From a virus, in IMG/VR virus record IMGVR_UViG_3300004369_000071, positions 1 to 33,302 of that record: DNA of 33,302 bases; one strand, 5' to 3'. The notes beneath the pieces are model-generated. The model worked only from the letters and a program-made list of their open reading frames with translations. It was not told the DNA's origin and did no database searches. The position numbers were made by a program, and so were the translations under genes. Below are positions 1-33,302 of this stretch, piece by piece (positions within the stretch are counted from its first letter, which is position 1; each line of letters begins with the position of its first letter).

Positions 1-71
1 GGTTCACCTACCTGTAATCCAGGAAGATTTGCAAGAAGACCTCTCTTAAACTGAATTACCGGAGACGCCAT
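1..71 (-). CDS. N-terminal fragment of a tail-fibre-like structural protein (partial)
   Basis: The gene starts at the ATG at 71-69 and runs off the left edge of the window. Only 23 codons are visible, beginning MASPVIQFKRGLLANLPGL and continuing QVGEP. From recall, this opening is common at the start of long cyanophage tail-fibre-like or structural proteins that continue into a glycine-rich 'GEPGFTTD' segment, so a host-recognition or tail appendage role is likely but rests on very few residues. It lies downstream of the gp13-gp16 block and has its own perfect TATAAATA late box 24 nt upstream. The Shine-Dalgarno is weak (TTGAG). Length and domains cannot be judged. Confidence 0.7.
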   Translation of the reverse strand, partial: MASPVIQFKRGLLANLPGLQVGE

Positions 72-94
72 TTACTCAATCACTATTTTTATAT

Positions 95-102
95 TATTTA
101 TA
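95..102 (-). promoter_or_regulatory. T4-type late promoter box TATAAATA
   Basis: The minus strand reads TATAAATA, an exact match to the T4 late promoter -10 consensus used by the phage sigma gp55 with the sliding clamp. It sits between the stop of the 76-aa gene (105-107) and the ATG at 71, so it would drive the partial tail-fibre-like gene. Confidence 0.7.
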
Positions 103-104
103 AT

Positions 105-335
105 TTAAAAGGCTCCCCCGTCTATACGTTCAAGTGTTAATTTATTTGGATCGACTTTCTCTTCAATAACCTGAACAATTGATGCAGGGACATCTGTACT
201 CAAACTTAACAGAGTATCGATGGTAATTGTTTCAAATTTGCCAGAGGTTGCGTTATATCTTACTAGATTCTTATTCTTTGATGCATTAAGAGTACCAAAA
301 TTATTACTATCCATATCTCTAAATCTTGTAGGCAT
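105..335 (-). CDS. Small structural-region protein, paralog of its upstream neighbour (76 aa)
   Basis: Unknown function. Its core (DMDSNNFGTLNASKNKNLVRY, then TSGKFETITIDTLLSLS) aligns directly with the 107-aa protein just upstream (EMGDTDFGTLDATKDGYIVSY, then TTDKFVLITADQLLSVA). Both end in a short 'xxxIDGGAF' or 'xxxLDGGTF' tail. The pair therefore looks like a tandem duplication, with this copy lacking the Ser/Lys-rich N-terminal extension. The start is well supported: GGAGG lies 9 nt upstream of the ATG, and the start overlaps the previous stop as TGATG. No signal peptide or membrane segment is visible. The 'FGTL...Y....KF..IT.D.LL' pattern recalls short linker or collar-like segments in cyanophage tail genes, but the role is not known. 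It probably acts in tail or fibre assembly, judging only from position. Confidence 0.8.
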   Translation of the reverse strand: MPTRFRDMDSNNFGTLNASKNKNLVRYNATSGKFETITIDTLLSLSTDVPASIVQVIEEKVDPNKLTLERIDGGAF

Positions 336-658
336 CAGAACGTGCCTCCATCAAGAGCAGTAAGTTGAACATCTCCCAAATTAAGTTCACCTTCCAACGT
401 AGTGATAAAGGTATCATCAATATCAGAATCTTCGGCTGCAACAGAGAGTAATTGGTCTGCCGTTATTAGAACAAACTTATCCGTAGTACTGTCATACGAA
501 ACAATATAACCATCTTTAGTTGCATCTAATGTTCCAAAGTCAGTATCACCCATTTCATCTAACTGAGATGGGCTGCGAGTTGAAGATATTGATAATGATT
601 TGGCTGGTGTTTTTTTAATAACACTAGATGTTGATTGTACCTTTTGGACTACCGTCAT
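335..658 (-). CDS. Small structural-region protein, longer tandem paralog (107 aa)
   Basis: Unknown function. Residues 1-32 are Ser/Thr/Lys-rich and probably disordered (VQKVQSTSSVIKKTPAKS). Residues from about 35 share the 'FGTLxAxKxxxxVxYxxxxxKFxxIxxDxLL' core and the C-terminal 'DGGxF' with the 76-aa gene that follows. The acidic stretch around residues 78-95 (EDSDIDDTFITTLEGELN) is absent from the shorter copy. The gene lies 4 nt after the 111-aa gene and overlaps the next start by one base (TGATG), so it sits mid-operon and is probably translated by coupling. No clear Shine-Dalgarno precedes its ATG. Duplicated small genes here suggest stoichiometric virion accessory parts; this is inference. 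Confidence 0.8.
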   Translation of the reverse strand: MTVVQKVQSTSSVIKKTPAKSLSISSTRSPSQLDEMGDTDFGTLDATKDGYIVSYDSTTDKFVLITADQLLSVAAEDSDIDDTFITTLEGELNLGDVQLTALDGGTF

Positions 659-662
659 TTGT

Positions 663-998
663 TTAAGTGGTAATTCCTGCAGTTACTAAAGCCATCCCTT
701 GAGTCAATCTAGATACGGCACCAGAGGAAGAAGTTAACTTCACATCATATAAGTATCTTCCCGGATTTAATGCAGAAGTAGATCCAGAAGTCATTGCAAT
801 GGCAACCTCTCCAGTTGAAGCTGTAATTGATACAGAAAACGATTTTGATGTTGTAGAGTCTGGATGTTTTTTGATTTGTGCCTTTCCAGTGTATCCAGTC
901 AAGTTTGAAGCACTTCCATCAGATTCTGTAGAAACGAAAGTTTCTGTAAAATCTGCACCTTGAGGAATGGTGATATTAATTGATGGAATTGCAGCCAT
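663..998 (-). CDS. BppU-like beta-rich structural protein (111 aa)
   Basis: The protein opens IPSINITIPQGADFTETF and continues through 'LTGYTGKAQIKKHPDS' to 'LNPGRYLYDVKLTSSSGAVSRLTQG'. This 'I.QG..F...f......d...LtGyt..aqik....s......f...i....G.v.i.l......l..G.y.YDv.l' arrangement is typical of the N-terminal beta-sandwich of phage baseplate upper protein (BppU) family proteins and their many free-standing phage relatives. From position, a role in attaching receptor-binding fibres or in tail decoration is likely. It is the first gene after gp16 and has a CTAAATA late box directly before it that overlaps the gp16 stop. The leader is very short (ATG about 15 nt from the box) with only a weak AAGAG as ribosome site. 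It is much shorter than true BppU, so it is one domain only. Confidence 0.72.
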   Translation of the reverse strand: MAAIPSINITIPQGADFTETFVSTESDGSASNLTGYTGKAQIKKHPDSTTSKSFSVSITASTGEVAIAMTSGSTSALNPGRYLYDVKLTSSSGAVSRLTQGMALVTAGITT

Positions 999-1011
999 TG
1001 CTCTTTTTTAA

Positions 1012-1434
1012 CTATTTAGTTTCTTCGTTCTTCTTATTTGCCTTTAAAAGTTTTGATAACTCTGCGGTAGAACCAACAAACAAGGCATTGGTAACACTAG
1101 TTGGGCCTCTATTTGGTTCCTCATCAAGATCTTTCATTTTCTTTTGAAGGTCTATTAGTTTATCTGTTGTATCTGCTACATTTTTAATCAACTGACCCGC
1201 AACTTCATAGGCTCGTGCAGAATCAGATTCTTGTGCAAGTTCAAGAATACCGTTAACGGCTTCTTGACCCTTTTCGATTAGAGAATAAAGATTACCCCTA
1301 GTATAGTCATAATCTTTTTTAATCTGGTCTACATCTTGTGATATCGCCTTGATTGGTTTTATTTCTTCTTCATCCATAGGGATAATGGAAGTTTCAATAT
1401 CAAGAGCATCTTCTATGGAATCGAAGTTTTTCAT
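1012..1434 (-). CDS. 16: gp16-like small terminase subunit
   Basis: Likely the small terminase subunit, which regulates DNA recognition and the gp17 packaging motor at the prohead portal. The central stretch, 'DYDYTRGNLYSLIEKGQEAV' followed by 'ILELAQESDSARAYEVAGQLI' and 'VADTTDKLIDLQKKM', matches the helical oligomerisation core of T4 gp16 as recalled. The N-terminal 35 residues are acidic and the C-terminus is Lys-rich (LLKANKKNEETK), as in other T4-like gp16s. At 140 aa it is a little shorter than T4 gp16 (164 aa). It follows gp15 by 7 nt, and a GAGG ribosome site overlaps the gp15 stop. The expected next gene, the large terminase gp17, is not adjacent: small tail-type genes come first. 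Confidence 0.88.
   Translation of the reverse strand: MKNFDSIEDALDIETSIIPMDEEEIKPIKAISQDVDQIKKDYDYTRGNLYSLIEKGQEAVNGILELAQESDSARAYEVAGQLIKNVADTTDKLIDLQKKMKDLDEEPNRGPTSVTNALFVGSTAELSKLLKANKKNEETK
1013..1019 (-). promoter_or_regulatory. Late promoter-like box CTAAATA overlapping the gp16 stop codon
   Basis: The minus strand reads CTAAATA, one base short of the T4 TATAAATA core. It overlaps the last codons and TAG stop of gp16 (ACT AAA TAG) and lies about 15 nt upstream of the ATG of the 111-aa gene. The same heptamer recurs before gp15, gp13, gp25 and the glycosyltransferase gene. Confidence 0.6.
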
Positions 1435-1441
1435 AATTACC

Positions 1442-2488
1442 TCAAACGTCTACACCTTGACCAGAACTATAATTCCTACCGTCAGTAAAGAATGAAACTG
1501 TTTCATTAAAACCGAAATCATCACCAGATACAATCAATGCATCATCTGCAGCATTCAGAATATCTACTGATGCATTCTGTTCGTGTTTTGCGGCCGCAGT
1601 TCCATCATATGATCTATAGACGGTAATATCTTGACCAGAAATAGATCTAATATACATAATTTCATCATCAATAATAATTCTATCACCCTTAGTGAAAGCT
1701 GTGGTACTGCTAAGAGTAAGTTTAGTCACCTCGGTACTTATAGAACTTGCAAGAACTGCGGAGTTGTCATTATTATAATCTTTTAAAGCCTGAGGAGTTG
1801 CAGTATATCTCTGAACTCTTCTAGCGGTTTGAATATTTGTACTATCGTAGTAATCCACATCGACCTTCTTGATGAGCCCATCGGTGCTGTTTGCGACAGG
1901 GCCAAATAGATAAGTCTTTGCAGTGAATCTTAATGTATGTATGAGGATTCTTCTAGTATCAAATCCACCTTCATACTGATCATTTTGTGTAATGCTTTCT
2001 AATACAATTGGAACATCCTTTTTCTCACCAATCGAACTAATCAGATTAATTGTCACATTGAAAGCTGGTTGAAAGTAAGGAAGTATCTGTTCGATAATTT
2101 GTAAAGAATCATCATTTAACTTTGTCATAACATTAAGTTCAAATGCCACATTATAAGGAACTGGCATATAAACTTTCTTAACGCGAGAACTTGTGTCAAC
2201 CGCGACAAAAGTTTGCGTAATACCTGTTTTTCTTGAAGGGTCATACTGAAGACCAGTCATCTCAAAAGACAAACGTGGTAATGTTAAAGCAATCTCTCTA
2301 TTCAGAGATGGTTGTTGCTCAATTCTTGCTAAGAACTTCTGAATTGGGCCATAAGCAAGAGGCACTTTTAATACACTAAAGTCAACTCCATTTGCATCTT
2401 TATGATGAATCTGGATGTCATTAAAAATCGTACCGAAAGCAATAACTGTCTTTCTGAGTATTTCGTGATAAAAATAAGTGCCTAACAT
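1442..2488 (-). CDS. 15: gp15 tail-sheath stabiliser with an added C-terminal module
   Basis: gp15 forms the hexameric ring that caps the tail tube and sheath and joins the tail to the neck. Residues 1-25 (MLGTYFYHEILRKTVIAFGT) and the motif QIIEQILPYFQPAFNVTI at 130-147 match T4 gp15 (QIVEQILPYFQPHFNTT, recalled) very closely. Residues 176-212 (DTRRILIHTLRFTAKTYLFG, DGLIKKVDVDYYD) follow the same fold. At 348 aa it is longer than T4 gp15 (272 aa). The extra length is a module at about 246-313 with the pattern 'LTLSSTTAFTKGDRIIIDDE...DITVYRSYDGTAAAKH', which also appears in the giant baseplate proteins here. The gene has a CTAAATA box 18-24 nt upstream and no clear Shine-Dalgarno. Confidence 0.93.
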   Translation of the reverse strand: MLGTYFYHEILRKTVIAFGTIFNDIQIHHKDANGVDFSVLKVPLAYGPIQKFLARIEQQPSLNREIALTLPRLSFEMTGLQYDPSRKTGITQTFVAVDTSSRVKKVYMPVPYNVAFELNVMTKLNDDSLQIIEQILPYFQPAFNVTINLISSIGEKKDVPIVLESITQNDQYEGGFDTRRILIHTLRFTAKTYLFGPVANSTDGLIKKVDVDYYDSTNIQTARRVQRYTATPQALKDYNNDNSAVLASSISTEVTKLTLSSTTAFTKGDRIIIDDEIMYIRSISGQDITVYRSYDGTAAAKHEQNASVDILNAADDALIVSGDDFGFNETVSFFTDGRNYSSGQGVDV

Positions 2489-2505
2489 ATCAAACGTTTT
2501 TTAAG

Positions 2506-2512
2506 TATTTAG
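2506..2512 (-). promoter_or_regulatory. Late promoter-like box CTAAATA before gp15
   Basis: CTAAATA on the minus strand overlaps the end of gp14 (stop at 2509-2511) and lies 18 nt before the gp15 ATG. It is the same heptamer, with similar stop-codon overlap, as the box before the 111-aa gene. Confidence 0.6.
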
Positions 2513-3912
2513 AAAGTGCCAAATGGGTTCCTTTCCGTAAAGTCTAATATTGCATCTGCCTCTCTTTCAATGTCTTCATTATCGCCATATTGATTTGCTG
2601 TCAAATTGAGTGCAGTTGCAAATCCTGTTGGCGTATTTGTGTCAATTGATTTGATTATATAAACAGCACCAGATTCCTGACCTGTGACTTTATCGCCAAC
2701 CTTAAAGTCGAGTGATGTAATACTAGCAACGTCCAGAGTTTTAGTTGCAGCACTCCAAGTTTTAACTCTTGCACTTTGAGTAGAACCAACACCAACTCCA
2801 GATTGGAAGAGTAATCTTTCATTGAAAATGTAAGTTCCTACGCCAATAGTTGTGGCTGCACCGATTGTGATAGTTGGCGCCGAAGTGTATCCACTACCTG
2901 CATTACTAATATAAATCGCACTAATTGTTCCACCTGCTCCAAGAATAGCTTCACCTGCTGCAGTAGTACCACTCGGTGGTGCAGAGAATGTAACCGTTGG
3001 TGTGGTTGTATATCCAGAACCACCACTTGTGATTGTAACAATACCAACAGATCCAAGTGTTGTAATTCCTGCGGTAACAATACCACTTCCTGGTACAGAA
3101 ACAGTCGGAATGCCTAGGTATCCACTACCAGGATTAATCAACAGAACTCTATTGATTGAATATCCTGTAGATATTCCAGATGTTTCCGTCATAATTCCAA
3201 TTGCCGTTGCACTCACACCTGGTGAAGTGCTGATTGAAACAGTCGGAGCGCTGAGATATCCATAACCATCATTTTGCACAAACAATCTCTGAACAGCACC
3301 ATAAACAACACCAGTATTTGCAGTTGCAGTACTTCCAATACCAGACATAACAATTCTGGTCATATAACCTTCTGTCTGTACTATCACATCGACTTCATCA
3401 ATGCCAGTATCGAGAACTTCATCTTCATATTCGAAGAGTTCACAAGTTAGTTCATACACATAGAGTTTCTGAAGTTGATAAAATGGTTTTTCAAACTCTA
3501 CATATTTGATTTCTAAAAGTTTCTCGCCGAGTGGGAACCAAATCAGATCACCCTCTTTTGGTCTTTCGGTTAGAACATAATCTTTTGTATTTGATTTTAG
3601 GAATGGTGAAATATAACTTTTAAATCTTTCCTTTGAGATAATTAAGTTAAACTCCTCAGTGGCTCGAATACCAAACTTAGTCAGAATGTCTCCTTGACCA
3701 GTTGGCCCATCAAAGTTTGCAACGTAAGCTTCAAGTGGAAATGTCTGGTCAAAAACTGATTGAATGACCTCTTTCATCACAGTTTTTGATGAAAGAATCT
3801 TTCGTGGAATGTAATAACACTCCACACCATACATTCTTAACTGTTCGTTAATCAGATCTTGAACAAGGTTCTGTTCTCCTTGAGACCCTTGTAGGAAAAA
3901 TGGATTTAACAT
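2509..3912 (-). CDS. 14: gp14 neck protein with an inserted repeat domain
   Basis: gp14 is a neck component that, with gp13, completes the head and connects it to the tail. Residues 1-175 carry the family core (YYIPRKILSSKTVMKE, then PLEAYVANFDGPTGQGDILTKFG, then 'GDLIWFPLGEKLLEIKYVEF' and 'YELTCELFEYEDE'). The final 25 residues (EDIEREADAILDFTERNPFG) are the usual cyanophage gp14 tail. At 467 aa it is far longer than T4 gp14 (256 aa). The surplus lies at about 180-400 and contains four repeats with the pattern 'v.I.n.GsGYxxxPtvti' at about 209-226, 256-274, 290-309 and 331-350. The same repeat occurs in gp8 and both giant proteins. The start overlaps the gp13 stop by one base (TGATG). Confidence 0.92.
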   Translation of the reverse strand: MLNPFFLQGSQGEQNLVQDLINEQLRMYGVECYYIPRKILSSKTVMKEVIQSVFDQTFPLEAYVANFDGPTGQGDILTKFGIRATEEFNLIISKERFKSYISPFLKSNTKDYVLTERPKEGDLIWFPLGEKLLEIKYVEFEKPFYQLQKLYVYELTCELFEYEDEVLDTGIDEVDVIVQTEGYMTRIVMSGIGSTATANTGVVYGAVQRLFVQNDGYGYLSAPTVSISTSPGVSATAIGIMTETSGISTGYSINRVLLINPGSGYLGIPTVSVPGSGIVTAGITTLGSVGIVTITSGGSGYTTTPTVTFSAPPSGTTAAGEAILGAGGTISAIYISNAGSGYTSAPTITIGAATTIGVGTYIFNERLLFQSGVGVGSTQSARVKTWSAATKTLDVASITSLDFKVGDKVTGQESGAVYIIKSIDTNTPTGFATALNLTANQYGDNEDIEREADAILDFTERNPFGTF

Positions 3913-4754
3913 CAGCCTATCATATCAAGTGGAGGCATTTCGTATGTTGATGACATTTTGGATTCTATCTCCAGCAATTCTCTTACACCATCTTCATAGA
4001 TCTGTCTTCCATTTAATTGAACACCGCCTGGCAGTTGAACACCCTGAAACTTAATCAAGTTCATACCCCACTGTTTCTTGCAAAGTGCAGTGAAGTATTT
4101 TTTCAAGAATGGATCATTATAGACTCTGGTAAAGTCATTGGGATCCAGAATCCTGAAACAGTCCATTACAAAGTAGTCTCCAACAGTAACCTGAGCCCAA
4201 TCGGTATCAATGTATAGTCTATCTTGACGAATATTAAAACGATACCTCATATCTGGGTTCAAGAGGAAACTGATATCCTCAAGATATGTTTGAACCATAG
4301 AATATTGTAACAAATCAACAGAACTAAATTGATAAAGATCATTCAAGAAAAGTTGATACTTGATATTAAACAAACCATCATAAACAGTGTCAGAACGAAT
4401 CTTAAAAATATTATTGATACCAATAACTGATGGTGGGACTTGAATATAGTTACTATTCTCTTCCAGTGAAAAGGTTACACCTACTCCAGCAATAGTTGAA
4501 GATGCACTAGTAGTTGCAATACCAACCGAAGAACTGGCACCCCCGGCACGACCTCTATCAATGTCTGCTTGGGTAATTTTATACTTTAGATATACTCTTG
4601 CAATTCCATCATAATGTCTCTCTTGAAAGACCTGAATTGCATCATCCAAAAGGTCTTCTAGTTGTTCATCGGCAACGTTGATTTCCAGAACAGGATAACC
4701 AAGTTGTCTCTTGGCATAATCTATTAAGCCTTGTCTTGAACTTGGTTGAGCCAT
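3912..4754 (-). CDS. 13: gp13 neck (head completion) protein
   Basis: gp13 binds the portal vertex after DNA packaging and, with gp14, makes the site where the tail docks. The N-terminus MAQPSSRQGLIDYAKRQLGY, followed by PVLEINVADEQLEDLLDDAI and 'FQERHYDGIARVYLKYKIT', is the conserved T4-like gp13 opening. The remainder (IKFQGVQLPGGVQLNGRQIY, and the C-terminal SKMSSTYEMPPLDMIG) is also typical of cyanophage gp13. Its length of 280 aa is close to T4 gp13 (309 aa). A short Gly/Ser/Ala-rich loop near residues 68-90 (GRAGGASSSVGIATTSASST) probably lies at the surface. An AAAGGA ribosome site with 7-nt spacing supports the start, and a CTAAATA late box lies 20 nt upstream. It is followed directly by gp14. 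Confidence 0.94.
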   Translation of the reverse strand: MAQPSSRQGLIDYAKRQLGYPVLEINVADEQLEDLLDDAIQVFQERHYDGIARVYLKYKITQADIDRGRAGGASSSVGIATTSASSTIAGVGVTFSLEENSNYIQVPPSVIGINNIFKIRSDTVYDGLFNIKYQLFLNDLYQFSSVDLLQYSMVQTYLEDISFLLNPDMRYRFNIRQDRLYIDTDWAQVTVGDYFVMDCFRILDPNDFTRVYNDPFLKKYFTALCKKQWGMNLIKFQGVQLPGGVQLNGRQIYEDGVRELLEIESKMSSTYEMPPLDMIG

Positions 4755-4765
4755 TCATCTATCCT

Positions 4766-5002
4766 TTATTGACTATTTAGTTTCTGAACTATGACAGACA
4801 ACATATCTTTGATGTCTCCAATGTCACCCTTTACATTGTCTAGTTCTTGTTTCATTTGTTCAAACTCTTCACTTTTCTTTTCAAGTGCATCTCTTCTAGC
4901 AATGTAATTTTCATAAGCACTTCTATCTCTATTAACAATGGCGGTGGAATTTGGGTCTCGATAGAGACCCGTATATCCCTCAACTGGAATGTATTCTTTC
5001 AT
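4766..5002 (-). CDS. Small coiled-coil protein between baseplate and neck genes (78 aa)
   Basis: Unknown function, but the position between the DUF4815-type protein and gp13, and the opening MKEYIPVEGYTGLYRDPNST, look like a protein conserved in cyanophages at this locus. Residues 1-30 are a compact head containing 'GLYRDPNSTAIVNRDRSAYE'. Residues 35-77 (RRDALEKKSEEFEQMKQELD, then 'VKGDIGDIKDMLSVIVQKLN') form a heptad-rich helix, so it should oligomerise as a coiled coil. The start shares one base with the stop of the 2579-aa gene (TAATG). Its last codons contain the late box for gp13. A chaperone, scaffold or minor virion part would all fit; nothing in the sequence decides between them. Confidence 0.82.
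   Translation of the reverse strand: MKEYIPVEGYTGLYRDPNSTAIVNRDRSAYENYIARRDALEKKSEEFEQMKQELDNVKGDIGDIKDMLSVIVQKLNSQ
4774..4780 (-). promoter_or_regulatory. Late promoter-like box CTAAATA before gp13
   Basis: CTAAATA on the minus strand lies inside the last codons of the 78-aa gene (CTA AAT AGT CAA TAA), 20 nt upstream of the gp13 ATG, and is followed by a good AAAGGA ribosome site. It would start a neck-gene transcript (gp13, gp14 and onward). Confidence 0.6.
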
Positions 5003-8000
5003 TATGCAAGTGCGATAGCTCTAAGATCTTTAATGTATGGTGGCTCAGACTGATTAGTTCCGATGATATCAATCTTAATTTGGAACTTAGTAAACTTAGG
5101 CAGAGGGCCACTTGTAAAGAGATAATCTTTGAATGAAAGATCAGAACTTGATGTGGTCACTGCATCTGGTTTACCGTCTTTCGCTGATGGATCTTTAACC
5201 GAGCCAGACTGAGTAAAGTTGTTATTTCCAGGGAAGAGTTCAAAGTTTTGATTCAAACTATTCTCAGTAGAACCCTCAGACATAATCTTGTAGAACACGC
5301 GAATGTCTGCTGATGGTCTTCTAAAAGCAGCAAACTGAACTCTCAGTGAAGTCGCTGGATTCTCCAGAACAACCAATCTAGAAACATAGGTGGAAGCGCA
5401 AGGATCTTTACCAGTAAGTTTAACTCTAGAATCAGTTGCAAAGTTGGAAACAGGGCTATTCAGTCTGTTTGTGGTTGTGATTACACTCACGCGATCAAGA
5501 TCAACAACTGGAGAAACATCAGAATCACCACTCACCATAATTGTTTCGAGAGTGAATGACTTGTTACCGGGTAATCCAGAGAGTTTGTCATCTTCATTAA
5601 CCTTAGATGCAATCAGTCTGGGAGTATCAAATGTGTTTTGACCTCCAAGATCAATGGAGACAAATCCATTATCAACGAACGATTCTTCGTTTCCTGAAAC
5701 ACTGGTTGCAGAAGTTGTTCTAACCCTACCCGACAGTGAAGTGCCTGGAGGAGTCAGAGTCTGAATGTTTGGCGTAAGCGTCTCAAATTGAATATTTTGT
5801 GTAGCCGTAATTTCCGAGCCACCGGTTTGTTTTGTATTTGTAAAGTATCTGTTTGGCAATGAACCACCACTTCTGTTGGTTCCATTTTGAGACATATTAA
5901 TCTTGAGATGATAATAATCAAGATCCTTTGGATTTGGAACAGTTACTGCTGGATTATACATATCGTGAGTTCTATTGATTCTTCTCAAAGAAACTCCACC
6001 CAACTCATACTTTCTTACTTCTGTTCCAGTTGGATAACTGAATGAACCAGTTCCATCAATTCCTCTGGTGGTAATACCAGTGATTGAACCAGAAGCTGTA
6101 CCAGTGTAAGAAATAATTTCATTACCAATTTTCAAGAATCCATAGTTTGTTGTGCCAACACCAACTCCTTCGAAAGTATCAAAGTTTGAAGAAGAAACAA
6201 TTGAAATATCTGCGGTTGAATTGGCATCAAAATCTGCAGTCAGAGTTGTGACTGGTACGTCAGATTCTACACCAGAAATTGTTACCAAGTTATTGAAGGC
6301 GTGCATTCCGTGTGAACGGTGAAGAACTTTAAAATGCAGACCATCATAAGTTGAGTCAACATCAAAGGAACTAATTGTACAAGCATTACCAACAACAACT
6401 ACGTTAGAACCATTGTCAAAGGTGACCGTTCCGATACCAGTTACAAATGAACCTTGAATGTTGTCAAGAATAAGAGTGTTGAGGGAGGTTACGATACCAA
6501 CAGAGAGAACTGCACCACTACCATTACCCAAACCAAGAGTAGTTACGCCTACAGTATCACCAACTGCAAAGTTTCTTCCACCATTTGTTACAGTTACGCC
6601 AGATATTTGACCATTAGTAACAGTAACGTTACCAACCATACCAACACCAGAACCTGTCAGAGCTCTAAGTGGAACACTGGAGTATGTCAGACTTCCACTT
6701 GAAGGCGTGTATCCAACACCAGCATTAGTGATGGAGAAGGTTTGTGAACCAACACTTGCAATACCTGCAGTATTAACCAGTTTTGCAGATGCATTCAGAT
6801 TACCAGATTGAGTAATAGTAACACCTGGAACTAATCCAGCTGGAGATGCAAATGTACTTCCAAGTCCAACAACAGCCCTTCTTGAAAGAATCTCGATTGG
6901 ATTGGATGGAAGAGTAATTACCTGTTTGTTACCCTCGTTCAGAACTGGATTGAAGAATCTAGCGGCTCCTGGTCTTGTATCAAAGACTGCCTTATAAAGA
7001 GTCATCTTCAGATCTTCATACTGACTTGGATCCCAAGTTCCACCATTTTGTGACTTGAACAGAGATCCGAGATAAGGTTGTTGACTAATAACAATCTGTT
7101 GAGCATCGAGTAGTTCAACAGTTGAGATGTCAATCTCACCCATTCTTGCAATCCAAGCTCTATAATTTGTAGAATCACTCAGAAGAACAACTGCATACTC
7201 AGTTTCTCCTGTGAGATAAACTGGAGAACTAAATGTGAATCTAGTTGCTACAGATGCATTTTCTGAAATATTAACTCTGTTTGGTTCCAATTCAACAACA
7301 CTAAATGGTAAAACTTTGGATGTTGGTAATCCAGTGTCTACTGTTCTGACTTCAAGAATAACTGGTAACGTATCATCTTTTGACTGGAAGAAAACATCAA
7401 CACTTGTCAAGAATACACCAGTTGCTTCACTAACCGTGAACGTTTGTGCAAGAGGGTCACGTCTCGGAGCTGGAGCTGTAACGTTTGTTACGTTATTGGT
7501 AACGTTGGTAACGTTGGTAATATTGAAAATATTTTGTTCAACAACGTCAATGTCAACACCAGTAACTCTTTGAGTTGCAATTTGAGCAGTATCTACATCT
7601 ACGACTTGAGCCAAAGTATCCGTATTAACGGTTAACCTATCTGGGCCAAGTTGTCTAGAAGTTGTATCTCTCAGAACTCTGGTGTCGGTATGATCAATTC
7701 TACTAATTTGTGGAACTCTTGTACTTAAAACTTGTTCCTGAACCGTCTGAAGTTCGCCCTGTGCATAGAAGTTAACTTCTGCAGAACTACTTACCAATCC
7801 AGCAATTAACGTATTTACAGAACTGGTTGTAAACTTGAGAGTCTTCGTTCCAGTTTCCCATCTTGGGTTGGATAAACGATTAGGATCTGGAATCAAGAAA
7901 GAACCTTGAAGTTTTCCAATCGCATCACTAATCAATCTTGCATTGGAAACAGTCGCCTGAGCTCTACTTGTTTGACCTCTCAACAACATACCATTTCTAA

Positions 8001-11000
8001 CTTGACCTCTAAATTGACCTTGTACTTGAGAAGCCAAACTGAAAGTATCAACGTTCAACAGAGTTGAAGAAGTTGAATAGTTTGTTGGAATAGTCGCATT
8101 GTTTACATAAGGATTGATTCCATAATTATTAGTCGGAGCATTAAATGGCCCTTCCTTATGATTAGGAACACAAACACGGAACACAAACGATGGTGGTGAA
8201 CCAGATGTTAACTCAGTTGGAGTGTATCCAAATACAGTTTCACCTACACTGAATGTTCCGGAAGTCATTGTGATTTCCAGAAGTTTAGGAGTGATGTATT
8301 GAGTTACATCAATACCATCAAAGAATGCATAGAAACGAGTAAGTGGTTTTAATTTAGAAACACTAAACTCAACGTTTCTGGAACGCATAAAGGGAATGAT
8401 GTCTCTACTTACGATTCTATCGCCAAGACTATCTCTAGTTTCTGTTGGTGTGATCTGCCATTGAATACCATCTCTAGACTGACCAGTAGAAATCTCGATG
8501 TCTTGCATCGTTCTTTCTAATGTGAAAGTATCCCTAGTTGTTGTGGTGGTTGTTCTGGTAGCTAAGTTGGTGAGATTATTTTGTGCAGTAATGGTTACAC
8601 TACTTCTTCCAGAAGCAGAACGATCATTAAAGTTCTGCGTACCAGCATTTACAGTGTTGCTAGAGAAGTCAACAGCAGTAACGTTAGTTCTTGCAGCACC
8701 TTGAGATACACTACTTTCAATTCTTGTATTTGCAACTCTCTCGGATGTCCAGTTAGTTTCCCAAGCACCCCAGTTAACTTCACTGAATCCAGTCTGAACG
8801 TTTACTCCAAGAATTGCAACCGATGCATCATATGCCGCAGTTTGTCTTACAGTATTTGCATTGACTCTGGTAGTGTCAATCCAAGTATCTGAGTTTGGTG
8901 TAAGTTCAATTTCGCCAGCGTAGAAAGTAACCAAGAAAGGAGTTACGTTTTCAACTCTAGAAGCAAATGGTTGAGCGAAGTATCTACGTTCTACATAATT
9001 CAGAGTAATCAGTCTTCCAGTCTTTCTAATGTTCTGACCATCGATATCATTGATAAAGTTGAGATCAACATCTGCATTAGAAGTTGTTCCGACACCAACC
9101 AAAGCTTGAGAGCCGGGAATGAGATCAATCGCAGTAGTATAATGCCCAGGTCTCAGAATGCCATCCTTAGTATCAATACTTGCAGAGAAGTCGATGTGTG
9201 CAATATGGTGAGCATCGTGCGATTTAAAGTTATCGACGAAGAATCCAGACTTAAATCTGTTTAATCCGTTTGCATCAATAATCTGTAAGTTACTGGTTTC
9301 TGTTTCGAGGAGAGAAAGTTGAGTATAATATTCGATATTTTCAATTCTTCTTTCGAGACCAGCAATGTCTGCCATTGTGAATCTCTTATGTCTCGTTCTT
9401 TGTACAACAACATCCTTGATATTATAGACATAAGGAGGTACATAAATCTTGGCAATTTCAATCGCATCGTCAACGACTTGTGGTTCTGTTGGATCATCGG
9501 ATGGAGATCCTACAACATAAGTAAACTTGCCATCCTTATCTAAGAACAGTCTGTCTCTTCTTGACTGATAATAGTTGTAAGATACAACCAATGATTCATC
9601 GGGAACTAAAGGATCATTAACACTTGTACCAGAAGAAGCAAAAGATCTGGAAGAAAACTCAAATGGAGATTTTGTTGAAGAGGTACTATATTCACCAACT
9701 CTGGGTCTGATATCAATCAGGTCACTTGTAATTGTGTTGTAGAGTGAGTTAATTGGGATGAGTTGTCTTTCTAAATCAGATGGATAACTTGAAGCGCTGT
9801 AAAAATCACCATCATCACTAGACTCCACATACAGGTTCTTGAATATAATTTTCAGTCTAGTTTTAGGCTCTGGTGCATTCTTATCTCTTTCAATATATGA
9901 ATAGTCGTAATAAGTTGACTTATCATTGGTAAAGATGAAGTATTGATTTGTGATATTCCTATCACCATTTGTTGTTGCTGCAACAAGTGCAGTAACGCCT
10001 GATTTCGAAGAACTTACTCTTTCCCCAACGTTGAATCTATTTTCATTCAGATATACAATACCAGTAGTTGATGAACTTGGTTTTTCAACGACTACAGCAA
10101 CTGCATTACTCTCAATACCTGTAAGATTTTCTCCAACGATAAGATCTGAGTTATTTCCACTTGGGCCAGAGAAAGCACCAAGAGTCAAAGTTGGCAGATC
10201 TGCGTCTCCGGAATCATTTGACTCAAATACTGCAAGAAGTTCTACAGCTTCTGGAACATTCAGTGAGATCTTTCTATCTTGAACTCTGGTTCCATAAACT
10301 CTACTATAAGTCAGACCATCATTTAAAGTATTTGTTCCAATACCAGAAGATTGATCTTTAGAACGAGAAATAATAATGGTGTTCGCATCATTTGATTTCT
10401 TAAGTTTGTTCTTAATCTTGGATTTGAGAACAGTCGCAAATAGATTTGCCTTTCCACTTGACTTAGACAATCCAACAAAGGTTACAGTCTTATTATCTGC
10501 AGATAATGTCATCTGACTTGCGGTCAGTGGTTCAATTGTTCCATCATCATAGGAGATAAAGTATCTCTCTTCGTCAAATGGTTGATAGAAAAGGTTAGAA
10601 CCTGCGTTAGGAGAAGTAAATGAATTATTAGTTACTGTAATATCAGAATATTGTTTTCTGAGTTGTACTGTAGTTGATGTTGGATCTAAACTTTCAATAT
10701 TTCTCTTCAGAAGAGGAGTTGTCAGACTATTTTCGGTAACGGTAAAGAGAGTATCTCTACGGAGGAGATCTGTGATTGTTATCGCAGAAGTTGGAACACC
10801 ACCATCACAAATATTTGGAACGGTTGTTACGCCAACAATATTAACAATTGTACCTAAAGTATTGACACCAACAACTTTATTGTATGTAAGTACATCTTGA
10901 CCAGCTCTACTATAACTGATAATGTTTCCTGTCGTAACAATACCAATAAAATTAGAACCAGATGCAGAGATAATTCCTGTGTTTCCGCCAGTATTAACCA

Positions 11001-12741
11001 GTCGGAAAGATCCAGAAATCGAGTTAGATAATCTTACAACATCATTAAGTACAACGTCGGCTTCAAATGTAGAAACCCCAACAGAACTTGACAGAGACTT
11101 TACATCATCAATGTTGAACTGTTTTACTTTAGTAACGGTTCTTCCATTATTAATTCCATTAATGATAATATTTTCATCTTTGAAAAACTGACCAAGAACA
11201 TCGGTCAATGTCAGTTCTGTGACGTTTGTGTCGTTACTTCTTACAAAACCGGTAGCACCACTTCTTGAACCTTCAATATGATCTGATGCGGTAATAGAAG
11301 TTATAGCTGTACCAACGGTGAGTTTAGTAAACAACTTAACATCAAACAGACGAGTCTCATAGAGTGTAGCTTCGTTAACATAACTCGCTGATTGAGCTTT
11401 AAAGTCATATAATCTACCAACACCGATTTCTTCACCACCAGGAGCAGTACCAATGGTGGTAAGACCAGCTCTTCTTGTGCTGACAAGAGCAACTGTTGCA
11501 GTGGTTCCAATACCAATTGATGGTGATCCGTATACGTTATTAACGAATAGTGGATTGCCAGTTACATATGGAACTGACTCTTGTGGGATATTTTTTGTAC
11601 TTCTGGATTTTCTTGCATCAATAAAAGTTGGTGCAATTTTTTCGATATCATAACCTTTGATGTAAGCTTTTCCTGGGCTTACTTGAATTGCCATCAAATC
11701 ATCAGAAGGAACATTACCATCCGATGTAGTTTGTTCTGCAGTATATACACCTCTATTTCCGATTTTATTGTCCAGTGATTCCTTGATAAATATCTCAAAT
11801 GGTTTTACATAATAATCTCCAGACTCATCATATGTTCTTTTTGCAAGAGCATCACGAATGAGATTATATTGAGTTTCTTGAACAAAGGATATCAGAACTC
11901 CAAACTCAACACGAGCGATCTCTACAAAGCTTTGATCAATCAAGTCTGCAATACTCTTTTTAGACAATCTCAGAGAGATTCTAAATCTATCAGCACCAGG
12001 AGCTGCAAAGTTGGTAAAACCAGAAGCGTTATCGTTTAATCCAGTATCTTCATTGGATGTTACAATATCTTCTAGAACCTGGAATCCAATTCTGTAAGTC
12101 GGAGTTTGACTATACTGATCAAGAATCAGAGTCTCACTCTGAACCTGAACAAAGTTACCCCTTACAAAATATACACCATCACCAATCGACATTGCTGAGC
12201 CGATAGATGTTGCGTTAGTTGCAATGGTGTTTGCAAATGGTTGATTGGTTGCAATAACACTCAATCCATATATAATATCTACACTTGTAATTAAACTTTC
12301 GCCATCAAGAAATGTTTCTTGAACAAAATCCGACGAACCAGATCTTTCGTAGTTGAGATATAGTGTAATATTACCTCTTTCTGATTCTTCTGCAGTAATA
12401 ATCTTAATAACGGTTGCTGTTACACCAGATCTTTGACCAGTGACTCTAGTACCTTCAAGTTTATCAATGTATAGAGAAATAGGCACTGATAAGAACGTTG
12501 GTTCGAGTTCAACGCATTTAAACGAATTATTATATGTTAAGTTACCAGGAATTACCTTTGAACCCTCTTTGAAAAAGTGGGTGCCGAACTGTTCAATCTG
12601 ATTTTGTAAGATCGATTGAAGTGTTGTTAGTTCTCTTGCCTGAACCGGGATGCCAGGCTTGAACAAAACTTTTTGATAGTTCTTATCCTTATTAAAATCG
12701 TCAAAATATGGGCTGACGTTAAGGTTAGTTTCCTGTGGCAT
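5002..12741 (-). CDS. Giant DUF4815-type virion structural protein (2579 aa)
   Basis: A very large baseplate or tail-associated protein at the position of T4 genes 9-12. The N-terminus (NVSPYFDDFNKDKNYQKVLF, KPGIPVQARELTTLQSILQN) and segments at about 310-400 (AKRTYDESGDYYVKPFEIFI, VSPGKAYIKGYDIE) are the DUF4815-type core. The core continues at about 1117-1160 (RRIENIEYYTQLSLLETETS) and at about 1760-1900 (DPLAQTFTVSEATGVFLTSV, GSLFKSQNGGTWDPSQYEDL). A low-complexity NVTNVTNNVTNVT run lies at about 1745. GxGY-type repeats appear at about 2002 and 2052, and a 'LKIGNEIISYTG...RGIDGTG' module at about 2200. The C-terminal part holds 'HRSHGMHAFNN' and 'RINRTHDMYNP'. It starts 6 nt after gp8 with only a weak AAAAAG ribosome site. 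It is probably a wedge or fibre-anchoring protein; the exact T4 counterpart is uncertain. Confidence 0.88.
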   Translation of the reverse strand: MPQETNLNVSPYFDDFNKDKNYQKVLFKPGIPVQARELTTLQSILQNQIEQFGTHFFKEGSKVIPGNLTYNNSFKCVELEPTFLSVPISLYIDKLEGTRVTGQRSGVTATVIKIITAEESERGNITLYLNYERSGSSDFVQETFLDGESLITSVDIIYGLSVIATNQPFANTIATNATSIGSAMSIGDGVYFVRGNFVQVQSETLILDQYSQTPTYRIGFQVLEDIVTSNEDTGLNDNASGFTNFAAPGADRFRISLRLSKKSIADLIDQSFVEIARVEFGVLISFVQETQYNLIRDALAKRTYDESGDYYVKPFEIFIKESLDNKIGNRGVYTAEQTTSDGNVPSDDLMAIQVSPGKAYIKGYDIEKIAPTFIDARKSRSTKNIPQESVPYVTGNPLFVNNVYGSPSIGIGTTATVALVSTRRAGLTTIGTAPGGEEIGVGRLYDFKAQSASYVNEATLYETRLFDVKLFTKLTVGTAITSITASDHIEGSRSGATGFVRSNDTNVTELTLTDVLGQFFKDENIIINGINNGRTVTKVKQFNIDDVKSLSSSVGVSTFEADVVLNDVVRLSNSISGSFRLVNTGGNTGIISASGSNFIGIVTTGNIISYSRAGQDVLTYNKVVGVNTLGTIVNIVGVTTVPNICDGGVPTSAITITDLLRRDTLFTVTENSLTTPLLKRNIESLDPTSTTVQLRKQYSDITVTNNSFTSPNAGSNLFYQPFDEERYFISYDDGTIEPLTASQMTLSADNKTVTFVGLSKSSGKANLFATVLKSKIKNKLKKSNDANTIIISRSKDQSSGIGTNTLNDGLTYSRVYGTRVQDRKISLNVPEAVELLAVFESNDSGDADLPTLTLGAFSGPSGNNSDLIVGENLTGIESNAVAVVVEKPSSSTTGIVYLNENRFNVGERVSSSKSGVTALVAATTNGDRNITNQYFIFTNDKSTYYDYSYIERDKNAPEPKTRLKIIFKNLYVESSDDGDFYSASSYPSDLERQLIPINSLYNTITSDLIDIRPRVGEYSTSSTKSPFEFSSRSFASSGTSVNDPLVPDESLVVSYNYYQSRRDRLFLDKDGKFTYVVGSPSDDPTEPQVVDDAIEIAKIYVPPYVYNIKDVVVQRTRHKRFTMADIAGLERRIENIEYYTQLSLLETETSNLQIIDANGLNRFKSGFFVDNFKSHDAHHIAHIDFSASIDTKDGILRPGHYTTAIDLIPGSQALVGVGTTSNADVDLNFINDIDGQNIRKTGRLITLNYVERRYFAQPFASRVENVTPFLVTFYAGEIELTPNSDTWIDTTRVNANTVRQTAAYDASVAILGVNVQTGFSEVNWGAWETNWTSERVANTRIESSVSQGAARTNVTAVDFSSNTVNAGTQNFNDRSASGRSSVTITAQNNLTNLATRTTTTTTRDTFTLERTMQDIEISTGQSRDGIQWQITPTETRDSLGDRIVSRDIIPFMRSRNVEFSVSKLKPLTRFYAFFDGIDVTQYITPKLLEITMTSGTFSVGETVFGYTPTELTSGSPPSFVFRVCVPNHKEGPFNAPTNNYGINPYVNNATIPTNYSTSSTLLNVDTFSLASQVQGQFRGQVRNGMLLRGQTSRAQATVSNARLISDAIGKLQGSFLIPDPNRLSNPRWETGTKTLKFTTSSVNTLIAGLVSSSAEVNFYAQGELQTVQEQVLSTRVPQISRIDHTDTRVLRDTTSRQLGPDRLTVNTDTLAQVVDVDTAQIATQRVTGVDIDVVEQNIFNITNVTNVTNNVTNVTAPAPRRDPLAQTFTVSEATGVFLTSVDVFFQSKDDTLPVILEVRTVDTGLPTSKVLPFSVVELEPNRVNISENASVATRFTFSSPVYLTGETEYAVVLLSDSTNYRAWIARMGEIDISTVELLDAQQIVISQQPYLGSLFKSQNGGTWDPSQYEDLKMTLYKAVFDTRPGAARFFNPVLNEGNKQVITLPSNPIEILSRRAVVGLGSTFASPAGLVPGVTITQSGNLNASAKLVNTAGIASVGSQTFSITNAGVGYTPSSGSLTYSSVPLRALTGSGVGMVGNVTVTNGQISGVTVTNGGRNFAVGDTVGVTTLGLGNGSGAVLSVGIVTSLNTLILDNIQGSFVTGIGTVTFDNGSNVVVVGNACTISSFDVDSTYDGLHFKVLHRSHGMHAFNNLVTISGVESDVPVTTLTADFDANSTADISIVSSSNFDTFEGVGVGTTNYGFLKIGNEIISYTGTASGSITGITTRGIDGTGSFSYPTGTEVRKYELGGVSLRRINRTHDMYNPAVTVPNPKDLDYYHLKINMSQNGTNRSGGSLPNRYFTNTKQTGGSEITATQNIQFETLTPNIQTLTPPGTSLSGRVRTTSATSVSGNEESFVDNGFVSIDLGGQNTFDTPRLIASKVNEDDKLSGLPGNKSFTLETIMVSGDSDVSPVVDLDRVSVITTTNRLNSPVSNFATDSRVKLTGKDPCASTYVSRLVVLENPATSLRVQFAAFRRPSADIRVFYKIMSEGSTENSLNQNFELFPGNNNFTQSGSVKDPSAKDGKPDAVTTSSSDLSFKDYLFTSGPLPKFTKFQIKIDIIGTNQSEPPYIKDLRAIALA
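7480..7525 (-). repeat. Imperfect 9-bp tandem repeat encoding NVT units
   Basis: The minus strand repeats ACCAACGTT with variants about four to five times, encoding an Asn-Val-Thr series inside the 2579-aa protein near residue 1745, just before the conserved DPLAQTF segment. Repeat-number change would alter the linker by three residues at a time without shifting frame. Confidence 0.75.
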
Positions 12742-12747
12742 AGCTTT

Positions 12748-14319
12748 TTAAAATTCCAATACGATTTTAATGTCTTCTTTTTGTTGCGAACTACGAGTCA
12801 CAGATGCCCTGTTGTCAACATAAATGATCTCACCACTATATTTTTCAACCTCAGGATTTGCAACACCTTGTACGAAGCTCATTCCTAAGTTATATGTCCT
12901 ATTATTTATCGAGGTAGATAAACCAGGAGCAACAGAAGTACCAAAGTCAGTGTCAATGTTTAAATTACTAGAACCTCCAAAAACAGTGGTTCCTGCACCA
13001 GTAGTTGGAGCGGCAGTAAATCTGAAAAGTTTATATCCATAATCTGGGCTGGTATCTGCAGTTCCATCGGTATTGAAACCAGCAACTCTCTTGTCTTGCC
13101 AATATTTCAATACTCCAGTAGTAGAATCCCAGTTAATAACTCTTCCTACTGCAGTAGAACCAATACCAATTTTTTGAGTGACAAAATTGTCTGGAGTAAA
13201 AACTGTATTAGTGGATCCAGCGCCAGTTAATTTAAGCCCATAAACCGCACTAACCCTTGCCAATGTCAGTTTATTTGTGGATCCATATGCATAAGGATCT
13301 TTAACGATTCCAATTCTGGCAAATTGGTTACCAGTAATGAAGTCGGGGTTGGTGATATCATTTTCAAGTCTGGAGTAAATCAGAACTCTATTTGCTCCAA
13401 GTTCTCTATAAATATCTGCTCCGTGACCTCCTTGTGGAGGAATAATCACATTAAATGCGGCATCTGTTGAACCAGATGGATTAGTCAGTCCAACTTTGTT
13501 TAGGTTGACTGTTCCGAAGGTATAATCTGAACCACCGTCGGTAACTTCAACTGAATTGATTTTACCAGCAGCATTTACTACAACAGAACACCTTGCACCT
13601 TCTCCGTCACCTTCAATCGGAACATTATTATAAGTGGTTGCGGTGCCATAACCAACACCTCTATTAGTGATGGTTACGATCTTAAGTTGACCACTAGTTG
13701 ATGCATTGTTTCTTACGGCTGCTACATCATTATTGGTTGACCAATTTTGTGGAACTGGAATAAAACTGGTAGAATCAAACTTAACCAGGTCTGATGGTTT
13801 AATTGTGTAAAGATATTTCCAAATGTATCCATCTCCAGAACTACCAGCAGATCTTGGTTCAAGGTCTGTAAACAAAGGTTCATCGAGGGAGGGTCTTCCG
13901 TCTGGGTTTTCTGGATCAGTACCATTTTGCAGACAAATATAAACCCTATAGTCAGAGTTCACCACATAAAAATTGGTATCATACAAGTTTGTTGAACTTG
14001 TTTGTGGTGAAAGATTGGCTCTAGAATAATCGTGTCTGTACATCTCATACGTAGTACCAGATGTCCAATCAAGTTTTCTTACCACCCTAACAGCATCAGA
14101 CGCATTGATTCTCTTCAATGCAATCATTGTGTCCCAATAATCATTCTCTTCATCGAATGAGTCTTTAGGAGATGGTGGATTTTCATTCCAATCAGAATCG
14201 AACTCGGTAGCATTGGGTAAACCAATCCAAACATAGTAACTGTTGGTTGTTGAAGCTATACCCGCTACAAAACTTTCCGAATTCAAAATACGAAGGTGAT
14301 CAGTTATGATAGCTGACAT
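12748..14319 (-). CDS. 8: gp8 baseplate wedge protein
   Basis: gp8 is a dimeric wedge component linking gp7 and gp10 around the baseplate. The ends match T4 gp8 as recalled: the C-terminal 28 residues (GEIIYVDNRASVTRSSQQKE, then DIKIVLEF) parallel 'GEMIYMENRPPIIM...EEINILFTF'. The middle has the 'YDTNFYVVNSDYRVYICLQN' and 'GDGYIWKYLYTIKPSD' segments, matching the T4 'GDGYVWEYLFEIPP' signature. At 523 aa it is longer than T4 gp8 (334 aa). The added middle includes GxGY-type repeats at about 213 (VTITNRGVGYGTATTY) and about 255 (VEVTDGGSDYTFG), plus a Gly/Thr-rich stretch near 440. A CATAAATA late box lies 20-27 nt upstream, between this gene and the giant gene before it. No clear ribosome site is present. 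Confidence 0.92.
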   Translation of the reverse strand: MSAIITDHLRILNSESFVAGIASTTNSYYVWIGLPNATEFDSDWNENPPSPKDSFDEENDYWDTMIALKRINASDAVRVVRKLDWTSGTTYEMYRHDYSRANLSPQTSSTNLYDTNFYVVNSDYRVYICLQNGTDPENPDGRPSLDEPLFTDLEPRSAGSSGDGYIWKYLYTIKPSDLVKFDSTSFIPVPQNWSTNNDVAAVRNNASTSGQLKIVTITNRGVGYGTATTYNNVPIEGDGEGARCSVVVNAAGKINSVEVTDGGSDYTFGTVNLNKVGLTNPSGSTDAAFNVIIPPQGGHGADIYRELGANRVLIYSRLENDITNPDFITGNQFARIGIVKDPYAYGSTNKLTLARVSAVYGLKLTGAGSTNTVFTPDNFVTQKIGIGSTAVGRVINWDSTTGVLKYWQDKRVAGFNTDGTADTSPDYGYKLFRFTAAPTTGAGTTVFGGSSNLNIDTDFGTSVAPGLSTSINNRTYNLGMSFVQGVANPEVEKYSGEIIYVDNRASVTRSSQQKEDIKIVLEF

Positions 14320-14338
14320 TTTGAAGGACTTTTTGTTT

Positions 14339-14346
14339 TATTTATG
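14339..14346 (-). promoter_or_regulatory. Late promoter-like box CATAAATA before gp8
   Basis: The minus strand reads CATAAATA in the 28-nt gap between the end of the 4017-aa gene and the gp8 ATG. It differs from the T4 late consensus TATAAATA only in the first base. Confidence 0.62.
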
Positions 14347-14347
14347 T

Positions 14348-17300
14348 TTAAATGTAGGCCTCTTTGAGGTCTCTGGTTCTAATGATTACCGGTCCTGTTG
14401 TGATACCAGTTACTCCATCGTTATTGATAACACTGAACTGACTTGTATCAATCTTTACAAAATCATACATACGACCCCAGGAATACTTACCAAAGTTCTC
14501 ACTTGTTCCAGTGCTGACATTTGCAACGGAGTTGACACTTACAGTAACTCTGACCAGAGTTGTAACTCCAACACCAATTGCACTACCAGAAACACTTTCC
14601 ACAGACATAACCTTGTAGATATTATCAATAAAAGATGTACCAATACCAACCGTAGATGTACCTGATGCATCTGAATATGCAGTCAGACCATTACCAGTGT
14701 TCGAATCGTGAACGATAAAGTAATAATTGGTTTGAATACCACTCGCGGTAATGGGGATGGTCATTGTATTAGACGACCTGAGTGGAGAATCTAATGGAAT
14801 GAACAAGTCAAAGGTGAGACCAGTTGTCGCAATACCAACTACTGAAGTAGTACCAATACCAGTAATAATTCCAAAGTCACCTTCATACTTGACACTGGAC
14901 AAAGTACTGTTGACCTGGGCTTCTGGTTCAATCATTACAACTGGTGGCTTTGTATTCGTATATCCAAGACCAGCATTTACGATGGTCACTGAAGAAACGG
15001 TTCCAAGACCAGAAATTACTGCAACACCAGTTGCGTTGGTATTCATAGTGATACCAATTCCAGAATAAACGGTTCCAATACCTGCAGTAACGCCGATAGA
15101 AACTTTTGGTGCAGTTGTAAATCCAGATCCACCATCAGAAATAATGATACTAGAGATAGTTCCAGCTGCTGATACGAGAGCCGTTGCAGCAACTCCAATC
15201 TTTTCCGTTCTATCGAAAATAATTACACTTTGATTAACTTCTGCAAGATCATCAATTTCGTTAAAGAATGGAACTGCAGTATCAACAAACACTTCTGTAG
15301 AAGCTGCAGAAACATTGTTGATGATATATGAAACGGGTCTGATACCAGCTTCTAGTTCTGGTCTATCCTTGGTTACATTAATGTTGCCAATGATGATGTC
15401 TGAAAGTTGTTTTTTCCAGGTTACTGGTCTTTGTAAAGATCTGTCCGTCGTGATACCAACATTAATGTAAGTATTTGTTGTTACCACATCAGCTGTAGTA
15501 ATACCAGTTACTGTTCTTGGCAGTTCTTGATATCTGAATCCAAGACCAATGTCGGGATATGAATTGATAGTAAGTTTATCACCGACTTTTACAGTTTCTA
15601 AAATATCAACAGTTTGAACATCATTATCCGAAGCACGATAGAAGTAGGTTCTTACCTTATCACCAAACTTAGGAGGTTCTGAGAATGTGATTTGAGAACC
15701 ACCAACAATTGTATAACTTTCAAATGGAACTTGGAGGATATCATTCAGGAATATTAAGAGATTATCTTCTACAAGAATTGGTGAACCTTTGGCTGCCCTC
15801 AGTGTTAAGAGAGTTTCACTTGCACCAACTGTCTTAGTAAGATTGAATGTCGTTCTTTCACCATCAAACAGATTCTCAAACGTGTTCAATTTCTCAAGTT
15901 GACCAAATGTCCAACCAGCAAAACTATCATTAAACGTTTCGGTTACAGTCAATCTGAATGATGTAAATGCAGCCCCAACAGAAGCGTCTGTAGGAATGCC
16001 TGCTTGATTGTCAGTTGCAAGTTCAAGAATGTCACCAACTTTATAATTGTATCCATAATTTGTAATATCAAAACCAATCACACTCTTTGCAAGACCAACA
16101 CGAACTGATACCGATGCACCAATACCAGTTGGGCTTCCAACCAATCTCATATTTTCATAATTCAGAGGAGCTTCAAACTCCAGAGTTGGTGGATTTGTCG
16201 AGGTAAATCCTGAACCAGGATTTGTAATAGTTACTGATGTTACAATACCTGCAGTGACATTTGCACGACCGATAGTTACGATTCCAGAAGAACTGATAGC
16301 CTTAACCAGAATGTTAGTCTGAACTCCAACTCTATAACCAGAACCACTGTTTCCAATAGACACAGACTCAATTGTTCCAGCAATGGATACGATTGCAGTT
16401 CCACCAGCAGCTACAAGAGGTTGATATCCAAATGAACTTGATTCACCAACAGAAACAATAACACCACCTCTAGGAATAGAAGAAACATTGGTATCGTAAC
16501 TTACTGATACTCCAGCACCTGTAAAACGGATCGAGGAAATACCAGTTGTCTCTGTGATGAGGTAATCATCTGGAGATGTTGGATTCTGGAAGATTTCATT
16601 CACTAGAATTACACCGGTGTTGGTTGCAAAACCAACCACATCTCCACCTTCTGACTTAAGAATGAATGAAGATGCAATACCAGTGAATTGATTTTCAATA
16701 GTATCAAATACATGGTTGTTTGTATAGGTATCTTCTGTACTATCGGGAATACCAGTTCTAATAAATGCTCTGGCAGCAAAGGTTGAAGTTGTGGTGAGCC
16801 CTACTGGGCCCTTCTGCCCTTTAGGAGCTTCTACGAAGTTGATAGTATCTCTGACAACTTGGTAGTTACCAACATACTTAGTAATTGTAGCTCCAATACC
16901 GTGATTTGCTAACGCAGAGTTAAGTTGAGCTCTCTTAATGAGTACAATGTTTGTTCCACCAATACCAATGGTATCAATCTTCATAAACTCATCATCAACC
17001 TTAACAACATCACCAGAGAAGAATGATGAAATACCAGTCATTGTCATAAAGTCAGTACCTGTGCCCATTGCAGTAGCAATCCCTGCATTAATTGGAGACT
17101 GAATCAATGGGCTCTGGATATTGTTATCCAGAGTGACTAACATCTTAGAATTGAGTTTTTGTGCAGTAAATGCGTGAGTTGTTCCAACACCAACCGCAGT
17201 GATATCTAAGACACTTGGAACGGTCAGGAGAGCGTCTGTTGCACTTGCTGCAACCTTAAACTTATTCTCAGCGATTTTAACGACATAGAGTGTCGATGGC

Positions 17301-20300
17301 AGTTTATCTGTAGTACCGAAACCTACAATTGATGTGGTTCCAATACCGATACTCATCGTAGTACCAGCACCAGTTGGAGTATAAGTAATTTTCTCACCAG
17401 TAGTGAAGAAGTGATTGTTAACAACAAAAGAGTTATTGGAAATATCAACAACCGCTGGGTTAGATGCATCAAATACCTTATGGAAAACAGAATCTCCTCT
17501 GTGTTTCAGATTGAACGAGAACACAATATCGTTTTCTGTTCCAGTGTAGAAGTTATCTTCAGATTTGATGATAGAATTTGTGAAACTTACAATTCCTGTT
17601 GTTCCACCAGTTTCAGTGAGGTTGTACTGAAGAACTTTTGTCGTAACATCTGTGTTTGCTGGAGGAGTAAGTAACAATTCAACATCAGAACCAGTTGCAG
17701 AATATCCAACACCAATAGTTCCAATACCAGTTCCATTGAAGTTATTGAAACTTCCATATTCATTGAAGTAAATCTCAGTTCCATCGTGAATTACGGTTAC
17801 TTGAGCAACTTCATATCTGTTATTGGTGGTATCGTTAATTTCAACAAGACAATTTGCAGATTGATATGTGTCAGAGGAGAAACCACTGATTCTTGTGGCT
17901 TGTGGTGATGTAGTAGATCCGATAGAAGTCGTTGTAGTCAGAATCTGAGACAATGCAATCGTTGTACTTCCAATACCAGTTGCTGCAGAATCAAATGATG
18001 TCTGATGAATCCGCATCGTTACTCCAACACCAGCAAGAGGAGTAAAGTAAACACTTGCGATACCAGAATTGACATCTGCACCAAAAGTTCCAAGACCAAC
18101 GCTAGGAATGCTTGTTGAAGAGAAGTTTTCTGCAACAGCCTGACCATACTCCAACAAGTAGGCTTCAGTTCCATCTTGCAACAGAACCATTTCGCTAATT
18201 TGACTTCTCTGTTCGCCTGTTGTTTCTGTTGTCTCAACAAACAGTTTTGTGGTTGTAAATGTTGTTGTACTAAAACCAACCACTTGGAATGGAACTGGTG
18301 ATACTGAAGAAGTTATACCAGCAGAACCAGAGATGATCTTGTATCCACTTCCAATTTCGGTTGAACCGATACCAGACTGACTATCGATGAATGTTTGTTG
18401 TGATAAGATTCTCAGAGCATAGTTATTTGACTTGAACTTGGCAGGAACAAATCTGAGAGAACCAGTTGCACCAGAAATTACAAAATCGAATGCGCCCAAA
18501 TCAATTTGAGTTTCAACTCTTCCATAAGGTATAATGTATGCATTCGAACCATCGTGTACTAAGTTAATCTCAATGATTTCTTTCTCACCACTGAATCTTC
18601 TATCAAAGACAAGAACATAGTATTTGGCACTTCTAATTTCATTAATATCAAAACTAGAGATTTCTGAGTAAGCTGTAGATCTAGGTTCATCATTAAATTG
18701 AGAACTTACACTATCAATAGAAATAGCACGGTTTGTTTTAGATTCAATATAATCTGTAAGGATTCTATTACTGAACTTGATTTCATCAGAAGCAAGTTCT
18801 CCATTGATTAACTTAGAGTTTTCCGTAACAAGATCAAAGTCATAAGAATTGTGAACAGATTCATCTACACTGATGAGATCAACCAAACTGGAGGTTACGT
18901 CAGAAGCTACACCGACAGAAGCTCTTCTGCGATTTTTGGAATCTGTAGAAGCGATAGATACAATTTGAAGATCAGAGAACTTCTTAAATCCTACAACGTG
19001 AGCGAGTGAACTAATTGGATCTCTCCACTTCTCAAACTCGATTGGACTTTCGAGAGAATATGAGAATACCTGATAATAATCATTATCTGGGATTTTCTGA
19101 AGAGATTCACTTGGTTTACCAGTATCTTTCTGCCAACCGTTAATAACTGTAGAATTGGATTCAATGTCAAAGTAAGAATCAAAGTTAATGACTTCTTGAA
19201 TTACTGCAATTGATTTTGAAGAAGAACCATTGATTCTTTCACCAATAGTAAAATTATCATTTACTGATATGACCTTAAGGTATTTGTTTACTTCATTCCA
19301 AGAAACAACCGTTCCAAACTTGTCTCCAGTACTTACGATTTCACCAACACTAAATTGATTTGGTTTGATCGTAATATTGAAAACTGGCAGATCCTCAAAA
19401 GGAACTACTCTTCCAGACGAAGAATTACCACTGAAGATACCAGGATTTACAACATCAGAATCTAACTTATAAGATACAGTTGCATTTCCTCCACCAGGAT
19501 TCGTATTTACACCAGTGACAGTGAAATAGTCATAATTGTAATCTGAAGAGTTATAGCCGCTACCAGTTGATGTGATACCAATATTTTCTACAAAGATTTT
19601 TCTTCCAAGTACAAATGGATATGTTTGAGATGTAAATGAACCATCAAGTGTAAGAGTAACTGTGTTAGTTCCACTTACATAAGATGCATTAGACACCTTT
19701 ACGCCATTTGAGTTGTTTGTTGCAAGTACTCTTGGATTTGTATCGTATAAATCATTGGTATTTCTAATAATTTCAACTTTAGAAACAGAAGTTCCCTGCA
19801 GATCTACATCTGTAATAACGTTTGTATTGACTGTGCCAGTTACTCTATCAATAACAATAACTTTTGGTGGTTCGATATAATTTTTACCACCAGAAGTAAT
19901 ACCGATATTTGCAATCGTGGATAATCTATCCAGTTTAACAATTTGTGGTAATCTTACTGATGGGCGAAGAGTTCTATCTGCAGAATAATCAAAACCAATA
20001 TTCTTAATAGTGTAATTTCTTAGAATGCCAATATTATCACTTACAAGTTTTACAATTCCACCAACACCTTCAGTTGATGCAATTGAAGTCACCACTGGAA
20101 TACTATCATATCCTCTTCCTTTAGATATGATTTGTACTTTGTCGATTGGGCCAGAAACTTGACGGGCAATAGTAGAATACTTCAGTAGAGTGGTTTCATT
20201 TGAAGTATAATTGTCTTTTTCTGGTTCAATTGGAAGGTTAAACGAGAAACTTGTACTACCAATACCAGTTACCTTGAAGATACCATTATACTGACTATCG

Positions 20301-23300
20301 GATACATTCAAATTTGAGTAACTGATGACATCTGTGTCAATAACTGGCGTTTTCTTATTATCTGAAATAATGTCAAGATTGACAGGAGATAATTTATAGA
20401 AGAGTTGTTGCGGCGTGTTTTCAGTTAAGAGTAAATCAACTCTTGCTGTTGTGGTTACACCAACAGTACCAACTCCAACAACTTGGAACCCAGTTTCTTC
20501 GGGGTTTGAATAATATGGTTTGATGAAGGTTTGGTCACGATAGAGATTAAAGTCAAAAGAAGACGTTCTCTTACCAAGAACTGTCTGACCAAGAGATGTA
20601 TCAGAAACTGCAAATCCAACTCTGTAACCACGAATCACCCTCAGTTTTGGATTAATCAAACCAATTTCGTGATTGGAACCAGTTGAACTAATTCCAATAA
20701 TTTCTGGAATGAACTTGGTTGCCTTGTAGTAAGTTTCGGCTAGTTTGAATGAATCCTTATCTTTTCTAACAACGAAGTAAATCTGATTATTAACAAGAGG
20801 AACTGCTGGATTTGAAGAAGTATATAATACCTTGTCACCAGTTTCATATTTGTGATTATTAACTGTAATCAGAGAAAGATTGGTATTGATACCAGAAGCA
20901 CCAAAAGTTTTTGGAACAACAATCGTTCTCTTTGTTGTTTCATTATACTTGACACTGTATGTCGTGCTAATTCCTGGTATCAAACTAACTTGAATCCTAT
21001 CATTCTGCAATAAACCGTGAGGTTCCTTACAAACGATGGTTCCAATAACTTTTTCGACAAATCCAGTTACCTCAAACTTTCTTGGGGTAAAACTATGAAC
21101 CTGGCCAGAACCAAATCCAGAGAAGAACAAACGATATGCGGTTGATGCAATACCTACAACAGATCCAGTAGAACCGATTGCAACGGGGTTAGTTGAAATC
21201 CCCAAGAAGTCCTTACCTGCATTGATTGCATAAACAACCGACTTATTTGGTAAGGCAAATGTTGAGATACCGTTATAGACTTCAATAGAGGTATCATCAC
21301 CATTTGAATAAGTTAACTCTTGACCCGTTACAAAACCGTGATCTGGAAGATATGCAGTTTGAGTTGGAATAAATCTGGAAGTAGAACCTCCACCAACAAC
21401 CTTATATGAATATGTTACGGTAGAACCAATACCAACACCAGAGGTAGAACCTAAAGCCAAGGTTTCCGATGGATTGAAATAATATGGTATGTTTCTATTA
21501 GTAATAAAGTTAGTACTGACTCCAATATTGTACTGAATAACTCTGTTCAGAACAGTAATCAGAGAAGTGCCAGAATGTGCTGCTCCAATAACTCCATCAT
21601 ATTCTCTCTTCACTCTAAGTTTATTGTTAAGAGTATCAATATTCAGAACCAACATTTGTTCTGTAGAAATACCAATGATGTCGTTGGCTTCAATATTGAG
21701 TTGAGTGAGATTACCACTTACTGAAATGTTAGTAACAATACCGGTAGAAGTAGTATCTCCGATTCCCGTATTGAGGATTAAGAATGAGGTATTGAATCCG
21801 ATACTATGTGTTCCACTGATTTTCTTTAATGCATCTGTAGATAAACCAGAAACATTAATGATATCACCAACTGCCAAACCGTGAGGTTGTGTCGAGAATC
21901 CAGTTACATTTCCATTTCTGTTGTTATATCCAAAAATGACATTATCTACACGCAAAACAGTTGAACCAATAGATACAATCTCATTTCCAACTACACTAGA
22001 TACCCTTGCACTGAAACCATTACCACTACCACTTTGATTTGTAATTAACCTATCATTAACCTTATAATCGGAACCTGGATTTTCTACAACGTATGATCTA
22101 ATATCTCCAGGCGAAGCATAATTGACTGCAGTCTCTTGATTAACTAATTTTGTACTATCATAAACCCCATCATAAGATGCACCAGAAAATCCTAACTTAT
22201 ATGGATAATTATTTCTTCTTAAAGTGGTAGAATTGAGGTCTGTGGTCTGATTGTTAGTTTCGACAAAGTTGTAACTATCTGGTTTTGAAGTAAAATTGTC
22301 ACCAATCAAATATGGGAATTGTGGAGCTCGATAGTTCTTGAAAGTTCCACTGGTTTGATTTGAAGTTGGATCAATAGTTGCAAAATATGCATAAGTACCA
22401 GTTGGATAGTCTGGTGTAATGCAGTAACGACCATTGTTTCTATCAAGGTCTCCATTTCCAGTATACTCATAATCTTCAATGAAAAATCCAAGTGGAAACA
22501 AGTCAATTGGTGGGCCATCAGTTCTGGTTGTCTTTAAAGTATAACCAGACTTCATAATTCTTGGTAATCCACCATCTTTTCTATCATAACCATATGGGCC
22601 ATAGATTGGATTTCCATCATACGACCAACCAATGATTGGAGAGTGCTTTCCAGAAGGTTGTTCTGCATTATTAACCAGGGTCAAATCATTCTGTGCATAA
22701 TCAAATGTTCCGTCACTATTCTTTTGTTTGAGTATGCTTCTGAGTTGTCTTGGTGCATAGAATGAAGTAAACTTCATCCCATTGTCATTGTCACCTCTTC
22801 TTAAGAAACCATCGTCTTCGGTTATGATGTCTTCATATTTTTTAACATCATTGATATTCCAACTCTTGATTTGTGGTAGGAACTTAACTCCAGTACCAGG
22901 AATGTTTTCAGATACCACAACACTCGAAGTGGTATATCCAACGCCGCCATTGAGAATGGTAATTTTAGAAACTTGACCATTACTAATTGATGCAATTGCC
23001 TTTGCACCCACACCATCTCCAAAGATAGAAATATCTGGAGGAGAACTATAGTTAGTACCAGATTTTGTGATGATGACCGATTGAATCTTTCCACTACTTA
23101 CGATAGCTCTGTATTCTGAGGAAGAACCAGAAGAAACCCTAACTGTTGGTCGGATTGCAAAGTTAAAGATGGTAGAAGAACCATAACCAATTCCAGATTC
23201 TTCAACATTAACAGATGTAATACTTCCTCTTACAACGGGATTTACTACAGCGTGATAATTTTCTGAGGAAGTTGTATTGATTCCAATTCTACCTTTGACA

Positions 23301-26300
23301 TTTACAGTAATTGATGGATAGTTAAAGACGTGATTGCCAAAGCCAAGGGATGTTAATCCAACATACTGTTTTGTCAGATAGTTTACATCCGACAAGGTAG
23401 TTCCAATACCAGCTGCAGCTAATCTGAACTTATTATCATCAACCTTTAAGACATAATAATCTTGTGTGGTTTGTAATCCACCGATTGGAATGCCTGAATT
23501 AGAATATCTAACAATTTCTCCATCAGCAAAACCGTGATCTTGATATTCAATATAATCTGAGTACGTATTAATACCAGTTGGAGCAATTAGTCTCCTCTTA
23601 TTCTCATATCCTTCTCCAGGGTTCTCAACAATGATTTGACTGATGACTCTTTTCTTTTCTAGACTCTCAAATCTTTGAATACCATCGGCGAAACCAGAGA
23701 TATTGATGATATTGGTTCTTGTTAATGCACTATTGAGATCATTCGCAAGTTGAATCGTTGATGGGCTAATTCTTGCAACATAATAGACTTCATTGTTGAT
23801 CAGTCTTTGATCTGGTGAAGTTTGAATACCTGTAGAGTTGGGATCTGTGGAGATGCCAATTGCACCAGTACCAGTAAAAGTCTTATAAATTACACGTTCA
23901 CCATCTCTGAACTTATGATAAGTTGTAAATCCAAGAGTATTATTACTAATGTTGACTACTCCACCAGAAGCTGATGCATCAAAGTCAATGAAGTGATCAA
24001 CTTGTTTGAGAACTGCTTGCGCAGTAGCATTTTTACCATTACCACCAGAAATTTCAATGATTGGAGTATCTACATAATCGAAACCAGGATCAATAACGTC
24101 AATTCTTGAGAAAGAACCCTTAACATTAACGGTTACACTTACTCCTGCTCCAGCACTACTTTCAACTGTCGCCGCAGGTGGTGTAACAACGTCATAGTTT
24201 GATCCACCAGACAGAACATCAATTCTATCAACACCACCAAAGAATACAACGTCACCAGACTTATAGTTTGAAATCTCTGTACCATTAACAAGAATACCAG
24301 TTGTACCTGGAATCGTTTCGTGTTCTTGACCATCAAAGAGAGGATCAAGAGAGATTCTCTTCAGTAACTTTTGGTGTTCTAACTTCTTATTCGCAAGATC
24401 TGGAACAGAGATCTTAAATACACCACTTCCAGTTGCATCTACAAATGTTTCATTCAAAAGATCTGGAAGAGAGTTTGCAAGTTTAATTTCGTTTGAGTTC
24501 TCTCTACTTACAAAATAGTTCTTACCACTAATCAAACTACCAAGAGAACCAGTTGGATTAATGATATTGAATCTTACAACTTCTCCAGAATAGAATCCGT
24601 GATCTTTGGAACCAGTGGTGATCTGAATCGTATATCCAACAGTAGTTCCAGTCCATTCGATTGAACGATCTGATGCACTGATTGGTTGTTGCCCTAAACT
24701 TGGAATAGAAGGAGAAGCTACATAAACGTGTGGATGTGGAGGTCTAGCTTCAACGTTGTCGCTTTCGTGATCATATGTACTTTGAACATCGGTAGTATAT
24801 TTTGTGATATTATCGTGTACAGTACTGTTACCTCTGTTCAGTCTTCTTCGAACAAACTCTACATCTAATGGATCAATACCAGGTAGATCACTCAGAACAA
24901 ATGTAGAGGTACTTACAACGTTAGTGACACGACCAACTCCAAGAACATTCAACTTTCCACCAATAACTTCTACAAAGTCTTGTTCATAGAAGTCGTGTTG
25001 AGAGTTTGTGACAACGTTATAAACACCAGTCGTTGATGTCTGTTCAAAAGTCACTAATGAATGTCTGACTGCAGTATTGTGCATCCAAGAAGTGAACTTG
25101 ACATCCTCAATACTCTTTTTAATACCTAATGTTCCGACCTTAACAATATCATCTTTGTTAAAGTAGATAGTATTATTTGGAATCTTGAACTGACCAAGAA
25201 CACCGGTGATTAATACTTCAATCTTATTGTCTAAAGAAACTGCAGTATATCCATAGGCAACGTTTCCATATCTAACTTCATCAGAGACAACATATTCCTT
25301 TGAAATTGGTGCAATGTTAAGGAACTGGTTGAGAGTCTTATCAGAGTAAGTTACTACACCAACAACACCATTTTTAACCAGATGCAGTTTGCCACTGGTT
25401 GGAAATCCAACAGTAGTGTCAACAGTGATTACGGTTGCACCAACAGATACATTATTGGTTAATCTTGTCCTTCCTGGAATGACAAAATTACCGAAGATTG
25501 AATCTCTGGAGACACTAACTTGATAATAATGTTCTCCGTCATATACGAAGTCTTTTACGTCTGAGATGGCGCCAGAAGCGCCTACAATGTTGATGTCGTC
25601 GTCATCCTTATCTTGGAATAGGGTTGACCCTTTTAACGATCTAGGGTCGCCAGAGATGGACTTAACGACGAAATCCTGAGTGACACTATAATCTGCATCA
25701 GAAGGTCTAAACAGAAACTGTGAAGGCTTCAGTACATTAACATCTTCATTGTATAATACTTTAAAGAGAATCTTATAGGATTCTTCTGTACCTTTGGTTT
25801 TAAAGAAATCTTTGACCTGACGAATAAACTGAACCTGATCTATATCACCATATAAAGTTCTATTTTCAAATCCGTTCGCAAATGTTGATTTGATATTACT
25901 GAAGAACTCTCTCAGAAACAGGTTTGAGAGATTATAGACTTTAGTAGTTCCAGTATGAGCCGCACCAACCGTTGTATTGAATGAAAGAAGATCTGGTCTG
26001 GTATTTCTTTCTAATGCATCAATACCACTAAATCCACGAACACATCCACTGAAATAGGTTGAACCAATACCAGTGTAAGTGATAATTTCATCATCGATCT
26101 TTAATAGACCATACTTCTTTGGCCAACCACGAGTACTATCAACATAGATTGTTGTTGAATATGACTGAGTATCAGTAGAGAGACCCGTGTAGACTGTTGT
26201 GGCAGAACCTACGTAGGTCTGTAACTTAGTATATTGATCAATGTTTTCGCCAATATCAACTACACCACCTTGATATTCTTGTGAAACATAATATTGTTTC

Positions 26301-26401
26301 ATGAATTCCACAAAAAGTGGGTTTTCAGCTTGAACAAACTCTGGTAATTGATTTTCAATTACCTGGCTGATTTTAACTCTTTGAATGGAGGTGTCGATCA
26401 T
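14348..26401 (-). CDS. Giant gp7-position baseplate wedge protein with YHYH domain (4017 aa)
   Basis: Residues 1-45 (NQLPEFVQAENPLFVEFMKQ) and 191-222 (TKGTEESYKILFKVLYNE) resemble the C-terminal part of T4 gp7 (TKGIEASYKFLFKVLYNE, recalled), and the gene sits between gp6 and gp8 as gene 7 does in T4. T4 gp7 has 1032 residues. Here the signature is N-terminal and about 3800 residues follow. Inside are a 'LLKIDDEIITYTG' module at about 80-155 with further copies at about 1583 and 3133, more than a dozen GxGYxxxP repeats, a YHYH domain at about 1240-1370 (PIIGWSYDGNPIYGPYGYDR), and three tandem repeats of about 110 aa at about 2590-2930 containing 'HDGTEAY..EYG'-type cores. A fibre-like segment (LIFLNDILQVPFESYTIVGG) lies near 3600. 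It is probably an extended wedge arm reaching out as an appendage (inference). It starts 15 nt after gp6. Confidence 0.88.
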   Translation of the reverse strand: MIDTSIQRVKISQVIENQLPEFVQAENPLFVEFMKQYYVSQEYQGGVVDIGENIDQYTKLQTYVGSATTVYTGLSTDTQSYSTTIYVDSTRGWPKKYGLLKIDDEIITYTGIGSTYFSGCVRGFSGIDALERNTRPDLLSFNTTVGAAHTGTTKVYNLSNLFLREFFSNIKSTFANGFENRTLYGDIDQVQFIRQVKDFFKTKGTEESYKILFKVLYNEDVNVLKPSQFLFRPSDADYSVTQDFVVKSISGDPRSLKGSTLFQDKDDDDINIVGASGAISDVKDFVYDGEHYYQVSVSRDSIFGNFVIPGRTRLTNNVSVGATVITVDTTVGFPTSGKLHLVKNGVVGVVTYSDKTLNQFLNIAPISKEYVVSDEVRYGNVAYGYTAVSLDNKIEVLITGVLGQFKIPNNTIYFNKDDIVKVGTLGIKKSIEDVKFTSWMHNTAVRHSLVTFEQTSTTGVYNVVTNSQHDFYEQDFVEVIGGKLNVLGVGRVTNVVSTSTFVLSDLPGIDPLDVEFVRRRLNRGNSTVHDNITKYTTDVQSTYDHESDNVEARPPHPHVYVASPSIPSLGQQPISASDRSIEWTGTTVGYTIQITTGSKDHGFYSGEVVRFNIINPTGSLGSLISGKNYFVSRENSNEIKLANSLPDLLNETFVDATGSGVFKISVPDLANKKLEHQKLLKRISLDPLFDGQEHETIPGTTGILVNGTEISNYKSGDVVFFGGVDRIDVLSGGSNYDVVTPPAATVESSAGAGVSVTVNVKGSFSRIDVIDPGFDYVDTPIIEISGGNGKNATAQAVLKQVDHFIDFDASASGGVVNISNNTLGFTTYHKFRDGERVIYKTFTGTGAIGISTDPNSTGIQTSPDQRLINNEVYYVARISPSTIQLANDLNSALTRTNIINISGFADGIQRFESLEKKRVISQIIVENPGEGYENKRRLIAPTGINTYSDYIEYQDHGFADGEIVRYSNSGIPIGGLQTTQDYYVLKVDDNKFRLAAAGIGTTLSDVNYLTKQYVGLTSLGFGNHVFNYPSITVNVKGRIGINTTSSENYHAVVNPVVRGSITSVNVEESGIGYGSSTIFNFAIRPTVRVSSGSSSEYRAIVSSGKIQSVIITKSGTNYSSPPDISIFGDGVGAKAIASISNGQVSKITILNGGVGYTTSSVVVSENIPGTGVKFLPQIKSWNINDVKKYEDIITEDDGFLRRGDNDNGMKFTSFYAPRQLRSILKQKNSDGTFDYAQNDLTLVNNAEQPSGKHSPIIGWSYDGNPIYGPYGYDRKDGGLPRIMKSGYTLKTTRTDGPPIDLFPLGFFIEDYEYTGNGDLDRNNGRYCITPDYPTGTYAYFATIDPTSNQTSGTFKNYRAPQFPYLIGDNFTSKPDSYNFVETNNQTTDLNSTTLRRNNYPYKLGFSGASYDGVYDSTKLVNQETAVNYASPGDIRSYVVENPGSDYKVNDRLITNQSGSGNGFSARVSSVVGNEIVSIGSTVLRVDNVIFGYNNRNGNVTGFSTQPHGLAVGDIINVSGLSTDALKKISGTHSIGFNTSFLILNTGIGDTTSTGIVTNISVSGNLTQLNIEANDIIGISTEQMLVLNIDTLNNKLRVKREYDGVIGAAHSGTSLITVLNRVIQYNIGVSTNFITNRNIPYYFNPSETLALGSTSGVGIGSTVTYSYKVVGGGSTSRFIPTQTAYLPDHGFVTGQELTYSNGDDTSIEVYNGISTFALPNKSVVYAINAGKDFLGISTNPVAIGSTGSVVGIASTAYRLFFSGFGSGQVHSFTPRKFEVTGFVEKVIGTIVCKEPHGLLQNDRIQVSLIPGISTTYSVKYNETTKRTIVVPKTFGASGINTNLSLITVNNHKYETGDKVLYTSSNPAVPLVNNQIYFVVRKDKDSFKLAETYYKATKFIPEIIGISSTGSNHEIGLINPKLRVIRGYRVGFAVSDTSLGQTVLGKRTSSFDFNLYRDQTFIKPYYSNPEETGFQVVGVGTVGVTTTARVDLLLTENTPQQLFYKLSPVNLDIISDNKKTPVIDTDVISYSNLNVSDSQYNGIFKVTGIGSTSFSFNLPIEPEKDNYTSNETTLLKYSTIARQVSGPIDKVQIISKGRGYDSIPVVTSIASTEGVGGIVKLVSDNIGILRNYTIKNIGFDYSADRTLRPSVRLPQIVKLDRLSTIANIGITSGGKNYIEPPKVIVIDRVTGTVNTNVITDVDLQGTSVSKVEIIRNTNDLYDTNPRVLATNNSNGVKVSNASYVSGTNTVTLTLDGSFTSQTYPFVLGRKIFVENIGITSTGSGYNSSDYNYDYFTVTGVNTNPGGGNATVSYKLDSDVVNPGIFSGNSSSGRVVPFEDLPVFNITIKPNQFSVGEIVSTGDKFGTVVSWNEVNKYLKVISVNDNFTIGERINGSSSKSIAVIQEVINFDSYFDIESNSTVINGWQKDTGKPSESLQKIPDNDYYQVFSYSLESPIEFEKWRDPISSLAHVVGFKKFSDLQIVSIASTDSKNRRRASVGVASDVTSSLVDLISVDESVHNSYDFDLVTENSKLINGELASDEIKFSNRILTDYIESKTNRAISIDSVSSQFNDEPRSTAYSEISSFDINEIRSAKYYVLVFDRRFSGEKEIIEINLVHDGSNAYIIPYGRVETQIDLGAFDFVISGATGSLRFVPAKFKSNNYALRILSQQTFIDSQSGIGSTEIGSGYKIISGSAGITSSVSPVPFQVVGFSTTTFTTTKLFVETTETTGEQRSQISEMVLLQDGTEAYLLEYGQAVAENFSSTSIPSVGLGTFGADVNSGIASVYFTPLAGVGVTMRIHQTSFDSAATGIGSTTIALSQILTTTTSIGSTTSPQATRISGFSSDTYQSANCLVEINDTTNNRYEVAQVTVIHDGTEIYFNEYGSFNNFNGTGIGTIGVGYSATGSDVELLLTPPANTDVTTKVLQYNLTETGGTTGIVSFTNSIIKSEDNFYTGTENDIVFSFNLKHRGDSVFHKVFDASNPAVVDISNNSFVVNNHFFTTGEKITYTPTGAGTTMSIGIGTTSIVGFGTTDKLPSTLYVVKIAENKFKVAASATDALLTVPSVLDITAVGVGTTHAFTAQKLNSKMLVTLDNNIQSPLIQSPINAGIATAMGTGTDFMTMTGISSFFSGDVVKVDDEFMKIDTIGIGGTNIVLIKRAQLNSALANHGIGATITKYVGNYQVVRDTINFVEAPKGQKGPVGLTTTSTFAARAFIRTGIPDSTEDTYTNNHVFDTIENQFTGIASSFILKSEGGDVVGFATNTGVILVNEIFQNPTSPDDYLITETTGISSIRFTGAGVSVSYDTNVSSIPRGGVIVSVGESSSFGYQPLVAAGGTAIVSIAGTIESVSIGNSGSGYRVGVQTNILVKAISSSGIVTIGRANVTAGIVTSVTITNPGSGFTSTNPPTLEFEAPLNYENMRLVGSPTGIGASVSVRVGLAKSVIGFDITNYGYNYKVGDILELATDNQAGIPTDASVGAAFTSFRLTVTETFNDSFAGWTFGQLEKLNTFENLFDGERTTFNLTKTVGASETLLTLRAAKGSPILVEDNLLIFLNDILQVPFESYTIVGGSQITFSEPPKFGDKVRTYFYRASDNDVQTVDILETVKVGDKLTINSYPDIGLGFRYQELPRTVTGITTADVVTTNTYINVGITTDRSLQRPVTWKKQLSDIIIGNINVTKDRPELEAGIRPVSYIINNVSAASTEVFVDTAVPFFNEIDDLAEVNQSVIIFDRTEKIGVAATALVSAAGTISSIIISDGGSGFTTAPKVSIGVTAGIGTVYSGIGITMNTNATGVAVISGLGTVSSVTIVNAGLGYTNTKPPVVMIEPEAQVNSTLSSVKYEGDFGIITGIGTTSVVGIATTGLTFDLFIPLDSPLRSSNTMTIPITASGIQTNYYFIVHDSNTGNGLTAYSDASGTSTVGIGTSFIDNIYKVMSVESVSGSAIGVGVTTLVRVTVSVNSVANVSTGTSENFGKYSWGRMYDFVKIDTSQFSVINNDGVTGITTGPVIIRTRDLKEAYI

Positions 26402-26416
26402 TTATATTTTCCGCTA

Positions 26417-28396
26417 TTAGTAGGTGTAACCAGCTACGGTTGTTGTTGAAGTTTGAATTGAACCAGCAGATGATGGAATGGTAGTAATCGCAGTCGATGT
26501 AATTGGCGAGTTCGATTTTCTGATGTACGTTGGAACGTTGTAACTTGATTCTCTAATGAATCTTGAACCAGACGTATTTTCTCCAGAAGAGATAATATCC
26601 TGAACCATCGTGATGGATGTATTTGTCATATCAAGTCTGATATACAAGTCACGAAGACCGATCACATCATTTGAATGAGGTACTGCTTGTACTTCAATCA
26701 CGTTATTTGATATATCAGTAGAAAGAATATTTACAGTATCTATAATGATTTCGCCGATGTCATATTTCACAGTTCCTGCATTCTTTTTGATGATATTTGG
26801 TGTTCCACCATCAGTGTATGTGAAGAAGAAAATACGACCATTATTTGCATCAATAACTTCATCCGACATATAGATCGTGTCATTGATGCCTACAATCTTG
26901 AATCCAGTAGATACTATATTATATGAAGATTGGGCAACGTGGAATCTATTTCCATAACAGAGTTCGTACTGGGCAAAGACACCAATCGATGCATTCAGAT
27001 TTCTTCTCATTACGACTCTTGTGATGTTTGATGTGATCGATTCATTGACACCATCAACGAGTGTCTGAGCTTTACTATACTTGAATCGACCACCAAACTT
27101 GTTAATGTCGATCGATCTGGAGTATTGAGTCAATGCACTCGATACAAGTGTCTTCAGATTGTTAGGGTCATCACTAAAATTGGTGTTATAATATACATAT
27201 GACTTCAATTCAACATAGAGATACTTGAGATCAATGAATTCCGGTACAATTCCTGCAACTGAGTAATTTTTCAGTTTTTGAATCAGATCTCTCTTTGTAA
27301 AATCCGATAAAAAGTCACCATTTCTGGGTTTTGCAGAAATAAACACTTTTCCAAACTGTGGTGGGATTAATTCTTCTCCACCGTATGCACTGACAGACTC
27401 AATATTTGGATAAATGTACGCCAAAACCGCTTCATAGTCCGATGCCGTGACCGCACGGTACTGCGAAGAGTAAATTCTGGGTGCATAATACTTAATTGAT
27501 GAAATTGACTCAATATTATCACCATCTCTCGCTGGTTGATTTGTCGTAACCAGTGAAACATTACCAGGATCAGTGACTCCACCGTCTTGATTGACTAATT
27601 GTCCAACAAAACTAAACTCCGCAGCTCCATTTCCATCTTTTCCACTTGTCGTAACATAAGTTACAGTGACATAATTCTCATTCGCAAGTTTTCTACCAAT
27701 AATTCCGTCTCCAAACAGTACTTCATATCTTTCATCTTCTATTTCTTGCAAAAGATATGCATTTGTGGTCGAAGTGATACCAATAATGTTGTCAATTTGT
27801 TTGTAAGTGACTGAAGTTGATGCATTTTGGTTCACTTTAACCTTTACATTGATTGTAGAGGTGTCAATGTAAGAGTTTGGAAGAATATATCTCTGATCAT
27901 ACTGTGCAGTATTGACAATAAAGTTCTGTTTAATGAAAGAACCTTCGTAAATCTCAATATTATCGAATCTTGCAACACCATCGATCACATTTACGGTGAT
28001 ATCTTCAGGTAAAGAGAAGATATAACTGGTATTTGCTGCGACACCATTACAAACAATACCAGATTTGAGTGTCAGAGTGACGACATCATTGATATCAGTC
28101 ACGATAAACGATATTCTCGCTCTCGCTGAACGACGAGAACGAGGAACATAACCAATATTTCTTGCCAATGAGATAACATTTTCTCTTAATGTAGCGGAAT
28201 CGAGAAAACTTTCATTGGCCGCCATATTTGTGTTATATGCGGTGATGTAAGTATTATATGCAAGCGCGTCTAAAATGATCGAAAGGTTAGAACCTTCGAA
28301 ATCGTAGTCAGTAAAGTTCGAATTGGCCCTCAAATAATCTCTGAGGGACGTTTTGATCTGATCAAAATCTAAATTAACGTACTGACCGAAAGCCAT
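26417..28396 (-). CDS. 6: gp6 baseplate wedge protein
   Basis: gp6 forms the continuous ring of the baseplate wedges and belongs to the baseplate J-like family. The opening FGQYVNLDFDQIKTSLRDYL, followed by 'FTDYDFEGSNLSIILDALAY' and 'NTNMAANESFLDSATLRENV', is the conserved gp6 N-terminus. The middle 'YKQIDN...NAYLLQEIEDERYEVLFG' and 'RAVTASDYEAVLAYIYPNIE' are characteristic J-like segments. At 659 aa it matches T4 gp6 (660 aa) and, unlike gp8, gp14 and gp15 here, has no obvious added repeat module. Its ATG shares one base with the gp25 stop (TAATG), so the two are co-transcribed and probably translationally coupled. Confidence 0.95.
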   Translation of the reverse strand: MAFGQYVNLDFDQIKTSLRDYLRANSNFTDYDFEGSNLSIILDALAYNTYITAYNTNMAANESFLDSATLRENVISLARNIGYVPRSRRSARARISFIVTDINDVVTLTLKSGIVCNGVAANTSYIFSLPEDITVNVIDGVARFDNIEIYEGSFIKQNFIVNTAQYDQRYILPNSYIDTSTINVKVKVNQNASTSVTYKQIDNIIGITSTTNAYLLQEIEDERYEVLFGDGIIGRKLANENYVTVTYVTTSGKDGNGAAEFSFVGQLVNQDGGVTDPGNVSLVTTNQPARDGDNIESISSIKYYAPRIYSSQYRAVTASDYEAVLAYIYPNIESVSAYGGEELIPPQFGKVFISAKPRNGDFLSDFTKRDLIQKLKNYSVAGIVPEFIDLKYLYVELKSYVYYNTNFSDDPNNLKTLVSSALTQYSRSIDINKFGGRFKYSKAQTLVDGVNESITSNITRVVMRRNLNASIGVFAQYELCYGNRFHVAQSSYNIVSTGFKIVGINDTIYMSDEVIDANNGRIFFFTYTDGGTPNIIKKNAGTVKYDIGEIIIDTVNILSTDISNNVIEVQAVPHSNDVIGLRDLYIRLDMTNTSITMVQDIISSGENTSGSRFIRESSYNVPTYIRKSNSPITSTAITTIPSSAGSIQTSTTTVAGYTY

Positions 28397-28794
28397 TATA
28401 CTCTAGCCGGGAAAAGAAGAACGTCTACTGTCTGAGTAGGAATGGGAAGACCGATAATATCGTACTGAACTGTCACGTACATATCGTGACTATCACTATC
28501 AATGGTGACAGTCGCATCCAAATTGTTCACTCTGGGTTCAAAATTGTTGATCGATGCCAAAATCTGTTCTTTGATACCAATATGTTGAAGTGATGTGTTC
28601 AGTTCGAACAGAGAATCACTCACGTTTGTACCAAAAAGACTTTCAAAAGGCTTCTCACCGACGATAGTAAGAACAATATTTTGAACAGAACGTTTAATGG
28701 CATCTTCATTTTTGATCGTTAAAAGATCATTCGTCACTGGATGACGTTTAAATGATAAATTAATGTCTTTAAACTCTCTCGAAACGGATGCCAC
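28396..28794 (-). CDS. 25: gp25 baseplate wedge protein (lysozyme-like fold), GTG start
   Basis: gp25 is the small wedge protein that nucleates sheath assembly at the baseplate and belongs to the GPW/gp25 family. The sequence FKDINLSFKRHPVTNDLLTI, then 'IKRSVQNIVLTIVGEKPFES' and 'LFGTNVSDSLFELN', is the standard family pattern, including the conserved 'GE.PF....G' segment. It is 132 aa, the same as T4 gp25. The start codon is GTG (28794-28792), giving MASVSREF. No ATG with a better context is seen, and only a distant AAGG is present as ribosome site. A CTAAATA box lies 27 nt upstream. It begins the baseplate operon gp25-gp6-giant. Confidence 0.95.
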   Translation of the reverse strand: MASVSREFKDINLSFKRHPVTNDLLTIKNEDAIKRSVQNIVLTIVGEKPFESLFGTNVSDSLFELNTSLQHIGIKEQILASINNFEPRVNNLDATVTIDSDSHDMYVTVQYDIIGLPIPTQTVDVLLFPARV

Positions 28795-28820
28795 GTAACG
28801 TATTTGGTCTAACCTTTTTA

Positions 28821-28827
28821 TATTTAG
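28821..28827 (-). promoter_or_regulatory. Late promoter-like box CTAAATA before gp25
   Basis: CTAAATA continues into TAAAAAGG on the minus strand, in the 40-nt gap between the stop of the 78-aa gene at 28835 and the gp25 start. It probably opens the baseplate transcript. Confidence 0.62.
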
Positions 28828-28834
28828 TCGCTAA

Positions 28835-29071
28835 TCAGAGCACTTGTCTCCCATATGTTGGTTCAGTTCCGTATTCCCAGTCATCATAATCTTCATCATT
28901 GCGAATCTTTTCGTGCAATTCGTTGGATGATGAGAACTTTTTTGTTTTCTTTAACATATCATCGTGAACAACCTCTTGTAAAAGTTGTTCAGAGTCATAA
29001 TTAGTGATTAAATGAGTTGTTCCACACTCCTCAAACATTAATTTTCGGTTAAAATCTGATGGTTGACCCAT
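28835..29071 (-). CDS. Small acidic hypothetical protein overlapping its upstream gene (78 aa, or 67 aa)
   Basis: Unknown function. Two starts compete. The ATG at 29071 has an excellent AGGAG ribosome site 7 nt upstream but overlaps the 236-aa gene by 34 nt. The ATG at 29038 (MFEECGTTHLITNYDSEQLL) forms a one-base TAATG overlap with that gene's stop and gives 67 aa, the more usual phage arrangement. The body is rich in Glu, Asp and Lys (VVHDDMLKKTKKFSSSNELH) with a Tyr/Trp/Asp tail (EDYDDWEYGTEPTYGRQVL). It has no membrane segment and no recognised domain. It lies immediately before the gp25 late promoter. Confidence 0.75.
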   Translation of the reverse strand: MGQPSDFNRKLMFEECGTTHLITNYDSEQLLQEVVHDDMLKKTKKFSSSNELHEKIRNDEDYDDWEYGTEPTYGRQVL

Positions 29072-29748
29072 TGTTGAGCTCCTGATTCGTGTAAATCAGA
29101 ACTTTTTACGGGGTTGCTATCCCGAATTTCTGTGATTTCGTACATAAAATCATCGGAAGTTTCAATTTTGCGACGATTTTCGACTGAATATTCGGTCAGA
29201 TCAATTTCATAACCAGGATTTTTGGTGATTCTGTTCTGAGTCCATGCATCATCATACCATAATATTTTATTATTTGGATATGCATAGAAGTTTCCATTAT
29301 CCATCTTGAAAAAATGGGCACATTTATGTTCTGGAGTCTCACTGAAATTAGTGTTCAGAGTAGATTTTGATTCCCAAGACCAATCCAGAGTGAACAGATA
29401 AGTACCTTCGTTCTTTTCTCCGCGATAATTAATCAATTCTGCTCGTAATCCAGCTAATCTGGAACGAACCTGAACATCAATATACGGTGAGAAACAATCC
29501 CACCACATACACTCTTCTAATTTCTGAATCGGTGCATCCGGTTTCCAACAAAATGCGTGTATTGGTCTTCGAGTCCAGTTCACTCCATTTTCTAAAAACG
29601 CTTCAAAGAGAGGAACACGTTTCTCTAAAGAAGCCACCGAATGAACATCACAGAGAGTCACTTCACCGTGCCCCTTCTTATGATTATATAGAAACTCATT
29701 ACGAATGTAACAAGTAATCGTCGGAAGATTGTGATTGAGATATGCCAT
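29038..29748 (-). CDS. Hypothetical protein rich in Trp, Tyr and Asn (236 aa)
   Basis: Not assigned. The protein is soluble-looking, with no signal or membrane segment, and unusually rich in aromatic residues (WTRRPIHAFCWKPDAPIQKL, ECMWWDCFSPYIDVQVRSR, LFTLDWSWESKS, NKILWYDDAWTQNRI). Cysteines occur at about residues 12, 33, 67, 79 and 85 (the last two in ECMWWDC), with one more near 144. The C-terminal third (LTEYSVENRRKIETSDDFMY) is polar. It sits just downstream of an intrinsic terminator and upstream of the gp25 operon. The ATG at 29748 has almost no leader after the terminator and no Shine-Dalgarno. I do not recognise a catalytic motif; a conserved T4-like cyanophage protein of unknown role is the most that can be said. 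Confidence 0.8.
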   Translation of the reverse strand: MAYLNHNLPTITCYIRNEFLYNHKKGHGEVTLCDVHSVASLEKRVPLFEAFLENGVNWTRRPIHAFCWKPDAPIQKLEECMWWDCFSPYIDVQVRSRLAGLRAELINYRGEKNEGTYLFTLDWSWESKSTLNTNFSETPEHKCAHFFKMDNGNFYAYPNNKILWYDDAWTQNRITKNPGYEIDLTEYSVENRRKIETSDDFMYEITEIRDSNPVKSSDLHESGAQQWVNHQILTEN

Positions 29749-29757
29749 AGATTGATA

Positions 29758-29780
29758 CTAAAAAGGGGGTAAGAACCCCT
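29758..29780 (-). terminator. Rho-independent terminator after the 48-aa gene
   Basis: On the minus strand the sequence is GGGGT-TCTT-ACCCC followed by C and five T residues, a compact GC stem with a tetraloop and U-tract. It lies just after the stop of the 48-aa gene (29786) and ends the unit that starts at the glycosyltransferase gene. It also lies within about 10 nt of the next ATG (29748), which is unusually close. Confidence 0.8.
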
Positions 29781-29785
29781 ATAGA

Positions 29786-29932
29786 TTATTTACCTTGCCC
29801 ACGATACGCCTTCTTTCTTCCATTGCGAGAAGTAGCGCTGAGTAGAGACCGAGGAGAACGCCCCTGACGGGTTTTCTTCGGAGGCCCTGGTTGAAACGTC
29901 ACTTTGTTCATCGAACCTTTTGGTTTTGCCAT
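29786..29932 (-). CDS. Small highly basic protein (48 aa)
   Basis: A very short gene read directly from the sequence: the ATG at 29932-29930 leads to the stop at 29788-29786. The product starts MAKPKGSMNKVTFQPGPPKK and ends SRNGRKKAYRGQGK. It is strongly basic (many Lys and Arg, no Asp or Glu), Gly/Pro-rich and probably unstructured, so nucleic-acid or virion-DNA binding is plausible. The KKTRQG...TSRNGRKKAYRGQGK pattern seems familiar from small cyanophage proteins, but no function is known to me. A strong AAGGAG ribosome site 10 nt upstream, inside the end of the 64-aa gene, and a 2-nt gap to that gene support it as real. A terminator follows its stop. Confidence 0.75.
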   Translation of the reverse strand: MAKPKGSMNKVTFQPGPPKKTRQGRSPRSLLSATSRNGRKKAYRGQGK

Positions 29933-29934
29933 AA

Positions 29935-30129
29935 TTACTCAACTCCTTCAATAACTTCAATAACTTCAACATCATCAGGGTCAATCGCCCCATCCCGCCC
30001 TTCATCAAACATCTGACTCAGGATTTGAAAGGCTTCAAACTTACCTTCCTCACTCAAAAGGCCTGAGGAGAGTTCCCGGCCTTCATAAACCAACTTAAAC
30101 CTCTTCCGAGGCAACTTCTTAGAAACCAT
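29935..30129 (-). CDS. Small hypothetical protein (64 aa)
   Basis: Unknown function. The N-terminus is basic (MVSKKLPRKRFKLVYEGREL), followed by a helix-like 'EEGKFEAFQILSQMFDEGRD' and a very acidic C-terminus (IDPDDVEVIEVIEGVE). The ATG shares one base with the stop of the glycosyltransferase gene (TGATG), and its stop is 2 nt from the 48-aa gene, so the three form a tight operon. The strongly split charge suggests a small protein that binds a partner, but nothing more specific is visible. Confidence 0.75.
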   Translation of the reverse strand: MVSKKLPRKRFKLVYEGRELSSGLLSEEGKFEAFQILSQMFDEGRDGAIDPDDVEVIEVIEGVE

Positions 30130-30893
30130 CAGATAATCCTCGTCTTTTCGTGACCAACTCTGATACGTGGATCACACCACGTCACGATACCTTCTGCTTT
30201 TGCATCCAGACAGAAACTCACATCCTCACCGCACATATCCTGGATACGCCCTGAGTCAAACTTTTGCATCTTTGGTGCAAACCAGGGATACTCCAAACGT
30301 TCAAAGACACCCTTCTTGATCAGAACCCATCCAAAACCTGTGTAATCAACCGTGAAAGGCTTATTACGACGACTGATGGACTCAACGGTTTCGTGATTCA
30401 TCACTCCACCATTCTTCTCGAAATCTTCTTCATCCAACCAGTGTGCCACAGAGGTCGTGTGCCCATCTTCTGTTGCATACCAACCGGCGGTGATTTCCTT
30501 TTCATCACCATCTGCAGGAAGTGCAAGATCCATCAACTGCCAGAACTTATTCGTGTCAAAGACAATATCAGAATCAATCCAGAGTTGATAGTCATAATTC
30601 AGTTTACCATCCCAGGGAATCTGTTTTGGCCCCCTGAGTACATTCGCCCCGAGTACTTTGCATCGTGCAAAGTTTACCATCGAGGAATAATCTTGAGAAA
30701 TCTGAATACTCATACCATTTTGTACAATGTCAAAACAGAGTTGTACAAAGTTTTTTAGAAAGATATAAGAACACCCACGACCAGGAAGGCAGAACACAAT
30801 ACTCTTACCTTTGCATCGTTCCTTGATCGCGTCGTAGTCCCACTCTTCGGTTTGTTCAGTTTCTTTGGGAATAACTTTGAATCCTTTAGCCAT
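30129..30893 (-). CDS. Glycosyltransferase-like protein, GT-A fold (254 aa)
   Basis: Probably transfers a sugar from a nucleotide-sugar donor, perhaps modifying a virion protein or phage DNA. The N-terminal part (SIVFCLPGRGCSYIFLKNFV, then ISQDYSSMVNFARCKVLGAN) fits a GT-A Rossmann-like half. The metal-binding DxD motif is WIDSDIVF, with D107-S-D109. The acceptor half includes VDYTGFGWVLIKKGVFERL, the catalytic-type ED pair in CGEDVSFCLDAKAEGI (223-224), and a C-terminal RVGHEKT with a His that could complete the metal site. This pattern is shared by many phage and bacterial small glycosyltransferases. The gene has a CTAAATA late box 36 nt upstream, so it is probably expressed with virion genes. 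The substrate is unknown. Confidence 0.82.
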   Translation of the reverse strand: MAKGFKVIPKETEQTEEWDYDAIKERCKGKSIVFCLPGRGCSYIFLKNFVQLCFDIVQNGMSIQISQDYSSMVNFARCKVLGANVLRGPKQIPWDGKLNYDYQLWIDSDIVFDTNKFWQLMDLALPADGDEKEITAGWYATEDGHTTSVAHWLDEEDFEKNGGVMNHETVESISRRNKPFTVDYTGFGWVLIKKGVFERLEYPWFAPKMQKFDSGRIQDMCGEDVSFCLDAKAEGIVTWCDPRIRVGHEKTRII

Positions 30894-30928
30894 AAAAATA
30901 AAAGTTCAACAACAATATCATACTGCAG

Positions 30929-30935
30929 TATTTAG
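30929..30935 (-). promoter_or_regulatory. Late promoter-like box CTAAATA before the glycosyltransferase gene
   Basis: CTAAATA on the minus strand lies in the 49-nt gap between the stop of the 46-aa gene (30943) and the ATG at 30893. It is the rightmost CTAAATA-type box noticed and may mark the border of the late region. Confidence 0.58.
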
Positions 30936-30942
30936 TTTTTGT

Positions 30943-31083
30943 CTAGAGACCTCCGTTGTTCGGTATTCGATACGGTTCACAGTTCTGTCTGCGCCCAATA
31001 CGAACACGCGGAGTTTCACGGAGAGATGCGGAGACATAGTTGAATGCGAGAAGACTTAGAACGACCTTGGCGAGGAATTTCAT
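30943..31083 (-). CDS. Small putative secreted protein with signal peptide (46 aa)
   Basis: Read directly from the sequence; it is too short for routine ORF listing. The ATG is at 31083-31081 and the stop TAG at 30945-30943. The N-terminus MKFLAKVVLSLLAFNYVSA has the charged start, hydrophobic core and VSA-type end of a Sec signal peptide, with likely cleavage after residue 19. The mature part would be about 27 residues (SLRETPRVRIGRRQNCEPYR, then IPNNGGL), basic, with one Cys. It could be a periplasmic or membrane-anchored peptide acting on the host envelope, but the function is unknown. No good ribosome site is present. The leader contains a run of eight A then five T before the start. Confidence 0.6.
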   Translation of the reverse strand: MKFLAKVVLSLLAFNYVSASLRETPRVRIGRRQNCEPYRIPNNGGL

Positions 31084-31160
31084 ATCCGGAAAAATTTTTT
31101 TTGAAGAGTAAAAAGAGAGCGCGATTTCAAAGTTTTGTAGGTTAGGGTTGTTTGCGTTTT

Positions 31161-31182
31161 TATAAGGGGGGGGGGGCTTATA
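31161..31182. repeat. Inverted repeat TATAAG/CTTATA enclosing a run of G residues
   Basis: TATAAG at 31161-31166 and its exact complement CTTATA at 31177-31182 enclose ten further G residues, so the plus strand has 11 consecutive G. Such a homopolymer is out of character for the rest of the window. Confidence 0.8.
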
Positions 31183-31219
31183 CCTTATACGATACCTCGA
31201 TACCTTATACGATACGCGC
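31180..31219. repeat. Two copies of a 20-bp tandem repeat
   Basis: ATACCTTATACGATAC occurs at 31180-31195 and again at 31200-31215, a period of exactly 20 bp. Each copy contains TATAAG and GTATCG on the minus strand, which resemble -10 hexamers. Confidence 0.85.
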
Positions 31220-31295
31220 CCCGCGCCATAAACCCCAACACCCCATAGAACTGCTCAGAGGGGGAACTGCTCCCCCCCGTATTGGCAAGCCCCTA

Positions 31296-31544
31296 TCAGC
31301 CGCTGGTTTTGAAGTAGGCAGCGGCGTTACCAGCAACCACACTCTGCTCAGCGTGAACGGCGTGCCCCTGATAGGCCTGCCCGCGGCGGTTGGTGTTCGT
31401 GCGGGTGCCTTTGGTCTGGCTCATCACCAGTTCAGAACGCTTTGCCTTACGCTGGGGGAGGCGAGTCACCTTAACCTCGCCACGGGTCTCAGCGATCAGA
31501 AGATCCAGCGAGGAACCAGCGGCGAGTGCAGAGAGGTTGTTCAT
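31296..31544 (-). CDS. Small basic protein in the GC-rich region (82 aa)
   Basis: Unknown function. Starting at the ATG at 31544, the product begins MNNLSALAAGSSLDLLIAET and becomes strongly basic (VTRLPQRKAKRSE, SQTKGTRTNTNRRGQAYQ), ending AEQSVVAGNAAAYFKTSG. A longer reading to 31619 would need a TTG start and would swallow the promoter, so it is not favoured. The promoter pair TTGCTT, 17 nt, TATCTT lies 26 nt upstream, and the leader carries the GGCCACATACCAAA element shared with two other small genes. There is no Shine-Dalgarno. Base composition is much more GC-rich than the virion genes. A nucleic-acid-binding role is possible from charge alone. Confidence 0.6.
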   Translation of the reverse strand: MNNLSALAAGSSLDLLIAETRGEVKVTRLPQRKAKRSELVMSQTKGTRTNTNRRGQAYQGHAVHAEQSVVAGNAAAYFKTSG

Positions 31545-31555
31545 CGGTCGGGTCG

Positions 31556-31598
31556 TTTGGTATGTGGCCAAGATAGGATGAAATGAGGAGGAAAGCAA
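31556..31598 (-). promoter_or_regulatory. Sigma70-like promoter and shared leader element before the 82-aa basic gene
   Basis: On the minus strand TTGCTT (31598-31593), a 17-nt spacer and TATCTT (31575-31570) form a reasonable bacterial-type promoter. It is followed by GGCCACATACCAAA. The 22-nt stretch 31556-31577 is identical to 32940-32961 except for one base in the -10 hexamer. Confidence 0.62.
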
Positions 31599-31615
31599 GG
31601 GCCTAGGCCACTTGC
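31595..31615. repeat. CCTAGG-centred palindrome between two small genes
   Basis: GCAAGGGCCTAGGCC-A-CTTGC is an almost perfect inverted repeat with one bulged A. It lies between the stop of the 31626-31874 gene and the -10 box of the next gene and overlaps the -35 element. It could be a transcript-end hairpin or an operator; no T-run follows. Confidence 0.6.
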
Positions 31616-31625
31616 TCAACAGTCC

Positions 31626-31874
31626 TCATAACTCTGCCAGGAACTCATTCATCTCCACATCACAGATCTTAGGGTCATTCCAGGCAACACCGTCACCAGT
31701 GGCGCCCAGGTAGCGGCCGATCTGCCCGTCTACCATACAACGCTGAAACTTGTGCCAGGGGGTCTCATTGTCGCCACAGTGCTCTACACACGCCATGGCG
31801 GTGTTATAGAGGAACTCATCATTGCCGATCCAGAGAGCAGCGTTCCAGGTTTCGTAGTTATCGTAGCCGTTCAT
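31626..31874 (-). CDS. Small 'NGYxNYETWNxALW' family protein (82 aa)
   Basis: The opening MNGYDNYETWNAALWIGNDE, followed by 'FLYNTAMACVEHCGD', belongs to a recognisable family of small proteins (pattern NGYxNxETWNxxLWxxNDExLY) found in phages and cyanobacteria; I believe it is catalogued as a DUF (possibly DUF7249). Function is unknown. The C-terminal half (FQRCMVDGQIGRYLGATGDG, then 'WNDPKICDVEMNEFLAEL') contains several Cys and Trp. The length is typical. Its own promoter-like element and leader lie 25 nt upstream, and a palindrome follows its stop, so it looks like a self-contained cassette. GC content is high, resembling marine Synechococcus more than the phage core (inference). Confidence 0.78.
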   Translation of the reverse strand: MNGYDNYETWNAALWIGNDEFLYNTAMACVEHCGDNETPWHKFQRCMVDGQIGRYLGATGDGVAWNDPKICDVEMNEFLAEL

Positions 31875-31884
31875 TGGTCGTCTG

Positions 31885-31906
31885 TGGTTGATGTGGCTAG
31901 TATAGG
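31885..31906 (-). promoter_or_regulatory. Promoter-like -10 box and shared leader element before the ETWN-family gene
   Basis: TATACT (31904-31899) is followed by AGCCACAT on the minus strand, the divergent third copy of the element before the 82-aa basic gene and the 115-aa gene. The -10 to ATG distance (25 nt) matches the others (26 and 24). No good -35 is visible. Confidence 0.5.
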
Positions 31907-31907
31907 G

Positions 31908-31917
31908 CCCCTAGGGG
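31908..31917. repeat. Palindrome CCCCTAGGGG between two small genes
   Basis: A perfect 10-bp palindrome directly after the stop of the 59-aa gene and 4 nt before the -10 box of the next gene. It shares the CCTAGG centre with the palindrome at 31595-31615. Confidence 0.65.
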
Positions 31918-32097
31918 TCAGTGGCGGTCGCTGATGTTCCAGCTGCCGTACTGTCCACTGAGCTCCTGATCGTACTGGGCGGCGAAAGCAGGATCGCTGA
32001 AATACCGGTCGCGGATCTCCTGGCGATGGCGTTCCTCTGCACTGAGCCTTGCAGTGTAGTCTGCCAGGATCGCGGCGAGGTCTGGTGTGTTGTTCAT
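31918..32097 (-). CDS. Small hypothetical protein in the GC-rich region (59 aa)
   Basis: Unknown function. From the ATG at 32097 the product is MNNTPDLAAILADYTARLSA followed by 'EERHRQEIRDRYFSDPAFAA' and 'QYDQELSGQYGSWNISDRH', mostly helical and charged. An upstream in-frame TTG at 32184 would add 29 residues but has no support. It resembles the neighbouring basic gene in starting MNN, but the rest does not align. The leader has no ribosome site. A TATAAA lies about 100 nt upstream as a possible -10. High GC and position put it with its neighbours as an accessory gene. Confidence 0.5.
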   Translation of the reverse strand: MNNTPDLAAILADYTARLSAEERHRQEIRDRYFSDPAFAAQYDQELSGQYGSWNISDRH

Positions 32098-32243
32098 ATG
32101 GCTATGGTAGAAGACTTGGCGGGATTTGGCAAGGTCGGTGGACTGTTCGCGGAGTGGCTCGGAGGGGCGTAGAGGGGTTGCCAAGGGTGCCGGAGTTTTA
32201 TAGAATAGCTCAGCGCCGTTGGCGTGCGCGCTAAGACCACAAG

Positions 32244-32305
32244 ACTCGGCTAGGTTTCTGGCATCATACTCGGCTAGGTTTCTATCAGGTTTCTATCAGG
32301 TTTCT
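32244..32305. repeat. Four direct copies of AGGTTTCT, in 16-bp and 11-bp units
   Basis: ACTCGGCTAGGTTTCT occurs at 32244-32259 and 32268-32283, followed by ATCAGGTTTCT at 32284-32294 and 32295-32305. All share AGGTTTCT (starts 32252, 32276, 32287, 32298), spaced 24, 11 and 11 bp. The 11-bp spacing is about one helical turn, as in iteron or operator arrays. Confidence 0.85.
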
Positions 32306-32389
32306 GATACGAATTAGTATCACATAGCCAACCTGATACTGATAATTATCAAAATCATATAATTTTCTCTCAGCCATTTTTTTATACAT
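32285..32389 (-). CDS. Possible very small ORF running into the repeat array (34 aa, doubtful)
   Basis: On the minus strand an ORF starts MYKKMAERKLYDFDNYQYQV (ATG at 32389) and ends in the second AGAAACCTGAT unit after 34 residues. It has no ribosome site. The front half looks like the N-terminus of a small phage protein cut short by the tandem repeats, so it may be a remnant or chance. Confidence 0.2.
   Translation of the reverse strand: MYKKMAERKLYDFDNYQYQVGYVILIRIRNLIET
32306..32350. repeat. Inverted repeats GATAC...GTATC and GATAATTATC
   Basis: GATAC-GAATTA-GTATC (32306-32321) directly follows the AGGTTTCT array, and the perfect palindrome GATAATTATC lies at 32341-32350, with another GATAC at 32335-32339. 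With the direct repeats next door this is a dense, gene-poor regulatory-looking block of about 110 bp. Confidence 0.75.
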
Positions 32390-32406
32390 TTTTAATCAAT
32401 TTTTAA

Positions 32407-32529
32407 TCAATTTTGACTATAAATCGCATCGGCCGTGGTATGAAGCACAGTGGCAGTAATGTTACGGATGGGAGCAAGTGGAGCCCAGAATACCCACAGT
32501 AGCAAACCAGTCACAGTCAATTTAAGCAT
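32407..32529 (-). CDS. Small single-span membrane protein (40 aa)
   Basis: Read directly from the sequence; it is too short for routine listing. From the ATG at 32529 the product is MLKLTVTGLLLWVFWAPLAP followed by IRNITATVLHTTADAIYSQN. Residues 3-20 form one hydrophobic span (TVTGLLLWVFWAPLA), so it should sit in the host membrane. AAGGA lies 4 nt upstream of this ATG, which is why this start is preferred over the in-frame ATG at 32580 (57 aa) that follows the 115-aa gene's stop by 2 nt without a ribosome site. Either way it is in the same transcript as the 115-aa gene. Function is unknown; a small holin-like or envelope-modifying peptide would fit. Confidence 0.62.
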   Translation of the reverse strand: MLKLTVTGLLLWVFWAPLAPIRNITATVLHTTADAIYSQN

Positions 32530-32582
32530 CGTTTCCTTATGGAATTGAGGTGAGCGAGACTTAGTAAGTTCCTTCAGCATTA

Positions 32583-32930
32583 TCAAGCAAACATAAACCC
32601 ATTGGTGAAGTCGTAGCAGTTAAACACGGAAGAAGTTCCTGCTTGCCCAATGAACTTGTGAACATACCAATTCCAGTTCTTTTGAAATACACATTCACCC
32701 TTGATTCCGTGATCCTTGAGAATAGCATTCAGACGTGACTTGGTGGTGACAGACTGATGACCACCATCAAAGATCTGAACGAAGTTGTCACCAATGATGG
32801 CAATCTTGTTACCGTACAGATACACTGTGGAAGTGTTATCTTCGGGATTGTAGCAAACTTCAGTGTTGTCTTTACGCCAGTTCTGGTTGTTAAGAATGGC
32901 AGCGTTCATTTGATGTTCGATCTTGCGCAT
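32583..32930 (-). CDS. Small phage protein, 'TTKSRLNA' type (115 aa)
   Basis: The sequence (MRKIEHQMNAAILNNQNWRK, then 'STVYLYGNKIAIIGDNFVQI', 'GGHQSVTTKSRLNAILKDHG' and 'VFQKNWNWYVH') matches a small protein widespread in cyanophages and marine T7-like phages: MNxAIxxxxxW, a 'VYLhGN.IA' strand, and TTKSRLNA near the middle. No function is known. It probably has a beta fold with a conserved basic TTKSR loop that could bind nucleic acid. It has its own promoter-like -10 (TATATT) and the GGCCACATACCAAA leader, with AAGGGA as a weak ribosome site. Base composition is closer to the phage core than to the GC-rich neighbours. The small membrane protein follows it. Confidence 0.82.
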   Translation of the reverse strand: MRKIEHQMNAAILNNQNWRKDNTEVCYNPEDNTSTVYLYGNKIAIIGDNFVQIFDGGHQSVTTKSRLNAILKDHGIKGECVFQKNWNWYVHKFIGQAGTSSVFNCYDFTNGFMFA

Positions 32931-32939
32931 TGGTTTCCC

Positions 32940-32961
32940 TTTGGTATGTGGCCAATATAGG
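32940..32961 (-). promoter_or_regulatory. Promoter-like -10 box and shared leader element before the 115-aa gene
   Basis: TATATT (32959-32954) is followed by GGCCACATACCAAA on the minus strand. The 22-nt stretch differs at one base from 31556-31577. The -10 to ATG distance is 24 nt. No recognisable -35 is seen. Confidence 0.58.
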
Positions 32962-32990
32962 GTGTTGGCAGGGCGGTGGCGAGGTTAGTG

Positions 32991-33008
32991 GACAGCCGTG
33001 TGGCTGTC
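32991..33008 (-). other. Hairpin GACAGCC-ACAC-GGCTGTC overlapping the end of the 72-aa gene
   Basis: A perfect 7-bp stem with a 4-nt loop starts inside the stop codon of the 72-aa gene and precedes the promoter-like box of the 115-aa gene. There is no T-run, so it is either a weak terminator or an mRNA end or processing structure. Confidence 0.6.
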
Positions 33009-33225
33009 ACAGGATGTCGGGGGTTTCTTTAGTCTCAACTCCAAAATCTTCCAGCACTTCATCACCGAACACATCACGAATCTCATTGATAAGTTCTGCC
33101 TCAGAATAGTTGTTAAGATTCTCCACAAGTGTATCAAACACAAACTGTTCCATCGTCTTGTAATCCATTCCATCCATAATAAACTCAGCATACTTCTCAA
33201 CGAGTTCGATGTGAGTGTTTTGCAT
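33007..33225 (-). CDS. Small acidic helical phage protein (72 aa)
   Basis: The product MQNTHIELVEKYAEFIMDGM followed by 'DYKTMEQFVFDTLVENLNNY' and 'SEAELINEIRDVFGDEVLED' is acidic and all-helical. It resembles a common small marine-phage protein (pattern EQLVEKYxxYIxxGMDxKTLxQFxxDTLxxNL...EELxxE) of unknown function. It begins 5 nt after the stop of the preceding partial gene, so they are co-transcribed. The hairpin at its stop and the new promoter downstream close the unit. Confidence 0.8.
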   Translation of the reverse strand: MQNTHIELVEKYAEFIMDGMDYKTMEQFVFDTLVENLNNYSEAELINEIRDVFGDEVLEDFGVETKETPDIL

Positions 33226-33230
33226 CAGTT

Positions 33231-33302
33231 TCAGGCGTTGATAGAGAAGAACATGTGGTCAGAGTCTAACACATTACAGGCAGGACCAGTCCAACCGATA
33301 GA
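33231..33302 (-). CDS. C-terminal fragment of an unknown protein (partial, 23 aa)
   Basis: An open frame enters from the right edge and ends at the TGA at 33233-33231, encoding SIGWTGPACNVLDSDHMFFS and INA. It is 5 nt before the 72-aa gene. The frame is supported only by its openness and tight spacing; the product cannot be identified. Confidence 0.5.
   Translation of the reverse strand, partial: SIGWTGPACNVLDSDHMFFSINA

Follow-up and report, generated by a model that had tools for sequence, protein, structure and literature searches.

Promoter-early stem-loop (PeSL) cassettes of T4-type phages were reportedly described by Arbiol in 2010 and by Comeau in 2014. PeSLs are known from T4-type phages, and few such elements were counted in cyanophage S-PM2 (PMC4503421). 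Cyanophages S-PM2 and Syn9 have host-like sigma70 early promoters, with a sigma70-like motif at homologues of T4 early genes that was not found in S-RSM4; how cyanomyoviruses transcribe their early and middle genes is described as unclear (PMC2984593). Repeated intergenic motifs that bear promoters have been described in the haloarchaeal viruses HGTV-1 (PMC3950731) and HF2 (PMC8707807). A putative Pho box of S-PM2d250, CCTATACTGATCTCAGTTC, has been read as a PhoB site (PMC10976474, Table 2), and S-PM2d250 is not among the genes named as tested for PhoB binding (PMC10976474).

Viruses that infect marine and freshwater cyanobacteria have many unrelated small genes that each carry their own copy of one compact promoter, predicted to set the RNA start either on the first ATG or ~20 bases ahead of it. 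This sigma70-type promoter very probably forms an exchangeable 5' end for cassettes of small cyanophage genes, with two mRNA forms. Comparative sequence analysis defines the core and its spacing, shows that it stands before genes with the ATG at one of two positions, and reveals an upstream dyad at a fixed distance and the exchange of units.

Four promoter-plus-gene units in a cyanomyovirus fragment

The window, i.e., the whole stretch of DNA analysed (33,302 bases), is a complete IMG/VR record of a virus fragment, and recurrence was thus checked in complete relatives. The minus strand of this 33-kb cyanomyovirus fragment encodes head-closure/adaptor proteins along with several proteins of the baseplate wedge, which are gp25-, gp6- and gp8-like as judged by their sizes, their order and a comparison with S-CAM9. 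Four cassette units lie on the same strand, 2.5–4 kb upstream of the baseplate gene gp25 (Table 1); the S-CAM9 units are in the same place and end ~2 kb before gp25. Between the cassettes and gp25 are a protein matching phrog_3704 (named ferredoxin) and a phrog_1574 protein with weak glycosyltransferase similarity (29041-29748 and 30129-30893). The G+C content is 55–61% over much of 31200-32250, compared to ~40% in the flanks, and the non-coding flanks of this G+C-rich island carry a G run and short tandem repeats (ATACCTTATACG, AGGTTTCTATC, ATTTTTAATCA; 31168-31215, 32276-32305 and 32388-32414).

As the original prediction had claimed, near-identical 22-mers (CCTATMTTGGCCACATACCAAA) precede the 115-aa gene (32940-32961) and the basic 82-aa gene (31556-31577) on the minus strand, with one mismatch between the copies, and a diverged third copy, TATACT-AGCCACAT, precedes the 'ETWN' gene on that strand (31891-31904). 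The three genes named there do carry the element, and a fourth copy, TACCAT-AGCCAT-ATG at 32109-32095, had been missed; it opens a 59-aa gene whose ATG itself is the predicted +1. The distances from -10 to ATG given for the first three genes (24, 26 and 25 nt) are each one too high when counted as intervening bases (23, 25 and 24); along the minus strand, units 1 to 4 have 23, 6, 24 and 25 bases. A hairpin or palindrome had also been placed upstream of each copy. The whole dyad is found at the 115-aa gene (unit 1) only, while units 2 and 4 have its right half at exactly 28 nt and unit 3 (DUF7249) has, at 30 nt, a weak half-site. Two palindromes, GGCCTAGGCC and CCCCTAGGGG, lie at differing positions and form no common element.

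With three mismatches allowed, the 22-mer pattern, matched by both copies with 0 mismatches, is expected 0.34 times per shuffled window, a figure that weighs less than the evidence from other genomes because the pattern was drawn from the same data. At spacer 17, units 4 and 2 have the -35 sequences TTGCTT and TTGCCA, and units 1 and 3 have TCGCCA and CCGCCA, which are weaker. The basic 82-aa gene matched neither a Pfam nor a PHROG family. A tail W(N/H)ISDR(H/D)-stop (window 31918-31960) is common to small proteins with differing N-termini in S-CAM9 and L036, L138, L151, L153, L154, L158, L289 and L297, where L labels denote loci or contigs compared in the analysis (L348 is S-CAM9, KU686206.1). 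The DNA coding for this tail doubles as the upstream promoter region of the next gene, and promoter constraint may account for its conservation.

Table 1. Promoter elements and genes of the four units in the window.
Feature	Position	Strand	Basis
Unit 1 full upstream dyad TGTGACAGCCACACGGCTGTCCAC, 28 nt before -10	32988..33011	-	dyad sequence; 28-30 nt spacing class of independent sites
Unit 1 -35, TCGCCA (4/6), spacer 17	32977..32982	-	
Unit 1 -10, TATATT	32954..32959	-	
Unit 1 discriminator, GGCCAC	32948..32953	-	
Unit 1 predicted +1 (A, 32947) and 17-nt leader ATACCAAAGGGAAACCA	32931..32947	-	position predicted from leaderless units
115-aa gene, Kyano_Gp96 family (PF23790)	32583..32930	-	Pfam E=3.9e-44
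Unit 2 dyad right half-site AACAGTCCAC, 28 nt before -10	32138..32147	-	sequence
Unit 2 -35, TTGCCA, spacer 17	32127..32132	-	
Unit 2 -10, TACCAT	32104..32109	-	
Unit 2 discriminator, AGCCAT; next base is predicted +1 and A of ATG	32098..32103	-	
59-aa predicted leaderless gene MNNTPDLAAILADY...WNISDRH, phrog_14769	31918..32097	-	homologs conserved from this ATG
Unit 3 putative weak right half-site AGCTGGAACA, 30 nt from -10, within 3' end of 59-aa gene	31935..31944	-	sequence and inference
Unit 3 -35 position, CCGCCA (weak)	31922..31927	-	
Unit 3 -10, TATACT	31899..31904	-	
Unit 3 discriminator, AGCCAC	31893..31898	-	
Unit 3 predicted +1 (A, 31892) and 18-nt leader ATCAACCACAGACGACCA	31875..31892	-	as for unit 1
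82-aa DUF7249 gene (PF23907; 'ETWN' gene)	31626..31874	-	Pfam E=2.3e-28
Unit 4 right half-site AAGTGGCCTA, 28 nt before -10	31604..31613	-	sequence
Unit 4 -35, TTGCTT, spacer 17	31593..31598	-	
Unit 4 -10, TATCTT	31570..31575	-	
Unit 4 discriminator, GGCCAC	31564..31569	-	
Unit 4 predicted +1 (A, 31563) and 19-nt leader ATACCAAACGACCCGACCG	31545..31563	-	as for unit 1
82-aa basic gene, pI 10.6	31296..31544	-	homologs known from 10 cyanophage records and from 13 contigs of IMG/VR

The core, the dyad and cassette exchange in other cyanophages

The unit core is of sigma70 type and consists of a -35, 17 nt, TAnnnT, RGCCA(C/T) and an A at the predicted +1. A total of 146 relatives and loci were fetched via similarity to three window proteins only, without motif selection. 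TANNNT.GCCACA occurs in them at 29 distinct places, 28 of which precede an ATG-ORF of at least 35 aa and the last a TTG one, compared to a single occurrence of the reversed control pattern. The original prediction had proposed a search for the motif 20–30 nt before start codons in related cyanophages, and matches were found there. The stringent form of the core is also present in other cyanophage contigs. A curated set of 68 nonredundant sites from 31 contigs has 25 protein families downstream, which bears out the idea of unrelated small genes under one control signal and rules out gene duplication as the source of the shared leader. Among 65 aligned sites, none chosen for a -35, TTG is found at the 17-nt spacer in 22 and in 0–1 at each other spacer from 8 to 31. 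The sites thus show -10 TAnnnT and -35 TTGnnn ~17 nt apart, weakly so in window units 1 and 3. A palindromic operator GGCC-N7-GGCC around the -10 was rejected, as several copies lack the left GGCC.

The complete genomes of S-PRM1, S-8S53, S-8S55 and S-CAM9 carry 3–4 copies each, clustered within ~0.7 kb, and L154, L158 and L289 each carry about seven to nine units in ~2–3 kb. Among the other complete cyanomyovirus genomes examined, the core was absent in six and had one scattered match in each of two. No cluster of the RGCCAC form was seen in ACG-2014f, which was found by short-query BLAST. A loose pattern scan of IMG/VR gave mostly chance matches among the matches listed, and motif-chosen loci were left out of the placement statistics. 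The T4-type late promoter TATAAATA is not matched by the cassette -10s (TATACT, TATATT, TACCAT, TATCTT), and late motifs occur elsewhere. An Rfam search for structured RNA returned 0 matches. The CATCAACC form had 14 matches in GTDB genomes versus an estimated ~15 by chance, none in a record named cyanobacterial; for this one dialect, the GTDB scan gives no sign of a host origin of the core.

The core also precedes a conserved 716-721-aa protein (MINSQVKSNLAKLLATEN) in the AT-rich phages L005 (with TTGACC at spacer 17), L080 and L144 (open at 70 aa), and the element is therefore not confined to small genes. In S-CAM9 (47290-48495), the annotation puts cassette genes (MEILTPDS family, DUF7249 and basic 82-aa family) on the minus strand, with one ORF labelled 'long-chain-fatty-acid--CoA ligase'. 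The promoter and homologs show that these genes belong to the plus strand; the gene of the 59-aa family has no annotation. The cassette cluster of S-8S53 (OQ504982.1) is found at both record ends (728-1200 and 175201-175673), as if by a terminal duplication in the assembly.

The dyad TGTGMCAGTT-N4-AASTGTCCAC recurs across cyanophages 28–30 nt upstream of the -10, with 51 sites in the unbiased, protein-fetched loci and 0 for the reversed control. When an independent set was chosen by the dyad only, 49 of its 80 nonredundant sites had a -10-like hexamer 28–30 nt further on. The dyad also precedes promoters with other discriminators. Its fixed spacing near -53 and the often weak -35 fit an activator, and the units may be middle promoters at which a phage-encoded activator binds the dyad and switches the cassettes on after the early genes. 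Neither motA nor asiA is present in cyanomyoviruses, whose mode of middle transcription is described as unresolved (PMC2984593). Since many units have no full dyad and some have good -35s (e.g., TTGACC), we regard this reading, a refinement of the best explanation and not its opposite, as possible but doubtful.

A true T4-type PeSL would combine an early promoter with an RNA stem-loop terminator, the palindrome ending the previous transcript as RNA and mediating recombination. Such elements share with the units described here the position between small genes in a variable region, the sigma70 promoter and the shuffling of cassettes; they are known in T4-like phages (PMC4503421), and a similar TATA-plus-inverted-repeat motif is known in HGTV-1 (PMC3950731). 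However, the dyad pairs do not covary. Watson-Crick counts equal the independent-column expectation at all varying pairs except the innermost (26/50 versus 26.3 expected at one position). The absent covariation led us to reject the RNA-hairpin reading and favours a DNA-binding site centred near -53, and the dyad looks like a candidate DNA site. In addition, the full dyad is missing from three of the four window units, and a search of 31000-33302 gave no terminator-like site on the minus strand. A PeSL proper is thus unlikely.

The DUF7249 and basic-gene families are adjacent in the window, S-CAM9 and S-PRM1, and one to several extra promoter-plus-gene units lie between them in L151, L152, L289, L158 and L154. 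S-CAM9 and S-PRM1 align at 86% identity as far as 31 nt beyond one -10; the genes that follow differ between the two, and the alignment resumes near the ATG of the next shared gene. The junction of the swapped cassettes is at the core in this pair and between L151 and L152. In the islands of ten contigs, 29 of 57 homology-block starts fall within -25..+35 of a -10 (10.9 expected) and 15 of 44 block ends fall near one (8.4 expected), counts that are not independent, as related sequences were counted more than once. Whole-gene replacement alone would give some boundary excess near gene starts even if the core were no crossover site. Relatives appear to exchange entire promoter-plus-gene units as cassettes, and this exchange upholds the earlier proposal of gene cassettes with the element at their junctions.

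Different cores accompany the DUF7249 and Gp96 families in different phages, and unrelated families in one island share one core, indicating that the six-base sequence depends on the phage more than on the gene. RGCCAC is a lineage-specific discriminator; the dyad, the -10 and the leaderless spacing are more widely shared. Homogenisation by recombination or a lineage-specific factor could account for the uniform six bases within a phage. Each genome has the exact RGCCAC form in one short island only, and the core marks starts or ends of homology blocks, as would be expected if the uniform core were purely a recombination seam or homogenisation relic at which unrelated genes were joined, its promoter function being incidental. 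Yet a -35 with a strict 17-nt spacer, which often falls outside the homology block, and a strictly placed ATG are typical of promoters under selection, and the same spacing is kept under other discriminators, which makes a pure seam quite improbable.

Predicted start sites and two mRNA forms

Start placement was analysed at 171 sites anchored on the dyad and the -10 alone, ignoring discriminator and start codon. ATG-ORFs begin mainly at offset 6 from the -10 (22 of 171 sites) or at 21–30, and none begins at 5 or 7–15. A discriminator of six bases is usual for sigma70, and on the simplest reading transcription starts at the base after it, which makes the offset-6 class leaderless; the ATG spacing of this class agrees with a transcription start ~7 nt after the -10. 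The +1 would accordingly be the A that follows the 6-nt discriminator. Given the strict spacer-17 -35 and TAnnnT, GGCCAC lies between the -10 and the predicted +1, outside the predicted mRNA. The original prediction had read GGCCAC as leader; it is the discriminator, and only A(+1)TACCAAA... would be leader RNA.

Predicted leaderless units make up about a third (20 sites). Thirteen of the 20 have no other in-frame start within the reading frame, and ~4 are ambiguous, with a second in-frame ATG at normal leader distance. The 59-aa family is conserved from the offset-6 ATG, while the upstream frame is not conserved and has stops in four relatives; its ATG stays at the predicted +1 under the discriminators AGCCAC, AGCCAT and GACAGC. 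Likewise, the 297-304-aa MKN-HLEH family keeps its ATG at offset 6 under GGCCAC, AACAGT, AACAGC and AAAGGA. A conserved family of ~297 aa (MKNTHLEHAEDSILTGDLSVLDWF) has its ATG exactly at the predicted +1 in L227, L275, L414, L424, L432 and L469. A text search covering few subscription journals found no reports of leaderless cyanophage genes.

Leadered mRNAs are predicted to begin with A-T-A/C, and their leaders are 45% A and 34% C. The leader plus 20 nt has a mean fold of -1.8 kcal/mol versus -7.1 for coding segments of the same length, which is partly a base-composition effect. SD-like 4-mers were found in 13 of 48 leaders and 27 of 87 long ORFs of S-PRM1. This similar frequency rules out a specific loss of Shine-Dalgarno and, together with the third predicted to be leaderless, tells against the earlier suggestion of a leader that specifically replaces it. 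That the shared sequence is mainly a 5'-UTR translation signal, a ribosome-loading leader in place of Shine-Dalgarno, would fit the A- and C-rich, weakly structured leaders but is very unlikely, as GGCCAC is upstream of the predicted +1, about a third of sites are predicted to be leaderless and SD-like 4-mers are about as common as in other S-PRM1 genes. Taken as a whole, the original interpretation is partly supported.

Proposed model and comparison with known systems

In the preferred model, host RNA polymerase would bind TTGnnn-N17-TAnnnT. The 6-nt discriminator (RGCCAC in the lineage of the window) ends on C(-1) in most copies, and RNA would start on the next A. In one class this A would be the first base of the start codon, giving a leaderless mRNA, and in the other it would open a 15–33-nt CA-rich, weakly structured leader (ATACCAAAC.. 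or ATCAACCAC..). The dyad near -53 (GMCAGTT-N4-AASTGTC), whole or as its downstream half at many promoters, is probably bound by a host or phage regulator. The variable region upstream of gp25 would gain and lose whole promoter-plus-gene cassettes, whose junctions would lie at the shared core. The exact +1, the host polymerase, the early timing, the dyad-binding protein and the core as a recombination site are what we infer from these patterns. A dedicated cassette promoter of cyanomyoviruses, with leaderless and CA-leadered mRNAs, a dyad-mediated regulator and a fixed core that is both promoter and recombination junction, is a tenable though tentative proposal.

The element is real, widespread and interpretable as a promoter of cyanophage cassettes that gives two kinds of mRNA. 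With a precise model of it (dyad, -35, -10, discriminator and +1), the start sites, the regulator and the controlled gene set can be tested directly; the model also predicts that leaderless translation occurs in a major group of marine phages and provides a rule for finding small genes and correcting their annotation. The core is also a concrete candidate for the junction at which the variable region turns over its small genes so fast; if it is both promoter and recombination junction, any incoming small ORF could be expressed at once.

As in HGTV-1 and HF2, many genes each follow a copy of one promoter-like motif, with an inverted repeat in HGTV-1; unlike the cyanophages, those are archaeal viruses with TATA-type promoters, and no sequence relation is claimed. 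The element resembles the early promoters of S-PM2 and Syn9 in being of sigma70 type and presumably read by unmodified host polymerase, whereas the fixed discriminator, the dyad, the leaderless class and the cassette use set it apart from the description of those promoters in PMC2984593. The S-PM2d250 Pho box contains the TATACTGATCTCAGTTC core, another dialect, which is seen before DUF7249 genes in relatives; what PMC10976474 reads as a PhoB site would here be the -10, discriminator and +1. The T4 PeSL likewise places a repeated promoter between small genes of variable regions, with cassettes swapped at the promoter. In contrast to the T4 PeSL, the cyanophage palindrome does not behave as an RNA stem-loop, conservation runs from the -10 to +1, and there is a predicted leaderless class. 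Because the RNA stem-loop was tested and found without support, the cyanophage element is not filed as a PeSL, though it partly works like one, and the PeSL is the nearest known system.
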